A DNA stretch of 64,000 bases. It comes from Silvibacterium dinghuense (GTDB taxonomy: Bacteria; Acidobacteriota; Terriglobia; Terriglobales; Acidobacteriaceae). Both the position numbers and the translations under genes were made by a program. Below the pieces are notes generated by a model, which worked only from the letters and a program-made list of their open reading frames with translations, made no database searches and had not been told where the DNA came from. The stretch spans positions 1 to 64,000 of the forward strand of contig NZ_SDMK01000001.1 of NCBI RefSeq assembly GCF_004123295.1. Direction: 5' to 3'. Positions 1 through 64,000 of the stretch are shown here, piece by piece; within the stretch, counting starts at the first letter, position 1, and every line of letters begins with the position of its first letter.

Positions 1-10
1 GCTGCAAGTC

Positions 11-42
11 AAAGAGGGAGCAACTCCTATTGCTCCCTCTTT
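11..42. terminator. Bidirectional hairpin terminator
   Basis: A perfect 13-bp inverted repeat (arms 11-23 and 30-42, loop CTCCTA) lies 15 nt beyond the stop codon of the minus-strand beta-propeller remnant. The arms begin with AAA and end with TTT, so either strand can form a stem followed by a short U-run. It probably ended the original propeller gene. Confidence 0.7.
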
Positions 43-56
43 AATTTGCGTGAAGC

Positions 57-440
57 TTACTTTTCATTTACGACAGTCAGGATGGGAGTGTTTGCTGAGG
101 GAGCTACATAGACCTTTTGTGTCACCGGGTTTACTGCCAGGAAGAGACTGGAGACCGGCAGCGTCGCAGTCACTGCATTGGTCTTTCCGCTAATGATCCC
201 GACAGTATTGGACTGGCTGTTCGCTACGAAGATGAGGTTGGTCCCGAAGTCAACATCAATACCGAGGGGTGCATAGCCAGCTGAGATCGTAGCATCGAGT
301 GTCCCACTCTGATTGAGAGCTCCGACCGAGCCGGACTCTGGATAGCTGACAGAATTCGCAACATACACGTTGCCGACAAGCGGATTCACGGCAACTCCGA
401 AGGGCTGAGCACCGAGCGAGATGCGCTGTTGCACGCTCAA
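57..440 (-). pseudogene. C-terminal remnant of a YVTN-type beta-propeller protein
   Basis: The 127-residue reading frame carries repeated blades of the kind P-x-G-V-A-V-N-P and V-Y-V-A-N-S, followed by F-V-A-N-S, as in the YVTN/NHL family of exported beta-propeller proteins. A family member normally has six or more blades and a signal peptide; only about three blades remain and there is no export signal. The first possible start is a TTG at 440. The blade-like sequence continues upstream of it in frame (residues ISGQAIQN) but is cut by a TAA at 465-467, so the fragment is the tail of a gene whose front is gone or frameshifted. A short independently translated protein cannot be excluded. No neighbour suggests a function. 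Confidence 0.6.
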
Positions 441-978
441 ATTCTGGATGGCTTGCCCGCTGATTTAGACCGAAGAGATAGTTCGTGTAGCGCAGCGGCG
501 ATCGGCCTCGGTATTTCTGAACCAGAGCCAATGTTCGTCTTCGACCGAAATCCAACTTGGCGAAGGGAAACCTGGGGAAGAATAAGCGCTTTAATGGCGC
601 AGATCACGGCGCCCTCGATTCAACGCACTTTTTTCAGGAAGCAAACTGGAACGAGGATCGAAAGCAGCAAGCTTCCACAGGAAGTAGACACTACCTTTCC
701 CTGAAGGAAAGCTCGGCGGAATCTGCTCAGGCAAGCCACTCCGATCGGCCTTGCGTAATTGGGCCACGAACAGCTTGGTGATAGAGTTGCGTCTCATCCC
801 TAGCTTGAAACTGAGAGTCAGGCAAACGCAGTAAGATGATTACCGTTGGAAAACGCCGCTCCCAACTTCTAACCTGAATTCAATGACTTGCCAATGCGAG
901 TATATACAGATGCGGAGGCCGCACAGGGATTCGAATCGACTAGATTATCTTATTTATTTTCTATGACTTAAAAAAGAT
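441..978. other. Non-coding stretch with a tRNA T-arm-like fragment
   Basis: About 540 bp hold no convincing gene. Several short open frames exist on both strands, but none resembles a known protein or has a clear ribosome-binding site. The 12 bases at 924-935 are identical to 990-1001, the T-arm of the neighbouring tRNA-Gln; the sequence beyond them differs from the tRNA. The 3' side (943-978) is AT-rich. Together with the decayed propeller gene this looks like degraded, formerly accessory DNA next to a tRNA. Confidence 0.45.
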
Positions 979-1052
979 TGGTTGCCCCCCAGGGATTCGA
1001 ACCCCGATATGCTGAGTCAGAGTCAGCTGTCCTGCCGTTGAACGAGAGGGCA
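979..1052 (-). tRNA. tRNA-Gln (anticodon CTG)
   Basis: The minus strand folds into a complete cloverleaf: acceptor TGCCCTC/GGGGGCA, D-arm GTTC/GGAC, anticodon arm GCTGA/TCAGC with loop CTCTGAC (anticodon CTG, decoding CAG as glutamine), and T-arm CGGGG/CCCTG around TTCGAAT. The discriminator base is A, and the CCA end is encoded at 981-979. Confidence 0.95.
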
Positions 1053-1176
1053 ATTCTGTGAGAGGCGCCTCACCGAATCTCTTCGGGATGCGCACTTTCT
1101 AAAGTGTAATGGGGAGCGGCTTTCCGGTCAATTGCCACCCCCTATTTATTGAGGAAAACTCCTCATTCCATGCTTT

Positions 1177-2298
1177 TTAGGCCAATGCCAGCGCGCGTAT
1201 TTCTTCTTTACGGACGGTCAGCCGCTCGACCAGATCTTCGCGCACGGCAAAGCCCCGGCCCGGCTCCGCAGGAACCACGATCTCGCCTTCCGCCGACACC
1301 GTAACTTCGGGCTCGATGATGTCTTCCTTCCAATAACGCTTCGAGGCCGACACGTCGCCCGGCAGACTGAAGTTCGGCAGTGAGGACAATGCGATATTGT
1401 GCGAACGGCCGATGCCGCTCTCCAGCATGCCGCCGCACCAGACGGGAATACCCCGCTCCTGCGCCGCGTTATGGACTGCAATCGCCTCGCTGAATCCGCC
1501 TACACGCCCATTCTTGATATTGATGATCCGGCACGACTCCATCTCGATCGCCGCCAGTGCGTCGCGCCGGTTACGAATCGACTCGTCCAGGCAGATCGCC
1601 GTATTCAGCTGCTTCTGTAGCAAGGAGTGGAAGTAGAAGTCGTCATACCAGAGCGGCTGCTCGATCATCAGCAGGTTGAAGTTGTCCCACTCGCGAATAT
1701 GGTCAGCGTCCTTCAGGCGATACGCGGAGTTCGCATCGCAGCTCAGCACAATATCGGGCCAGCGCTTGCGCACAGCCTCGAAGACCTTCGTATCCCAGCC
1801 CGGCTTGCACTTCAGCTTGATGCGCTGATATCCAGCCGCCAGCTCTTTTTCGATCTCCGCCAACTGCCGTTCGAGCGTCGGCTGAATACCGATCGAGACC
1901 CCACATGGAATGGTCTCCCGGCTACCGCCAAGCAGTTCCGCGAGGGCGATTCCGCGCACCTGCGCCTCAAGATCCCATACTGCGTTCTCAAGCGCTGCCT
2001 TGGCCATACGATGCCCACGCACCTGCCTGAAGAGCGAGGGGATCTTCCCCGCATGCTCCACTTCGGTCGAAGCCAGCACCGGAGCCAGCTCCTGCGTCAT
2101 CACCAGCCATGCCGTATCGATAGTCTCATCTGAGAAATACGGATGCTCCCCGGCGACGCACTCTCCCCAGGCCGTCAACCCCTCCGATTTCAGCTCCACC
2201 AGCAGCACGCGACGATCCGTCGTGACGCCGAAGCTTGTCTCAAAGGGCTGCACCAGCGGGATATGGAGCTCGCGCAGATAGATGGCATCAATTCTCAT
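1177..2298 (-). CDS. menC: o-Succinylbenzoate synthase / N-acylamino acid racemase family (enolase superfamily)
   Basis: This 373-residue protein belongs to the muconate-lactonising subgroup of the enolase superfamily. The catalytic set is visible: K161-x-K163 (KLKCK), metal ligands D188 (SCDAN), E213 (MIEQP) and D238 (CLDES), and the second base K262 (IKNGR). Family members either dehydrate SHCHC to o-succinylbenzoate in menaquinone synthesis or racemise N-succinylamino acids. The gene overlaps the upstream GNAT-like gene by 4 bp. That pairing is often seen with N-succinylamino acid racemases, where the acyltransferase makes the N-succinyl substrate, so racemase activity is at least as likely as MenC activity. 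No other men gene lies nearby. Family is certain; substrate is open. Confidence 0.85.
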   Translation of the reverse strand: MRIDAIYLRELHIPLVQPFETSFGVTTDRRVLLVELKSEGLTAWGECVAGEHPYFSDETIDTAWLVMTQELAPVLASTEVEHAGKIPSLFRQVRGHRMAKAALENAVWDLEAQVRGIALAELLGGSRETIPCGVSIGIQPTLERQLAEIEKELAAGYQRIKLKCKPGWDTKVFEAVRKRWPDIVLSCDANSAYRLKDADHIREWDNFNLLMIEQPLWYDDFYFHSLLQKQLNTAICLDESIRNRRDALAAIEMESCRIINIKNGRVGGFSEAIAVHNAAQERGIPVWCGGMLESGIGRSHNIALSSLPNFSLPGDVSASKRYWKEDIIEPEVTVSAEGEIVVPAEPGRGFAVREDLVERLTVRKEEIRALALA

Positions 2299-3179
2299 AG
2301 AGGTCTCGCTTCTCCGGATTTTCCTGCATCCTGAGCCTGAGGAAATGGGTCTAGCCTGAAGATACCGTCACCGTTTTCGCTGCGTTCAAATCCCACCACC
2401 GCGAGCCCGCGCGAAAACGCATCGAGAAACCGCCCGCGATTCTCTTCCTGCACTTTCTGAGCACGATCCAGAGAATCCGCCGCAGACTTCCACTCTCCGA
2501 TGGCGCGCGGAACCACGATCGTTTCCGCAGCGTCGTTTGTGGGCAGGTTCACACCGCCCAGAGTCGCTATCACGCGCGGAGAATCCAGGTACCATTCGGC
2601 AACAAGGCGATCACTCGGAAGTCCAGCCTGGAGACGAGAAGAGGATACACCATAGAAATTCGGAATATAGCGGCGAACAATCGCACCCAGCCTATGGATG
2701 TTGAGAAAAGCGTTTTTAATCTCCAGCGGATCAAAGGTCCACTCCATATTACGAATGCCCCGCGAAAGCGCTTCTTTTCGCTGGAAGAGCTTGAGCCGCC
2801 TCCCCATCCCGTCGTTCCGATAGGCCGCTCGTACCGCCAACATGTGGGAGTGGAGATAGGCCTCGGGCTCGCCGGAGGCGTCCGGGTGCACGCCGGGCAT
2901 AGCCATGGCAAACCCGGCAAGGCTCTTCGCCTCCGCTTTCCCTGTCAGGCTAAGATCAAATGCGCCAATCACTTGACCACCAATAGCTTGAGCAACGGTA
3001 AAAGAACGCCGGGGAATGACATCGCCATCCGCATAGCCCCATGTCTCCACCTGCAACGCTACGCATGCATCCAGCTCCTCGAAGCCCAGACAGCTGCGCA
3101 GCTCAATTTCTCTCCCATCCCTGGCCGCAAAGACCTCGGACCCTTCTGCCAATGTACGGATGCCTGGCATGCCGATCAT
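2295..3179 (-). CDS. GNAT-like acyltransferase, partner of the MenC/racemase
   Basis: A protein of about 294 residues resembling the predicted GNAT-superfamily acyltransferases commonly encoded next to menC-like genes. The stretch AVRAAYRNDGMGRRLKLFQR has the usual acetyl-CoA pyrophosphate-binding loop pattern (R-x-x-G-x-G-R). I chose the ATG at 3179 because AAGGAAG sits 6 nt before it and the start then falls 26 nt after the mazG stop; the frame stays open further upstream into mazG. The stop overlaps the menC-like start (ATGA), so the two are translationally coupled. The suggested role, making the N-acyl substrate for the next enzyme, rests on gene order. Confidence 0.75.
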   Translation of the reverse strand: MIGMPGIRTLAEGSEVFAARDGREIELRSCLGFEELDACVALQVETWGYADGDVIPRRSFTVAQAIGGQVIGAFDLSLTGKAEAKSLAGFAMAMPGVHPDASGEPEAYLHSHMLAVRAAYRNDGMGRRLKLFQRKEALSRGIRNMEWTFDPLEIKNAFLNIHRLGAIVRRYIPNFYGVSSSRLQAGLPSDRLVAEWYLDSPRVIATLGGVNLPTNDAAETIVVPRAIGEWKSAADSLDRAQKVQEENRGRFLDAFSRGLAVVGFERSENGDGIFRLDPFPQAQDAGKSGEARPL

Positions 3180-3205
3180 TCTTCCTTCCGTTGTAAAAGC
3201 CTTCC

Positions 3206-4177
3206 CTATTCGGGCTTCCGTTCTGCTTCCTTGGCGCTGGCCCACAATGCCTCCAGCTCTTCCGGCGACCGCTGCTCAAGCCCATTGCCATCTGCAGTTT
3301 CCATTGCCGCAAAACGGCGCCGGAACTTCGCATTCGCATCGCGCAAGGCCAGCTCTGAATCTACCTTTAGATGCCGGGCCAGGTTCGCGGTGGTGAAGAG
3401 CAGGTCTCCCAGCTCTTCCGTGACAGCGTTGCTGTTCTGCGGAGTCCCGTCAGGTGCCAGTTCCGCTTTCAGTTCGCTCATCTCTTCCTGCAGTTTGGCA
3501 AAGAGGCCGGAAACCTCCGGCCAGTCGAAGCCCACCTTTGCCGCCTTGCTGCCCAGCTTCGCGGCTTCGCTCAAGGCCGGCATCGCGCGTGGAACCTCAT
3601 CCAGGCGGCCATGCCCTGCAGGCCGATCCTTTTTCTCCCGCTTCTTGATCTCTTCCCAGTTGCGCAGCACTCCGCCTGCATCGATGCCCTCGACCGTAAG
3701 GCTCTCTGCGCGGTTTCCTGCCTGCGCCGCCGCCTCTTCGCCAAAGACGTGAGGATGACGCCGCACCAGCTTGCGATTGAGGTTGCCGATGACGTCGTCA
3801 ATCGAGAAGTGTCCTGCCTCCGAGGCCATCTGAGCATAAAAGAGCACCTGCAGCAGCAGATCGCCGAGCTCATCCTGCAACGACGGCCAGTCACGCCGCT
3901 CAATCGCGTCGAAGACCTCATAGGTCTCCTCCAGCGTGTATTTCCGGATCGAATCGAAGCTCTGTTCCCGGTCCCATGGACATCCATCCGGCCCGCGGAG
4001 CCGGGCCATGATCGCGACAGCTTCGGTGAAACTCTCGCCTGGAATCGGTTCAGACTTTTGCGCAGGTCCAGCCGCTCCGGCCGGAGCCGGTACCAGGTCT
4101 GCGCTCTTCGCCGGATCACCGGCCACAGGCTCAGGGAAAGGCATTACCCAGAGTTTAACCGAGGTGCTGACGCTCAA
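3206..4177 (-). CDS. mazG: Nucleoside triphosphate pyrophosphohydrolase MazG
   Basis: A 323-residue MazG protein with two tandem all-alpha NTP-PPase domains. The first (about residues 50-150) has the signature CPWDREQS and EETYEV followed by ELGDLLLQV, giving the E-E-x-x-D metal site; the second (about 225-310) repeats it as EELGDLLFTTANLARHL. MazG hydrolyses (d)NTPs to monophosphates and PPi, protecting against aberrant nucleotides and lowering ppGpp in E. coli. The first 45 residues are a proline/alanine-rich extension that the family does not need; ATG at 4144 is a possible shorter start. It is the first gene of a mazG-GNAT-menC-like run and is divergent from the prepilin peptidase gene. 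Confidence 0.93.
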   Translation of the reverse strand: MSVSTSVKLWVMPFPEPVAGDPAKSADLVPAPAGAAGPAQKSEPIPGESFTEAVAIMARLRGPDGCPWDREQSFDSIRKYTLEETYEVFDAIERRDWPSLQDELGDLLLQVLFYAQMASEAGHFSIDDVIGNLNRKLVRRHPHVFGEEAAAQAGNRAESLTVEGIDAGGVLRNWEEIKKREKKDRPAGHGRLDEVPRAMPALSEAAKLGSKAAKVGFDWPEVSGLFAKLQEEMSELKAELAPDGTPQNSNAVTEELGDLLFTTANLARHLKVDSELALRDANAKFRRRFAAMETADGNGLEQRSPEELEALWASAKEAERKPE

Positions 4178-4239
4178 GAGTTTGTCAGGAACAGAGCCTG
4201 CGATCAGCCCACTCCGGCGATACGGCTATACTGACCCCG

Positions 4240-5082
4240 GTGTCTCCCTTCCTTTCGATGGCTGCCCGGATCGTTTCGACGATCGTTCCAATGATCGCCC
4301 CGACGATCGTCCCGATCTTTACCCTGCTCTTTGGCCTCGCCTTCGGCAGCTTCCTCAACGTCTGCATCGCCCGGCTCCCGTGGCATCGCTCCATCGTCCA
4401 CCCGCCGTCGCATTGCCCGGGCTGCAAGACCCCCATCCGCTCCAGGGACAATATTCCCCTGCTCAGCTACCTGATCCTGCGCGGACGCTGCCGTGCCTGC
4501 CGCACACCGATTTCCTGGCGCTATCCGGCGGTAGAACTGGCCAATGCCCTGCTCTGGCTCGCGTGCCTTCTTCAGTTCGGCCTGACACTGCAAGGTGTCG
4601 GCATGGCCGTCCTCTGCTTTCTTCTTCTCGGCCTCGCAGTCATGGATGCGGAGACACTCCGCCTGCCAGATGCCTTCACCCTGCCGGGTATCGCGCTTGG
4701 CCTTGCATGGACCGCAGTCACCGCGCCGACCGGCTCGCGTCTGGCAACAGTGCTCCATGCTGCGCTTTGGAGCTTTGCCGCAACCGTCCTGCTTCTTGCC
4801 ATTGCTCTTGGCTATCGCGCTGTTCGAGGACGCAGCGGTCTGGGGATCGGCGACGCCAAGCTGCTCGCCATGCTTGCCGCGTGGCTCGGTCCAGCCAGTG
4901 CGCTGCTGATTCTTTTCCTTGGCGTCGTGATGGCGGCGATCTATGGGTTCGTTCTGCTCGTAAGCCGGCGAGCCAATGCAACCACCCGCATTCCTCTCGG
5001 AGCCTTTCTCTCGCTCGCCGCCCTGTATGCCATCTTCGCCGGGCCGGACACCATCCACTGGTACCTGCACCTTTTCCTGTAG
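4240..5082 (+). CDS. pilD: Type IV prepilin peptidase / leader peptidase
   Basis: A 280-residue integral membrane aspartyl protease that cleaves and N-methylates type IV pilins and type II secretion pseudopilins. The N-terminal cytoplasmic loop has the zinc-binding pairs C59-x-x-C62 and C84-x-x-C87. The catalytic aspartates are D136 (VMDAETLRLPD) and D205 in the GxGDxK box (GIGDAK). About seven or eight hydrophobic segments follow the usual topology. The start is uncertain: GTG at 4240 or ATG at 4258. The first membrane helix is coded by near-repetitive DNA with several ATCGT-type words. No pilin or secretion genes are adjacent, as is usual for a lone pilD. Confidence 0.92.
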   Translation: MSPFLSMAARIVSTIVPMIAPTIVPIFTLLFGLAFGSFLNVCIARLPWHRSIVHPPSHCPGCKTPIRSRDNIPLLSYLILRGRCRACRTPISWRYPAVELANALLWLACLLQFGLTLQGVGMAVLCFLLLGLAVMDAETLRLPDAFTLPGIALGLAWTAVTAPTGSRLATVLHAALWSFAATVLLLAIALGYRAVRGRSGLGIGDAKLLAMLAAWLGPASALLILFLGVVMAAIYGFVLLVSRRANATTRIPLGAFLSLAALYAIFAGPDTIHWYLHLFL

Positions 5083-5092
5083 AGCCCGGGCG

Positions 5093-5614
5093 CTATCCGC
5101 GCAGTGCACGCGTGATCCGGTCCAGCTGCCCGAGGTGATGCCTTCCATGGACAAAGTGAAACCGCCGCCATTGCCTTGCCGTCATGGGACCGAGCATAAA
5201 ATGCGGTGCAAAGACCCGATCTCCGAAGACCGCTTCACCGCGCGTCAGTCCGATATCCAGCTGTAATAACCGCTCCCGGAAGCGATTGCACAGCTCCCTG
5301 CCACCGGCCTCCGGCAAGACCGATTGTGGCCGTACAAACACCGGAGCCTGCACACCACGCGGCATCCATCCCAGGCCAAGCACCACCCGCCTGACGATAT
5401 GTTCCCGCAGCGAAGACCTGCGCCCTGTCGCCCGCTCCCGCGCGCAGTACTTTTCCACCAGCGCGAGCGTCTCTCCGTAGGTCAACAGAAGATGCTCCAC
5501 CACCTCCTGCCGGGACCAGCCCGACGACGGCGCATGCATGCCACATTCCGCCGCGCTCAGGCTGCCGAGCCTGACTTCCACTTGTGTCGTTAGCCACGCG
5601 AACGAAGCATCCAC
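5093..5614 (-). CDS. DinB-like / DUF1569 family protein
   Basis: A 173-residue protein that fits the DinB/DUF1569 four-helix bundle. It opens with a GTG start and shows SGWSRQEVVEHLLLTYGET in the first half and MTARQWRRFHFVHGRHHLGQ near the end. The histidines in EHLLLTYG and in FVHGRHHLGQ are where the family places its metal triad. Such proteins are putative metal-dependent thiol S-transferases, but nearly all lack an assigned substrate. It converges with pilD (10 nt between stops). Confidence 0.7.
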   Translation of the reverse strand: MDASFAWLTTQVEVRLGSLSAAECGMHAPSSGWSRQEVVEHLLLTYGETLALVEKYCARERATGRRSSLREHIVRRVVLGLGWMPRGVQAPVFVRPQSVLPEAGGRELCNRFRERLLQLDIGLTRGEAVFGDRVFAPHFMLGPMTARQWRRFHFVHGRHHLGQLDRITRALRG

Positions 5615-5765
5615 GCCCGGACTCTACGCTCTCCCGATACGGCTGTCGACCGCCGCATCGTCTATCATCCTGAAAGCACGATCGAGGTTCCGGTGCTCCA
5701 GGCAACTCCGCCCCCACGGTGCGTTCCCGCTCGATTGGTCCTGTTCGATTGGTAAGGAGCTTTCC

Positions 5766-6332
5766 GTGGTTTTGCTGGTCACACGTTCTTCGGAATTCGC
5801 AGCCGCATGGCAGCACTCGAAGATGTATCTCCAGGAAACAGGCATCGCCGTCCGGAGCCATCTCACCCTGCTGCTGGTGCTCTGTATCATTCCGGCGTCT
5901 CTGCGCGTTTACCTGCATCTGCGCACCCGCCCGGCGCAGCGCTGGGAGATCAATCTTTCCGAAGCTCTTATCACCGCGTGGCGTGTGCTGCTCTGCGCCG
6001 TCTGCATCTGGGCTATCAGTACGGGACATCAGTGGCACACGTTCAAGGAGCGTCTCTTCATGCCCGACCAGCTCGAGCTCGCTATGCAAAAGCTCGGCCT
6101 GAACCTGGGCGGAACGCTCTATGTCCTGCTCTGGGAGCTGCTGATCTTTGCGTTAGGAATGTGGCTGGTCCACCAACTGCTTTCACTCGCCGCGGACCTG
6201 CTTACCCGCAACGGCTATCGCGGCGGACGCCCGGTGCGCCGCAAAGCCGTTGCCTCGGCATTGCGGAATCTCATCCTCGCCCCGCTCTCCGTACTCTATG
6301 TGGTTGCGCTGATTCGGCACGCATTTTCCTGA
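5766..6332 (+). CDS. Hypothetical integral membrane protein
   Basis: A 188-residue protein of unknown function. The GTG start at 5766 is chosen because AAGGAG ends 6 nt upstream; an ATG at 5823 is possible, while a longer frame would run back into the divergent DinB-like gene. I see three to four hydrophobic segments (around LTLLLVLCIIPASLRVYL, ALITAWRVLLCAVCIWAI, LYVLLWELLIFALGMWLV and LILAPLSVLYVVAL) and a basic loop (GYRGGRPVRRKA). It resembles small uncharacterised acidobacterial membrane proteins, but I do not recognise a named family. It converges on the TPR gene with 13 nt between stops. Confidence 0.6.
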   Translation: MVLLVTRSSEFAAAWQHSKMYLQETGIAVRSHLTLLLVLCIIPASLRVYLHLRTRPAQRWEINLSEALITAWRVLLCAVCIWAISTGHQWHTFKERLFMPDQLELAMQKLGLNLGGTLYVLLWELLIFALGMWLVHQLLSLAADLLTRNGYRGGRPVRRKAVASALRNLILAPLSVLYVVALIRHAFS

Positions 6333-6345
6333 CAGGGATACAGCC

Positions 6346-6999
6346 CTACTTCGGCGCCGCGCCCAGCTCTGCCAGCGCCTTACGCGCATCCCTGGCCTTC
6401 TTGCCATCCGGAAACGCATCGAGGTAGATGCGGTAGTTGTCCACAGCCTCCTGCGTATGCTTCAGCCCCTGCGCCGATTTCGCCAGACCGAGCACCGCAT
6501 CCGCATTGCCAGGATCCACCTCGGTGGCTTCCTTGTAACGTGCGTACGCCCCCTGGTAGTCACCGCGGGTGAAGTAGAAACCGCCTACTTTCACGTCTTC
6601 TTCCGCCATCTTCGGGTTGTGGATGAATCCCCCCGCTCCGTCCGAGATGCGGTTGGTGTTGTCGAGCGGCGATGCCACGCCGGCAAAGGCGCTGCGGCTC
6701 GAAGAACTGCCGTCATCGGTCTTCACCGGAGCTTTCGCACTCTCCGGCGCATTGGCCTCGGCCGCAGCTTTTTTTGAGATCGCTTCAGGGAACGGGTTGT
6801 CTGCCGCCGTGCTCGGCTTCTTTGCGGCGGCATCCGGCGTCTGTGCCGGAGTGTTTGCGGACTGCGAGGAGGAGGACGTGCTCTGTTGATCCTGATTCTG
6901 CTGTTGCGCAAACGCTGACGAGCCCAGAGCTACCCCCAGCAACGCGGACCACAGCACGCCATCACGGATTCGCAGGCATGGATTCATTTCTCTTCTCAT
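6346..6999 (-). CDS. Exported tetratricopeptide-repeat protein
   Basis: A 217-residue protein with an N-terminal signal peptide (hydrophobic VLWSALLGVALGSSAFA, cleavage near AFA-QQ). A long Gln/Ser/Ala/Pro-rich low-complexity linker (about residues 32-105) leads to roughly two TPR units at the C-terminus (GGFYFTRGDYQGAYARYKEA and the following NADAVLGLAKSAQ...). TPR modules scaffold protein complexes; the cell envelope is the expected location. ATG at 6987 is an alternative start. Its role is unknown, and its neighbours (unknown membrane protein, divergent SET gene) do not suggest one. Confidence 0.75.
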   Translation of the reverse strand: MRREMNPCLRIRDGVLWSALLGVALGSSAFAQQQNQDQQSTSSSSQSANTPAQTPDAAAKKPSTAADNPFPEAISKKAAAEANAPESAKAPVKTDDGSSSSRSAFAGVASPLDNTNRISDGAGGFIHNPKMAEEDVKVGGFYFTRGDYQGAYARYKEATEVDPGNADAVLGLAKSAQGLKHTQEAVDNYRIYLDAFPDGKKARDARKALAELGAAPK

Positions 7000-7059
7000 C
7001 CTCTTTCAGTTTAGACCTTTGTCCTCTGCAAAGGGCTGTATACTCGGCCCAGAATCACC

Positions 7060-7521
7060 ATGCCGCTGATCATCCGCTCTTCCTCTATCCATGCCGCCGG
7101 ATGCTACACCACCGAGCCGATCCGCAGGCGCACCCGCATCGTCGAGTACACCGGCCCACGCATTTCCAAAGACCGCGCCGACGAAAAGTACGAGAACTCG
7201 CCGACCACCTATCTTTTCGGCCTGGGCAAAGGAGAAACCGTCATCGACGGCTTTGGCCTGGCCATGTTTATCAACCACTCCTGCGATCCCAACTGTGAGA
7301 CGAAGGAAGTGAGGGGGCGCGTCTACATCTTCGCCCTCCGCGACATCGCCTCCGGCGAAGAGCTCACCTACGACTACAACCTCTACGATGGTGATGAGGA
7401 CGAAGCTTACTGCAACTGCGGCGCACCCACCTGCCGCAAGTCCATGTATTCCCACGAAGAGCTCAGCCGTCGTGCCCGCGCCGCCAAGCGGGCGGCGGCG
7501 AAGAACAACGCTTCGGTTTAG
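7060..7521 (+). CDS. SET-domain protein-lysine methyltransferase with post-SET zinc motif
   Basis: At 153 residues this is almost only a SET domain, the S-adenosylmethionine-dependent protein-lysine methyltransferase fold best known from histone modifiers. The pseudoknot motif N72-H-S-C75-D-P-N-C79 and the catalytic G-E-E-L-T-Y-D-Y (99-106) are intact. A complete post-SET cysteine cluster follows (C118-x-C120-x4-C125), which with C75 can bind zinc as in eukaryotic enzymes. The basic C-terminus (residues 134-149, rich in Arg/Lys/Ala) could bind nucleic acid. The bacterial target is unknown; ribosomal or nucleoid proteins are guesses. The gene is divergent from the TPR gene, and its TAG stop opens a TAGGG-type repeat followed by a hairpin. 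Confidence 0.85.
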   Translation: MPLIIRSSSIHAAGCYTTEPIRRRTRIVEYTGPRISKDRADEKYENSPTTYLFGLGKGETVIDGFGLAMFINHSCDPNCETKEVRGRVYIFALRDIASGEELTYDYNLYDGDEDEAYCNCGAPTCRKSMYSHEELSRRARAAKRAAAKNNASV

Positions 7522-7577
7522 GAATAGGGGATAGAACCCCGGGTGCCCCATGTCTCGCTTTTGAGACATGGGGTTTT
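7519..7577 (+). repeat. TAGGG tract plus GGTGCCC-headed hairpin (copy 1)
   Basis: Directly from the stop codon of the SET gene runs a TAGGAATAGGGGATAG tract (7519-7534), then GGGTGCCC and a perfect 11-bp stem-loop (arms 7546-7556 and 7563-7573, loop GCTTTT) followed by TTTTCTC. The same hairpin with small compensatory changes recurs at 12351, 22018, 35441 and 38525. It may double as the terminator of the SET gene. Confidence 0.75.
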
Positions 7578-7648
7578 CTCTGATCGAGGGGAAGAAACAC
7601 ATCCCGCGACCGAAGAGATCTTTGGAGCACCAGGCAACCGCCTACACC

Positions 7649-8215
7649 CTATTCCCTGTCTGTCTTCCCCATTCTCACAATCGGCAGCGTTAAACCATCC
7701 CCCAATTCCAGCTCTATCCGCCCTGTTTCTTCATATCCCCAGCGCCGATAGAGCGGCACCCCGGTCAGCGTCGCTCCCATCTCGAAACGCCGAAAGCCTT
7801 CCGCGCGCGCCGCATCCTCGCAATACTGCAGAAGAAGTGATCCAATGCCCTGCCTCGCCCAATCCGGATGGACGAAAAACGCCCGGATACGCGCCGCATC
7901 CACCGCCGGATCGAGCAGGCTCGCATCCCGGTCCGGACGGCGATCCGCGCCGAAGAGCGTCTGACGCCGGCTCCAGCCTCCGCACGCCGCCATCACCTCC
8001 GGCTGCGCCTGCGGGGAGACGACAAAATATGTCCGGTCGGCGATAAGCTGCGAATCCACGCCAAGATGCACCCCCACCGCCGCATCGCGCTGCGCCTGGG
8101 AGTAATCCCCGGCCTGCAACCCATGGACAGAAGCCTCGATCAGCGCCTTGAGCGCCGGAGCATCTGCTTCCGTGGCCACGCGAATCGCAAACCCTTTGTC
8201 GCTCTTCTTCTCCAT
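7649..8215 (-). CDS. GNAT family N-acetyltransferase
   Basis: A 188-residue single-domain GNAT acetyltransferase. Motif A is clear: RIRAFFVHPDWARQGIGSLL, with the acetyl-CoA loop R/Q-x-x-G-I-G near residue 126, followed by GFRRFEMGATLTGVPLYRRW (motif B, Y-x-x-x-G-Y). Substrate cannot be read from the sequence. It is divergent from dnaX (77 nt between starts). Its stop codon TAG lies inside a TAGGG-type repeat (minus strand, 7641-7660). Confidence 0.85.
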   Translation of the reverse strand: MEKKSDKGFAIRVATEADAPALKALIEASVHGLQAGDYSQAQRDAAVGVHLGVDSQLIADRTYFVVSPQAQPEVMAACGGWSRRQTLFGADRRPDRDASLLDPAVDAARIRAFFVHPDWARQGIGSLLLQYCEDAARAEGFRRFEMGATLTGVPLYRRWGYEETGRIELELGDGLTLPIVRMGKTDRE

Positions 8216-8292
8216 TGCGTCCTCTTTCCCTGCTCCGTCCGGCGTTGCTTCCTCAGCCCCGCCCGATACAATGAACCGTTACCTTTTTCCCG

Positions 8293-10440
8293 ATGGCTTA
8301 TCAGGTTCTAGCGCGCAAATACCGCCCCCAGCGATTCTCTGACGTCGCCGGGCAGGATCACGTCACCCGTACCCTGCTCAATGCCCTGTCGCAGGGACGC
8401 ATTGCCCATGGCTATATTTTCTCGGGTCACCGCGGCATCGGCAAAACCACCATCGCCCGCATCCTGGCCATGGCACTCAACTGCCGCCGCGAAATCGGCT
8501 CGCCGGAGCGCCCGACGCCGGAGCCTTGCTCTACCTGCGAGTCCTGCACCGAGATTCGCCAGGGCAACGCCGTGGACGTGATCGAAATCGACGCCGCCAC
8601 CAATCGCGGCATCGATGAAATCCGCGAGCTGCGCGACGCCGCCCGCTATCGGCCCGCCCGCGACCGCTACAAGATCTACATTCTCGACGAGGCGCACCAG
8701 ATCACCGATGCCGCCTTCAACGCGCTGCTCAAAACCCTCGAGGAGCCGCCCGACCACATCGTCTTCATGATGGCGACAACGCAGCCGGAAGACATCCCAC
8801 AGACCATCCGCTCGCGCTGCCAGCACTTCAGCTTCCACGCCGTCCGCTTCGACGATATTCTCGAGCAGCTCCGTGCCATCTCCGTGCACGAAGAGGTTGG
8901 CGTAGAGGATGCCGCGCTGGCGTTGCTTGCCGAAGCCGGCGACGGCTCCATGCGCGACGCACTCTCCATCATGGACCAGGCCATCGCCTCGGCCCCCGTT
9001 ATCGACGGCCGCCCGCAGCTCGATGCCGCGCAGATTCGCGAGCTGATGGGCTCGGTCCCCAACACCATCTTTGAAGGTTTTCTCGAAGCCATCGCCGAAG
9101 GCCGCACCGCCGCGCTCATCGAAGAGCTGAATCGCCTGCTCAACGCCGGCAACAGCCCTGCGCAGATCGCCCGCCAGTTCGTCCGCTACCTGCGCAACAC
9201 GCTCATGGCTCGCATCGACGGCGAGCAGTCCGAACTGCTGCAGATCTCCGCCGACGAGCGCGCCCGCGCCGCTCGCTCCGCGCTGCTCTTCTCCGAGGAA
9301 GACCTCACCCGCTTCCTGCAGATCACGCTGCGCACCTTCGACGAGCTCAACTATCGGCAGGAACAGCGGTTTCACCTCGAGCTCGGACTCATCAAGCTGG
9401 TGCATCTCACCCGCCTGCTGCCGGTCGAGGAATTCCTCAGCAAACTGCCGCCCGCAGGCTCCACAGCAAGCCTTCCGCGCACCGCGGCCGCCGCGCGGCC
9501 GGCTCCTGCAGCTCCGAGGCCCGCAACTCCGGCACCAGCCCCTGCGCTGCGCCCAACGGCTCCTCAACCGGCGGCGGCACGACCGGAAGAGCCGGCTCGC
9601 CCCGCTTTCTCACCCTTTGAAGCAGACCGCTCGCGGAAAATGACGAGTGACGCCGGCTCCGGACCTTCTATCGAAGCTCCCAGCCAGCCTGTCATCGCAT
9701 CGCAGGTCCGGCCTATCGCGGAACCACCCGCGCGGCCGATTCTCGATGCCCCCCCCGAGCCGGTCATGGCACCTGCGCCGGCACCGGTCAGCAACATCGC
9801 CGCCGTCCTGCCCGATCCGGAGCCCGAACCGCTCACAGCTGCCCCCATCGAAGCCCTGCGCCCCACATTGGAAACGCGTCCGGAGCCGGTCGCCGTGAGC
9901 ACGGTTGCCGCAGCTCCCGAACCTTTCGCCGTTGCGCTTCAGGAGGAAGACGAGCCCGGCCGCGCCCCTGTCGGCAAAGCGGAAGTAGAGTCCCCTCTGA
10001 CCAATGGAGCCCTTGCCCTGGCGCAGGAACCGTCTTCCTCAGTAGACATGGCCCTTATTCAGGACACGGTCTGCTCCGCGCTCGACGCCCAGGGACACAG
10101 CACCGCATCCGTGCTGCTCTCCTCCGGCCAGTGGCGTGAAAAAGGCGACACCATCGAGGTCGAAGTCGGCATCAAGAAGACAATGCTTGGCCTCACCATG
10201 AATGCCGAAGCAGAAAAGATCTGTAAAGCCGCGCTTCGCGCCATCGGCATCAACCACAAGCTGACCTTTATCCACGGCGAGGCGAAGGCGCCCGGCTCCG
10301 GCCCACGCCCCGCATCCACGGCCTCGGCCGCAAGGGGCAGCATCCAGTCCATCGCTCTCGAGAACCCGCTCGTCAAACGGGCGCAGGAACTCTTCAACGC
10401 AGAGGTGCGCAGCGTCCTTGACCTGCGCCCAGGAAAGTAA
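8293..10440 (+). CDS. dnaX: DNA polymerase III subunits gamma/tau
   Basis: This 715-residue protein is the clamp-loader ATPase of the replicative polymerase. The AAA+ core has Walker A GHRGIGKTT (45-53), a zinc-binding cysteine group in the ELSC position (C64 and the CSTCESC cluster), Walker B with DEAHQ, and the sensor-1 region ALLKTLEEPP. The middle (about 395-600) is an Ala/Pro/Glu-rich low-complexity linker, and the C-terminal 110 residues should contact DnaE. I did not find an obvious slippery heptamer for a shorter gamma form. The gene is followed 15 nt later by ybaB, the usual order. Confidence 0.95.
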   Translation: MAYQVLARKYRPQRFSDVAGQDHVTRTLLNALSQGRIAHGYIFSGHRGIGKTTIARILAMALNCRREIGSPERPTPEPCSTCESCTEIRQGNAVDVIEIDAATNRGIDEIRELRDAARYRPARDRYKIYILDEAHQITDAAFNALLKTLEEPPDHIVFMMATTQPEDIPQTIRSRCQHFSFHAVRFDDILEQLRAISVHEEVGVEDAALALLAEAGDGSMRDALSIMDQAIASAPVIDGRPQLDAAQIRELMGSVPNTIFEGFLEAIAEGRTAALIEELNRLLNAGNSPAQIARQFVRYLRNTLMARIDGEQSELLQISADERARAARSALLFSEEDLTRFLQITLRTFDELNYRQEQRFHLELGLIKLVHLTRLLPVEEFLSKLPPAGSTASLPRTAAAARPAPAAPRPATPAPAPALRPTAPQPAAARPEEPARPAFSPFEADRSRKMTSDAGSGPSIEAPSQPVIASQVRPIAEPPARPILDAPPEPVMAPAPAPVSNIAAVLPDPEPEPLTAAPIEALRPTLETRPEPVAVSTVAAAPEPFAVALQEEDEPGRAPVGKAEVESPLTNGALALAQEPSSSVDMALIQDTVCSALDAQGHSTASVLLSSGQWREKGDTIEVEVGIKKTMLGLTMNAEAEKICKAALRAIGINHKLTFIHGEAKAPGSGPRPASTASAARGSIQSIALENPLVKRAQELFNAEVRSVLDLRPGK

Positions 10441-10455
10441 AAGAGGCAAAACGCA

Positions 10456-10779
10456 GTGAACCCCTTCAAGCTCCAGGAAATGCTTGGCCAGGCCAAGGAA
10501 ATGCAGGAACAGATGCAGCAGAAGCTTGCCCAGTCCGTGGTCGAAGGCTCCTCGGGCGGCGGAGCCGTGACTGTCCGCATGAACGGCAAGAAAGAAGTCC
10601 TCAAACTCTCCATCGACCCCTCTGCCGTCGCCGGACTGGGCAGCGCAGCCGATATCGAGATGCTCGAAGACCTCATCACCGCCGCCTTCAACGAGGCCGG
10701 CCGCAAGGCCGAAGAGATTCTCAAATCCAGTATGTCGGGCATGCTCGGCGGTCTCAATCTTCCTCCTGGACTTTTCTGA
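10456..10779 (+). CDS. ybaB: YbaB/EbfC family nucleoid-associated protein
   Basis: A 107-residue DNA-binding protein starting at GTG, downstream of a purine-rich AAGAGGC. It shows the family features: a charged amphipathic first helix (LQEMLGQAKEMQEQMQQKLA), then the beta-strand signature VEGSSGGGAVTVRMNGKKEV, then DLITAAFNEAGRKAEEI. EbfC dimers bind DNA in a tweezer-like way and act at the nucleoid, and the gene is usually transcribed with dnaX. In many bacteria recR comes next; here the next gene is a metallo-beta-lactamase-fold protein, so the dnaX-ybaB-recR set is broken. Confidence 0.93.
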   Translation: MNPFKLQEMLGQAKEMQEQMQQKLAQSVVEGSSGGGAVTVRMNGKKEVLKLSIDPSAVAGLGSAADIEMLEDLITAAFNEAGRKAEEILKSSMSGMLGGLNLPPGLF

Positions 10780-10845
10780 TCGCCACTTCCGCCCGGAAAC
10801 GCATCTATCTGCCCAGAGAGTGTGCGCACGAGAGAGCTGAAGCCG

Positions 10846-11835
10846 ATGACGACACGACGCCACTTCCTCATCCAGACCGCGATTACCACCGGAGGCCTTG
10901 CCTTCGCGGCGTCGCGCGCATGGCCGCAGCAATCCGGAGCAGGCCATCCGCCGGCCAATCCGGCAGCGAACACCGGAGCCGCGGCTGCCGGCCTTATCGC
11001 CACCATGCGTACCAACGCGCGCACCACACCGATTCACAGCACCCGCCTCACTGACACGATCTACCTGCTGCAGGGCGTAGGCGGCAACATGCTCGTGCAC
11101 CTCGGCCCGGATGGCAAGCTGCTCGTGGACTCCGGCATCGCCACCGCCACGCCCCAGCTCAAGGAACAGCTCGCAAAGTTCGATCCGCATCCGCTACGCC
11201 TGCTCGTCAATACGCACTGGCACTTCGACCACACCGACGGCAACGCCGCCATGCACGATGCGGGAGCCTTCATCCTCGCGCATGAGAACACCCGGGTACG
11301 GCTCTCCTCCGCACAGCGCGTAGAGATTCTCAACACGACATTTCCCCCCGCGCCCAACAGTGCTCTTCCCCAGGAGACCTTCGGGGATCGCGAAACGCTC
11401 TACTTCGACAACGAGCCCATCGACCTCGTCCACGCTCCGAATGCCCACACGGACTCGGATATCTTTCTCCACTTCCGTAACAGCAACGTCGTCCAGACCG
11501 GCGACCTCTGGTTCAACGGCATGTACCCGCTCATCGATGCCAATAGCGGCGGCTCCATCAACGGCATGATCCGCGGCGTCGATCAGCTTCTCCAGATCGT
11601 GGACGAGAAGACGAAGATCATCCCCGGTCACGGCGCGCCGGGTGATCAGTCCGCGCTCTCCGCATATCGCGACATGCTCGCCACCGTTGCCAATCGCATT
11701 GAAAAGCTCAAACTCGCCGGCCAGTCGCTCGCGCAGGTCATTGCCCAGCATCCGACTGCCGATCTCGACGCCACCTGGAACAAAGGCATGATGACGCCAG
11801 AAATGTTCGTCACCGTGGTCTACAACACGCTTTAA
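10846..11835 (+). CDS. Tat-exported metallo-beta-lactamase-fold hydrolase
   Basis: A 329-residue protein starting at ATG 10846 (GTG at 10822 gives a longer form). The leader MTTRRHFLIQ plus a hydrophobic stretch is a twin-arginine signal, so the folded, metal-loaded enzyme should be exported. The zinc motif H-x-H-x-D-H is present in NTHWHFDHTDG, a later H in the NAHTDSD strand, and the final H in IIPGHGAPGD. Close relatives are annotated simply as MBL-fold hydrolases, including quinoprotein relay and lactamase-like groups. A MarR regulator starts 28 nt downstream in the same direction, so the two may be co-transcribed. Substrate unknown. Confidence 0.85.
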   Translation: MTTRRHFLIQTAITTGGLAFAASRAWPQQSGAGHPPANPAANTGAAAAGLIATMRTNARTTPIHSTRLTDTIYLLQGVGGNMLVHLGPDGKLLVDSGIATATPQLKEQLAKFDPHPLRLLVNTHWHFDHTDGNAAMHDAGAFILAHENTRVRLSSAQRVEILNTTFPPAPNSALPQETFGDRETLYFDNEPIDLVHAPNAHTDSDIFLHFRNSNVVQTGDLWFNGMYPLIDANSGGSINGMIRGVDQLLQIVDEKTKIIPGHGAPGDQSALSAYRDMLATVANRIEKLKLAGQSLAQVIAQHPTADLDATWNKGMMTPEMFVTVVYNTL

Positions 11836-11863
11836 GCGCACCCGCGCAGAGAAACTGAAAACG

Positions 11864-12346
11864 ATGTCCGACGCAACAGCCAGCAAGAAGGAAGAAGTCA
11901 GCGCGCCGCGCCTCTGGGTGAACCTCGCCCGTGCCTACGGTGCTCTTGCCGCCTTTGTTCAAAGTGCGGTGGAAAAGGAAGGCCTCGGACTTACCGACTT
12001 CATGGTTTTGGAGGTCCTTCTGCACAAGGGGCCCATGACCATCTCGCAGATCGGCTCCCGCGTGCTGCTCGCCGCTCCGTCGATGACTGCCGCCATCGAC
12101 CGGCTCGAGCGCGAAGGCTACGTCGAACGCAGAAACTCCGAAGAAGACCGCCGCATCCGCCGCATCGAACTCACAGGAAAAGGCCGCGGCTTCATCCAGA
12201 AGCTTTTCCGCCGCCACAGCGAAGAGCTCGAAGAGGTCATGAACGTGTTAAGCACCACGGAAAAGACCCGCCTGCGCGCCTCGCTGAAGAAAGTAGGGTT
12301 CAGCGCACAGGCAGCAACGGAACGGATTCGCGCACAGGCAAAGTAA
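11864..12346 (+). CDS. MarR-family transcriptional regulator (MhqR-like by context)
   Basis: A 160-residue winged-helix regulator: dimerisation helices at both ends, the recognition region MTISQIGSRVLLAAPSMTAA and the wing RLEREGYVERRNSEEDRRIR followed by I-x-L-T-x-K-G, all classical MarR features. No cysteine is present, so redox sensing through a Cys switch is unlikely and a ligand or quinone-binding mode is more plausible. It converges with an operon whose two genes match the B. subtilis MhqR regulon (MhqD-like esterase and MhqO-like dioxygenase). It is therefore the prime candidate to repress that operon. Confidence 0.85.
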   Translation: MSDATASKKEEVSAPRLWVNLARAYGALAAFVQSAVEKEGLGLTDFMVLEVLLHKGPMTISQIGSRVLLAAPSMTAAIDRLEREGYVERRNSEEDRRIRRIELTGKGRGFIQKLFRRHSEELEEVMNVLSTTEKTRLRASLKKVGFSAQAATERIRAQAK

Positions 12347-12350
12347 CGGG

Positions 12351-12402
12351 CATCCCACGTCTCGCATGTGAGACGTTGACAACAAACTACACCCTATCCC
12401 TG
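12351..12402. repeat. Degenerate hairpin (copy 2) with TAGGG tract
   Basis: Just behind the marR stop is a 7-bp hairpin (arms ACGTCTC 12357-12363 and GAGACGT 12370-12376, 6-nt loop), a decayed member of the hairpin family seen at 7546. A TAGGG-type tract follows (12387-12402, reading GGGATAGGGTGTAG on the minus strand). Its TAG is the stop codon of the convergent esterase gene. Confidence 0.65.
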
Positions 12403-13040
12403 TACCCTGCCTCCAGAAACTCCTGCGCCAAACCAATCTCGGCAGCCGACACCGTGTGCGAACGCCCAGGAAAACGCTGCGCCGTGACCGCCGCGCCCAT
12501 CTCACTGAGCACCGCGGCCGACTCTTCCACCCGGCTCCACGGCACATGCGGGTCGGGATCGCCGCTCAGCAGCAGAGCAGGCGTCCCGGCAAGCGATCCC
12601 GCATGACGCAGATCACTGCCCGGCTCGCCGATCAGGCCTCCAGTGAAGGCGATCAGTCCCGCATACCGCGCCGGATGGCTGGCGACAAACTCTGTCGCCA
12701 GGCACGCACCCTGCGAAAAGCCCGCAATCACAATCCGGTCCTCGCCGATGCCGCCGCGCTTCACTTCCTCGACGATAGCTGCCAATTTCTCCAGAGCGGA
12801 GGAAAGCCACGGCTCATTCTGCGCCCGCGGGGCAAGAAACGAATAGGGATACCAGGTGTGATTCGCTGCCTGCGGCGCAATCATCGCCAGCGACGCTTTT
12901 CCTATCGCCGCCCCCAGTCCCAGAATATCTTCGGCGCTCGCGCCCCTGCCATGCAGCAGAATCAGCGCGCCCTTCGCCGAAGCGAGCCGCGCGCCGGCGG
13001 TCAACACCGGCGCGCCTCCATGCCATGTCTGCGTGCTCAC
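12387..13040 (-). CDS. Phospholipase/carboxylesterase family hydrolase (MhqD-like)
   Basis: A 217-residue alpha/beta hydrolase of the carboxylesterase type: oxyanion region LLHGRGASAED, nucleophile S109 in GFSQG, acid D163 (GDPDPHVP) and H195 (GRSHTVS). The GTG start at 13040 is well supported by a consensus AAGGAGGT 6 nt upstream, and it overlaps the stop of the preceding dioxygenase gene (GTGA), so the pair is translationally coupled. The same pairing of an esterase with a ring-cleavage dioxygenase occurs in the quinone-responsive MhqR regulon of Bacillus. The stop codon is supplied by a TAGGG repeat. Confidence 0.88.
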   Translation of the reverse strand: MSTQTWHGGAPVLTAGARLASAKGALILLHGRGASAEDILGLGAAIGKASLAMIAPQAANHTWYPYSFLAPRAQNEPWLSSALEKLAAIVEEVKRGGIGEDRIVIAGFSQGACLATEFVASHPARYAGLIAFTGGLIGEPGSDLRHAGSLAGTPALLLSGDPDPHVPWSRVEESAAVLSEMGAAVTAQRFPGRSHTVSAAEIGLAQEFLEAGYRDRV

Positions 13041-13990
13041 GCCCGCACCTCCTTCGCTGTTCCGAGCTTGATTGCCGGCAGCCGCTGCTCGATCTCCTCG
13101 CGATGCTTCTCCAGCCACTCCGGCAGCTTCAACGTCTGCCCCAGCGTCTCCACCGGCTCATCCGACAGGAAGCCCGGCGGGTCCGTCGCCAGCTCGAAGA
13201 GCACACCACCCGGCTCGCGGAAATAGATCGAGTGGAAGTACGTGCGGTCGAGCACCGGCGTCACGTTGTAGTCCCGGGCTAACTCGCCGCGCCATACCAG
13301 CTCATCCTCGTCATCGCGCGTCCGAAAGGCGATGTGGTGCACCGTCCCTGCACCCATGTGTCCATAGTTCGCATTCGGATCACGCTTCAGATCGATATGC
13401 CGTCCCAGCGCATGGCCTGGCGCAGTAAACCGCACCCGGTCGCCCTCTGTTGCCGCCTTCGCAAATCCCATTTGCTCCAGCAGACGGCTCGTGGCTTCCA
13501 GGTTCCGCTCCAGCAGAGTCACGCCGAAGAAGCCGCGCAGCGCATGCTCTGCCGGAACATCCGCGTCGCGTGAGGCTCTCGCTTCCGGCGCTTCGGGGTC
13601 CTCCACGATCTCGATCCTCATGCCATCCGGATCGGGAAAGACCAGCACGCCGCTGCCGAAGCGCGTCTCTTCCTCAAAGAACTGCCCCTTCGTGGCAAGC
13701 CGCTCCCTCCAGTAGCTCAGCGAACCCACCGGCACAGAGAAAGCAGTATGCGAGACTTCGCCCGCTCCGGCCTGTCCGCGAGCCGCTCTCGGCCACGGGA
13801 AAAACGTCAGGATGGTCCCCGGCGTGCCCGTATCGTCTCCGAAATAAAAGTGATACGTCCCCGGATCATCGAAGTTTACGGTGCGCTTCACCAGACGCAG
13901 ACCCAGCACCTCGCGGTAGAAATCCAGATTCTGCTGCGGTTGAGAAGCAATAGCTGTTACGTGGTGCAGACCTGCAATTGGTTTCGGCAT
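13037..13990 (-). CDS. VOC-superfamily ring-cleaving dioxygenase (MhqO-like)
   Basis: A 317-residue two-domain vicinal-oxygen-chelate protein. Metal ligands can be placed in GLHHVTAI (residue 8/9), in VHHIAFRT in the second half, and in GVLFELATDPPG. Relatives include MhqO and LinE-type hydroquinone dioxygenases, which open hydroquinone rings with Fe(II) and oxygen. ATG at 13990 follows GAAGGAGTGAGTT. It heads a two-gene operon with the esterase. A perfect palindrome 26 nt upstream of the start is a candidate regulator site. The family is certain; the hydroquinone substrate is inferred from gene pairing and the neighbouring MarR. Confidence 0.87.
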   Translation of the reverse strand: MPKPIAGLHHVTAIASQPQQNLDFYREVLGLRLVKRTVNFDDPGTYHFYFGDDTGTPGTILTFFPWPRAARGQAGAGEVSHTAFSVPVGSLSYWRERLATKGQFFEEETRFGSGVLVFPDPDGMRIEIVEDPEAPEARASRDADVPAEHALRGFFGVTLLERNLEATSRLLEQMGFAKAATEGDRVRFTAPGHALGRHIDLKRDPNANYGHMGAGTVHHIAFRTRDDEDELVWRGELARDYNVTPVLDRTYFHSIYFREPGGVLFELATDPPGFLSDEPVETLGQTLKLPEWLEKHREEIEQRLPAIKLGTAKEVRA

Positions 13991-14015
13991 AACTCACTCC
14001 TTCGCTATCAATTGA

Positions 14016-14027
14016 TTCGATATCGAA
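14016..14027. promoter_or_regulatory. Candidate MarR operator, palindrome TTCGATATCGAA
   Basis: A perfect 12-bp palindrome 26 nt upstream of the mhqO-like start. MarR dimers bind palindromes of about this size over promoters, and a MarR gene lies at the other end of the operon. The assignment is by position only. Confidence 0.45.
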
Positions 14028-14105
14028 CAAAAAGATTCATGCCCCCAAGGAACCCACTTCTATCTCACTGACTCCAAACCATATCGATACTCACGCAAAA
14101 AGAGA

Positions 14106-14132
14106 ATGGCCGCGAGAAGAACCCGCGGCCAT
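14106..14132 (-). terminator. Intrinsic terminator of the RND efflux operon
   Basis: A perfect 9-bp G+C-rich stem (ATGGCCGCG 14106-14114, CGCGGCCAT 14124-14132). On the minus strand it is followed by TTCTCTTTTTGCG. It lies 24 nt past the stop of the outer-membrane factor gene, the last gene of the operon. Confidence 0.85.
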
Positions 14133-14155
14133 CATTCTTAGGAGGATACAAGCAC

Positions 14156-15445
14156 CTACGGCGCAACCTCTGTCGCCGTAACATAGCTCAGCTGGTGGAT
14201 CGCCAGCCACGTCTGCGCATAGGCCGTCAGCGCATTCAGCTGTGTCGCACGGTTATCCTGCAGCGCATTCAGATAATCCAGCAGCCCGATACCGCCATGC
14301 TCATACGCAAACTGCGCGATATCGAGCACATCCTTGGCCAGATCGGTGTAATGCCCGTTGTAGCGGTCCGAGAGCACCTTCGCAGCCACATATCCCGCCC
14401 ACGCCTGGTCCACATCCGAGTACACCTGTGCACGCGCCGCATCCACGGCAAAACGGCTGGCCTGCGCCTGATATTTGCTGGTTTCCTTATTGCCCTGGTT
14501 GCGATCGAAGATGCGCAGCGGGATGCTGATGTTGAAACCGACCGAGCTGTCCGTGCCCGCACGATCGTATTCGCCCTCGAGCGTTGGATCTGTCGTGCCG
14601 TTCGCATAGGCCAGCTTCACATTGGCGTCCGCCACGCGCACCGCATCCATCGCCGCCTTGTAGTCCGGCCGAGCCTGCAGCGCCCGCTGCTCCAGCTCTT
14701 CCATCGTCAGATTGAAGGCAGGAGGAATGATGTCGCCCGCCACATCGAAGTTATCGCTGACCTTCTGGTAGCCCATCAGCGTCTGCAATTGATAGCTGCT
14801 CTGCTTGACATTCATCTCGGCATTCGTCTCATCCGATTCGAACTGCGCCAACTGCAGCTCCAGCCGCTCATAGTCAAGCTTTCCGATATCGCCGGCCTTG
14901 TAGCGTGTCTCATTGATATCGAGCTCGTGCTGGTAGTCCTTCAGGTTGTCCTGCGCCAGCTTCAAAGAAGCCTTGGCCAGCACCAGGTTGGTGAAGGCCT
15001 GCTTCACGGCGAGGATCGTCTGCTGCTCCTGCAGAGCATACTGGTCTCGGGTCTGGTCGGTCGTCGAGCGCGCGCTATCCAACCGCCACCGGCGCTTCTG
15101 CCCACGCTCGAACAAGCGCGATACCTGCGCACTATACGTATACGGGTTCGACGAATTGGCATCCAACGTCACATCCTGACCCGCGATGGCGAATGTCGGA
15201 TTCTGCCGCACGCCGGCCTGAATCTCCTGCGCCTTCACCGAGAGCAGATTCTGCTCTGCCGACAACAGGTTGGGGTTCTTCGACTTCGCAACATCCACGA
15301 CCTGCTGCATGGTCATAGGCGTCACAGGCGATGCTGCGGCTGACTGCGCTATCGCCAACCCTGATGTCAGCAGAGCCATGCCGGCTACCGCGGTAAGTCT
15401 CTGCGCCGTCTTCCCTGCGCGACGATTTGTCCTGCGTTCCTGCAT
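14156..15445 (-). CDS. czcC: TolC-family outer-membrane factor (CzcC-like)
   Basis: The outer-membrane channel of the tripartite efflux system. About 429 residues with a signal peptide (VAGMALLTSGLAIAQSA) and two OEP repeats rich in coiled-coil and beta segments; typical stretches are VVDVAKSKNPNLLSAEQNLL and YEHGGIGLLDYLNALQ near the end. I prefer the ATG at 15445 because GAGG lies 6 nt before it; the ATG at 15451 has no spacing from that site. The start falls within 10 nt of the stop of the pump gene, so it is read from the same transcript. A terminator follows. Confidence 0.9.
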   Translation of the reverse strand: MQERRTNRRAGKTAQRLTAVAGMALLTSGLAIAQSAAASPVTPMTMQQVVDVAKSKNPNLLSAEQNLLSVKAQEIQAGVRQNPTFAIAGQDVTLDANSSNPYTYSAQVSRLFERGQKRRWRLDSARSTTDQTRDQYALQEQQTILAVKQAFTNLVLAKASLKLAQDNLKDYQHELDINETRYKAGDIGKLDYERLELQLAQFESDETNAEMNVKQSSYQLQTLMGYQKVSDNFDVAGDIIPPAFNLTMEELEQRALQARPDYKAAMDAVRVADANVKLAYANGTTDPTLEGEYDRAGTDSSVGFNISIPLRIFDRNQGNKETSKYQAQASRFAVDAARAQVYSDVDQAWAGYVAAKVLSDRYNGHYTDLAKDVLDIAQFAYEHGGIGLLDYLNALQDNRATQLNALTAYAQTWLAIHQLSYVTATEVAP

Positions 15446-15453
15446 TCCCATCC

Positions 15454-18400
15454 TCAGTTCTCGAACTCCGTTTCCGGATTCGGCAGCACGTCGCCGTCGC
15501 GCGCAATCCACACGTACAGCGTTGGCAGCAGGAAGACGTTGATCGCCAGCGCCGCAATCAGGCCGCCCACAATCACAATGGCAAAAGGCCTCTGTGAATC
15601 GGAACCGATACCGTGCGACATGGCGGCAGGCAGCAGGCCCAGGGTGGCCACCAGCATCGTCATCATGATGGGACGAAGCCGCAGCACCGCGCCTTCCACG
15701 GCCGATTCTTCAATACTCCGTCCGCGCACGCGCAGCTGGTTGATGTATTCGAGCATGATCACACCCGTCTGCACCGAGACACCGAAGAGCGCGAGGAAGC
15801 CAACGCCGGACGAGACACTGAAGTTCGTATGCGTGAGCAACAGCGCCAGCATGCCGCCAAGCGGAGCCATGGCCACGTTGCCCATGATGAGCAGCGCCCA
15901 TTTGCCCGACTTGAACATCGTGTACAGAATGATGAAGATCAACAGGATCGTGATCGGCAGCACCAGCATCAGCCGCTTCGACGAGCGCTTCTGGCTCTCG
16001 TATTCACCCGCCCAGTCGTACTTGTAGCCCAGCGGCAGCTTCACCTGCTTGTTGACCTTGTCGATCGCCTCTTCCACCGTGCTGCCCAGGTCGCGGCCGC
16101 GCACACTATACTTGATGGCCACATACCGCTGGCCTTCTTCGCGATAGATCTCCTCCGCGCCATCCTCTGTTTTCACGTTGGTCAGCTGCGCCAGAGAAAC
16201 CCGTTCTCCCGAAGGCGAAAGGAGCCGGATATTATTGATGGCCTCACGCGTATCGCGATACTTTGGCTGATAGCGAACGACGAGATCATAGCGAGCCTCG
16301 CCACGCAGCACCTGGCTCACTGCGTTGCCGCCCACCGCGGTCTGAATCGCATCCTGCACATCGGCCACATTGATGCCGAAACGCGCCGCAGCCTCACGAT
16401 TCACGGTGTAGTTCAGGTTCGGCTGTCCAATCACGCGGAAGAGGCCGAGGTCGGCCACACCGCGCACCTGGCTCATCACGCTCACCACCTGATCGCCCAG
16501 CGCTTCGAGCGTCTTCAGGTCATCGCCGTAGATTTTCACTGCCAGCTCGCCCTTTACGCCCGAGACCGCTTCTTCCACGTTGTCCGAAATCGGCTGCGAG
16601 AAGTTCCAGATCACACCCGGCATCTTCTCGAGCTCGCGGTCCATCGCGCCGATCAACTCTTCCTTATTTTGGTGGAAGACCGGGCGCCACTGATCCTTCG
16701 GCTTCAGGTCGACGAAGTATTCGGTGTTAAAGAAGCCGGTCGTATCCGTACCATCATCCGGTCGCCCAACCTGGCTCACCACCTGCGTCACTTCCGGAAA
16801 CGCCGCCAGGACGATACGGGCCTTGTCTACAACCTGCACGCCTTCGCTCGGACCCGTGCTGGGAGCCAGCGTGCCGCGTACCCAGATCGCGCCTTCATCG
16901 AGGTGCGGAAGGAATTCCGATCCGATCACGCCGCTGAAGGCCAGGAAGGCCGTCACGCACAGCGCCACCACAGCGGTACCCACCGTCACATAGCGATGTT
17001 CCACCGCCCACGTCGCCGACGCCCGGTAACGCTTCGTCAGCCACGTCATCACCGGGTTGTGCCATTCCTTGGCGCCCTTGGTAAACAGGATGCTCGAAAG
17101 CACCGGCGCCAGGATCATCGAGAACAGCAGCGCGCCGAGCAGCGCGAAGGCCACCGTCCACGCCATCGGACGGAAGAGCCGTCCCTCGACGGCCTGCAAC
17201 GTGAAGATCGGAAGATACGCAGTGATGATGATGCCGATGGCATAGAACACCGGCCTCTGCACTTCATGCGCGGCCTCGCGGATCTGCTCGAGCACCGTCG
17301 TCGGGTGATCCTTGGTGCGATGTCCCAGATGGCGCACGATGTTCTCCACCATCACCACCGCACCGTCCACCACCATGCCGAAATCCAGCGCTCCGAGCGA
17401 CAACAGGTTCGCCGGAATGTGCCGCAGGTCCAGGCAGATGGATGCGAACAGCAGCGCAAACGGGATAGTAATCGAGACAATCAGCGCGCCGCGCACGTTA
17501 CCGAGGAAGAGAAACAGGATCACCACAACGAGGACAATGCCCTCAGTCAGGTTGTGGAGCACGGTGTGCGTCGTGTAATGCAGCAGGTCGCTGCGATCCA
17601 GAAACGGCACCACCTTCACACCCTTGGGCAGAATGCGATGATTCAACTCATCGACCTTGGCATGAATCCCATCGAGCACATGGTCGGAGTCGTCGCCCTT
17701 CTGCAGCAACGCGATGCCTTCCACGGTGTCGTTGTTGTCGACGATGGTTCCATCCGGGCGGTGCGTCGACTTGCCGATCTGCCCCAGGCGGATCTTCGGT
17801 CCCTGCACCACGGTGGCGATATCGCGCACCCGCAGCGCCGTGCCCGACTGCGTCTTAAGAACGGTGTTTTCGATGTCCTCAACGCTGCGAACCAGGCCCA
17901 CTTCGCGCACGTTGACCTGCTGCTGCCCCTGCTCGATGAACTCGCCGCCGGAGTTGATATTGTTCGCAGCCAGCTGCTGTTCTACCTGGCTGATGCTCAG
18001 CCCATACGAAATCAACTTGTCCGGATCGACCTGCACCTGGTACTCGCGGGTCATGCCGCCGAAGCTCGAGACATCGACCACGCCCGGCACGGACTTGAAC
18101 TGCTTCTCCAGCGTCCAGTCTTCGATCGACTTCAACTCCATGTTGTCGTACATGGGGTTGGTGCTGGTCACCGTGTACCAGAAGATCTGACCAACCGGGC
18201 TCCAGTCGGTGCCCATCTGCGGTTGCAGACCTGCGGGCAGATTCACCTGGCTCAGGCGCTCAAGAACCTTCTCGCGATTCCAGTCATTCACTGAATCGTC
18301 ATCGAAGATCATCATCACGTCGGAAAGGCCGGCCAGCGAGAACGAACGCAGATGGCTCATGTGCGGGATACCCGCCATCTGAATTTCGATCGGAATGCTT

Positions 18401-18594
18401 ACCTGCTGCTCAACCTCTTCGGCTGCCTGCCCGGGCCACTGCGTAATCACTTCGACGTAGTTGTTGGCTACGTCCGGATACGCCTCGACCGGCAGATTAT
18501 GAAAGGAGACAATGCCCCACGCGAACAGCAAAATCGCGGCGCCGAGCATAAGCCAGCGGTTATTCAGTGCAAAATCAACAAGTCCGCGAATCAT
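15454..18594 (-). CDS. czcA: Heavy-metal RND efflux pump, CzcA/CusA family
   Basis: A 1046-residue inner-membrane proton/metal antiporter with 12 membrane helices and two large periplasmic loops. The helix-4 signature DFGMVVDGAVVMVEN matches the divalent-cation (Czc/Cnr-like) heavy-metal branch better than the Cu/Ag (Cus) branch, which has an A-I-G...D-A-A form; this distinction is from memory of family consensus. Further landmarks are TQWPGQAAEEVEQQVSIPIE near the N-terminus and RLRPIMMTMLVATLGLLP near the C-terminus. The start directly abuts the adaptor stop codon. The expected substrates are Zn, Co, Cd or Ni. Confidence 0.93.
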   Translation of the reverse strand: MIRGLVDFALNNRWLMLGAAILLFAWGIVSFHNLPVEAYPDVANNYVEVITQWPGQAAEEVEQQVSIPIEIQMAGIPHMSHLRSFSLAGLSDVMMIFDDDSVNDWNREKVLERLSQVNLPAGLQPQMGTDWSPVGQIFWYTVTSTNPMYDNMELKSIEDWTLEKQFKSVPGVVDVSSFGGMTREYQVQVDPDKLISYGLSISQVEQQLAANNINSGGEFIEQGQQQVNVREVGLVRSVEDIENTVLKTQSGTALRVRDIATVVQGPKIRLGQIGKSTHRPDGTIVDNNDTVEGIALLQKGDDSDHVLDGIHAKVDELNHRILPKGVKVVPFLDRSDLLHYTTHTVLHNLTEGIVLVVVILFLFLGNVRGALIVSITIPFALLFASICLDLRHIPANLLSLGALDFGMVVDGAVVMVENIVRHLGHRTKDHPTTVLEQIREAAHEVQRPVFYAIGIIITAYLPIFTLQAVEGRLFRPMAWTVAFALLGALLFSMILAPVLSSILFTKGAKEWHNPVMTWLTKRYRASATWAVEHRYVTVGTAVVALCVTAFLAFSGVIGSEFLPHLDEGAIWVRGTLAPSTGPSEGVQVVDKARIVLAAFPEVTQVVSQVGRPDDGTDTTGFFNTEYFVDLKPKDQWRPVFHQNKEELIGAMDRELEKMPGVIWNFSQPISDNVEEAVSGVKGELAVKIYGDDLKTLEALGDQVVSVMSQVRGVADLGLFRVIGQPNLNYTVNREAAARFGINVADVQDAIQTAVGGNAVSQVLRGEARYDLVVRYQPKYRDTREAINNIRLLSPSGERVSLAQLTNVKTEDGAEEIYREEGQRYVAIKYSVRGRDLGSTVEEAIDKVNKQVKLPLGYKYDWAGEYESQKRSSKRLMLVLPITILLIFIILYTMFKSGKWALLIMGNVAMAPLGGMLALLLTHTNFSVSSGVGFLALFGVSVQTGVIMLEYINQLRVRGRSIEESAVEGAVLRLRPIMMTMLVATLGLLPAAMSHGIGSDSQRPFAIVIVGGLIAALAINVFLLPTLYVWIARDGDVLPNPETEFEN

Positions 18595-19740
18595 TTATTG
18601 TTCGGCCGTATTCTGGAGTTCGAGAGCGTTGGAGACAACCTGCTGCCCGGCGTTCAGCCCGGATTCAATTTCCTGCAGATTCCCGGGGAGCATCGGACCG
18701 GCCTGCACGGCAAGGCGCCGGAAGCTGCCGTCTCCCGCAGGCTCATAGACCCAGTCGCGATCATGCAGATGCAGCACTGCCGAAGCCGGTACCGCCGCCT
18801 TCTCTTCCGCGGTGTGTCCATGGAAGGTCGCCGTGGCGAACATGCCGATCTTCATCAAGTTGCCAGGATTGTTTACCTGGATACGAACCTTGGCCGTGCG
18901 GATCGAAGGATCGAGCACCGCTCCAATGTCGCTGATCGTGCCGCTGAGAGCATGGTCTGGATACGCGTTCAGCTTGATGTCTGCCGCCTCTCCCAGGTGC
19001 ACCGTGGAGAGGTCATTCTCGTATACGTCGCAAAGAATCCATACGTGGGAGAGATCGGCGATGGTCAGCGCGTTGGCCGAACCGGAGTAGGTCATACCGG
19101 CAGTTGCTGCCTCGGTCACATTCTGCTGAATGATGTAGCCGGAGGCCGGAGCATACACCTTCACGGTCGCCCCCGGATGGCTGGGGTCTACGCCCAACAC
19201 CTTTAATTGCTGATCCGCAGCGGTAAGGTCCGCCTTGGCGTCATCCTCGCCATCCTGCGCAATTTCGAGCTGGCTGCGGGCAATCGCGCCCTTGTCGAAA
19301 AGAATCTTCGCCCGCTCCAGCTGTGTGTTCGCCAGGTGCTCGTCGTTGACCGCTTTCAGATACTGGTCATACCCATTCGAGATATCGGTGCTCTGTACTT
19401 CCATGAGCAGCTGCCCCTTGCGCACATAGTCACCAAGCCGCACATGCAGTGCCACCACGCGGCCGGAGGCAATCGAAACCACCGGAATCTCACGGGAAAT
19501 ATCCGGATTCACCGTTCCAGTCACATTCAGCGTCGAGGTTGCCTGATGGGATACCGCGCTCACGAGCTGAAAGCGCTCGGGGCGGTCCACATGGATCAGT
19601 CCCATGCCTTCGTCATGAACGACGGTCGCCGTCGGAGGCGCCTCCAAGGCAGGATCGCCCTGCTTCTTCCCGCAGGCTGAGAGCAGAAGTGTTCCCAGAA
19701 GCGGAAAAAGAACGAATGTCCGGTTTGTTGCCTTGTACAC
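18595..19740 (-). CDS. czcB: Periplasmic adaptor lipoprotein of the RND system (CzcB-like)
   Basis: A 381-residue HlyD/CusB-type membrane-fusion protein. The N-terminus is a lipoprotein signal with lipobox LLLSAC, so it should be anchored in the inner membrane. A barrel-sandwich lipoyl half (SGRVVALHVRLGDYVRKGQLL), a coiled-coil hairpin (about 135-190), the returning lipoyl half (VYAPASGYIIQQNVTEAATA) and a beta-barrel follow in the usual order. It is the first gene of the czcB-czcA-czcC operon with no gap to the pump gene. The 212-bp region upstream is shared with the divergent sensor kinase and must contain both promoters. Confidence 0.92.
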   Translation of the reverse strand: MYKATNRTFVLFPLLGTLLLSACGKKQGDPALEAPPTATVVHDEGMGLIHVDRPERFQLVSAVSHQATSTLNVTGTVNPDISREIPVVSIASGRVVALHVRLGDYVRKGQLLMEVQSTDISNGYDQYLKAVNDEHLANTQLERAKILFDKGAIARSQLEIAQDGEDDAKADLTAADQQLKVLGVDPSHPGATVKVYAPASGYIIQQNVTEAATAGMTYSGSANALTIADLSHVWILCDVYENDLSTVHLGEAADIKLNAYPDHALSGTISDIGAVLDPSIRTAKVRIQVNNPGNLMKIGMFATATFHGHTAEEKAAVPASAVLHLHDRDWVYEPAGDGSFRRLAVQAGPMLPGNLQEIESGLNAGQQVVSNALELQNTAEQ

Positions 19741-19952
19741 AAGCCTCCACGGTGCGCCGGATATGGCGCCGCCTGAATCACACCCTAGTCGGAAAATCGT
19801 AAAGAAACTACACGGATTCCTAAAGATTCTAGACGATGCAAACTATCTTTTAGTCTATCTTTCGGGTACTTTACCGGGGCCGGACAACCACATTTTCAGC
19901 GCAAAACACGCGTACGCTGGTATTGCATCGTAGGGAGGAATGATTAAAACGG

Positions 19953-21341
19953 ATGCCTTTTGAGTTTATCTTTCACAGTCGCGCTGCGCGGCTGGCGCTG
20001 GTGATGACTCTCATCGTCGGCATCGCCCTTGCAGACTGGAAAGTAAATGCGGATGTACCCTTTGGCTTTGCCTACCTGCTGCCGATCGTACTTGCCGGTG
20101 GTCTGTTAAACCGCTGGTACGTCGTACTGATTGCAGCGCTGTGCGCCCTGCTGGCTGAACTCTTCGATGGCCTCACCTGGTCGATGCCATCCGGCATCAC
20201 ACGAGACTTCCTCTACGTCACCGCCTTCACCGGCATCGGCCTCTTCGCTGCGGAAGTCACGGCGCGCCGTAAAGCTGCCGCGGCACATTTACGCAATCTT
20301 AACCGTGAGAATCATGCCCGCCGTGAAGCGGAAGAACAACTCGAGCACCTCGTCGAGAGCAGCCCCGTCGCCATTGTAACGCTCGATGCCGAAGGCTCCA
20401 TCCTGCTCGCGAATGATGCAGCTCATCGGCTCTTCGGCCTTCCCGCCGGCACGCTGACCGGAACCGGCATCACACCCTATCTTCCCCTGCTGGCCAATGT
20501 GCCTCACCCTGGCGAAGGCCGCCAGTCCTTCCGCACGATGATGCAGTGTAAAGGCATGCGCCGGGATGGCGAGGCCTTCCTCGCCGACGTCTGGTTCTCC
20601 ACCTACCCCACATCCGCCGGACCGCGCATGGCAGCCATGATCGTCGATGCCTCGGAAGACTTTCGCGACCGCGAGCAAACCAGCCTCGAGCAGCTTCTGC
20701 TCGGCTCCCGCATCCTGGTCAGCGCCGTCTCGCATGAAATCCGCAACATCTGCGGCGCCATCTCCGTCGTGCATGAAAATCTTTCACGCGACAGCACGCT
20801 CGCGCATCATTCCGACTTTGAAGCTCTCGGAACGCTCACCCAGGCGCTGAAGCGCATCGCCGCCATGGATCTGCGCGACCGCAGCGCCGTCATTACTTCG
20901 ATCGACCTACACTCCTTTTTTGAAGAGCTGATGATCCTGCTGCGCCCTTCTCTACAGGATGAAGAGATCCGCGCGATCTGGACTCTTCCCGAAGGTCTTC
21001 CCGCTGTGCTTGCCGATCATCACAGCCTGATGCAGGTCTTCCTCAACCTCGCGCAGAACAGCCGCCGCGCGCTCGCCGGTCATGAGGGAGCACTCTTTTC
21101 TCTCTCCGCTCAGGCCTCTGCGGGACGCGTCCAGATTGCGGTGGCCGACAACGGTCCCGGCGTGGAGAACCCCGCCCATCTCTTCCGCCCCTTCGAACAC
21201 TCGGCAAAGTCCACCGGCCTGGGGCTATATTTGTCACGCGCGCTGTTACGTTCTTTCCACGGCAATCTACGCTATGAACCGTCTTCCGAAGGCGCACTTT
21301 TTATCGTTGATCTTGCCGCCGATCCGGAGAACCAAGCCTGA
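19953..21341 (+). CDS. Membrane-bound PAS-domain sensor histidine kinase
   Basis: A 462-residue kinase. Three to four hydrophobic segments (residues 10-100) are followed by a short coiled coil, a PAS domain (about 130-240, SSPVAIVTLDAEGSILLAND), a phospho-acceptor helix with H in VSHEIRNICGAIS, an N-box (NLAQNSRRAL) and G-boxes (DNGPGVENP, TGLGLYLSRAL). This resembles FixL-type kinases. An in-frame TGA at 19941-19943 forbids a longer N-terminus. GGAGG (19934-19938) lies 14 nt before the ATG, far for a Shine-Dalgarno; a seven-codon ORF starting at 19940 overlaps the start and may couple translation. Stop and start overlap with the regulator gene. It is divergent from the czc operon. Confidence 0.9.
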   Translation: MPFEFIFHSRAARLALVMTLIVGIALADWKVNADVPFGFAYLLPIVLAGGLLNRWYVVLIAALCALLAELFDGLTWSMPSGITRDFLYVTAFTGIGLFAAEVTARRKAAAAHLRNLNRENHARREAEEQLEHLVESSPVAIVTLDAEGSILLANDAAHRLFGLPAGTLTGTGITPYLPLLANVPHPGEGRQSFRTMMQCKGMRRDGEAFLADVWFSTYPTSAGPRMAAMIVDASEDFRDREQTSLEQLLLGSRILVSAVSHEIRNICGAISVVHENLSRDSTLAHHSDFEALGTLTQALKRIAAMDLRDRSAVITSIDLHSFFEELMILLRPSLQDEEIRAIWTLPEGLPAVLADHHSLMQVFLNLAQNSRRALAGHEGALFSLSAQASAGRVQIAVADNGPGVENPAHLFRPFEHSAKSTGLGLYLSRALLRSFHGNLRYEPSSEGALFIVDLAADPENQA

Positions 21342-21985
21342 TGCATGAACCCGTTCGCCTCCTCCTCGTCGATGACCACACGCTCTTTCGTGAGGGCATC
21401 GCCCGCCTGCTCGAAGCCGAAGATCGTCTGCAACTGATCGCGCATTTCGCCTCGCCGCATGACGCCCTTGCCTCCAGCGCGCTCGCAAAAACAGACATCG
21501 TCCTGCTCGACTACGATCTCGGCGAATCGAACGGTCTGCAACTGCTCCGCGCCATGCGCAGCCGCCATCCCGAGCTCAAAATCCTCATGGTGACCGCCGG
21601 CCTCGACCAGGCTGCCATCCGCCAGCTTCTATGCGAAGGCGCTTCCGGCATTTTCCTCAAGCACAGCGCGCCTACCGATCTGATTCAGGCCATTCTGATG
21701 ATCATCCGCGGCGGCTCGTGGATCGACAGCAGCATCCTGAACAAGCTCACTGCGCCGGCTCCGCCCGTGCAACGGCAGGAGACACGGCCCACGCTGGAGC
21801 TCACTCCGCGCGAGCAAGATGTGCTCAACGGTGTCTTCGAAGGACTGACTAATAAGGAAATTGCCGCGCGCATGTCCATCTCGGAAAGCTACGTCAAGGC
21901 ACTGCTGCAGCAACTCTTCGAGAAAACCGGAGTACGTACGCGAAGCCAGCTCGTCCGCGTCGCTCTCGAACGCCAGCGCGCCTAG
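21341..21985 (+). CDS. NarL/FixJ-type response regulator
   Basis: A 214-residue two-domain regulator: receiver (residues 1-120, acidic pair in LLVDDH, phospho-acceptor D in VLLDYDLGE, K in IFLKHSAP) and a LuxR-type helix-turn-helix (LTPREQDVLNGVFEGLTNKE and following). The start ATG shares one base with the stop of the sensor kinase gene, so the two form a cognate pair. The target genes are unknown; the divergent metal-efflux operon is an obvious candidate by position, but metal sensing by a PAS kinase of this kind would be unusual. Confidence 0.9.
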   Translation: MHEPVRLLLVDDHTLFREGIARLLEAEDRLQLIAHFASPHDALASSALAKTDIVLLDYDLGESNGLQLLRAMRSRHPELKILMVTAGLDQAAIRQLLCEGASGIFLKHSAPTDLIQAILMIIRGGSWIDSSILNKLTAPAPPVQRQETRPTLELTPREQDVLNGVFEGLTNKEIAARMSISESYVKALLQQLFEKTGVRTRSQLVRVALERQRA

Positions 21986-22010
21986 AGCATTTCATCGGAG
22001 GGACGGCAGC

Positions 22011-22085
22011 CAGGTACCCCACGTCTCGATTCTGAGACGTGGGACACATCCTCCGCGACCAGCGGGAGCGAGTACCGAAGGCGAA
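22011..22085. repeat. Hairpin (copy 3) with conserved 31-nt tail
   Basis: A perfect 10-bp stem-loop (arms 22018-22027 and 22034-22043, loop GATTCT), then a 31-nt sequence (22055-22085) that matches 26163-26193 at 28 of 31 positions. The element sits between the convergent ends of the response-regulator and rpsA genes. Confidence 0.75.
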
Positions 22086-22118
22086 GTGGCAAAAGACGAA
22101 GGCCTGGACAGCCGGTCC

Positions 22119-23834
22119 TTACGCAGGCTCCACTTCCACGCGCTTCTGCGCCGCATCCAGCACCGTGATGCGGAACGAACGTACCTGGCCAACCTTGAGG
22201 CCAGTATCCGTCGCCGGAGCCTTCACCGAGCCCTTCCACCGCGCCTGCAGCATCGCCGTCAGCGATGAAAGATTCGCCGCACCCGCAGCTTCACTATTCT
22301 CCGCCGTGTTCGCAGGAGCCGCGCCGCGGCACATCGCAAAGACACCCTCGCCCAGCTCCACCTTCGCCGAACCATCGCCGGCATCGGCCACTCGTCCGGA
22401 AACGACATTGCCGACTGCATGCTCCGCCAGGTACTCATCCAGACCGGTCGGAATCAGCTGCTTCATGCTCAGCTTCACCTGCCGCTTCTCAGCGTCCACG
22501 GCCATCACCTGTGCCGTCACCACCTCGCCCACACGCAGCACATCCTGCGGGTGCGCAATGCGTTTGTCGGCGACGATCTCGCTCACGTGCACCAGGCCTT
22601 CAATACCCGGCTCAATCTCAACAAACGCGCCGAACGGCACCAGCCGGACCACGGAACCCTTGATGACCGTGCCCGCCGGATACTTCTGCTGTACCGCGGC
22701 CCAGGGATTATCGAGCACCTGCTTCAGCCCCAGCGACAGCTTGCGCTCCTGGGACTGCAGGCCAAGGATGATCGCGTCCACCGTGTCGCCCACCTTCAGC
22801 ACATTCGAAGGCTTGCGCACACGCTTGATCCACGACATCTCCGAAACATGGATGAGCCCCTCGATGCCCGGCTCCACTTCCACAAACGCGCCGAAATCCG
22901 TAAGCCGCCGCACGGTGCCGGAAACCTTCTGACCGGCGATGTAGCGCTCCGCCGCCGTATCCCACGGCTGTGCCGTCAACTGCTTACGCCCCAGCGAGAT
23001 ACGGTTCGACTCGCCGTCGATCTTCAGCACCACCACTTCGAGCTCCTGCCCAACTGTCAGCAGGTCTTCCAGCTTCTCGACTCGGGTCCAGGCCAGGTCG
23101 CTGATATGCAGCAGGCCATCCACGCCGCCCAGGTCGAGGAACGCGCCGTACGGCGCAAGGGTGCGCACCGTTCCGGTTACGATCGAGCCCTCGCCCAGCG
23201 CGGCAAAGCGTCCGGCGCGGGCTTCCGCTGCCTCTTCTTCGAGCACCGCCCTGCGGTCCACGACGACATCTTCCTCGGCCACATCGAGCTTCGTGATCCG
23301 GCAGCGAATCTCCTGGCCGACCAGCTTCTCGAGCGACTCCGCATCCCGTGCGCCGCTCCGCGAGGCCGGCAGAAAGGCCCGCACGCCGATATCCACAGTC
23401 AGGCCGCCCTTGTTGGCCGCCGTCACCACGCCCACCACGGAGGTCTTATTCGCAAAAGCCTCTTCCAGTGACGACCAGTCCGTCACCCGCGCCACTTTTT
23501 TGCGCGAAAGATCGTAATACCCCTCTTCGGTTCGTCCCTTCACCGACACCGGGAAGCGGTCGCCGACCTTTACTTCAGCGGCATCATTCTCAAACGCGGT
23601 GCGCGGCAGCGCTCCCTCGACCTTCAGGCCGATGTCGAGCACGACCAGCTCCGGGGTGATGGAAACGACAATCCCTTCCATTTCCGAGCGGTCCTTGCCT
23701 GCGAGGCGGTTTTCCCCTTCGAACTGGGAAAGCACTTCGCCGAAAGATTCGGCCGCAACAGAGGAGGTCTCTGCGGTTTCAGGGTTCAGGCTGGCTTCGG
23801 AGGACGGAATAGAGGGCACGGATTCGCTGTTCAT
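22119..23834 (-). CDS. rpsA: 30S ribosomal protein S1
   Basis: A 571-residue protein made of six S1 (OB-fold) RNA-binding repeats. Clear examples are GTVRTLAPYGAFLDLGGVDG followed by LLHISDL, GTVRRLTDFGAFVEVEPGIE followed by GLIHVSEMSW, and GSVVRLVPFGAFVEIEPGIE followed by GLVHVSEI. The first repeats are more divergent (GIVVSITPELVVLDIG), as usual for domains that bind the ribosome. S1 unwinds and docks mRNA at the 30S subunit, especially when the Shine-Dalgarno is weak. The N-terminal 30 residues are Ser/Glu-rich. It is monocistronic here; cmk or other usual neighbours are absent. The upstream region 23835-23988 is strongly pyrimidine-biased on the plus strand. Confidence 0.95.
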   Translation of the reverse strand: MNSESVPSIPSSEASLNPETAETSSVAAESFGEVLSQFEGENRLAGKDRSEMEGIVVSITPELVVLDIGLKVEGALPRTAFENDAAEVKVGDRFPVSVKGRTEEGYYDLSRKKVARVTDWSSLEEAFANKTSVVGVVTAANKGGLTVDIGVRAFLPASRSGARDAESLEKLVGQEIRCRITKLDVAEEDVVVDRRAVLEEEAAEARAGRFAALGEGSIVTGTVRTLAPYGAFLDLGGVDGLLHISDLAWTRVEKLEDLLTVGQELEVVVLKIDGESNRISLGRKQLTAQPWDTAAERYIAGQKVSGTVRRLTDFGAFVEVEPGIEGLIHVSEMSWIKRVRKPSNVLKVGDTVDAIILGLQSQERKLSLGLKQVLDNPWAAVQQKYPAGTVIKGSVVRLVPFGAFVEIEPGIEGLVHVSEIVADKRIAHPQDVLRVGEVVTAQVMAVDAEKRQVKLSMKQLIPTGLDEYLAEHAVGNVVSGRVADAGDGSAKVELGEGVFAMCRGAAPANTAENSEAAGAANLSSLTAMLQARWKGSVKAPATDTGLKVGQVRSFRITVLDAAQKRVEVEPA

Positions 23835-23988
23835 GCTGATTTCTCATCATTTTGTCACGTTTGCCCCATCCTTTGCTTTGCCCCTCCCCATCACCCCGCG
23901 CGCCCCCCTCCCCGTCCCTTCCCTGGCTCCAGCAATCCGGCTTTTACCTGACTGCAACAATCCGGTGGCTTACTGTCTGGAGCGCACC

Positions 23989-24663
23989 ATGAATGTTCTG
24001 TTGATCGAAGATGACAAACGCATTGCAGGCCTGGTCGAACGCGGCCTGCGCGAAGAGGGCCACAGCGTCTCTACCTCCTATGACGGCATCGAAGGCGCGG
24101 CTATGATGCTGGGCGGCGAGTATGACGCCGCTCTGCTCGACGTGTATCTGCCCGGCATGGATGGCTTCCAGGTCCTCGAAACCGTGCGTGCCCGCCACTG
24201 CCGCACGCCCATTCTCATGCTGACCGCCGTCGATGCCGTCCCCAAAGTGCTCAAAGCCTTCGATCTGGGCGCCGACGATTATCTCGTCAAGCCGTTTCTG
24301 CTCAAGATTCTCCTGGCGCGCATCGGCGCCATCGCCCGCCGGGCCCAGCCGGTGCAAAGCCCGCTGCTGCAGGCTGCCGGCGTCACGCTCGACAGTCAGC
24401 GGCGCCTCGCCATCCGCAACGGCCGGCAGATTCCGCTGACCCGCAAACAGACAGAGCTGCTGGATGTCCTCATGCGGCGCAGCGGCCTCGTCACCTCGCG
24501 CGAAGAGCTCATCGAAGCCGCATGGGACGACGCCAACGGCGTCAAGGAAAACACGCTCGACGTTTACATCCACAGCCTGCGCACTAAACTCGAGGACCGC
24601 TCCGAGACCAAACCGCTCATCCGCACAGTACATGGCACGGGGTACATCTTCGTTGTGGAATAA
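23989..24663 (+). CDS. OmpR/PhoB-family response regulator
   Basis: A 224-residue regulator starting at ATG 23989, with GGAG 6 nt upstream. The receiver has LLIEDDK, phospho-acceptor D in ALLDVYLPGMDGF, T in MLTAVDA and K in YLVKPF; the C-terminal winged helix contains IPLTRKQTELLDVLMRRSG and the closing IRTVHGTGYIF, typical of CusR/CopR-type regulators. It overlaps the start of the kinase gene, forming one operon. Relatives often control metal resistance, and the czc operon lies about 4 kb away, but no operator was identified. Confidence 0.9.
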   Translation: MNVLLIEDDKRIAGLVERGLREEGHSVSTSYDGIEGAAMMLGGEYDAALLDVYLPGMDGFQVLETVRARHCRTPILMLTAVDAVPKVLKAFDLGADDYLVKPFLLKILLARIGAIARRAQPVQSPLLQAAGVTLDSQRRLAIRNGRQIPLTRKQTELLDVLMRRSGLVTSREELIEAAWDDANGVKENTLDVYIHSLRTKLEDRSETKPLIRTVHGTGYIFVVE

Positions 24664-26089
24664 GCTGCAGAGACTCTCCATCCGCGCCAGGCTCACACTC
24701 TGGTATCTGGCTGTCATCTTCCTCGGAGCCGTTCTCTTCGGCATCGTCTCCTACGGCATCCTGCGCCACGCCCTTATCGTCGAAAAGCAGTCGCACCTGC
24801 TCGGACGCGAGACCCGGCTGCTCCACATGCTCGAGACCAACCGGGCGCAGGGCGTGCGCGATTCACTCGAGAATCAGCTCACCGCATACGCGCTGGTCAC
24901 GCATGAAGGGAATCTCTTCGAGCTGCGTAGCGCGGACAATTCCCTGCTCTTTCCCCAATCCGAGCAGCAGGCTGCGTGGGCCGCGCCCTACGAGCATCCC
25001 TGCCTCAAGCGCTCTTTCTTTCCCAGATCCGTCGACGGAACTGCCGCGCTCATCATGTGTCATCAGGCCATGATCGCCGGCCAGCCCATGACGCTCTACG
25101 TCGGCAGCTCGCTCGAAGAAGAGTTCGATGTTCTCGCTGCCTATCAGCGAGCGCTTCTGCTGCTCATGCCCGTGATCTTCCTGCTCGCGCTTCTCTGCGG
25201 ATATTTCCTCAGCCGGCGAGCCATGGAGCCCATCGACCGCATGACGCGCGCCGCAGTCGGCATCGGCATCGGCAATCTCTCTGCACGCCTGCCGGTTCCG
25301 CCTGCAACGGATGAAGTCCAGCAGCTTGCCGTGGCATGGAATCAGCTTCTTGCGCGTCTCGAAGCAGCGGTCAAGCGCCTCAGCCAGTTCTCCGCTGATG
25401 CATCGCACGACCTTCGCACCTCGATCACGGTGATGCTTGCCACCGCGCAGCTCTCTTTGAACCGCAATCGCTCCGATGTGGAATATCGCGAAGATCTCGA
25501 CCGCATTGCCACCGAGTGCCGCACCGCAACCACGCTGCTCGATGCCCTGCTGTCGATGGCTCGCAGCGACAACTTCGTCCATGAAATGTCTCTTGAGCGT
25601 CTCGATCTCTGCGAACTCATCGTCAGCGGCTGCCGCCGCGTCGAGGACGTCGCAGAAGCCAATCACATCCTGCTCGACTGGAGCCTGCCAGACGAACAGG
25701 TGTATATCGAGGGCGACAGCCTGCTCCTGCAGCGGCTGCTCGGCATCCTGCTCGACAATGCCATCAAGTTCACGCCGGAATATGGCGAGGTGCGCGTCGA
25801 ATTAGGCGCTGAAAAGCACCACGCGTTGCTCCATGTGCGCGACACCGGCATCGGCATGTCGCTCGACACGCGCCGTCAGATCTTCGATCGCTACTATCAG
25901 GCCGATCTGCGCGAGCGTCGCACCAAGGCCGGCCTTGGCCTCGGTCTCTCCATCGCACGCTGGATCGCCGATGCCCATCGTGCCGAGCTCACGGTCGAAA
26001 GCATGCCGCAAAAGGGCTCGGTCTTCACCATCCGCATGCCGCGCGCGCTCCGCGAAGAAACCGAACACGTCACAGCAACGGTGCCATAA
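24632..26089 (+). CDS. Sensor histidine kinase, CusS-like
   Basis: About 485 residues: a short cytoplasmic tail, a first membrane helix (LTLWYLAVIFLGAVLFGIVS), a periplasmic sensor of about 110 residues, a second helix (LLLLMPVIFLLALLCGYFLS), HAMP, the H-box QFSADASHDLRTSI, N-box LLDNAIKF and G-boxes DTGIGM and AGLGLGLSIARWIADAH. The architecture and the end-to-end overlap with an OmpR-type regulator match heavy-metal kinases. ATG 24632 and TTG 24653 are both possible starts, and neither has a strong ribosome-binding site, consistent with coupling to the upstream gene. The signal is unknown; the periplasmic loop carries two cysteines (HPCLKRSFF and ALIMCHQAM). Confidence 0.9.
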   Translation: MARGTSSLWNKLQRLSIRARLTLWYLAVIFLGAVLFGIVSYGILRHALIVEKQSHLLGRETRLLHMLETNRAQGVRDSLENQLTAYALVTHEGNLFELRSADNSLLFPQSEQQAAWAAPYEHPCLKRSFFPRSVDGTAALIMCHQAMIAGQPMTLYVGSSLEEEFDVLAAYQRALLLLMPVIFLLALLCGYFLSRRAMEPIDRMTRAAVGIGIGNLSARLPVPPATDEVQQLAVAWNQLLARLEAAVKRLSQFSADASHDLRTSITVMLATAQLSLNRNRSDVEYREDLDRIATECRTATTLLDALLSMARSDNFVHEMSLERLDLCELIVSGCRRVEDVAEANHILLDWSLPDEQVYIEGDSLLLQRLLGILLDNAIKFTPEYGEVRVELGAEKHHALLHVRDTGIGMSLDTRRQIFDRYYQADLRERRTKAGLGLGLSIARWIADAHRAELTVESMPQKGSVFTIRMPRALREETEHVTATVP

Positions 26090-26097
26090 AAGCGGCA

Positions 26098-26193
26098 GGG
26101 TACTCAAACCACGAGTACCCATTCCAGCCTTTTCTACTTCAGCGGAGTACATACCCACGCATGCGACCATCGGGAGCGCGTGCCGAAGGCGAA
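26098..26193. repeat. Hairpin variant with conserved 31-nt tail (copy 4)
   Basis: Eight nucleotides after the kinase stop an 8-bp perfect stem-loop appears (GGGTACTC 26098-26105, GAGTACCC 26113-26120, 7-nt loop). The 31-nt tail at 26163-26193 is nearly identical to that at 22055-22085. The hairpin differs in sequence from the other copies, while the tail is kept, so the modules assort independently. Confidence 0.65.
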
Positions 26194-26197
26194 TCAC

Positions 26198-26776
26198 CTA
26201 CTCCTGCCCCTTGACCAGCTTCGGCTCATGGATCAGCTGCTCATGGGCCAGCTTACCGCCTGCATCGTAGCGCAGTACCACGACCCAGTCATACACATCA
26301 TCCGGCCACTTGCTGCCCGGAATCAGTTGCGAAGGATCGCCGCCCAGCGCCGTCACCAGCGCAGGAATCTTTCCATGCCGCCATGCAATCAACACGTGGT
26401 CGCCATGCGCTGTCTGTTTCAGATTTTCAGCCAGCGCCTCGGGATCCTCGGTGGTGAAATCCGTATTCAGCGGCAGATGCAACGCATGGCTCAGCGGCTC
26501 GAGCGTCAGCCGCGGACGCATGCTGTTCTTCGAGTCGTGTCCCGCATAGAGCGCGTTGATTGCGATGCTCTCGCCATCGAGATGAAACGGCGCAAAGTAC
26601 TGGGCATAAGCCTCCGCGCGCGCAAAGCCCTGCGGCGTCAGGCTCGCGCCCTCCGGAGGCTTCTCCGCATGCCGGACGATCAGCACGGTGGTGTTGGCAA
26701 GCTGGTTCTGCGCTACCGCGGTAGCAGCAGCGCAAAAAATAAAGGCAGACAGGAGCGAACGCGAGAACAGGCGCAT
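26198..26776 (-). CDS. Exported histidine-phosphatase-superfamily protein
   Basis: A 192-residue protein with a signal peptide (RLFSRSLLSAFIFCAAATAVA, cleavage near AVA-QN). It begins the mature part with V-R-H-A-E-K, the phosphohistidine motif of the phosphoglycerate-mutase-like fold; the second histidine is in IAWRHGKIP. Relatives are periplasmic or secreted phosphatases of unknown substrate. The start at ATG 26776 places the signal peptide at the N-terminus; longer frames upstream have no such logic. It is divergent from the TonB receptor gene across a 354-bp gap. Confidence 0.8.
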   Translation of the reverse strand: MRLFSRSLLSAFIFCAAATAVAQNQLANTTVLIVRHAEKPPEGASLTPQGFARAEAYAQYFAPFHLDGESIAINALYAGHDSKNSMRPRLTLEPLSHALHLPLNTDFTTEDPEALAENLKQTAHGDHVLIAWRHGKIPALVTALGGDPSQLIPGSKWPDDVYDWVVVLRYDAGGKLAHEQLIHEPKLVKGQE

Positions 26777-27130
26777 ACGAGCATCAGCCTGACACGAGGC
26801 CGCGTAACCGCGCAACCGCCAGAATGAACGCAATGCAATTCCTGAAAGAGTTCTTAAGAACCGCTGCCGAAATCTTAAGGCGCTTCCTTCACATCCGTTT
26901 CTTTTCTTCGCAGCATGACCCACTCTACGGTTCCCACCTCAACGCGGAAATGCTTGATCCAGGCAGACTTCCGCAGTGTTTCCGGGAAAATCCCGCATTT
27001 CCCCGCTGCGCCTCTGCATCCGCTCATCCTGAAGAGGTTGCCTGAACCCGCGCTGTAACGGGTTATTTACATGCGGCAGTTACGGTGTGCCCAGACCTTA
27101 GTCCTTTACTGGACATTTCTGGAGGAAGAC
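26777..27130. other. Divergent intergenic region with palindromes
   Basis: This 354-bp gap between the phosphatase and the TonB receptor has no convincing gene; a 73-codon frame at 26824 looks non-coding. It holds a perfect 12-bp palindrome GTTCTTAAGAAC (26850-26861), a small CGGGAAAATCCCG repeat near 26985 and a 6-bp hairpin AACCCG/CGGGTT (27045-27064). The palindrome is placed well to control either divergent gene. Confidence 0.4.
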
Positions 27131-29719
27131 TTGTTACACACCATTGGACGCAGATCCTTCACTTGGACCGGAACAGCGGCAACGCTGCTCACTGCCTCGT
27201 CCCTGCTGATGGCCCAGACCGCGGCAGGTGGCTCCATTACCGGCTCCGTGATGGATTCCCGCGGCAATGCCATTCAAAAGGCAGAAGTGCATATCCGGAA
27301 CCGGGCCACAGGCGTCGACCAGAAGCTGGCCACCGACGATCAGGGCCGTTTCTACGCAACCGGACTGGCGGATGGCAGCTATGACATCACCATCGCCTCA
27401 ACTGGCTTCCAGACCGTTACCCAGAGCCAGGTGTCGCTGAGCGGCGGCAAGTCCCTGCATCTGCCCGTACAGCTCCAGGTTGCATCTTCCTCGGAGAACG
27501 TCGAGGTCCGCGCCCTCGCCGGCGACTCGCTCGCCGCCCAGGAAGGGCTCTCTCAGGGTTCGCTCGATACCGAAGCACCCAAGTCTGAAATCGGCAGCAA
27601 GTTCATCCGCGAATTCACGCCGCCCACCTCCGACTACACCGAAATCATCCAGATCGCCCCCGGCACCTTCAGCTACAACTCCAACGGCATCGGACTCGGC
27701 CAGGGCACTACCTACTTCCGCGGCTTCCCGGACGGCGATTACGACATCACCTGGGACGGCATCCCCTTTGATGACACCAACACCCCCACGCATCACTCCT
27801 GGGCCTTCTTCCCCGGCCTCTGGATCGGCAGCGTCGACTTCGACCGCAGCCCCGGCACCGCCTCGACGATCGGCCCCAGCACCTTTGGCGGTTCGATCAA
27901 CCTGCAATCCCCGGAAGTCTCCCAGGAACAGAACGTACAGGGGCAGGTCTCTTACGGCTCTTTCAACACGCTGCTCCTCGACGGCAAGTACGCCACTGGG
28001 ATGCTCGGACCGAAGAAGAATATCGGCCTGAACCTCGACATCCACCGCATGACCTCCGACGGCTTTGAGACCTACAACGATCAGGAACGCGATGCCGGCG
28101 ACATCAAGGTGCAGTGGAACGCCTCCGATAAGACGACTGTCACCGGCTACAGCGGCGTGGTCCGCCTCTACGCCAACACGCCGAATAACCCGCCGCTCCG
28201 CGCCCAGATCGAAAACTACGGCTGGAACTACCTGCTGCAGAAAAACGACCCGACCAGCGGCTTCTACCAGCCCTACAACACCTACCGCGTGCCCACCGAC
28301 TTCGAGTACGTCGGCATTCACTCATTCCTGGGCCGCGGCTGGCTGATCGACGCCAAGCCGTACACCTACAGCTACAACAACGCCCAGTACTACGCGAACG
28401 ACAACCCGAACGACACCACCGGTCTCGCCACGGGCAAGGACAGCTCCACGGGCTTCATCAACGAAACCACCTGCTCCACGCAAAAGAAGAAGAAGTCCTA
28501 TTACTACCTGCCCTGCGCCGTCGACAAGCTGAACAGCTATCGCAAATACGGCGAGACCGCCACCGCCAGCCAGATCTCGAAGTACGGTGTCTTCCGCACT
28601 GGCCTCTGGTATGAGTGGGCTACAACCAACCGCTACCAGTTCCCGTCCAATCCCCTCACCCACGAAGATCAGACCCTCCCCAACTTCCACGAGAACTTCT
28701 GGACCAACTCCTACAACCCGTTCATCGAGTATGAATGGCACCCCACCAAGCGCCTGACCCTCACCGGCGGCGACAAGGAAGCCTATTACACGATGAACCT
28801 CAAGCAGTATGCGGATGACGGCAAGATCGTCGGCGATCTCAACGGTGCGGCCTACACCACCTCTTCAGGCGGCTTCGGCAGCAATCTGCCTTCGGCCGAA
28901 GGCAACTACCGCATCCTGAACAACTGGTCGGCCTACGCGCAGTTCGGCAAGGGCGCGCAGATTCCGCCCAGCTCTACCTTCGACGTCGCCGGCGGCGGAC
29001 AGGAAGTCAGCACATTGCCCAAGCCGACCGAGACGACCACCTACCAGGCTGGAACCGTTCTCAAGGCCAACCGCTTCACGCTCGACGCCGATGTCTTCCG
29101 TGTGAAGTTCCAGAACAACTACGTCTCGAATGCCGTTGCCAACCCTAACGACTCTGCCTACGACCTCAACGAGTACTACCTCGGGCCTGACTCCGTCACC
29201 AAGGGCTTCGAGGCGGAGACGAACGTGGCCCTCGGCTATGGTTTCCATGCGTACGCCAACGGCACCGTGAACAAGGCCACGTACACCGGCAAGGGCGTGC
29301 CCTCCGGTCTGAATGTAGCCGATACTCCGGGCTACACCCAGTCGCTGGCTGTCACCTACCAGGACCACGGCTTCGACCTCGGCATCATCGAGAAGCGCGT
29401 CGGCGCTCACTACAACGACAACGGCACCTATCACAACCAGGTTTACGATGCACCTTTCAACAACGTGAACCTGTTCCTCAACTACACCATCCGCAAGCAC
29501 TCGATCTTCGACGAGTCGAAGATCGGCTTCAGCATCAACAACCTCTTCAACAGCGAAGACATCCTCGATGTCGCCGCCAGCAACAGTGCGGTCGCCGTCA
29601 ACGGATCCAGCTACATCGCCACCACTGCGATCTCGCCTCTCGATCAGCTCAGCCTGACTGCGGCACGCAGCTACATGGTCACCTTCCGCATGGGGCTCTT
29701 CCCCAACCGGAAGAATTAA
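27131..29719 (+). CDS. TonB-dependent receptor with carboxypeptidase-regulatory-like N-terminus
   Basis: An outer-membrane beta-barrel receptor of about 862 residues that imports a ligand using TonB energy. TTG at 27131 is the likely start: GGAGG sits directly upstream and a signal peptide follows (TWTGTAATLLTASSLLMAQT). Residues about 35-120 form a Cna-B/CarboxypepD_reg-like domain (ITGSVMDSRGNAIQKAEVHI), then the plug (FIREFTPPTSDYTEIIQIAP) and a barrel ending in the aromatic-flanked MVTFRMGLF. It lacks a SusD partner. Aromatic- and Asn-rich loops give no clear ligand hint; the divergent phosphatase might suggest a phosphorylated compound, but that is a guess. A strong terminator follows. 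Confidence 0.9.
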   Translation: MLHTIGRRSFTWTGTAATLLTASSLLMAQTAAGGSITGSVMDSRGNAIQKAEVHIRNRATGVDQKLATDDQGRFYATGLADGSYDITIASTGFQTVTQSQVSLSGGKSLHLPVQLQVASSSENVEVRALAGDSLAAQEGLSQGSLDTEAPKSEIGSKFIREFTPPTSDYTEIIQIAPGTFSYNSNGIGLGQGTTYFRGFPDGDYDITWDGIPFDDTNTPTHHSWAFFPGLWIGSVDFDRSPGTASTIGPSTFGGSINLQSPEVSQEQNVQGQVSYGSFNTLLLDGKYATGMLGPKKNIGLNLDIHRMTSDGFETYNDQERDAGDIKVQWNASDKTTVTGYSGVVRLYANTPNNPPLRAQIENYGWNYLLQKNDPTSGFYQPYNTYRVPTDFEYVGIHSFLGRGWLIDAKPYTYSYNNAQYYANDNPNDTTGLATGKDSSTGFINETTCSTQKKKKSYYYLPCAVDKLNSYRKYGETATASQISKYGVFRTGLWYEWATTNRYQFPSNPLTHEDQTLPNFHENFWTNSYNPFIEYEWHPTKRLTLTGGDKEAYYTMNLKQYADDGKIVGDLNGAAYTTSSGGFGSNLPSAEGNYRILNNWSAYAQFGKGAQIPPSSTFDVAGGGQEVSTLPKPTETTTYQAGTVLKANRFTLDADVFRVKFQNNYVSNAVANPNDSAYDLNEYYLGPDSVTKGFEAETNVALGYGFHAYANGTVNKATYTGKGVPSGLNVADTPGYTQSLAVTYQDHGFDLGIIEKRVGAHYNDNGTYHNQVYDAPFNNVNLFLNYTIRKHSIFDESKIGFSINNLFNSEDILDVAASNSAVAVNGSSYIATTAISPLDQLSLTAARSYMVTFRMGLFPNRKN

Positions 29720-29743
29720 CCACTCCCTCCCCCAGCACCAACG

Positions 29744-29774
29744 ACAAGGCCCTCGCATGATGCGAGGGCCTTGT
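29744..29774. terminator. Strong intrinsic terminator after the TonB receptor
   Basis: A perfect 14-bp stem (29744-29757 / 29761-29774, loop TGA) followed by CTGTTTTGG on the plus strand. It lies 24 nt after the receptor stop and between convergent genes, so it may serve both directions. Confidence 0.9.
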
Positions 29775-29827
29775 CTGTTTTGGCAGGACGTTAACGGGAC
29801 ATGGGAGAGCACAGGCAAAGAACCCGA

Positions 29828-29860
29828 CTACACCCTATCCCCTAAACCCTATCTCCTATT
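29828..29860 (-). repeat. TAGGG-rich tract at the 3' end of the LacI-family gene
   Basis: Reading the minus strand the tract contains TAGGAGATAGGG, TTTAGGGGATAGGG and TGTAG in succession. The first TAG is the stop codon of the LacI-type gene. Similar tracts end the genes at 7521, 7649 and 12387. Confidence 0.65.
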
Positions 29861-30944
29861 TCTTCACTCTCTTTTTCTTCCCCACCGCGTCAGTCCCGCG
29901 CGGATACCCCGTCGACTGACGCACCGTCAGCGCCGTCGGCACCCTCCATGTTCTCGGCTGCCCGGACAACTCCTGCCCTTCAGCAATCGAGCGCAACGCG
30001 TTAAACGCAGCACGCGCGAGATCGTTGCGCGACATCCGCACCGTGGTCAGAGGCGGGTTCACGAACTCGGCCAGGTGAATATCGTCAAAACCGATCAGCG
30101 ACACGTCTTCCGGCACTCGCAGCCCAGCCTTGTTCAGCACCCGCAACGCGCCAATTGCCGTCATGTCATTCGAGCACAGCAGCGCAGTCGGCAGCGATCC
30201 AGCAGCCAGCATCGCGTCCATGCACTGCATTCCTCCCTCGAGCGTGTGATCGCCCTCGACAATCCAGTCCTTCCGCGGCGTGACGCCGATCGTCTCCAAA
30301 GCCTCCAGGAATGCAGCCTTTCGCAACTGGGAGGAGCGGTGCCGCAGCGGCCCGCTGATGTAGCCGAACTCCCGGTGTCCCAGCACCGCCAGGTGCTGCA
30401 CGCCTTCGTGAATTCCCTTGCGGTAATCCACCAGCAGCGGCCGCACCAGTTCACCAGGCGGTCCGGCATCGACAAAGACCATCGGCACCCGTCGCGAGGC
30501 CAGCTCTTCGAGGAGCGGCTGCTCCACGCCGAAGGTCATCACCGCTACGCCTTCCACGCTGCGCTCGATCATGCGCCTCACGCACAGGCTCATCCGTTCC
30601 GGATCGTAGTTCGTCGACCCGATCAGGATCTCGTAGCCATTCTCGACCGCGACTTCTTCGAATCCCTGAATCAGTTCGGGAAAGAATGGGTTGGTGATTT
30701 CCGAAACCAGCAGACCGAAAAGACGTGTCCGTCCGGAGACGAGCGCCCGCGCCTGCGTATTCGGAAAATAATTCAGCTCCTCGATCGCCGCCCACACACG
30801 TCGGGCCAGTTCCTTATCAACGGTCGGAACTCCGTTAATTGTGCGTGAAACTGTGGCGATCGACACCTTTGCATGCTGCGCCACATCGCGAATATCCAGA
30901 CGCTTTTCCTGGTTTCCCTGCCGGGGTCGTTTTCTCGTCGCCAA
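29856..30944 (-). CDS. LacI-family transcriptional regulator, probable arabinose regulator
   Basis: A repressor of about 362 residues. The TTG start at 30944 has AGGAG 7 nt upstream; the frame continues upstream but through the likely operator region. The helix-turn-helix (DIRDVAQHAKVSIATVSRTI) and hinge helix (FPNTQARAL) are followed by the periplasmic-binding-protein-like sensor domain (LFGLLVSEITNPFFPELIQG, and SLIGFDDIHLAEFVNPPLTT). It is divergent from the araD operon, and two LacI-type operator-like palindromes lie in the gap. A third lies before araB. This supports a local regulator of L-arabinose catabolism, functionally like Bacillus AraR but of different family make-up (AraR has a GntR-type DNA-binding domain). 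The effector is inferred. Confidence 0.88.
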   Translation of the reverse strand: MATRKRPRQGNQEKRLDIRDVAQHAKVSIATVSRTINGVPTVDKELARRVWAAIEELNYFPNTQARALVSGRTRLFGLLVSEITNPFFPELIQGFEEVAVENGYEILIGSTNYDPERMSLCVRRMIERSVEGVAVMTFGVEQPLLEELASRRVPMVFVDAGPPGELVRPLLVDYRKGIHEGVQHLAVLGHREFGYISGPLRHRSSQLRKAAFLEALETIGVTPRKDWIVEGDHTLEGGMQCMDAMLAAGSLPTALLCSNDMTAIGALRVLNKAGLRVPEDVSLIGFDDIHLAEFVNPPLTTVRMSRNDLARAAFNALRSIAEGQELSGQPRTWRVPTALTVRQSTGYPRGTDAVGKKKRVKK

Positions 30945-30999
30945 ACTTGCACTCCTATCTTGACTGGCCCAGTTTAAAGCGCGTACCTTCAAACTTCCA

Positions 31000-31037
31000 G
31001 TAAACGTTTGCCGAACTAAAACTGGTAAACCGCTTTA
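31000..31037. promoter_or_regulatory. Two candidate LacI-family operators before araD
   Basis: The first site (31000-31011) is G-T-AAACGTTT-G-C, symmetric except for one pair. The second (31026-31037) reads TAAACCGCTTTA, symmetric in TAAA-N-CG-N-TTTA. Both have the central CG step that LacI-type hinge helices insert into. Their centres are 26 bp apart, between the divergent regulator and araD. Confidence 0.6.
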
Positions 31038-31073
31038 GCAACTGTCATCATTTCTCGGGAAGGATTCTTCATC

Positions 31074-31766
31074 ATGCTCGAACAGCTTCGCCGCGACGTT
31101 CTCGAGGCCAATCTCGAAATCGTTCGCCGTGGTCTCGTACTGTACACCTTCGGGAATGCCTCCGGTATTGACCGCGCTTCCGGCCTCGTCGCCATCAAGC
31201 CCTCCGGCGTCCCTTACGAATCCATGACCCCCGAGGACCTGGTCATTACCGACCTTGATGGCAATATCGTCGAAGGCAAGCTTCGTCCTTCCTCCGATCT
31301 TGCCACCCACCTCCATCTGTACAAGGAATTCCCCACCATCGGCGGCGTCGTCCACACCCACTCCGAGTACGCCACCGCCTGGGCTCAGGCCGGCCGCGAG
31401 ATCCCGGCATTCGGCACCACCCACGCCGATTACTTCTACGGCCCCGTTCCGGTCACCGACGAACTCACGCCCGAGGAAATCAACGGCGATTATGTGCTGA
31501 ATACCGGCATCAACATCACGAATCGCTTCAAGGGGCTCGATCCGAACGCAATCCCCGGCGTTCTGGTCCGCGGCCACGCCCCCTTTGCCTGGGGCAAGGA
31601 TGCAGCCGACGCTGCCTACCACGCCACGGTTCTCGAAGCCGTTGCCCGCATGGCCTGGTTCACAGTCGCGCTCAACCCCACCTGCACCGGCGTTTCCCAG
31701 GCCCTGCTGGACCGCCACTACCAGCGCAAGCACGGCGCCAAGGCCACCTACGGACAGGGCAAGTAG
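31074..31766 (+). CDS. araD: L-ribulose-5-phosphate 4-epimerase
   Basis: A 230-residue class II aldolase/epimerase that converts L-ribulose 5-phosphate to D-xylulose 5-phosphate. The family marks are present: GNASGIDRASGLVAIKPSGV near the N-terminus, the substrate Asp/Ser region KLRPSSDLATHLHLY, and the zinc ligands in VVHTHSEYA (H-x-H) plus the later H in LVRGHAPFAWG. Length equals E. coli AraD (231). It is the first gene of an operon with the symporter, a small membrane protein and an isomerase, which supports arabinose use rather than the ascorbate-derived UlaF role. Confidence 0.93.
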   Translation: MLEQLRRDVLEANLEIVRRGLVLYTFGNASGIDRASGLVAIKPSGVPYESMTPEDLVITDLDGNIVEGKLRPSSDLATHLHLYKEFPTIGGVVHTHSEYATAWAQAGREIPAFGTTHADYFYGPVPVTDELTPEEINGDYVLNTGINITNRFKGLDPNAIPGVLVRGHAPFAWGKDAADAAYHATVLEAVARMAWFTVALNPTCTGVSQALLDRHYQRKHGAKATYGQGK

Positions 31767-31830
31767 AATGGCTCGCGCGCTGCACCGGCACCACCGCATC
31801 GCATTTTGTAACAGTTAAGGAACAATACAG

Positions 31831-33558
31831 ATGCACGCATCTCCCGCTTCGCTCCTGGCTCTGTTCGACGGACCAGTCACTCATCAGCTCGCGCGCCTCA
31901 ACGCGGTCGACATTGCTGTCATCGCCATTTATTTCGCCATTGTCATCTTCATCGGCTTCTACCTGAAGGGCTCCGCGAATACCAGCGAAGAGTTCTTCAT
32001 GGCCGGACGCGAGATGACCGCGTGGATTGCTGGCCTCAGCTTCGTCTCCGCCAACCTCGGCTCACTTGAGTTGATGGGCTGGGCCGGTTCCGCCTATCAG
32101 TACGGCATCCTCGCCACGCACTGGTACTGGATCGGCGCCATTCCGGCGATGCTCTTCCTCGGCATCATCATGATGCCCTTCTACTACATCTCGAAGACCC
32201 ACTCGGTCCCCGGCTACCTGCATCTGCGCTTCGGCGATGGAGCACGCGCGCTCTCGGCCATCAGCTTCGCCTTCATGACCGTGCTCATGAGCGGCATCAA
32301 CATGTATTCCATGGCGTTGGTGATGAAGGTCGTTCTCGGCTGGAATCTCAACTTCTCCATCTGGGTTTCGTCGATCACCGTCGCCCTCTACGTCGCGCTG
32401 GGCGGCCTGCGCTCGGCCATCTTCAACGAGGTTCTCCAGTTCCTCCTCATCTGGCTCGGTGCGCTCCTGGTCCCCATCCTCGGCCTCGTTGAGGCTGGCG
32501 GCTGGACCAATCTCAAGCACCAGATCCTGCACAACGTCGGCAACACACAGTACGTCCACATGTGGAGCGGTCTCGGCCACTTCAACGACAACCCAATGGG
32601 CGTGCACTGGACTGGCATCGTCTTCGGCCTTGGCCTGGTCATCAGCTTCGGCTACTGGACCACCGACTTCCTCGTTGTGCAGCGCGTCCTCTCCGCGCAC
32701 AACCTGCGCGCCGCGCGTATGGCTCCGATCATCGGCGCAGGCTTCAAGATGGCCGTGCCCTTCATCGTCATCCTGCCCGGCCTGCTCGCACTCTCCGTGC
32801 TGCCCTTCCACCTCGTCGGTGAATCCCAGGCCGTCGCCACCGGAGGCCACAGCTACAACGAGGTTCTGCCTCTGATGCTCGTCCGCTACTGCGGACCCGG
32901 CCTGCTCGGCCTCGGCGTCACCGCTCTCATTGCCGGCTTCATGTCCGGCATGGCAGGCAACGTCAGCGCCTTCTCAACGGTTTGGACGTATGACATCTAC
33001 GGCGCTTTCATCAACAAGAAGGCCACCGACCGCCACTATGTCTCCATGGGCCGCTGGTGCACCTTCATCGGCGTGCTCATCTCTGTCGGCACCGCGTATC
33101 TGGTGCAGCACGCAGCCTCCATCATGGACTACGTGCAGAGCCTGTTCAGCTTCTTCATTGCCCCGCTCTTCGGCACCGTCATCCTGGGCATGCTCTGGAA
33201 GCGCGCGACAAAGGCCGGCGGCTTCTGGGGTCTGCTCTCCGGAACAGCCACGGCTGTGGGTCTCTGGGCCTGGGTTCACAACGATCCCAAGGCGCTGCGC
33301 TATGTCGCCCTCTCGCCCGATGCCAAGGCCATGGCAGAAGACCTCTACCGCGCCCTCTGGTCGTGGCTGGTCTGCGTCATCGTCACCGTCGTCGTCAGCT
33401 ACATGACCAAGCCCCGCCCGGTCGCCGAGCTCGAGGGCCTGGTCTACGGCGTATCCCCTCTGCCTCAGGAGCATGATGAGCACTGGTACCAGAAGCCAAT
33501 CTTCTGGGCCGGCGTCATCGCCATGCTCTTCATCATCGCCAACATCATTTTCTGGTAA
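31831..33558 (+). CDS. Sodium:solute symporter (SSS family), probable L-arabinose importer
   Basis: A 575-residue inner-membrane transporter of the SSS family with about 14 hydrophobic helices. Landmarks are FFMAGREMTAWIAGLSFVSA near the first helices, YVALGGLRSAIFNEVLQFLL in the middle and GLGVTALIAGFMSGMAGNVS, the SSS signature region with sodium-site serines. Sugar carriers such as SglT and inositol carriers are close in architecture. A start with AAGGAAC upstream follows araD by 64 nt. The substrate L-arabinose is inferred from the operon. A small membrane protein gene follows 15 nt later. Confidence 0.9.
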   Translation: MHASPASLLALFDGPVTHQLARLNAVDIAVIAIYFAIVIFIGFYLKGSANTSEEFFMAGREMTAWIAGLSFVSANLGSLELMGWAGSAYQYGILATHWYWIGAIPAMLFLGIIMMPFYYISKTHSVPGYLHLRFGDGARALSAISFAFMTVLMSGINMYSMALVMKVVLGWNLNFSIWVSSITVALYVALGGLRSAIFNEVLQFLLIWLGALLVPILGLVEAGGWTNLKHQILHNVGNTQYVHMWSGLGHFNDNPMGVHWTGIVFGLGLVISFGYWTTDFLVVQRVLSAHNLRAARMAPIIGAGFKMAVPFIVILPGLLALSVLPFHLVGESQAVATGGHSYNEVLPLMLVRYCGPGLLGLGVTALIAGFMSGMAGNVSAFSTVWTYDIYGAFINKKATDRHYVSMGRWCTFIGVLISVGTAYLVQHAASIMDYVQSLFSFFIAPLFGTVILGMLWKRATKAGGFWGLLSGTATAVGLWAWVHNDPKALRYVALSPDAKAMAEDLYRALWSWLVCVIVTVVVSYMTKPRPVAELEGLVYGVSPLPQEHDEHWYQKPIFWAGVIAMLFIIANIIFW

Positions 33559-33573
33559 GAAGGAGCAGAGAGC

Positions 33574-33786
33574 ATGCGTGAAACCCTCTCCATCTGGTTC
33601 TTTGCCGGTATCCTCTTCGGAGCCTACGGCCTGGTCATCACCATCGAAGGTCTCTGGGAGCTCGGCCATCCACTGGCCCATCCTCCCGTTCTCAACTCCC
33701 TCCACCCAGCCGTCTGGTGGGGCGCCTTCATGTTCATCGCCGGCCTGATCTACACCATCAAATTCTGGCCCAAGAAGCTAGGCTGA
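33574..33786 (+). CDS. Small two-helix membrane protein linked to the symporter
   Basis: A 70-residue protein with two predicted membrane helices (WFFAGILFGAYGLVITIEGL and AVWWGAFMFIAGLIYTIKFW) joined by a Pro/His-rich loop (GHPLAHPPVL), ending in a basic PKKLG. GGAGCAGAG precedes the ATG. The 15-nt spacing from the symporter gene suggests that it works with it, like the small subunits known for a few SSS and TRAP carriers. I do not recognise a named family. Confidence 0.7.
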   Translation: MRETLSIWFFAGILFGAYGLVITIEGLWELGHPLAHPPVLNSLHPAVWWGAFMFIAGLIYTIKFWPKKLG

Positions 33787-33808
33787 TTGATTTTCCACTC
33801 CCATTACC

Positions 33809-33834
33809 CTGATCCCCTCGGAAACGGGGATCAG
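33809..33834 (+). promoter_or_regulatory. Intra-operon hairpin
   Basis: A 9-bp perfect stem (CTGATCCCC 33809-33817, GGGGATCAG 33826-33834) with an 8-nt loop lies 22 nt after the small membrane gene and 28 nt before the isomerase ATG. No U-run follows, so it is more likely an mRNA-stabilising or processing element than a terminator. Confidence 0.5.
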
Positions 33835-33862
33835 CGACAAACAAACAAAGAGATCGGACTTT

Positions 33863-35284
33863 ATGAAAAAGCAACTTACGTTCGGAGTCATCGTCGGCAG
33901 CCGCGGATTCTTCCCTCACCACCTCGCCAAGGAAGGCCGCGAAGAGATCATCCAGGTTCTTGACGCTAACGGTTACAAATCCATCGTTCTGACGCCTGAG
34001 CAGACCCAGCACGGCGCCGTCCAGACCCCTGAGGACGCACGCCATTGCGCCGAGCTCTTCAAGAAGCATGCCGAAGAGATCGATGGCATCATCGTCACCC
34101 TGCCCAACTTCGGCGAAGAGCGTGCCATCGTTGACGCCATCCGCCTCTCCGGCCTCAAGGTGCCGGTGCTGGTGCAGGCCACGCCCGACCGCACCGACAT
34201 CATGAAGATCGCCAACCGCCGCGACAGCTTCTGCGGCAAAATGTCGGCCTGTAACAACCTCATGCAGTACGGCATTCCGTACTCGCTTACGGCGACGCAC
34301 ACCGTCTCGCCCAGTTCGGAAGCCTTCAAGAAGGACCTGGCATGGTTCTCCGCGGTCTGCCGCGTGGTCGGCGGCTTCAAGAACCTCCGCATCGGCGCTC
34401 TCGGCGCGCGTCCCGCGGCCTTCAACACCGTCCGCTACAGCGAAAAGCAGCTCGAGCGCGCCGGCATCTCGGTCGAAACCCTCGATCTGTCAGAAGTCCT
34501 TGGCCGCATCGACCGCCTGAAGGACACCGACGACGTCACGCAGGCCAAGCTCGCCGCCATCAAGGCCTATGTGCCCACCGGCTCGGTACCTGAAGCCGCA
34601 CTGCTCAAGATGTCCAAGCTCGGCGCCGTCATCGACACCTGGATGAAGGAGACTTACTGCACCATCAGCGCCATACAGTGCTGGACCTCGCTCGAAGAGT
34701 ACTTCGGCGTCGTGCCCTGCACCGTCATGAGCATGATGAGCGAGAACCTTTTCTCCTCGGCCTGCGAAGTCGACGTCGTCGGCGTGCTCAGCATGTACGG
34801 CCTCGCGCTCGCCTCCGAGACCCCGAGCGCCCTGCTCGACTGGAACAACAACTACGGCGATAACCCGAACAAGGCCGTCTGCTTCCACTGCTCCAACCTG
34901 CCCAAGCACTTCTTCACCGAAGTGACGATGGACTATCAGGCCATCATCGCCGGCACCGTGGGCATTGAGAACACCTTCGGCACCTGCGTCGGCCGCGTTA
35001 AGGCCGGTGCCATGTCCTACCTGCGCTTCTCGACCGACGACTACACCGGCAAGATCCGCGGCTACGTCGGCGAAGGCCAGTTCACCAATGATCCGCTCGA
35101 GACCTTCGGCGGCGCGGGCGTCGTTGAGATTCCCAAGATGCAGAAGCTGCTCCGCTACATCTGCGAGCAGGGCTTCGAGCATCATGTCGCGGCCAACTTC
35201 TCGACCGTCGCCAGCCCGGTCTACGAGGCCGCGACCAAATACCTCGGCTGGGATATGCACTACCACGCGCAGCCGGAAGAGTAG
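33863..35284 (+). CDS. FucI/AraA-type sugar isomerase, probable L-arabinose isomerase
   Basis: A 473-residue member of the L-fucose/L-arabinose isomerase family. The N-terminal substrate-entry domain (FGVIVGSRGFFPHHLAKEGR) is followed by a catalytic half where the Mn-binding set of L-fucose isomerase can be matched: E302 (CEVDVVG), D326 (LLDWNNNYG) and H342 (VCFHCSN). It is shorter than E. coli FucI (591) and differs from classical AraA. Between araD and araB there is no other isomerase, so it should turn L-arabinose into L-ribulose by non-orthologous replacement. L-fucose or D-arabinose cannot be excluded. A terminator follows 29 nt after the stop. Confidence 0.85.
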   Translation: MKKQLTFGVIVGSRGFFPHHLAKEGREEIIQVLDANGYKSIVLTPEQTQHGAVQTPEDARHCAELFKKHAEEIDGIIVTLPNFGEERAIVDAIRLSGLKVPVLVQATPDRTDIMKIANRRDSFCGKMSACNNLMQYGIPYSLTATHTVSPSSEAFKKDLAWFSAVCRVVGGFKNLRIGALGARPAAFNTVRYSEKQLERAGISVETLDLSEVLGRIDRLKDTDDVTQAKLAAIKAYVPTGSVPEAALLKMSKLGAVIDTWMKETYCTISAIQCWTSLEEYFGVVPCTVMSMMSENLFSSACEVDVVGVLSMYGLALASETPSALLDWNNNYGDNPNKAVCFHCSNLPKHFFTEVTMDYQAIIAGTVGIENTFGTCVGRVKAGAMSYLRFSTDDYTGKIRGYVGEGQFTNDPLETFGGAGVVEIPKMQKLLRYICEQGFEHHVAANFSTVASPVYEAATKYLGWDMHYHAQPEE

Positions 35285-35312
35285 TCCACAAAAACGTAAC
35301 CCAAACAGTCAC

Positions 35313-35346
35313 AGAGGGCCCGCAGCCACAAAACTGCGGGCCTTCT
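35313..35346 (+). terminator. Terminator of the araD-symporter-isomerase operon
   Basis: A 9-bp perfect core stem (GGCCCGCAG 35317-35325, CTGCGGGCC 35334-35342), extended by four pairs including one wobble, then TTCTGCTTAAATCTTCTTTTC. It closes the operon. Confidence 0.85.
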
Positions 35347-35370
35347 GCTTAAATCTTCTTTTCTTATTAA

Positions 35371-35466
35371 GAACTGTCATCCCGACCGCAGCGAGCAGAG
35401 CGAAGTAGAGAGACCTGCGGTTCCCGTACAAACGTGGGTGCCCATGTCTCGATGTTGAGACATGGG
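35371..35466. repeat. Composite intergenic repeat (copy 5)
   Basis: A segment beginning GAACTGTCATCCCGACCG, with alternating AGCGAGCAGAGCGAAG words and ending AGAGACCTGCGG (35371-35420), is followed by GGGTG and a perfect 10-bp hairpin (CCCATGTCTC 35441-35450, GAGACATGGG 35457-35466, loop GATGTT). The front part resembles a dispersed acidobacterial intergenic repeat from memory; the hairpin matches copies 1, 3 and 6. Confidence 0.65.
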
Positions 35467-35485
35467 AGAGCACTACCCCTAATCG

Positions 35486-36679
35486 TCATCCCACATGAGA
35501 CGAGCGATCAGACGAGCCGTCCGCTCGCACCCGGGCCAACAGCTGCTCGGGACTTCGCAGGTGAATCTCCGGCTCTACCCCCATCTCCCGGTAGTAACCG
35601 GCAAGAGTGATCTCCTCGAGCGACCAGCTGAGCATCTCCTCCACCCAGTCCTCGCAGCTCACAATTGGCTGATATTGCGGATCGAGATTCGAGACCAGCA
35701 CCAGCCCGGTGGGTGCCGCATCCAGGACCGTCATCCGCAGCTCCGGCCGGCGGCGTTTCAAAAGCAGCGCCGTCCGCCAGACGTCCCCCGCCCACATGGT
35801 CTGGCGCTGCGGGTCCAGCGCCTCAAGGTTCCGCGCCCGCTCCGCCATCGGCAGCTCCAGCGGCAGGCAATCATGCAGCGCTATCACCGAACCGGGGAGA
35901 CAATACCGTTCGGTGTTCAGGAAGTCGCGCAACAGGTATTCGCAATGGTGCATGCCATCGAGAAAGGCGAAGTCGATCGGACTACCCAGCAGCTCGGCCG
36001 GATGCCAGCGGTCGAAAAATGCGTCGCTCGCCATCTGGTAAAGCATCAGGCTGGGCTTGGCGACGATCTGCCGCACCACGTCCATATTCGAGAACTGGAA
36101 CCTGGGATCGATGCCGATCGAAGCGCACCGCGCCAGCGCCAGGGTCGCGCCGGTTTCGACCCCGATCTCCAGGTACGTTTGCGGACGAAGCGTTTCGTGC
36201 AGGCGCTTGAGTACCCGCGTGTACACCTCGCCATGGAGATCGGGCATCCACGCTCCCGGACGCTCACCGATCCGCTTCACCAGCACCTCAAGCCGGCCAA
36301 TCATCGCTGCCGCGAATTCCTTCGGCACTCCACGGTCGCCTGCCTCGCGCATGAACCGTAGAGCCTCAGTCGGGCCGCCAGCCTGCATCAGGCCCTCGAC
36401 ACAGCTGCGCCAATACAGTGGTCGCTCCGGCTCTCCATCCAGGGCCGCCTTCAAGTGCGGCAATGCCTCGCAGGCGCGCCGAAGCTGTATCAGCAGAACC
36501 CCGAGATTGTGGTTTGCCTCGGAGTGTCTGGGGTCTGCCGCCAAGATCTCGCGATAAAGAGCCTCGGCAGCAGCCGCATCGCCTGAGCGATGAAAGCTGG
36601 CGGCTGATTCCAATGCTGCAGTCACCGGGCGCGCCGTGGCACGCGTTTCGATCTGCTTCTCGACTGGCACGGTCGACAT
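35486..36679 (-). CDS. TPR-SAM methyltransferase fusion protein
   Basis: A 397-residue fusion. Residues about 20-120 form TPR-like helical pairs (DAAAAEALYREILAADPRHS then EANHNLGVLLIQLRR), as in O-GlcNAc-transferase-like scaffolds. Residues about 155-330 form a class I S-adenosylmethionine-dependent methyltransferase of the Methyltransf_24 type: the nucleotide loop YLEIGVETGATLALA, the acidic turn in SIGIDPRF, and FAFLDGMHHCEYLLRDF with ALHDCLPLELP. Such proteins often modify surface sugars or peptides. It is transcribed against the arabinose genes and separates the araD operon from araB, so it is probably unrelated to them. Confidence 0.8.
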   Translation of the reverse strand: MSTVPVEKQIETRATARPVTAALESAASFHRSGDAAAAEALYREILAADPRHSEANHNLGVLLIQLRRACEALPHLKAALDGEPERPLYWRSCVEGLMQAGGPTEALRFMREAGDRGVPKEFAAAMIGRLEVLVKRIGERPGAWMPDLHGEVYTRVLKRLHETLRPQTYLEIGVETGATLALARCASIGIDPRFQFSNMDVVRQIVAKPSLMLYQMASDAFFDRWHPAELLGSPIDFAFLDGMHHCEYLLRDFLNTERYCLPGSVIALHDCLPLELPMAERARNLEALDPQRQTMWAGDVWRTALLLKRRRPELRMTVLDAAPTGLVLVSNLDPQYQPIVSCEDWVEEMLSWSLEEITLAGYYREMGVEPEIHLRSPEQLLARVRADGSSDRSSHVG

Positions 36680-36888
36680 AGGTGCAATCAGCTTAAGATG
36701 GCCTTACTCGCGCAGTACCGTGAAGTCCCTCCGAAGCCTCCAGGCTTTCAGCCAGCTATTTCCTTTTGGGAAGCGTGTGCCTGATCGGGAGCCTTCCTGA
36801 AACGCAGGCAGGAGAGCAAATAGCGGGGCTCAACCCTTCCTTACGTCTCCGAATCGCTGCCTCTCGCCCTTTCACCCCGCCGCGTGAT

Positions 36889-36898
36889 AAAACGTTTT
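36889..36898. promoter_or_regulatory. Candidate LacI-family operator before araB
   Basis: The perfect palindrome AAAACGTTTT lies 31 nt upstream of the araB GTG and shares its AAACGTTT core with the first site before araD. It suggests that the LacI-type protein encoded at 29856 also controls araB. Confidence 0.55.
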
Positions 36899-36929
36899 CT
36901 GGAGCACTTGCACCTCAAGGAGAACCACC

Positions 36930-38513
36930 GTGGCCATCGTCGCCGGCGTCGATTTCGGAACCCTCAGCGTTCGCGTTACCCTGCTTGACAGCACCAAAGG
37001 CCGGCTCAGCACCGCCTCCGCAGAATATCCCCTCCACCGCAAGCGTGAAGACCCCGACTACGCCACGCAGTCGCACTTCGACCAGATGGAAGCCCTGGTA
37101 AAGGCCACGCAGAAGGCTATCGCCGAAGCAGGCATCGACGGTTCGCTGATCGAGTCCATCGCCCTCGACACCACCGGCTCCTCCGTCATCTTCGTCGACA
37201 AGCAGGTCCAGCCGCTCGACGACTACTACCTCTGGTGCGATCACCGCGCCAAGCGTGAGGCGCAGGAAATCACCGCGCTCGCCCATGCACAAAAGCTCGA
37301 GGCAATCGACTGGTGCGGCGGCGTCTACTCCCATGAGTGGGGCTTCGCCAAGCTCCTCCACTGGCTGCGCCACAACCCCGATAAGCGCGCACAGTTCTAC
37401 ACCGCCTTCGAGCACTGCGACATGGTCGCCGCCACCCTCGCCGGCATCGACGACGCGACCAGGGTGAAGCGCAGCGTCTGCGCCATGGGCCACAAATGGC
37501 TCTGGAACCCCAAGTGGGGCGGCCTGCCACCGCAGGAGTTCCTCTCCAGGCTCGATCCCCTCTTCGACGGCATCCGCGAGCGCTTTGACGGTGAATACCT
37601 CACCTCGGACAAGGTTGCAGGCCACCTCGCGCCGCACTGGGCCGAGCGCATGGGCCTCAAGGCCGGCATCCCTATCCCTGTCGGCGCGTTTGACGCGCAC
37701 TGGGACGCCATCGGCGCAGGCTGCCGCGAGGGCGACGTGGTCAACGTCGTCGGCACCTCCACCTGCATCATCGCCATGGAGAAGCGCACCGTGCTCGTGC
37801 CTGGCGTCTGCGGCGTGGTGCCCGGCTCCGTGCACCCGCAGTACACCGGCGTCGAGGCGGGACTCTCCGCCACGGGCGACATCTTCGAAGCCATCGCACG
37901 CCGTGCAGGTACTAAGGTCGCCGAACTCTCGAAGGGCCTCGAAGCCTATCGCCCCGGCCAGACCGGACTGCTCCGCCTCAGCTGGGACAACGGCGACCGC
38001 ACCGTGCTCGTCAACTCCGAACTGGGCGGCGTCACCCTCGGCTGGAACCTCATCCACACCGCGCAGGACGAGCTCTTCGCTGCCATCGAAGGCACCGCCT
38101 TTCACACCCGCATCATCCTCGAGCGCATGGCCGAGAACGGCGTGCCCGTCGAGCGCGTCATCAATGCAGGCGGCATCCCGCAGCACAACAAGGTGCTCAA
38201 CCAGATCTACGCCGACGTTTTCAACAAGCCGGTCCTCGTGCCCGCCGGCATCCCCACCAGCCTCGGCTCCGGCATCTTCGCACAGCTGGCCGCCGGCATT
38301 TTCTCCTCGATTGAGGAGGCGCAGAAGGCCATGTGTCTCGACTACATCACCTACACCCCGAACCCCGAAGCCGCGGCCATCTATGACCGCCTTTTCGCCC
38401 TCTACCGGAAGGTCTACTTTGGCCTCGGCACCAAGGACGCCGCACCGGTAGCTCTCGGCGACGTCCTCCCCGAGCTGCGCAAAATCTCCGCCGAAGTCCT
38501 CGGTCACGAGTAA
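36930..38513 (+). CDS. araB: Ribulokinase
   Basis: A 527-residue FGGY-family kinase that phosphorylates L-ribulose to L-ribulose 5-phosphate, the substrate of AraD. The N-terminal ATP/sugar phosphate loop is AGVDFGTLSVRVTLLD, the ribulokinase hallmark WCDHRAKREA is present, and the catalytic Asp lies in VGAFDAHWDAIGAG. The C-terminal FGGY signature region includes NAGGIPQHNKVLNQIYADVF. The GTG start has AAGGAG 7 nt upstream. It sits alone, downstream of an operator-like palindrome, with a hairpin pair after the stop. Confidence 0.94.
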   Translation: MAIVAGVDFGTLSVRVTLLDSTKGRLSTASAEYPLHRKREDPDYATQSHFDQMEALVKATQKAIAEAGIDGSLIESIALDTTGSSVIFVDKQVQPLDDYYLWCDHRAKREAQEITALAHAQKLEAIDWCGGVYSHEWGFAKLLHWLRHNPDKRAQFYTAFEHCDMVAATLAGIDDATRVKRSVCAMGHKWLWNPKWGGLPPQEFLSRLDPLFDGIRERFDGEYLTSDKVAGHLAPHWAERMGLKAGIPIPVGAFDAHWDAIGAGCREGDVVNVVGTSTCIIAMEKRTVLVPGVCGVVPGSVHPQYTGVEAGLSATGDIFEAIARRAGTKVAELSKGLEAYRPGQTGLLRLSWDNGDRTVLVNSELGGVTLGWNLIHTAQDELFAAIEGTAFHTRIILERMAENGVPVERVINAGGIPQHNKVLNQIYADVFNKPVLVPAGIPTSLGSGIFAQLAAGIFSSIEEAQKAMCLDYITYTPNPEAAAIYDRLFALYRKVYFGLGTKDAAPVALGDVLPELRKISAEVLGHE

Positions 38514-38518
38514 ACAAC

Positions 38519-38594
38519 GGGTGCCCCACGTCTCGATCCTGAGACGTGGGTTCGCAGAAGCCCGGGTGCCCCACCCAAGCTCCGCTTGGGTGGG
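38519..38594. repeat. Tandem hairpins sharing a GGTGCCCCAC head (copy 6)
   Basis: Two different hairpins follow the araB stop, both headed by GGGTGCCCCAC. The first has arms CCCACGTCTC (38525-38534) and GAGACGTGGG (38541-38550); the second has arms CCCACCCAAGC (38570-38580) and GCTTGGGTGGG (38584-38594, 3-nt loop). Both stems are perfect. Confidence 0.75.
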
Positions 38595-38693
38595 AGAAAC
38601 GAACCCCATCAAGCATATGCCGGCGGAGGCCGAAGGCGATTCGCCCTGCGCGCAGCAGCGGGTGCATAATGGCTGCCGAAGGAGCTTTTGCCC

Positions 38694-39047
38694 ATGAGCA
38701 GCGTCGCCCTCCTGCAGTCCCTCAAGGAAAACATCCTCGGCCAGGCCGGCGTAAAGACCATCTACGGCGATCCCATCACCGCGCAGGGACACACTGTCAT
38801 CCCCGTCGCCAAGGTCGCTTATGGATACGGAGCCGGCGCAGGCACCGGAGGCGTCGGCAACTCCAGCGCGCAGGGTGAGGGCGGAGGAGGAGGCTGCGGC
38901 GTTCGCGCCATCCCCGTCGGCGTCATCGATGTCAGCGACCACGGCACCACCTTCGTCCCCATCACCAGCCGCAACAAGCTCGCCACCGTCGCCGCCGCGG
39001 GCATCGCCCTCGGCATCGTTCTGGGCTGGAGACGCCGCCGCAAATAG
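38694..39047 (+). CDS. GerW/YtfJ-like protein
   Basis: A 117-residue protein with AAGGAG 9 nt before the ATG (an in-frame TTG at 38688 is too close to it). It matches the YtfJ/GerW pattern: an amphipathic N-terminal helix, GVKTIYGDPITAQGHTVIPV, a glycine-rich hinge (AYGYGAGAGTGGVG and GGGGGCG), then VRAIPVGVIDVSDHGTTFVP. It ends in a single C-terminal membrane helix plus WRRRRK. In Bacillus the family acts in spore germination; Acidobacteriota of this group do not form spores, so a membrane-associated role of unknown kind is likely. Confidence 0.8.
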   Translation: MSSVALLQSLKENILGQAGVKTIYGDPITAQGHTVIPVAKVAYGYGAGAGTGGVGNSSAQGEGGGGGCGVRAIPVGVIDVSDHGTTFVPITSRNKLATVAAAGIALGIVLGWRRRRK

Positions 39048-39099
39048 GATTCGTAACCAGTTCCGTTACGAATGCACGGCCCACACCAGCACATCCCAT

Positions 39100-39140
39100 C
39101 TACACCCTGCTCCTTACACCCCATACCCTAAAAAATCCCT
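39100..39140. repeat. TAGGG-type tract
   Basis: On the minus strand this tract reads TTAGGGTATGGGGTGTAAGG and then GAGCAGGGTGTAG. It belongs to the same family as those at 7641, 12387 and 29828. Here it lies upstream of the amidohydrolase pair and does not provide a stop codon. Confidence 0.55.
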
Positions 39141-39224
39141 ACCTCCCGCAACCCACTCCCCGCTATACTCGCCTTTCCGGCTACCCAATCCAATCGCAAA
39201 GGGGAACGTCCCATTCCTCCGTCG

Positions 39225-40568
39225 ATGAAATTCCCACTCGCATTAGGCTTAGCTGCAACCGCTACAGCCTTCGCCCAGTCCGCGACCCCACCCACACCAC
39301 CGCCGCATGATTTCGTCATCACCAACGCCACGGTGATGACCGTCACCCACGGCACCATCGAGCACGGCAGCGTCTGGGTCCACGACGGCAAGATCGCCGG
39401 CTACGGCGCCACAGTCAACGCCCCATCTGACGTCGTAAAGATCGACGCCACCGGCAAGTACCTCACCCCCGGCATCGTCGATCCGCACTCGCACTCCGCG
39501 CTCAGCAACGACGTCAATGAGATGACCAGCCCGGTCACTCCGAGCATGATGATGATCGACGCCTTCGACAATCGCGACAAAGCCCTCTACCAGGCCCTCG
39601 CCGGCGGCGTCACCACCGAGTTGCTGCTGCACGGCTCGGCCAATGTAATCGGCGGCCAGGCCGTCGTCATCAAGAACAAGTTCGGCCTCTCGCGCGACCA
39701 GATGCTCTTCCCCGACGCGCCACGCTCCATCAAGTTCGCCAGCGGAGAAAACCCCAAGCGCGTCTATGGAGGCCGCGGCCAGTTGCCTTCCACCCGCATG
39801 GGCAACTTCGAAGTCATGCGCCAGTCCTTCGAGGACGCAAAGGCCTACATGGCCAAATGGGACGAGTACAACGCCAAGGTCGCCAAAGGCGATAAGGACG
39901 TGACTCCGCCTGCGAAGGACCTGAAGCTCGAAGCGCTTGCGGATGTGCTGCGCGGCAAGCTCTACGTGCAGATCCACTGCTACCGCGCCGACGAGTTCCT
40001 CACCGAAGAGGCCATCGCCAAGGAGTACGGCTTCAAGATTCGCGCCTTCCACCACGCGCTTGAGATGTACAAGGTCGCCGACCAGATCGCTCCCACCGGC
40101 ACCGCCATCGCCACCTTTGCCGACTGGTGGGGCTACAAGGACGAGGCCTGGGACGCGATCCCGTGGAATGCCGCCATGAGCGAAAAGGCCGGCATCCGCG
40201 TCGCCCTCAAGAGCGACTCCAACGACCACATCCGCCGCCTCAACCAGGAGGCCGGCAAAATGATCCGCTACGGCGGTGTCAGCGAGGAAGACGCGCTCAA
40301 GATGATCACCCTGAACCCCGCCTGGATCATCGGCGTCGACGACAAGGTCGGCTCCATCGATACCGGCAAGGACGCCGATCTCGTCCTCTGGAACATGGAC
40401 CCGCTCTCCACCTACGCCCGCGCCGAAAAAGTCTACATCGACGGCGATCTCTTCTTCGATGACTCGCTCCCCGGCTTCGGCACCACGCACTTCTCCGGCG
40501 CCATGCATGAGGCCCACGGCTTCGGCGGCGAAGACGGCGCCAATGTCGACGACGAAGGAGGCAACTAA
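39225..40568 (+). CDS. Exported metal-dependent amidohydrolase
   Basis: A 447-residue protein of the amidohydrolase superfamily with a short signal peptide (FPLALGLAATATAFAQSA). The composite beta-sandwich domain (VHDGKIAGYG, IDATGKYLTPGIVD) brackets a TIM barrel with full metal ligands: H88-x-H90 (VDPHSHSA), H251 (VQIHCYRAD), H276/H277 (RAFHHAL) and D331 (LKSDSNDH). Relatives are imidazolonepropionase-like or peptide/cyclic-amide hydrolases without proven substrates. It overlaps the next gene by one base and aligns with that protein along its whole length, so the two come from a duplication and are probably a pair. Confidence 0.88.
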   Translation: MKFPLALGLAATATAFAQSATPPTPPPHDFVITNATVMTVTHGTIEHGSVWVHDGKIAGYGATVNAPSDVVKIDATGKYLTPGIVDPHSHSALSNDVNEMTSPVTPSMMMIDAFDNRDKALYQALAGGVTTELLLHGSANVIGGQAVVIKNKFGLSRDQMLFPDAPRSIKFASGENPKRVYGGRGQLPSTRMGNFEVMRQSFEDAKAYMAKWDEYNAKVAKGDKDVTPPAKDLKLEALADVLRGKLYVQIHCYRADEFLTEEAIAKEYGFKIRAFHHALEMYKVADQIAPTGTAIATFADWWGYKDEAWDAIPWNAAMSEKAGIRVALKSDSNDHIRRLNQEAGKMIRYGGVSEEDALKMITLNPAWIIGVDDKVGSIDTGKDADLVLWNMDPLSTYARAEKVYIDGDLFFDDSLPGFGTTHFSGAMHEAHGFGGEDGANVDDEGGN

Positions 40569-41917
40569 TGCGGAACCGCCTTTCTGTCATCGCCACGGTT
40601 ACAATTTCAACGGCCTTCTCGTTTGGGCATCTTTATGCCCAGTCTGCGCCGGTCGTCGATCTCGCCACACCCGCGCCCGCCGTCGCCATCACTCACGGCA
40701 AATTGCTCACCATCACCCACGGCACCATCGACGACGGAACTATCATCCTCACCGACGGCAAGATCGCAGCCGTAGGACCGTTTGCCTCGGTGCAGATTCC
40801 TTCCAACGCGCAGGTCATCGACGCACGCGGCATGACCGTCTACCCCGGCCTCATTGACGCCGAGACGAATCTCGGCCTTTCCGAGATCGAAGCCGATGAA
40901 GCCTCGAACGATCTTGTCGAAACCAGCGACGAAATCTTCCCCAACATGCACGTCTACGACGCCTTCCACGCCGAGACCGAGCACATCCCCATCACCCGTC
41001 TCAATGGCATCACCAATGCCATCGTCGCGCCCGCCTCAGAAGACTCGATGCCCGGCCAGGACATCTTCATCCAGCTCGCTGGCCGCGACCGCGACCAGAT
41101 GATCCTCGGCAAGGATGTCGCGCTGCCCGTCAATTTTTCCGGCGACCAGCGCCGCCGCGGCAAGTTCCCTTCTACGCGTATGGGCCTCGCCGAACAGCTC
41201 CGCCAGACGCTCATCGACGCGCAGGAATATGCAGCTTCAAAGTCCGATTACGAGGCCAAGCTCGCCAAGTGGGAGAAAGGCGACAAGAAAGACCCCAAGC
41301 CCACCGAGCCCAAGATCGACATGAAGTCCGAAGCGCTGCTTCCCTATCTGCGCGGCGAAAAACCTGTTGTCCTTGGAGCGGACCAGGGTTATGAGGTCGA
41401 GGTCGCCATGCAGCTCGCGCAGCAGTTCCACCTCAAGGTCGTACTCAACCACCTCACGCACACGCAGGATGTGATCGACAAGGTCGCCTCCTACAAGGTG
41501 CCGGTCATTGTCGGGCCGATCTACGACTTCCCCGACGCGAACGAACGCTATGACGCCGTCTACTCGCTGCCCGCCGAGCTCTACAAACGTGGCGTCAAGA
41601 TCGCCTTCTCGTCCTCAGGCGCGGGCGGTGGCCCGAGCGGCGGCTTCGATCGCAACCTGCCCTACGCCGCCGGATACGCCGTAGCCTACGGCCTGCCCTA
41701 CGACGAAGCATTGAAGGCCATCACCATTAACCCCGCAGAGATGTTCGGTGTCGCCGACAAACTCGGCTCGCTCGATGTAGGCAAAACCGCTAACGTCGTC
41801 ATCGCAAACGGAGACCCGCTCGATGTCCGTACCGACGTCAAACAGGTCTATATCGAAGGCCACGCCATCCCCATGGTCTCGCGCCAGACCCGCCTGCGGG
41901 ATGAATACACGAAGTAA
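40568..41917 (+). CDS. Amidohydrolase paralogue lacking metal ligands (probable pseudoenzyme partner)
   Basis: A 449-residue exported protein (signal peptide around VTISTAFSFGHLYAQSA) that aligns end to end with the preceding amidohydrolase; both contain FPSTRMG in the middle and THGTI near the front. The H-x-H motif is replaced by D-A-E-T-N (97-101), the next His by A271/D272, and the final Asp by Ser350; only the fourth region keeps His residues (LNHLTHTQ, 295 and 298). So the binuclear metal site is lost. It is not a decayed gene: the frame is intact, the fold core is conserved and translation is coupled to the active copy. A structural or regulatory subunit is the simplest reading. Confidence 0.85.
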   Translation: MRNRLSVIATVTISTAFSFGHLYAQSAPVVDLATPAPAVAITHGKLLTITHGTIDDGTIILTDGKIAAVGPFASVQIPSNAQVIDARGMTVYPGLIDAETNLGLSEIEADEASNDLVETSDEIFPNMHVYDAFHAETEHIPITRLNGITNAIVAPASEDSMPGQDIFIQLAGRDRDQMILGKDVALPVNFSGDQRRRGKFPSTRMGLAEQLRQTLIDAQEYAASKSDYEAKLAKWEKGDKKDPKPTEPKIDMKSEALLPYLRGEKPVVLGADQGYEVEVAMQLAQQFHLKVVLNHLTHTQDVIDKVASYKVPVIVGPIYDFPDANERYDAVYSLPAELYKRGVKIAFSSSGAGGGPSGGFDRNLPYAAGYAVAYGLPYDEALKAITINPAEMFGVADKLGSLDVGKTANVVIANGDPLDVRTDVKQVYIEGHAIPMVSRQTRLRDEYTK

Positions 41918-41935
41918 GAACGCAATTCACAAGAT

Positions 41936-41968
41936 GAAGCCCGGCAATCGATGCGATCGCCGGGCTTC
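41936..41968. terminator. Terminator of the amidohydrolase pair
   Basis: A 10-bp perfect stem (GAAGCCCGGC 41936-41945, GCCGGGCTTC 41959-41968), whose loop can add a small GATCG pairing, followed by TTCTTGC. It separates the convergent amidohydrolase and sulfatase genes and may work for both. Confidence 0.85.
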
Positions 41969-42002
41969 TTCTTGCAACAATACAATCCTGTAACCAACAC
42001 GG

Positions 42003-43454
42003 TTACGGATAGAGTTTTGCTTCCACGATCTCCGGCTCCGGCTCTCCAGCCGCAACGGCCAGCTTCTTCAACTGCTCACGCAGCTCATCCGCCTTGGCAC
42101 GATACTCCTTGCGTCCGGCCAGATTCACCAGCTCATGCGGATCGGCGCGCTGATCGTACATCTGGTACTCGTGATAGCTCGACGCAGCCGGTTGAGTAGC
42201 ATCGCCGCTCGGATCGGCAACACAATACGTCCAGTCTTTCGTGCGAATCGCGCGCCCTGTCATCGATTCGCTGATCTGAATGAACTGCTCGTTTACCCAG
42301 CCCTGTCTCGCTTCCGGATCGTTGACCAGCGGCAACACGCTGCGCCCCTTCCAGCTCGAAGGTACCGGGACACCAGCAGCTTCCAGCAATGTCGGAGCCA
42401 CATCGATCAGCCCCACGAGCTCGGGAATCTGCTGCGTACCGCGAAAGCCGGGGCCATCGATGATCAGCGGCACACGCAGTGAGCTGTTATGCGTGCTGCG
42501 CTTGTACTCCTGGTTCCGCGTCATGAAGTGGCAGCCGTGATCGCTGAGAAAGACAAAGATCGTATTCTCGGCCAGATGCTCTTCTTCGAGTACCTTGCGG
42601 ATGCGGCCCACCGAGTTATCGATCGCCTCGATGCAACCGTAGTAGTCGGGCAGCTGTGCCTGCCACGTGCCCGGAAAGGCGCGCAGATCCTCAGGCACCG
42701 TTCCATTGAGAAAGCGCTGCGCCGCCCCCTTCGGAGCAATCGGCTGCCCCATATCGTTCTGCTGATGCGGCTCCAGCTGAGAGATAAAGAGCAGAAACGG
42801 CTTGTCCTGCTTCTGACGAAGAAACTTCTCCGCGCGATCGGTCAGAAAATCGACGCGGTATTCATCTTTATATTCAATTGGCTTGTTATCGCGATCCCAG
42901 ATCGTTCCCTCATACGGATGCGAAGTGTTCTCAATCGAATTTGCACCCTCCCACAGATCGAGAAAGCCGCCCCGGTGCTCGGCCTTCACCGCTCCGCGGC
43001 CGCCGCCCTCGGCTTCGGTACCCGGCGCAAGGTGCCACTTGCCGATCAGGTTTGCGCTATAGCCGGCCTTGCGCAGCTCCGTCGCAAGCGTGGGCAGAGT
43101 CTCATCGAGCCCCTTGCCGTTGCGCCATACTCCTGTCTCTGTCGCATAGCGGCTGGTAAACAGCACCGACCGTGACGGCGCGCAGACCGGCTGATTTGTA
43201 ACCGTGTGAGTAAAGTTTTTGCCGCGCGCAGCCAGCGCATCGATATTCGGTGTGTGCGTAGAGCCGTTATGACCATTCGCACCTACAAAATCCCAGCGAA
43301 ACTGGTCCGACAGATAGAGGATGATATTCGGTTTCTGCCGCGGTGCAGTGCTTGTGGCCGGTACCTGGGCCATGGCGGTGGAGGCTGGAACTGCGGCCGC
43401 AAACGCCGCAGCCACGGAAGACTTCAGGAAGGCTCTGCGGCCCTCATCATTCAT
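42003..43454 (-). CDS. Tat-exported type I sulfatase
   Basis: A 483-residue sulfatase. The signature C-A-P-S-R (NQPVCAPSRSVLF) contains the Cys that anaerobic or oxygen-dependent maturases turn to formylglycine, followed by the G-x-x-x-G-like YATETGVW region; the metal-binding front is NIILYLSDQFRWDF. The N-terminus RRAFLKSS plus an alanine-rich stretch is a Tat signal. ATG at 43454 is chosen because GGGAGAG lies 6 nt upstream. Targets are probably sulfated polysaccharides, but arylsulfatases and choline-sulfatase-like proteins share the fold. No maturase gene is in the window. Confidence 0.88.
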   Translation of the reverse strand: MNDEGRRAFLKSSVAAAFAAAVPASTAMAQVPATSTAPRQKPNIILYLSDQFRWDFVGANGHNGSTHTPNIDALAARGKNFTHTVTNQPVCAPSRSVLFTSRYATETGVWRNGKGLDETLPTLATELRKAGYSANLIGKWHLAPGTEAEGGGRGAVKAEHRGGFLDLWEGANSIENTSHPYEGTIWDRDNKPIEYKDEYRVDFLTDRAEKFLRQKQDKPFLLFISQLEPHQQNDMGQPIAPKGAAQRFLNGTVPEDLRAFPGTWQAQLPDYYGCIEAIDNSVGRIRKVLEEEHLAENTIFVFLSDHGCHFMTRNQEYKRSTHNSSLRVPLIIDGPGFRGTQQIPELVGLIDVAPTLLEAAGVPVPSSWKGRSVLPLVNDPEARQGWVNEQFIQISESMTGRAIRTKDWTYCVADPSGDATQPAASSYHEYQMYDQRADPHELVNLAGRKEYRAKADELREQLKKLAVAAGEPEPEIVEAKLYP

Positions 43455-43555
43455 GCGCACTCTCCCTCACTTCTATTCTCCATGATCTGCCCCGCATATG
43501 CAGTCGCGAGTACGGACATAAGTTTGCAACGGCAAGAAGCGCAAACAAAAATGCG

Positions 43556-43599
43556 CTCCTCTGGCCCCGCTCGTTAGGACGAGCAGCAGGCCAGAGGAG
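43556..43599 (-). terminator. Terminator of katG
   Basis: An 11-bp outer stem (43556-43566 / 43589-43599) encloses a second 6-bp stem (GCTCGT 43569-43574, ACGAGC 43579-43584). On the minus strand it is followed by GCGCATTTTTGTTTG. It lies 26 nt beyond the katG stop. Confidence 0.85.
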
Positions 43600-43625
43600 A
43601 CGCAGGAGAGAGACTGGTTCTATCG

Positions 43626-45884
<2,259 letters not shown>

Positions 45885-45913
45885 TCAACCAGACAGAATG
45901 TAGCACCGCGGCG

Positions 45914-45963
45914 ATAGATAGTTCCAATACCTATTTCCCATTCTTCGTATAGTCTTTTCCTAT
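45914..45963. promoter_or_regulatory. Possible OxyR boxes between katG and oxyR
   Basis: Two ATAG...CTAT elements occur: ATAG 45918-45921 with CTAT 45931-45934 (9-nt gap; a further ATAG precedes it), and ATAG 45949-45952 with CTAT 45960-45963 (7-nt gap, the E. coli OxyR half-site geometry). The second overlaps the oxyR start, fitting autoregulation. Flanking consensus bases match only in part. Confidence 0.45.
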
Positions 45964-46864
45964 GGAATTCCATCAACTCCGCTACGTCTGTGCAATCGCG
46001 GACACAGGCAGCTTCAGCCGTGCGGCCGAACGCTGCCAGGTCGCCCAACCCTCGCTCTCGCAGCAGGTGCTCAAGCTGGAAGAAAATCTGGGCACCAAGC
46101 TCTTCGACCGCCTCGGCCGCAGCATTCGCCTTACCGAATCCGGACGGGCCTTTCTTCCCCATGCGCGATCGATTCTGGAACAGATGGAGGCAGCGCGATC
46201 GAGCGTGGCGGATAAAGGCTCGGATGTGCGCGGCAGCGTCTCGATCGGCGTGATCCCGACCATTGCGCCTTATCTGATGCCCCGGTATGCCGCGGCGTTC
46301 GCAAAGAAATATCCCGATGCGAAGCTGCGCATCGTCGAAGAAACTACTCCCGTCCTTGTCGAGAGCCTGCGCGATCTCTCCATCGATCTCGCGATCCTTG
46401 CTCTCCCGCTTCGGCATAAGGATCTGGATTGGTACCCCATCCGCACCGAACCGCTCTTCGCGGTGCTGCCCAAGGACCACCCTCACGCCGCGGCGGAATC
46501 ACTCACCATCAAGGAACTTCGCAAGGAGTCCTTCGTCATGCTGCGCGATGGCCACTGCTTCCGCGATCTCAGCATTGCAGCCTGCACGCACGCGCGCATC
46601 ACACCCAACATCGCATTTGAAAGCGGCCAGTTCAGCAGCCTCCTCGGCATGGTAGCCGCAGGCGTCGGCATCACGCTTGTTCCCGAGATGGCTATCGATA
46701 AAAATGCAGCGTGCAGCTATGTGCGGCTCAGCGACAAGCAGGCGACGCGCAGCATCGTCATCGCAGCCCTGCACGGACGCAGCTTCAATCGCGTGCAGCA
46801 GGCCTTCCTTGCAGGCGTGCGAGCGCGTGCCCACGCGCGTTCCTCCAGCAAACCAACAGGCTAA
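45962..46864 (+). CDS. oxyR: Hydrogen-peroxide sensor OxyR (LysR family)
   Basis: A 300-residue LysR-type regulator with the N-terminal winged helix (SFSRAAERCQVAQPSLSQQV). The redox cysteines stand at C199 and C208 (DGHCFRDLSIAAC), the same positions and spacing as in E. coli OxyR, so disulfide-based peroxide sensing should be conserved. The effector domain includes GMVAAGVGITLVPEMA. It is divergent from katG, with ATAG/CTAT elements in the gap. A hairpin (46872) follows the stop. Confidence 0.93.
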   Translation: MEFHQLRYVCAIADTGSFSRAAERCQVAQPSLSQQVLKLEENLGTKLFDRLGRSIRLTESGRAFLPHARSILEQMEAARSSVADKGSDVRGSVSIGVIPTIAPYLMPRYAAAFAKKYPDAKLRIVEETTPVLVESLRDLSIDLAILALPLRHKDLDWYPIRTEPLFAVLPKDHPHAAAESLTIKELRKESFVMLRDGHCFRDLSIAACTHARITPNIAFESGQFSSLLGMVAAGVGITLVPEMAIDKNAACSYVRLSDKQATRSIVIAALHGRSFNRVQQAFLAGVRARAHARSSSKPTG

Positions 46865-46871
46865 ACGACAA

Positions 46872-46913
46872 TGGTCGCGGCCTGGGTAGAGAAACATACC
46901 CAAACCGCGACCA
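46872..46913. terminator. Hairpin between oxyR and sucA
   Basis: A 9-bp stem (TGGTCGCGG 46872-46880, CCGCGACCA 46905-46913) with an inner GGGTA/TACCC pairing lies between the convergent ends of oxyR and sucA. There is no clear U-run, so it may be a stable stop for transcription or only an mRNA end-protector. Confidence 0.6.
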
Positions 46914-46955
46914 AAGGGAGCATATGGCGAAGGTGAGCCGCCCTGCGCGAAACCG

Positions 46956-49517
46956 CTACTTCGCTACCTTGTCCTGCAGCCCCGAGCTCAACGCCAGTTC
47001 AATCAGCGTCTTCTGCTCCATCTCATGCGCCTTACCCGAACCCGTCGCCGGGCTTGCCGCCTCGGAACGCTTCACACTGAGCACCTGGCGATTCCGCGCC
47101 AGCCGGCGAAGCCGCGGCATCACGTACGAATGTGCGCCCATGTTCTGCGGCTCTTCCTGCACCCAGACAATCTCGTGCGCATTCGGATGCGCCTCGATCG
47201 CCGCGATCAGCTCCGCTTCCGGGAAAGGATAAAGCTGTTCAAGGAAGACGATGCCCGTCGTTCCGTCCTTGCGCTTGGCCCGCTCCACGCGCAGCTCGTG
47301 ACCGATCTTACCAGTGCACACCAGCAGCCGCTTCGCGTCCTTAATCTCCGTCTCCGGCAGCACATTCTGGAAGTACTGCACCGAGAATGCCTCGATCGGC
47401 GAGATCGCATCCGGATGCCGCAGCATGCTCTTCGGCGTAAAGACCACCAGCGGCTTGCGCCACTTGCGCAGCGCCTGCCGCCGCAGCAGATGGAAATACT
47501 GCGCGGCCGTCGAAGGCTGGCAGACCTGGATGTTGTCATGCGCAGTCAGTTGCAGATAGCGCTCGATGCGCGCGCTCGAGTGCTCCGGCCCCTGACCCTC
47601 GTAGCCGTGCGGCAAGAGCAGCGTCAAACCGCTCAGCAGACCCCACTTGTCTTCGGCAGCCGAGAGGAACTGGTCGATGACGATCTGCGCACCGTTGGCA
47701 AAATCGCCGAACTGCGCCTCCCACAGCACCAGCGTCTCGGGATAGTCGCGGCTGTAGCCGTACTCGAAGCCCATCACGCCGGCCTCGGAGAGCATCGAGT
47801 TATAAGCCTCATATGGAGCCTGATCTTCCGCCAGATGATTCAGCGGCACAAAGCCCTGCTCGTTCTCAATATCGATCAACACCGAATGACGCTGGTTGAA
47901 GGTGCCGCGCTGCGAGTCCTGCCCGCTCAGGCGAACCGGTGTGCCGCCCTTCACCAGTGAACCAAAGGCCAGCGCCTCGGCCATGCCATAGTCGAAGGGA
48001 CGCTTACCCTGGCCCATCTCGGCACGCTGCTCGAGCAGCTTCGCAATCTTCGGATGAATATGGAAGTCCGACGGATACTTCGTCAGCCCGGCGGTCAGTG
48101 CGCCAATCTCTTCGCGCGAAATACCGGTCTCAGCTTCATACTCCGCCTTGAACGGACCGCCCTTGTACGCCGACCAGTATTCCGGCATCTTGGCCAGCGT
48201 CGGCATCTTCTGCATGGTCTGGGCCTGCTTCTGCGCGTCGCCGAACTCGGCCTGCAGTTCCTTCACACGTGCAGCAATATCCACGCCGATCTTCTTCGCA
48301 TAGATCTCGTAAAGCGGCGGATGATTCTTGATCCGCGCATAACGCAGCGGCTGCGTGATGGTGGGGTCGTCCACCTCCGAATGACCATGCCTCCGGTAGC
48401 CGATAAGATCCACGACCACATCGCTGTGGAAGGTATGCCGGTACTCCGCGGCCAGCGCCGCAATCCGCACCACGGCTTCGGCGTCTTCCGCGTTCACATG
48501 GAAGATCGGCACGTCGAGCCGCTTGGCCAGATCAGTCGCAAAGCGCGTCGAGTTCGACTCCTCCGGTTCCGCCGTAAACCCGATCAGGTTGTTCACCACA
48601 ATCTGGATCGAGCCGCCCACCGAATAGCCCTCGATCGAGGCCAGGTTCATCGTCTCTGCCCAGATGCCCTGTCCAGCGAAGGCCGCATCGCCGTGAATGA
48701 TCACCGGCAGCACCCGCGACACGCCGTCCGCGCCATAGCGAGCCTGCTTGGCCTTGGCGCGTCCCATCGCCACCGGATCGACCGCCTCAAGATGGCTCGG
48801 ATTGGAGACCAGGTGCAGCGATACCGTCTCTCCGTTGCGCGCCAGGAATGTCCCCGTCGCGCCGACGTGATACTTCACATCGCCGCCGCCCAGGATGCTG
48901 CGTGGGTCCACATCCTCAAACTTTGAGAAGATATCCGCCGCCGACTTGCCGAAGGTATTCACCATCACGCTCAGGCGTCCGCGATGGCTCATGCCCATCA
49001 CCGACTTCTGCGCGCCGAACTCCGCAGCCCGGTTGAACAGCTCATCGAGGAACGGAATCAGAGCCGTCACACCTTCCAGCGAGAACCGCTTGGTGCCCAG
49101 GTAGCGCGACTGGATTGTCTGCTCAAAAATATCTGCGCGGGTCAGCAGCTCGAGAATGCGCTGCTGCGCGGCCTCGTCCACCGCCAGCGGGTTAGTCTCC
49201 AGCCGCTCTGCCAGCCACTGACGGCGCTCCGCAGAAGGAATATGCATACACTCAGCGCCCACCGTCGAGCAGTAGTAGCCTGCAGCTTCCTCGGCATCGG
49301 GACCGGTAAAATCCAGCTCCGCAACTGTTTCCGGAGCAAGATATTGGCCCAGCGGGTCAAGCTGGGCCTTGAGGTACCCCCACCGGCGGAAGGAGTCGAA
49401 GATGTATTGGCGTTGCGAAAAAGATTGAGAACCGGGTTGCGTACTAGGAGCGTCGGAGGAGAGATTCGTCGGAGTCATAGGATTCTTTGGCAGGAACGCA
49501 CAGCGCGTCGGAATCAT
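46956..49517 (-). CDS. sucA: 2-Oxoglutarate dehydrogenase E1 component
   Basis: An 853-residue thiamine-diphosphate enzyme that decarboxylates 2-oxoglutarate in the TCA cycle. Typical stretches are FSLEGVTALIPFLDELFNRA, GMSHRGRLSVMVNTFGKS, VIIHGDAAFAGQGIWAETMN (ThDP region) and DLIGYRRHGHSEVDDPTITQ. The C-terminal half has LLLPHGYEGQGPEHSSARIE and ends in NRQVLSVKRSEAASPATGSG, the usual acetyl-CoA and conserved tail sites. ATG 49517 has a weak AGGG before it; ATG 49478 is possible. The E2 and E3 genes are not in the window, so the complex is assembled from separate loci. Confidence 0.94.
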   Translation of the reverse strand: MIPTRCAFLPKNPMTPTNLSSDAPSTQPGSQSFSQRQYIFDSFRRWGYLKAQLDPLGQYLAPETVAELDFTGPDAEEAAGYYCSTVGAECMHIPSAERRQWLAERLETNPLAVDEAAQQRILELLTRADIFEQTIQSRYLGTKRFSLEGVTALIPFLDELFNRAAEFGAQKSVMGMSHRGRLSVMVNTFGKSAADIFSKFEDVDPRSILGGGDVKYHVGATGTFLARNGETVSLHLVSNPSHLEAVDPVAMGRAKAKQARYGADGVSRVLPVIIHGDAAFAGQGIWAETMNLASIEGYSVGGSIQIVVNNLIGFTAEPEESNSTRFATDLAKRLDVPIFHVNAEDAEAVVRIAALAAEYRHTFHSDVVVDLIGYRRHGHSEVDDPTITQPLRYARIKNHPPLYEIYAKKIGVDIAARVKELQAEFGDAQKQAQTMQKMPTLAKMPEYWSAYKGGPFKAEYEAETGISREEIGALTAGLTKYPSDFHIHPKIAKLLEQRAEMGQGKRPFDYGMAEALAFGSLVKGGTPVRLSGQDSQRGTFNQRHSVLIDIENEQGFVPLNHLAEDQAPYEAYNSMLSEAGVMGFEYGYSRDYPETLVLWEAQFGDFANGAQIVIDQFLSAAEDKWGLLSGLTLLLPHGYEGQGPEHSSARIERYLQLTAHDNIQVCQPSTAAQYFHLLRRQALRKWRKPLVVFTPKSMLRHPDAISPIEAFSVQYFQNVLPETEIKDAKRLLVCTGKIGHELRVERAKRKDGTTGIVFLEQLYPFPEAELIAAIEAHPNAHEIVWVQEEPQNMGAHSYVMPRLRRLARNRQVLSVKRSEAASPATGSGKAHEMEQKTLIELALSSGLQDKVAK

Positions 49518-49655
49518 CCAGCCCTGACGCGAAATCGCCCGCGTCCTGCATCGCGACTACAATTCTACTCTCGCGGCCACAGGTTGGTCCCCAACTCTTG
49601 CCGAATCAGCAGATGTATCGATTCTGTTACGGGCAGCGGCTTGCGATCGGCCCAT

Positions 49656-50920
49656 TCAGGGCCGGAGCCGATCTTCCCGCCCTGAATCGGCCCGCTCCCG
49701 CAACCCGAAAGCGATCACCGCCGCCACGGCCATCAGACCGCCGCAGGTCAGCAGACCGGCCCGGAAACTGTGCGTGGCATCGCTCACCCGCCCCATCAGA
49801 TATGGCCCGCAAAATCCGCCAACCGCCCCCACCGAGTTGATCAGCGCAATGCCGCCGGCCGCAGCCTCGCCGCGTAGCCGGGTAGTCGGCATCGCCCAGA
49901 ACGGCCCGAATCCGCCCCATACTCCCGCCGCGGAAACAAAGATCGCTCCGACCGCCACTCTCCTGTCCGGTCCGAGCTCCGCGCGACAAGAAGCATCGTC
50001 ACCGCTGCCAGCGCATAAGGGATCGCCGTCAGCAGCACCACCCTCAGGTCCGACGCATGAGAAAAGCTCTTCACCAGCACCGGCAGCCACAGGCTCAGCC
50101 CATAGAGCCCCACAGAGATGGCGAAGTAGATCGAAGCCAGCACCCACACCGTCGCATTCCCAAAAGCATGCAGCCAATGGGCTTCGTGGCCGGCAGCCGC
50201 ACCGGACTCATGAGCCCGCACCTCCGCCAGTAGCCAGAGCTTCTCGTCCTCCGCAAGCCACGGAGCCTCTTCCGGCTTATCGGTGAGAACACCCAGCACG
50301 CACAGTCCCAGCACAATGGACGGCAGTCCTTCGCCAATAAACAGCCACTTCCATCCGGCGATGTGTGCCACTCCATTCAGCCGCAACAACACGGTCGAAA
50401 GCGGAGCGCCCACAATGCCTGCCACCGCCGTCGCCGTCATAAAACGAGCCACCGCCCGCGCCCGCTGCTGCAACGGAAACCAGTAGGTCAGGTAGAGCAG
50501 AATCCCCGGAAAGAACCCCGCCTCTGCCGCGCCAAGCAGGAAGCGCAGGAGATAAAAGCTCTCTGCCGAATGCACAAGGGCCATCGCCGTCGAAAGCAGG
50601 CCCCACACCGTCATGATGAGCGCAATCCAGCGGCGTGGCCCTATCCGTAGCAGAGCCAGATTTGCCGGCACCTCGAACAGCGCATAGCTCAGGAAGAACA
50701 ATCCCGCGCCTGCGCCGTACACCGAGTCGGAAAACCCGAGCTCGCGACGAATCGATAGCGCCGCAAAGCTCAGGTTTACGCGATCCAGGTACGCAAACAC
50801 GTATAGCGCAAACAGAAACGGCATCAGTCGCCACGAGACACGGCGCAGCACCGCCTGTGTGTCCATACTGCAAGACGGATCAGACTCCGGATTCACGCGA
50901 TGCTCCAATGAAGACGACAT
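49656..50920 (-). pseudogene. MFS transporter (ACS-type) with internal frameshift
   Basis: The N-terminal 321 residues are a good anion:cation-symporter-like MFS protein (YVFAYLDRVNLSFAALSIRR, FLLGAAEAGFFPGILLYLTY, helix 7-8 region GLYGLSLWLPVLVKSF). After RSSDRTGE (about 49960) this frame turns into nonsense, while the expected tail, including GPFWAMPTTRLRGEAAAGGI and VGGFCGPYLMGRVSD, continues in another frame down to the stop at 49656. Comparison with the family suggests that some 20-35 residues around helix 9 are also missing, so a deletion with a frame change is likelier than one miscalled base. It is last in the galactoside locus. A sequencing error has not been excluded. Confidence 0.75.
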
Positions 50921-50983
50921 CTACGTTCATCCGCACCTCAATCGGCATCACTCCCAACCAACGCGGCGCCGTGCCCCTCACGT

Positions 50984-52282
50984 TTACTGCGCCCGGGAAC
51001 CAGCCGCATGCCCGCAGGGAAGACCGAGGTGCTCGTTCCACGGCCCCGAGGAACATGCCACCTCTGGAATCTTCGCCGGCGTTCCCTTGAGCAGCACCGC
51101 TCCATGCCCCGGTATCGTCGTTACATACTTATCGCCCGAGATCACGACGTTCTCGCCCGTCCACAGGTTGCGCAGCTTCGCATTCTCATCCAGAAACACC
51201 GTCTTCAGGTCGAACGTGATGCTTTGCGGCTTCGCAGAACGATTGAACAGCGCCACCGCCATCGCTCCGCCGCTCAGCGGCTTCCGCCAGACCTCCAGTG
51301 GCCCCTGCGCCCAGGCCCTCACGCCCTGTATCCCTGCTGCATCCTGGTCGACGGCAATCACATCCTTGTTCGTCAGCAGCGCCAGCGTCTCCTTTGACAT
51401 CTTGCTCAGGTCGTTACCCGCGAGCAGCGGAGCCGCCAGCATCACCCACAGCGTCATGTGCTGGCGATACTCCTCCTCCGTCATGCCGCCATTGCCGATC
51501 TCCAGCATGTCCGGATCGTTCCAGTGCCCAGGCCCCGCATACCGCGCCTGCACCAGCTGCCCAAAACCGATCTCCGCCATCCGCTGATAGCTGTCATTGA
51601 TATCCCCGGTCGTGCGCCAAAGGTTACCGCCGACACTTGCGCCCCACTCCCACACATCGTTGTCGCCGTACTGGCACAAGCTGAAGACAATGGGCCGTCC
51701 GGTCGCCGCCAGCGCGTCATGCATCTTCTTGTAAGCAGCCTTCTCCATCGCGAACGCCTTCGCATGATCGTTCCCCGCCTCTTTCCGGATCACATCGCCG
51801 AAGCTGCACTTGTCGTACTTCAGGTAATCGATCCCCCAGTCGGCGTAGCTCTTCGCATCCTGCGCCTCGTGCCCGTAGCTGCCCTCGTAGCCGGCGCAGG
51901 TCTTCGGTCCGGGCGACGAATAAATCCCCAGCTTCAGCCCCTTCGAGTGCACATAATCGGCGAGTGCCTTCATATCCGGAAACTTGCTGTTGGTATGAAT
52001 CACGCCCTGCGCATCGCGCTCGCCTTCCCAGGTATCGTCGATGTTCACGTAGACGTAGCCCGCGTCGCGCATCCCGCTCGCGACCAGCGCATCGGCAGCG
52101 GCCCGTACATCCGCATCCGTCACCTTGCCGGCGAAGTGATTCCAGCTGTTCCAGCCCATCGGAGGGGTGGCCGCAAGACCGGTGGACGCGGAGCCCGGCG
52201 TCTGCGCCTCAGCTTGCATCCCCAAAAAGCAAACGCTTACAAACAGCGCCACAGTAATCCGCCTGCGATTCCACGTTTTCAC
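50984..52282 (-). CDS. Exported GH27 alpha-galactosidase
   Basis: A 432-residue glycoside hydrolase family 27 protein with a signal peptide (ITVALFVSVCFLGMQAEAQ). The conserved start of the mature enzyme TPPMGWNSWNHF, NIDDTWEGERD, nucleophile D157 in YLKYDKCSF and the acid/base region GHWNDPDMLEIGNGGM are all intact. GH27 enzymes cleave terminal alpha-galactosyl (sometimes alpha-GalNAc or beta-arabinopyranosyl) groups with retention. The neighbouring GH36-like enzyme and TonB receptor point to uptake and breakdown of galactosylated plant oligosaccharides. The 63-nt gap to the MFS pseudogene suggests one transcript. Confidence 0.92.
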   Translation of the reverse strand: MKTWNRRRITVALFVSVCFLGMQAEAQTPGSASTGLAATPPMGWNSWNHFAGKVTDADVRAAADALVASGMRDAGYVYVNIDDTWEGERDAQGVIHTNSKFPDMKALADYVHSKGLKLGIYSSPGPKTCAGYEGSYGHEAQDAKSYADWGIDYLKYDKCSFGDVIRKEAGNDHAKAFAMEKAAYKKMHDALAATGRPIVFSLCQYGDNDVWEWGASVGGNLWRTTGDINDSYQRMAEIGFGQLVQARYAGPGHWNDPDMLEIGNGGMTEEEYRQHMTLWVMLAAPLLAGNDLSKMSKETLALLTNKDVIAVDQDAAGIQGVRAWAQGPLEVWRKPLSGGAMAVALFNRSAKPQSITFDLKTVFLDENAKLRNLWTGENVVISGDKYVTTIPGHGAVLLKGTPAKIPEVACSSGPWNEHLGLPCGHAAGSRAQ

Positions 52283-52379
52283 TCACCATCTCCCTGTCTG
52301 AATGGATGTGTCCCGGATGCCGGAACAGAGACCACGCGAAGTCTACATCACCGATCTCTGGATCGTCTTCCTTGCCGCC

Positions 52380-53450
52380 TTATTGCGGAGACTGAATCTC
52401 GTATCCGTGCGCCAGCCGGTTCTGCTCCTCGGTCAACTGCCTGGCCAGAGTCATCTCCTGCTCCGCCTGCGTGTGCTCCCCCAGCCGGTCCAGCAGCATT
52501 GCGTAATAACGATGCGCCGTCGGATAATCCGACGCGTCCACCACCGCCTGCTTCAGATATTTCTCCGCCGCGGCATTATCCTTCGCTCGAAAGGCGAGAA
52601 TGCCCATTCCGGTCACGGCTCCTCCATGATGCGGATCTTCGGCCAGCACCTTCTCATAATCCGCCTTTGCCTCCGCATCCTGATGCATGGCCAGAGCAAT
52701 CTCCCCCAGCTGGTAATAAGCCTCGGTCTGTCGCGGCTGCAACGTTACAGAGCGCTCCAGCTCCACCTTCGCCTCATCGTCCTTGATTTCCATGTGCAGC
52801 AGATGACCAAGCCCGTAATGCGCCGAGGCATCCTCCGGCTTCGCCTTCAGGTACTCGCGGAAATGCGTCTCTGCCTGTGGCATCTTCTGCTCATCCAGCT
52901 CCACGCGCGCCAGCGCATACAGCACGGTGAGGTTCGCAGGCTCAAGGGTGTGCGCTTGCGCCAACGCCGCGTCTGCATCCTTGTAGATGCGCATCTCTTC
53001 GGCCTGAATGCCGAAGTCCAGCATCAGTTCCACACTTGCAGGCACCGCCTTGCGTCCCTCGACCAGCTTCGCCAGCGCGCCGTCCCGATCTCCCGCGGCG
53101 CGCAGCGCCAGAGCCGATTGCACAATCGACCGCACCTCGCCCGCCTGCGCCTCTCGATTCCCCGCGTCGAGCGCCAGAGCCGACTCGAAGGCTCTGATCG
53201 CATCGTCGTATAGACGTTGTGCCGCAAGCGACTCGCCCAGATGCGCCTCGACCATGGCCTTTGCCGCATCATCCGGCAACCCGGCCCGCAGAGCCTGCTC
53301 AAACAGCTCCTGCGCCGCAAAGAACTTCCCATCCCGCATCTGCGCCATGCCCTGCTCATCGAGCGACTTCGCATCCCCCTGGGCCCAAAGCACACCGTGC
53401 ATCGGCAGTGCCAGCAACACCGCGCCCAACCACTTACTCTGCGTCCTCAT
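52380..53450 (-). CDS. Exported multi-TPR protein
   Basis: A 356-residue protein with a signal peptide (WLGAVLLALPMHGVLWAQG) and about eight TPR units spanning the rest (for example QLYDDAIRAFESAL-type units near 80, LARVELDEQKMPQAETHFRE, and YYQLGEIALAMHQDAEAKAD). It probably lies in the periplasm as a scaffold. It is located within the galactoside locus between the GH27 enzyme and the amine oxidase, but it has no enzymatic motif. Whether it helps assemble the uptake machinery is unknown. Confidence 0.78.
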   Translation of the reverse strand: MRTQSKWLGAVLLALPMHGVLWAQGDAKSLDEQGMAQMRDGKFFAAQELFEQALRAGLPDDAAKAMVEAHLGESLAAQRLYDDAIRAFESALALDAGNREAQAGEVRSIVQSALALRAAGDRDGALAKLVEGRKAVPASVELMLDFGIQAEEMRIYKDADAALAQAHTLEPANLTVLYALARVELDEQKMPQAETHFREYLKAKPEDASAHYGLGHLLHMEIKDDEAKVELERSVTLQPRQTEAYYQLGEIALAMHQDAEAKADYEKVLAEDPHHGGAVTGMGILAFRAKDNAAAEKYLKQAVVDASDYPTAHRYYAMLLDRLGEHTQAEQEMTLARQLTEEQNRLAHGYEIQSPQ

Positions 53451-53491
53451 TGCAATCGCAGATTACACTGCCATGCGCAGCCCATGCCCGA

Positions 53492-54736
53492 TCACTCTCC
53501 GCGCAGAATCTGCTCTGCCGCCCGCAGCCCCGAGCGCAGTGCGCCATGCACCGTCCCCCAGTGCCCGGTCGTATCCGTGTGCTCACCGGCAAAGTAGAGC
53601 GTTGCCTCTACCGGCTCAGCCATCGCCGCGCTTGCGCCCAACGCGCCCGCCGGGGCATAGCTGTATGCTCCGCGGCTCCACGGATCGCCAAGCCAGTCGT
53701 GGCGATGCGCACTCACCAGCAATCCTTCGAGGTCCTCCCGTTGAAACACCCGTCCCAGGCTTTCGAGCGCCACCATCGCCAGCGTCATATCGTCAACCGG
53801 AACCTCCAGCGTCCGCGGACCGCCGACCCAGCCGGTCAGGCACGGCGACTCATCTGGAAACGCCGTCCACCACACGCGCAGCGGCCGCTCTTCCGTCAGC
53901 AGAAAGCTCATCTCCGCATCCCAGAAACGCTTACCAAAGACCAGCGTCAGCCGCGCAGCCGCGCCCATGGCCATGGCAGCGACCGGCTCCGTCATCACCT
54001 CCGGCACAAACCGCACCGTCCCTGCCTGCAGTACACCGAGCGGCAGAGTGAGCACCGCCTTCTGCGCCCGCAGCTCTTCGCCGCCCTTCAGCCGCAACTG
54101 CACCGCGCCGCGCTCCCAGGCAATCTCCTCCACGGGTGAGCTCAATCGCAACTCTCCACCCGCTGCCTCAAACCGCTCTCGCACAAACTCCGCCAGCCGG
54201 TCATACCCCTCGCGCACGCGGAACAGGCGATCTCCCTCAATCTCCTCTTCCGCCTCCTGCTGTCTTCGCAACGATGCCGTGCCAATGCGCGACGCATCCG
54301 CCGCGTTGAAGCCCTCCACATACTGTCGCGCCTGCGCCGCAACCTTCTCCGGCAGATCGGCCCCGGCAAGAAAGGCATCGAAGCTGCGATCGCCTTCCTC
54401 CGGCAATGCGCCCAGCACCTCGAACTGCGCCCCCAGTCCGCCATCCGTAAACTGCGCTCCGTCGTGGGAGAGAAATTCCCCCTCGCGCTCGAAGAGCGTC
54501 AGCCCCGCTTCCTCGATCAGCGCCATCAGCTCCGCCGGCTTGCCATGTACGAACTCCGCACCCAGCTCCACAGGCAGTCCCGCTGCCGCAGGACGCACCG
54601 TCAGCAGCCGCCCGCCTACACGCTCCCGCGCCTCCACCAGCACGACGTGATGCCCCGCTTCCGCCAGCCGCCGCGCCGCGGCCAGTCCGGCCATCCCCGC
54701 TCCGACTACGACAATCTCTGTCTCAACCACTCTCAT
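53492..54736 (-). CDS. Flavin monoamine oxidase family protein
   Basis: A 414-residue FAD-dependent amine-oxidase-like protein. The dinucleotide-binding fold VVVGAGMAGLAAARRLAEAG continues into LVEARERVGGRLLT, and the C-terminal flavin contact ALYFAGEHTDTTGHWGTVHG is present. There is no signal peptide, so it should be cytoplasmic. ATG at 54736, 14 nt behind the GH36-like stop, suggests co-transcription. Substrates could be polyamines, amino acids or other amines; a link to galactoside use is not obvious. Confidence 0.85.
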   Translation of the reverse strand: MRVVETEIVVVGAGMAGLAAARRLAEAGHHVVLVEARERVGGRLLTVRPAAAGLPVELGAEFVHGKPAELMALIEEAGLTLFEREGEFLSHDGAQFTDGGLGAQFEVLGALPEEGDRSFDAFLAGADLPEKVAAQARQYVEGFNAADASRIGTASLRRQQEAEEEIEGDRLFRVREGYDRLAEFVRERFEAAGGELRLSSPVEEIAWERGAVQLRLKGGEELRAQKAVLTLPLGVLQAGTVRFVPEVMTEPVAAMAMGAAARLTLVFGKRFWDAEMSFLLTEERPLRVWWTAFPDESPCLTGWVGGPRTLEVPVDDMTLAMVALESLGRVFQREDLEGLLVSAHRHDWLGDPWSRGAYSYAPAGALGASAAMAEPVEATLYFAGEHTDTTGHWGTVHGALRSGLRAAEQILRGE

Positions 54737-54750
54737 TGCCTGCTTATCTT

Positions 54751-56460
54751 TTAAATTCCGAATGGCGAAGCGCCGCCTGGCAGCAGCCATGCATACCTTG
54801 TCTCGCCCGCTTTGCTCTTCCACACCGCCGGAGACGGCGAATCCATCCAGTCCTCCGGTTCCGCGCTCTGCCCATTCGCAGCCGCAATCGCAAAGGCCCG
54901 CTTGATGGCCGCTTTCCCGTCCTCATCCAGGGCATCTCCGCTCGGCGACACCACCAGCGATGCCCCGCTCGTCGCGACAGCCTTCATCCACGCCTCCGTC
55001 TGCTCCCACGGCACGGCATCGGTGACAGGTACACAATCCGGGTCCATGGCGAAGAACGTCCCATGCTGCGGCAGCCGGAAGGCCAGTGTGTTCACGCCCA
55101 TCCGCCGCGTCCGCTCCCAGTCATGGCCGCTCACGTCATCGCCCGTACGCTGCAACTCGAAGAGTCCCGCGCTCAGATGCCCGATCACATTGCAGCCCAC
55201 CAGCACGGTCTTATCTCCAGCTTCCTTGCGGATGTCCTCATACAGGCTGCGCACAATCTCCGCATTCGTATGCGTCCGGTCGTGAAAACTCCATCCCTCG
55301 CGCGTCGGCGATGCACCCATCCCCGATCCCCACTGCCCCAGCAGGTCATAGGTTGAGAAGTCGTGCTTGATCAGCTCGTACCCCCAGCTCACCGGATTAC
55401 GAATTGTCGTCAATACTTTCTCCCGCGCATCCGGAATCGTCGGGTCCCACGCCGCCGTCACATCCTCGGCCTTCACGCCCGCGCCAAAGCGCTCCACCGG
55501 CAACAGCAATTGCTGATCGCTCTCCCAGGAACCATCCAGAGCCCGTGCCCGCAACGGACGCACCCAGATTCCCGGCCGCACGCTCTTCGCCTTGATCTGT
55601 TTCGCCAGCCCGTCCATCGAAGGAAACTTCGCATTCTGCTCCCAGCCCTCGTCCATCACCGTAAACGGCCGCACACCGCCGGCAGGAGACAGCTCCGCCA
55701 TCAGATCCGCATCGCGCAAAATATCCTCGGCCGAGCTCTTTCCATAGGCGTAATACCAGTCATTGCTGCCGTAGACCGGCGTCGTCAGGCGCGGCTGCGG
55801 AGACATCACCGCACAAAAGGCCCGCGCCGCCGCGAATGCTGTCTCGCCCGCATGTCCAGGCCGCACCACCACTGTCGCCAGTTCCAGCTCACGCTCGCCC
55901 AGCCGAACCCCGCGCCCGCCGTTGCGCACATCGAGCCATAAAGAGACACCCTCCGGATCGCACTGCCAGAAGGCCAATGCACCCGCGCCTGTCTTGACTC
56001 CAACACCATGCGTAAGCCGTCCATCGAAGGCGAGGAAGTACCACGGCATCGCCCGCTCCGGCGCCATCTCTCGCCAGCCCAGGTCGCCATAGCTCCGCTC
56101 CCACGCATCGCCCAGCACCCGCACCGCGCCCGGCACGGCAAGGCGCCAGCGCAGATGCACCCGCGTCACGGGTGCCCGCTCTGCTTTGAGCTTCAGCCGC
56201 AACCCATCCGCGCTCTCCTCGCAGCTCAGGGACACCACCCCGGCCGACCACTCCGCTCCAGCCGCCGCCCGCTTCAGTCCTATCGGCTCTGGCGACTCTC
56301 CATAGCAGCGTGCAAGATCGGGCTGCCCCAGCACGCGCCGAAAGTCCGCCGCATCCCGCGATTCCCTCTTCTCCGCCATCGCCAGGCCCGGCAATCCTGC
56401 CGTAGCCGCCGCAGCTCCCAATCCAGCCAGCAATCCCCTGCGCGTCACTCGTCCCTGCAC
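54751..56460 (-). CDS. Tat-exported GH36-like alpha-galactosidase
   Basis: About 569 residues. The start GTG 56460 (AGAGGACGG upstream) gives a twin-arginine leader, TRRGLLAGLGAAAATAGLPG, so the enzyme should be secreted folded. The catalytic barrel includes TVMDEGWEQN, IWVRPLRA and the nucleophile region YELIKHDFSTYDLLG (K-x-D), the mark of GH-D clan (GH27/GH31/GH36) retaining galactosidases; an N-terminal beta-sandwich domain precedes it, as in GH36. It follows the TonB receptor gene by 130 nt with a terminator-like hairpin between, so its expression may depend on read-through or its own promoter. Exact specificity is unproven. Confidence 0.82.
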   Translation of the reverse strand: MQGRVTRRGLLAGLGAAAATAGLPGLAMAEKRESRDAADFRRVLGQPDLARCYGESPEPIGLKRAAAGAEWSAGVVSLSCEESADGLRLKLKAERAPVTRVHLRWRLAVPGAVRVLGDAWERSYGDLGWREMAPERAMPWYFLAFDGRLTHGVGVKTGAGALAFWQCDPEGVSLWLDVRNGGRGVRLGERELELATVVVRPGHAGETAFAAARAFCAVMSPQPRLTTPVYGSNDWYYAYGKSSAEDILRDADLMAELSPAGGVRPFTVMDEGWEQNAKFPSMDGLAKQIKAKSVRPGIWVRPLRARALDGSWESDQQLLLPVERFGAGVKAEDVTAAWDPTIPDAREKVLTTIRNPVSWGYELIKHDFSTYDLLGQWGSGMGASPTREGWSFHDRTHTNAEIVRSLYEDIRKEAGDKTVLVGCNVIGHLSAGLFELQRTGDDVSGHDWERTRRMGVNTLAFRLPQHGTFFAMDPDCVPVTDAVPWEQTEAWMKAVATSGASLVVSPSGDALDEDGKAAIKRAFAIAAANGQSAEPEDWMDSPSPAVWKSKAGETRYAWLLPGGASPFGI

Positions 56461-56544
56461 GATACCGTCCTCTCTCTTCGTCACCGATCGTATGGTGACC
56501 TGTTGCTCTTCTACAAATGCCCGCCTGCTCTTCGCGGCAAAAGA

Positions 56545-56570
56545 AGAGGCCGAGGCGATAGCCCCGGCCT
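56545..56570 (-). terminator. Terminator/attenuator after the galactoside TonB receptor
   Basis: A 7-bp plus 3-bp stem with one mismatch and a 4-nt loop (56545-56570). On the minus strand it is followed by TTCTTTTGCC. It lies 20 nt past the receptor stop and before the GH36-like gene, a position that would lower expression of the downstream enzymes relative to the receptor. Confidence 0.7.
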
Positions 56571-56590
56571 CGCGGATGCTTACGTTGCAA

Positions 56591-59500
56591 TCAGAATCGA
56601 ATGCGTCCGAGGAACTCGATGACGCGCCCCGAATCTGCCGATTGCGCCTGGCCGAACTCCGTGCTCTCCACCGTCGTTGCATTGGTCGAGAAGACAAACG
56701 GCGTCAGATTCGTAATGTTGAAGAGGTTGTAGAAATTTGCCTGGAAACGCAGCATGCCGTTCGAACCCAGCCAGCGAATCTTCTGCTCCTTGGCAAAGCT
56801 CATATCCGTGTCCTGGTAGCAGGGACCGCGGAAAGAGTTGCGCCCGATGCCTGGGTTCGTCCCGGCGCCATTCGCAGGCGGCGTGATGTCGAAGTACGCG
56901 GACCCGCCCGCGGCAAAAGCATTCCCCGCCCCCGGTTCGAAGAGCGCATTGCTGCAGCCTGTCTTCGCGCCGCCGTAATAGGCCAGCGGCCGCACCGGCG
57001 TCACCTCCGAAGTATTTGTCACCGAGGAAAGCCCATGCAGCTCATAGGTCACCGGCGTAAAGGGAAAGCCCGTGTGATAGGTGTAGATCCCGTTGACCTG
57101 CCACCCATTGGTGAGCGCGTTGATGAAGCCGTTGCCGCCGTGAGTGCCGGGAATCGTCCATAGCCCCGACACTGTCACCCGGTGCCGCAGGTCGTAGTCC
57201 GAAGGACCAAGCTCCGTCCGGTTATTCGCCGGGTCCGTCTGGTTCGCCGATGCATCGGCCTGGTCGCCATTCGACACCTGGTCCATCGCCTTCGAGTAGG
57301 TGTAAATGGCATCCAGCTGGAAGCCATACTTCATTCGCTTCGAGAGATGCGCATTCAGCCCGTTGTAGTACTGGTTCGAGTCCGACTGCGCAAAGTACGA
57401 GGCATAAAACGGGGTGTTCGTATTGTCGTAGAGGAAGTTCTGGTTCACCAGCCGCGTGTAGTGCCGTCCCGTGCTGCCCTGATAGCCCACGGTCATCACC
57501 ATCTCCCATGGCAGCTCACGCTGCACCTCGAGCGAATACACATAGCTGTACGGAGTCTTCAGGTTCGCCTGTGCGCCGTAGACCTCGATCGTCGCTCCAC
57601 TCGCCGGCAGATTGCGTGCATTCAGCGCCGTAATCAACGAAGGATTCGCAGCATAGCTGAAGGGTGAGGAGCTGCTGCCTGTCTCATACACAATGTTGCC
57701 GCCCGTCACCGCCGAAGAGGTGGTCGCGCAGCACAGGCTGTAGTTGAAGTACCCCGGCCCGTCTTCTGCCGCGTTGTTGAACAGCGCCACCGGCAGCCGG
57801 TTATAGGCCATGCCGAAACCGCCGCGCACGACCATCTTTCCATTCTGTCCCGGCGGCGTGTACGCAAATCCAAACCGCGGCGACCAGTTGTCGAACTGCG
57901 AATTCCAGAGATGATGATGCGGAACGAGCGCCGCATCGGCCAGCTCCGAACCGGCCGGTCCCAGCACCGGGTAATTGATGTCCTCACCATGGCTGTAGAG
58001 CGGCTCGAAGTACTCCCAGCGAATGCCCGTATTCAGCGTCAGGTTCGAGGAAACCTTCCAGTCATGCTGCACAAAGGCGCCGTAATAGTGATCCCACAGA
58101 TAGCGGGCAGTGTTCGGCACGCCGCCCGTTGTCGGATCGGCATAGATCGCCTCATAGATCGGCGTGTCGTTGGCGAACGCCCACATGCCCTCGAAGGCAT
58201 AGGTCGGCCGCGCCGCGCCGCTCAGGTTGTCGTTGTCCTGCTCGATCCGGTACTCGAAGCCAGCCTTCAGCGTGTGGCTGCCGAAGGTATGCGTCACCAT
58301 GTCGCGGGCTTCGTACGTGTTCTCGGCCAGAATCGACGGCGTCGTGGTCGAAGTGCCCGGCCCGAAATTGATATCGTTCGTTCCATCGAAAGACTGTGTC
58401 TGGAGGTTGTCGTAGGGAATGCCCCAGTTCACCGTCCCTTCGGAGTCTTTGATTCCGTTATCGGCAAAGCGGGTCCCATTGGCACGCAGCTCGTTCACTG
58501 TGTTCGCACCGAAGGTGTGGATATAGATCGCAGTGATCGCCGAGTTCAGCGGTTTGAAAGGAACATCGTTGTCCGGGCGCGACCCCGTCGCCGTTCCCGT
58601 CGAGTAGCTGTCCAGCTTGGTAAAGTACGCGCTGCCCGCAATCTGGTCATGCGGCGTCAGGTAGTAGTCGATACGCCCATTCCACTGCTTGCCCCGGCTG
58701 TGCGCCGGCTCGATCAGCTGCGCATACTCGACGTCGGGAATGTTATCGAGACCGCCGCCGATCGAATACTGGCTGGTGCTGGTGCCTGTCACCGTCGCAG
58801 GCAGGTAGGAGCCAAGATTCCCATAGGGAGATCCGAAATCGAGACCACCCGGCAGCGCATTGCAGGGGTACTGCGTTGTCGGATACGCCGCTGGATCGCC
58901 GGTGACCACCGTGGCAACCTGGGTCGCATTGGCAAGAGCGCAGGTGCCGTCCAGCACGGCATTGATGCGCGGCACTTCGCCGCTGCGCGTCGCAATCCCC
59001 GCCGAAATACCTCCGGCGCGCTGCGAGCCCAGCAGCGATCGGAACTCGGGCGTATCGACCCACTGCGAAGCATAGGTCGGGTTATTCGCCTTGAAGCCCT
59101 CGAAGGAAAGGAAGAAGAAGAGCTTGTTCTTATAGATCGGTCCGCCCAATCCGCCTGCCCAGTCGCGCTCCTTGTTCTGCACGCGTACCGTCGGCTGACC
59201 GGCCGGACCGCCATAATCGTTGAAGGCATTCAAACCCGGCTCGTCATACGTAAAGCTGCCGCTGCCATGAAACTGGTTGCTGCCGCTCTTCGTTACGGTG
59301 AGAATCTGCGCGCCGGAATTACGTCCGTACTCGGCCGAGTAGGCGCTGGTCAGCACCGTGATCTGCCCCACAGCTTCCACGTTGGGAGTCACGACCGCGG
59401 CGCCGCCATGCGTGAGGCTGTTTACGCTCACGCCGTCCAACAAATAATTGTTGTCGCCTATGCGCTGGCCATTCGCGCTGATCTGGATCTGATTCTCGGT

Positions 59501-60097
59501 CTGGAAAATGCCGCTGTTCGACTGCCCTGGCCCGGCGCCATTCGGCAGAAATACGGCCTGCCCATTGCCCGCGCGCGAGCTGTCGCCGGTCATGCCCGGA
59601 GTCAGCCGCAGCAGCTCATAGGGATCGCGTCCGTAGGCCGGAATCTTCTGCAGCTGCTCGCTGTCCAGCGTTCCGCTGATACTCGCATCCGCAGTCTGCA
59701 GAATCGGCGCCTCGTTACCGTTTACGGTCACCGTCTGCGCCGCGCTGCCAACTTCAAGCTTTACATCCATATTGCGCGGCACATTGCTTACCAGCACGAC
59801 GTTGCTGAGCGTCGTGGTCTTAAAGCCTTTCGCCGCAGCTTCCACCGAAAAGCTGCCCGGCGGAAGTTCGTGAAAGCTGTAAAACCCTTGCGCCGAGGAA
59901 ACGGCGGTGTGACTCACATGGGTAGCGTCATCGGTCAACTTCACCGTCGCGCCTGCCACCACAGCACCGGTGGTATCTGTCACCGTGCCGGTGAGTTGAG
60001 CATTGAACTGGGCCTGTGCGGAAAGCGTTGCGATCAGCAGAACCGCACCGGAGAAGAGAGTCGGAACTCTCCTCAGGGAGAGTGGGAACCATCTCAT
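56591..60097 (-). CDS. Oar-like TonB-dependent receptor of the galactoside locus
   Basis: About 1168 residues. ATG 60097 has GGAGG 7 nt upstream, followed by a signal peptide (FSGAVLLIATLSAQAQ). An N-terminal carboxypeptidase-regulatory-like domain (LTGTVTDTTGAVVAGATVKL) is followed by a plug domain with a conserved acidobacterial stretch (RIGDNNYLLDGVSVNSLTHG) and a long barrel, with ANFYNLFNITNLTPF near the end. Such proteins are abundant in Acidobacteriota; together with two alpha-galactosidases this one probably imports galactosylated oligosaccharides. No SusD homologue is present. A LacI-type palindrome lies 22 nt before the start. The frame continues upstream to 60457, but that portion covers the operator and runs into hrpB. 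Confidence 0.9.
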   Translation of the reverse strand: MRWFPLSLRRVPTLFSGAVLLIATLSAQAQFNAQLTGTVTDTTGAVVAGATVKLTDDATHVSHTAVSSAQGFYSFHELPPGSFSVEAAAKGFKTTTLSNVVLVSNVPRNMDVKLEVGSAAQTVTVNGNEAPILQTADASISGTLDSEQLQKIPAYGRDPYELLRLTPGMTGDSSRAGNGQAVFLPNGAGPGQSNSGIFQTENQIQISANGQRIGDNNYLLDGVSVNSLTHGGAAVVTPNVEAVGQITVLTSAYSAEYGRNSGAQILTVTKSGSNQFHGSGSFTYDEPGLNAFNDYGGPAGQPTVRVQNKERDWAGGLGGPIYKNKLFFFLSFEGFKANNPTYASQWVDTPEFRSLLGSQRAGGISAGIATRSGEVPRINAVLDGTCALANATQVATVVTGDPAAYPTTQYPCNALPGGLDFGSPYGNLGSYLPATVTGTSTSQYSIGGGLDNIPDVEYAQLIEPAHSRGKQWNGRIDYYLTPHDQIAGSAYFTKLDSYSTGTATGSRPDNDVPFKPLNSAITAIYIHTFGANTVNELRANGTRFADNGIKDSEGTVNWGIPYDNLQTQSFDGTNDINFGPGTSTTTPSILAENTYEARDMVTHTFGSHTLKAGFEYRIEQDNDNLSGAARPTYAFEGMWAFANDTPIYEAIYADPTTGGVPNTARYLWDHYYGAFVQHDWKVSSNLTLNTGIRWEYFEPLYSHGEDINYPVLGPAGSELADAALVPHHHLWNSQFDNWSPRFGFAYTPPGQNGKMVVRGGFGMAYNRLPVALFNNAAEDGPGYFNYSLCCATTSSAVTGGNIVYETGSSSSPFSYAANPSLITALNARNLPASGATIEVYGAQANLKTPYSYVYSLEVQRELPWEMVMTVGYQGSTGRHYTRLVNQNFLYDNTNTPFYASYFAQSDSNQYYNGLNAHLSKRMKYGFQLDAIYTYSKAMDQVSNGDQADASANQTDPANNRTELGPSDYDLRHRVTVSGLWTIPGTHGGNGFINALTNGWQVNGIYTYHTGFPFTPVTYELHGLSSVTNTSEVTPVRPLAYYGGAKTGCSNALFEPGAGNAFAAGGSAYFDITPPANGAGTNPGIGRNSFRGPCYQDTDMSFAKEQKIRWLGSNGMLRFQANFYNLFNITNLTPFVFSTNATTVESTEFGQAQSADSGRVIEFLGRIRF

Positions 60098-60118
60098 AGG
60101 GGGGCCTCCGGATGTGTT

Positions 60119-60128
60119 GCAACGTTGC
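60119..60128. promoter_or_regulatory. Candidate LacI-family operator before the TonB receptor
   Basis: The perfect palindrome GCAACGTTGC (60119-60128), with GTTGCAAC overlapping it, resembles LacI/GalR-type sites with a central ACGT. It is 22 nt upstream of the receptor start and differs from the AAACGTTT sites of the arabinose genes, so another regulator outside the window would be needed. Confidence 0.45.
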
Positions 60129-60240
60129 GTTCTGATGCAACCCATCCGGATGAGGTAGCCTGACAAGCTGTTAACTAAGAGATCATCTTCATCCCACCAA
60201 AATTCCCCTTCGGTCACACAACAAGTCCTCTGCCCGATTC

Positions 60241-62592
60241 CTACGGCGTCTCCGGCCACGCATGACGCGGATAGCGCCGCATCAACTCCCTCCGTACCTG
60301 CGGATAAAGCCGCTGCCAGAAGCCCGCCAGATCCGCCGTCGTCTGGACGGCACGCTGGTTCGGCGCGAGCAGATGGATCACCACCGGCGTCTGCGCGGGA
60401 CCGATGCGCGGCGTTTCTTTCATGCCGAAGAAATCCTGCAGGCGTGAGGCAATCCACGGCGGCTTGCCCCGCTCGTAGTGAACCCGTGTCTGCCGTCCGC
60501 CCTGCAGGCGGATGCTATGAGGCGCGAGCGATTGCAGACGCTGCGATCCAGCCTGCTGTTCGAGCAGCGGCAGCAGGTCCTTTGCCGCCGTGCGCAGTTG
60601 AGAAAAGCTGCGCAGGCCTGCGCACAGCTCACGCAGCGTGCCTTCCACATCCGGCGGCTCGAGGCCGGCAAACTCGATGCGCGCCAGCAGTGCCTCCAGC
60701 GCATCGGCATCGACGAAAGGCGCCAGTCCCGCTTCGACCGCCTTCTTCACCAGCAATGCCGAGGCGGCCTGCTCTTCGACCTTCGCACCCCGCGTCTCAT
60801 CCATCACCAGGTCGTCGTAGAGCAGCGTGCTGACCGACTCTACGCGCTCACCCGAGGCTACCCACTCCACCGTGTTGCGCTCCGTCACGCGCTCGGGAAA
60901 GAGATCGAGCAGCCAGTCGGGCTCAATCGCCGAAACCATGCGAATCCCCGGCAGAGCCTTATCCTTGCGATCCTCGGCCTCGACCGCCACCAGGAATTCA
61001 TGGATGGCATCGTCCCCGGCCAGCTCCGCCAAGCCGCCCATCGAGAGCTGCACCAGCCTGCCCGAACGCCGCCGCGCCACGCGGTCCGGAAAGGCGGCCA
61101 ACACCGCCCGCCGCAGCGCGTCGTCATGCTTCTCCAACTGGCGCGGCGGCCTGGCCACACGGCGAATCTGCTCCAGCTGCTGGCGAACCTGCGGGTTCGA
61201 GCGCAGCTCATCCATGGCTTCGAGCAGGTCGGTTCTGCGGCTCCGCACGTCCGAAGCGAGCACCGCCGCGGCCAGGCAGCCTTCTTCGCCGGCGCCTGCC
61301 TGCAGAGACGCCATGACCAGCTTGGCCAGCCGCGGCGCCAGCGGATAGCGCGCCATCTCCTTCGCCGGTTCCCCCTGTGCGCCAAGCCGGTCGAGCAACG
61401 CTTCAGCCTGGCGCACTGCGACCTCCGGTGGAGCATCGAGCCACTGCAGGCCACGCACCGCCTCTGAAGGAGCGGCACGCAGCGCAAGGCAGAGCTGCGA
61501 GAGATCGCTGCGCAAAATCTCCGGGGTATCGAACTCCGCACGGCGCAGAAAATCCTCTTCCGGATAAAGCCGCAGTACCCGCCCCGGCGCTGTGCGGCCC
61601 GCACGACCGGCACGCTGCGTTGCCGAAGCCCGGCTCACCCTCGCCACCGCCAGGGTCGGCAGCCCCGTCCAGATCGAGTGGCTGGCGACCCGCGCCAGCC
61701 CGCTGTCGATCACCGCCGTCACACCGGCCACTGTCACCGAGCTCTCGGCTACGTTGGTGGCAAAGATCACCTTCTGCCGGGGCGATGGCGCCACGGCCAG
61801 ATCCTGCTCCTCCGGCGATAATCCGCCATAAAGCGGCAGAGCCAGCAGATCGTGTTTCCTGACTACCGCCTCGCACTCCCGCATCGCCCTGCGAATCTCT
61901 GCCACTCCGGGCAGAAAGACGAGGATGCTGCCGTCGTGGCCTTCGGCCATCAGCTTCTCAACGGCATTCCGCACCTGCGCCTCCAGAGGCTGTGCGGAAT
62001 AGGGCAGATGCTCGACCGTGACCGGGAAGGTACGGCCCTCGGAGTGCAGCAGCGGAGCGCCGTCGAGAAATTCGCTCAGCCCCTTAGTTTCGAGCGTCGC
62101 CGACATGACCACGAGCTTCAGCTCCGGCCTGCGCTGCTGGAGCTGCCTCAGCATGGCCAGGGCAAGGTCTCCCTCGATATGCCGCTCATGGAATTCGTCC
62201 AAGACCACCACATCCACGGCACGCAGCGTCGGATCGGAGAGCAGGCGCCGGGTAAGAATGCCTTCGGTCAGGAAGCGCAGCCGCGTCTTCGGCCCGCTCT
62301 TTTCCTCGAACCGCACCTGGTAACCCACCGTCTCGCCGACCGGCTCCCCCATCTCGCGCGCAACCTGCCGCGCGGCCATGCGGGCGGCGATTCGCCTCGG
62401 TTCGAGGACCAGCACCTCGCCGCGGGTGACAGAAAGCAGATGTGCAGGGATGCGGGTTGTTTTGCCCGCGCCGGGATGGGCCTGGACAATCAGGTTTGGA
62501 TGCCGTTCCAATGAAGACACAATCGCAGGCAGGATCGCATCGACCGGCAGGGACAGAGATTTTCTTGTACTCACCAAACCTGATCGAACCAC
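60241..62592 (-). CDS. hrpB: ATP-dependent helicase HrpB
   Basis: A 783-residue DEAH-box helicase. Walker A AHPGAGKTTRIPAHLL, motif Ia VLEPRRIAARMAARQVARE, motif II LDEFHERH, motif III MSATLE and motif VI QRAGRAGRTAPG are all present, and the C-terminal HrpB-specific domain ends with PHSIRLQGGRQTRVHYE. HrpB is a conserved RNA-helicase-like protein whose exact role is not settled. It is at the far side of the galactoside promoter region and is probably transcribed alone. Length is near the usual 800-820. Confidence 0.94.
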   Translation of the reverse strand: MVRSGLVSTRKSLSLPVDAILPAIVSSLERHPNLIVQAHPGAGKTTRIPAHLLSVTRGEVLVLEPRRIAARMAARQVAREMGEPVGETVGYQVRFEEKSGPKTRLRFLTEGILTRRLLSDPTLRAVDVVVLDEFHERHIEGDLALAMLRQLQQRRPELKLVVMSATLETKGLSEFLDGAPLLHSEGRTFPVTVEHLPYSAQPLEAQVRNAVEKLMAEGHDGSILVFLPGVAEIRRAMRECEAVVRKHDLLALPLYGGLSPEEQDLAVAPSPRQKVIFATNVAESSVTVAGVTAVIDSGLARVASHSIWTGLPTLAVARVSRASATQRAGRAGRTAPGRVLRLYPEEDFLRRAEFDTPEILRSDLSQLCLALRAAPSEAVRGLQWLDAPPEVAVRQAEALLDRLGAQGEPAKEMARYPLAPRLAKLVMASLQAGAGEEGCLAAAVLASDVRSRRTDLLEAMDELRSNPQVRQQLEQIRRVARPPRQLEKHDDALRRAVLAAFPDRVARRRSGRLVQLSMGGLAELAGDDAIHEFLVAVEAEDRKDKALPGIRMVSAIEPDWLLDLFPERVTERNTVEWVASGERVESVSTLLYDDLVMDETRGAKVEEQAASALLVKKAVEAGLAPFVDADALEALLARIEFAGLEPPDVEGTLRELCAGLRSFSQLRTAAKDLLPLLEQQAGSQRLQSLAPHSIRLQGGRQTRVHYERGKPPWIASRLQDFFGMKETPRIGPAQTPVVIHLLAPNQRAVQTTADLAGFWQRLYPQVRRELMRRYPRHAWPETP

Positions 62593-62698
62593 GCTGCCAC
62601 GCCTCCGTCAATGGCGGCTCGGAAGGGCAGGCAGAGCGGCATGATGCCGTCCGCGATCGATCTTTGCAAAACGGCGAGCATGTTCCACATGCAAAATG

Positions 62699-62736
62699 AT
62701 ACGTTCGTATATGGGTTTACCTGGAAGCCCGGTAAA
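62699..62736 (+). promoter_or_regulatory. Inverted repeats before the fuconolactonase-like gene
   Basis: ATACG-TT-CGTAT (62699-62710) is a 5+5 inverted repeat. TTTACC (62716-62721) pairs with GGTAAA (62732-62737 region) and would sequester the weak ribosome-binding site just before ATG 62739. The first could be a repressor site; the second could affect translation. Confidence 0.4.
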
Positions 62737-62738
62737 AG

Positions 62739-63605
62739 ATGCTGAAGATTGACTCCCACCATCACCTCTGGCGCTTCTCAGACGAATACGCCTGGATCAG
62801 CGATGACATGGCTACGCTGCGCCGCGACTTCCTCGTAGAAGACCTGCGCGCAGAGATGCGGCAGGTGGGTATCTCCGGTGCAGTCGCCGTACAAGCCCGG
62901 CAGACGCTCGAGGAGACCGCGTGGCTGCTCGAACTGGCGACGCCGGCATCGCCGGTTGCCGGCGTCGTCGGCTGGCTGCCGATCGCGGCAGAAGACTTTC
63001 CCTCTCAACTCGAGCGCTTTGCCGCGAACCCGCGTTTGCGCGGCCTCCGCCACGTGGTACAGGCAGAGCCGGACGGCTTTCTCGATGCGCCGGAATTCAA
63101 CCGCGGCATCGCATCGATCACCCATGCCGGGCTTGTCTACGACATCCTCATCTTCGCGCGCCAGCTGCCCGAAGCCATCCGCTTCGTGGATCGTCACCCG
63201 GATCAGGCTTTCGTCCTCGATCACATCGCCAAGCCCGATATCCGTGCAGGCGCCATCCAAAGCTGGACAAAAGACATCCGTGCACTGGCGCAGCGGCCGA
63301 ATGTGGCCTGCAAGCTCTCCGGCATGATCACAGAGACAGACTGGCGCTCATGGACCTCCGCCGAGCTGCAACCCTATTTCGACGTAGTGCTCGAAGCTTT
63401 TGGCCCGGACCGGCTGATGGCCGGCACCGACTGGCCCGTTCTGACGGTCGGCGCAAGCTATGCCGTGTGGTGGCAGACCCTCGAAGGCTGGATCAGCGCG
63501 CTCAGCCCAACCGAAAAGGCACAGATTCTCGGACGCACCGCGGCTCGCGTATACGGCCTCGATCTTTCTCAACTTTCTTTGTTATCGGCGACAGTCGGCG
63601 CATGA
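62739..63605 (+). CDS. Amidohydrolase-2 family lactonase, L-fuconolactonase-like
   Basis: A 288-residue TIM-barrel hydrolase. It opens with KIDSHHHLWRF, the first metal-ligand motif of the fuconolactonase/PF04909 group, and has VAVQARQTLEETAWLL, VLDHIAKPDI and the terminal catalytic Asp in MAGTDWPVL. These are marks of L-fucono-1,5-lactonase, which opens the lactone made from L-fucose. The next gene belongs to the fumarylacetoacetate hydrolase family, as in oxidative L-fucose pathways ending in 2,4-diketo-3-deoxyfuconate cleavage. L-rhamnono- or galactonolactone is also possible. The dehydrogenase and dehydratase must lie beyond the window. Confidence 0.82.
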   Translation: MLKIDSHHHLWRFSDEYAWISDDMATLRRDFLVEDLRAEMRQVGISGAVAVQARQTLEETAWLLELATPASPVAGVVGWLPIAAEDFPSQLERFAANPRLRGLRHVVQAEPDGFLDAPEFNRGIASITHAGLVYDILIFARQLPEAIRFVDRHPDQAFVLDHIAKPDIRAGAIQSWTKDIRALAQRPNVACKLSGMITETDWRSWTSAELQPYFDVVLEAFGPDRLMAGTDWPVLTVGASYAVWWQTLEGWISALSPTEKAQILGRTAARVYGLDLSQLSLLSATVGA

Positions 63606-63651
63606 ACTGCGGACCGTCCCTCACTATCCAAATCCCCAAGGAGATTCCAAG

Positions 63652-64000
63652 ATGAAGTTTGTCACCTATAAAGGAGCAGCCAACGGAAGCCGCGTGGGCG
63701 TTCTGTCTGAAGGTTCGGTATACGAACTGGCCGGCTTTGCAGATATGCACGCTGTCATCGCCGAGCCGGCGAAGGCGGAAGCCGCCGCCAAGGCCGCAAT
63801 CGCCGGAGGCAACGGCACCCCGGAGGCTCAGGCTCAGTTGCTGGCGCCCATCGCGCGGCCGCCGCGCATCTTCTGCATCGGCCTCAACTATGCGAGCCAC
63901 GCTTCCGAGTCGCAGATGAAGGTCCAGGCTGTCCCGACGGTGTTCATGAAGCTGGCCTCCTCGGTGACCGGTCCGGACACAGACGTCATCCTGCCTTACA
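63652..64000 (+). CDS. Fumarylacetoacetate hydrolase family protein (partial, runs off the window)
   Basis: ATG at 63652 with AAGGAG 8 nt upstream; the first 116 codons are visible. The N-terminal cap (MKFVTYKGAANGSRVGVLSE) is followed by the start of the catalytic domain, RIFCIGLNYASHASES, the classic FAH signature preceding the metal-binding acidic residues. Members split C-C bonds in diketo acids or tautomerise oxaloacetate. The position 46 nt behind the fuconolactonase-like gene suggests a 2,4-diketo-3-deoxy-L-fuconate hydrolase. The catalytic glutamates are not reached before the window ends. Confidence 0.85.
   Translation, partial: MKFVTYKGAANGSRVGVLSEGSVYELAGFADMHAVIAEPAKAEAAAKAAIAGGNGTPEAQAQLLAPIARPPRIFCIGLNYASHASESQMKVQAVPTVFMKLASSVTGPDTDVILPY

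Follow-up and report, generated by a model that had tools for sequence, protein, structure and literature searches.

Paired genes for a putatively secreted amidohydrolase and a paralogue without the predicted metal site: a probable enzyme-pseudoenzyme system in Acidobacteriota and Bacteroidota

Why would a bacterium keep, directly behind the gene for an apparently intact amidohydrolase, a second gene for a related protein that seems to have lost its metal site? The question is raised by two consecutive genes of Silvibacterium dinghuense, found on the forward strand of the 64,000-nucleotide stretch of DNA analysed here (positions 1 to 64,000 of contig NZ_SDMK01000001.1; hereafter the window). 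The first gene, A (39225..40568, + strand), encodes an exported-looking protein of 447 aa, and the second, B (40568..41917, + strand), an exported-looking paralogue of 449 aa. As described in the initial annotation, the genes overlap by one base: the TAA stop codon of A (40566-40568) shares its last letter with the ATG start codon of B (40568), and the resulting TAATG (40566..40570, + strand) was read directly from the sequence. Such an overlap suggests translational coupling of A and B. The two proteins can also be aligned over their whole length, with 35% identity, and both N-termini, judged by eye, resemble signal peptides, in line with the export proposed for them earlier; the proteins would accordingly be exported, probably into the periplasm. 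Just 3' of B there is a strong G+C-rich hairpin (41930..41974, + strand; -31.6 kcal/mol, z -7.5), which, judged from its fold alone, may mark the end of the A-B transcript. The hairpin was absent from the output of a simple terminator scan, and the same simple scan found no sigma-70-like promoter.

A sulfatase gene (42003-43460, - strand; PF00884), the product of which has a signal-like N-terminus, is convergent with the pair. The gene at 38688-39047 encodes a small protein that contains a Gly-rich stretch, has a hydrophobic segment at its C-terminus and presumably resembles GerW/YtfJ. The product of 33863-35284, close to a ribulokinase gene (36930-38513), matches the C-terminal domain of L-fucose isomerase, and scores 84.8 of 700 bits against the sulfoquinovose isomerase model, which is far under the cut-off.

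Membership of both proteins in the amidohydrolase family is clear. With a cut-off of 25 bits, A matches PF01979 with 66.9 bits (E 2.4e-18) and B with 55.2 bits (E 9.2e-15). The nearest solved protein by sequence is for both of them the Thermotoga maritima amidohydrolase 3ooq in the PDB (4.3e-69 for A, 1.8e-39 for B), the aligned sequence of which has the site residues of A; no paper naming this structure was found in the open-access literature. Single-chain AlphaFold models are weak (mean pLDDT 64 for A and 62 for B) and were therefore used for the fold only, and in a Foldseek search the weak model of B had 3ooq as its best match (E 3.2e-24). Named enzymes of defined substrate, such as hutI, nagA and Xaa-Pro dipeptidase, were rejected as identities, since the best 25 of 62 NCBIfam equivalog matches for A and the best 25 of 45 for B all fell far under their cut-offs (hutI scored 58.1 against A, with a cut-off of 298). 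The solved relatives of A act on many kinds of substrates and hence do not narrow down the substrate of A.

The metal site of the amidohydrolase superfamily is composed of an HxH motif, two more histidines and an aspartate. In A, we take H88, H90, H251, H277 and D331 to be the metal-holding residues expected from the family. E175, located in a GENPKR loop, is as invariant as these five and was counted as the sixth site residue, and all six are predicted to take part in metal binding. In B of the window five of the six have changed (H88 to E99, H90 to N101, E175 to a gap, H251 to G270 and D331 to S350), and the only one retained is H277, which corresponds to H295. In addition, B has kept a conserved glutamate outside this set, E99 of A being equivalent to E118 of B. 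The initial annotation was thus right about the loss of the site in B with one histidine left, and about H88, H90, H251 and D331 of A; the invariant histidine is, however, H277 rather than H276, and its list of residues was incomplete, as both E175 and the glutamate shared by A and B had been missed.

The pairing was also looked for in other genomes. Already in the first search for relatives (61 genomes) strong matches to B came with a second match alongside (for instance in G006, G005, G022, G036, G033, G031, G026, G015, G009, G021 and G012). A profile of B, built of 17 rows, matched, at 1e-25, 139 of the 297 Acidobacteriota sampled, each of them two or more times, although in most genomes only five candidates were scored. 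In the phylum of a Saprospiraceae record 140 of 247 genomes matched at 1e-60, some of these matches belonging to a second, more distant family. When a profile of A was used at 1e-100, it was found in 123 of the 297 Acidobacteriota, each of which also belongs to the 139 matched by the profile of B. Concerning the 16 genomes with a B-profile match only, A is cut short in two (G146 and G157) and seven are accounted for by the second family (G105, G162, G215, G226, G259, G263 and G294); the examination covered these nine, the other seven being G090, G201, G249, G295, G303, G325 and G327.

For a closer comparison, 79 regions from Acidobacteriota, 40 from the second group and one from G354 were picked by hand, not at random, from the listed matches. 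Together with 22 earlier sequences, including the window, they make up 142 loci, and leaving out six second-family loci (L028, L081, L133, L142, L151 and L152) results in 136 canonical loci from Acidobacteriota and Bacteroidota; the canonical A and B of L081 are still counted among the domains, and L004 and L005 are near-identical and therefore not independent. A and B occur together at 132 of the 136 loci, and B occurs alone at four. As all these loci were chosen by a match to B, they do not by themselves prove that A needs B, and it is the comparison of the genomes matched by the two profiles (123 within 139) that bears on this matter. In the four genomes with B alone (G310, G398, G414 and G460) A is located elsewhere; three of these genomes have it within an open reading frame of 1018-1047 aa, and in G310 the separate A adjoins C, a third paralogue described below. 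Two weak cases, G244 and G273, each have a C-A fusion followed by B, and in G273 the contig ends within B. The conserved pairing that the initial annotation proposed to look for is borne out, and its caveat that orthologues of B might rarely be kept does not apply: B is kept with A across phyla. Chance is excluded as the origin of the pattern by its recurrence in two phyla and by the matches of both A and B to 3ooq. Among 2030 flanking open reading frames from up to 124 loci, with flanks of differing length, no conserved neighbour naming a substrate was found; the largest cluster, presumably of protein kinases, is present at 12 loci, and what we take to be M20-like and S9-like peptidases at 8 and 6 loci, respectively.

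The difference between A and B in the window is also found across the domains compared. All six site residues are present in 131 of 133 A domains, that is, in all 131 untruncated ones, which also have the full motif of HxH, two histidines and aspartate; the remaining two are truncated, with gaps instead of substitutions at the site. In contrast, none of 137 B domains has a complete site, so that the losses reported for the window are repeated in both phyla. No site residue is kept in 79 B domains, one in 44, two in 10, three in three and four in one, i.e., at most two in 133 of 137, when B and C are read in the alignment columns of A and gaps are scored as not kept, loops possibly misplacing some columns. 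The B proteins of L088, L094, L105 and L146, which keep three or four of the six positions, might still be active. The presence of such B proteins in other families suggests that the site may have been lost in a stepwise manner.

Pairing is not the whole picture. At 102 of the 136 canonical loci the cluster includes a second dead copy, C, usually upstream of the two others (C-A-B). The orders found are CAB (94), ABC (8), AB (29), B (4) and BA (1), the single BA being a consequence of sorting by the start of the open reading frame, since A precedes B in that genome (G236). Out of 103 C domains, two of which come from L110, 68 keep no site residue, 32 keep one and three keep two; a scan of 16 C proteins against PF01979 gave a match for every one of them (E no higher than 0.01). 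Many C proteins have approximately 80-110 extra residues C-terminal to the barrel, and it is these residues that form the linker in such C-A fusions as L095, L107 and L141. In the genome of the window (G000) the profile of C finds only B and A themselves, and C is present in a genome of the same order (G040) and in another one of the same class (G059), from which we infer that C was lost in the lineage of the window. Hence, the two-component system suggested in the initial annotation is supported as far as the enzyme and its dead twin are concerned but is incomplete, as most loci examined have one live-looking and two dead paralogues.

The three proteins are also found naturally fused. Among 129 loci (seven of the 136 were left out, namely L144, L146 and L149, the last two with a truncated A, and the four with B alone) A and B are fused at 19 and C and A at 38, with all three joined into a single C-A-B protein at two of the latter (L119 and L126; 1419 and 1386 aa). 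The junctions vary from direct contact to linkers of approximately 114 residues. On one midpoint-rooted tree of A, a minimum of five gains or losses is required for each kind of fusion, compared to averages of approximately 18 (A-B) and 33 (C-A) with shuffled labels, and the fusions are thus clustered by descent, yet have arisen or split repeatedly. In a tree built from every other domain, A and C each form a clade, and B is split, with 58 of its 70 members grouped and 12 placed elsewhere; because of this, and as the rooting depends on the outgroup and some nodes are weak, we claim neither a single loss of the site nor several.

A comparable arrangement is seen in the second family of adjacent amidohydrolases, known from 11 loci (L028, L133, L142, L151, L152 and L204-L209), which were aligned separately from the canonical set. 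Each set has one member with HxH, two histidines and aspartate, and at least one (one or two dead) without a complete site, and the position of E175 in the live-looking member is threonine in 8 of 11 and another residue or a gap in the rest. In addition, L081 (G066:C4:9571-21839) has five consecutive open reading frames with six amidohydrolase domains, live-looking and dead ones mixed.

Taken together, we consider it probable that A and B form a secreted hetero-oligomeric amidohydrolase in which A is catalytic and B, as well as C where it occurs, is maintained as a non-catalytic partner. A and B would be subunits of one secreted, probably periplasmic, hetero-oligomer; A would contain the only metal centre and perform the hydrolysis, and B, having the amidohydrolase fold without the metal site, would assemble, stabilise or gate A. 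C would be a further dead subunit with a part in assembly, stability or gating, and the genome of the window would have retained the A-B form of the set. The physical association of A and B and the role of B are what we infer from the genes and their distribution. A dead paralogue is kept beside a live one at 132 of 136 loci, as in paralogue sets of enzymes and pseudoenzymes, and the idea of a maintained non-catalytic partner, put forward in the initial annotation, is favoured by purifying selection on B together with the natural A-B, C-A and C-A-B fusions. Consecutive steps of a pathway can be fused as well, however, so linkage and fusion indicate functional association and are no proof of binding. 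We lean, if only slightly, towards a wider proposal: C-A-B would be an ancient secreted enzyme made up of three paralogous barrels, of which one is live and two are dead, maintained in at least two phyla and fused in several ways, and some lineages, such as that of the window, would manage with a single live chain and a single dead one.

The selection acting on B is seen in the rates of substitution. For unsaturated pairs dN/dS is 0.07-0.18 in B and 0.05-0.16 in A, and a comparison of the window with the Silvibacterium orthologue gives 0.083 (B) and 0.103 (A), both of them rough values as dS is high. Over its full length, B is subject to purifying selection. This does not extend to three positions of the old site: the entropy of the B columns at A positions 88, 90 and 251 lies in the 98th-100th percentile, as variable as anywhere in B, with position 331 in the 77th and position 277 (mostly Gly) in the 28th percentile. 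Much of the old site thus drifts while the fold is held, and the variability at 88, 90 and 251 makes it unlikely that B binds metal there through a replacement set of ligands. The position of E99 of A, on the other hand, falls into the 5th percentile in B, with the glutamate kept in 132 of 137.

B also has residues of its own, typical of it and not of A (n = 137), namely R144 (99%), E106 (97%), P155 (98%) and P322 (99%), of which R144 and P155 are common in C, too (71% and 76%). They are possible interface positions. Alternatively, B and C might catalyse a different reaction next to A in the same pathway, from an active site newly formed in another part of the barrel; the conserved set of B (E106, D115, E118, R144, P155 and P322), which A shares to an equal degree at E118 only, would fit this, as would fusions that join consecutive enzymes. 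Nevertheless, we regard this as unlikely, given the drift of the three old site positions, the few candidate catalytic groups in the conserved set of B and the presence of a glutamate at the E118 position in only approximately 17% of the dead copy C. It is also conceivable, although quite improbable, that the role of B and C is to bind substrate or to provide attachment to a surface, capturing the substrate or anchoring A without touching its active site. Their predicted nature as exported, metal-free barrels and the C-terminal extension of many C proteins would suit this role, but a pocket binding a common ligand should be conserved, and B is most variable at just those three positions. That B is a decaying duplicate retained through linkage only, as the lost site and the modest identity to A might imply, is very hard to believe and contradicted by dN/dS of about 0.1, by its distribution with A across phyla, by its own conserved residues and by its repeated fusion to A.

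Since domain searches assign A, B and C to the amidohydrolases without distinction, dead copies can be counted as enzymes. If the wider proposal is true, the C-A-B and A-B sets would offer a natural series in which the contribution of pseudoenzyme subunits can be compared. A real complex would mean that a widespread bacterial system is secreted in which an active copy of a fold goes with one or two inactive ones; as its natural versions comprise separate chains as well as partial and full fusions, the role of a pseudoenzyme subunit could be tested directly in it.

No description of the A-B(-C) set was found in the open-access literature, which was the scope of the search. Amidohydrolase-fold pseudoenzymes that form oligomers are nevertheless represented by the animal, cytosolic CRMP/DPYSL proteins, dead relatives of dihydropyrimidinase; we know of no case in which these are encoded in an operon of a live and a dead copy, unlike A-B. 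Dihydroorotase also belongs to the amidohydrolase superfamily, and the fold of AdoMetDC is different from the amidohydrolase fold. Enzyme-pseudoenzyme complexes as such are of a known kind. ATCase of Pseudomonas aeruginosa needs an inactive dihydroorotase homologue, pDHO, for its activity, and pDHO raises its stability (PMC7053772). The likeness is that an inactive amidohydrolase-type homologue supports a partner enzyme, and the difference is that ATCase is no paralogue of the dead chain, whereas A, B and C are paralogous, secreted-looking and include up to two dead copies. In Trypanosoma brucei the dead paralogue prozyme heterodimerises with the live AdoMetDC and activates it (PMC5201418). 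Here a catalytically dead paralogue is paired with a live enzyme, as we propose for A and B, but the trypanosome system is eukaryotic and consists of two chains only, whereas A, B and C are bacterial and naturally fused in several combinations.
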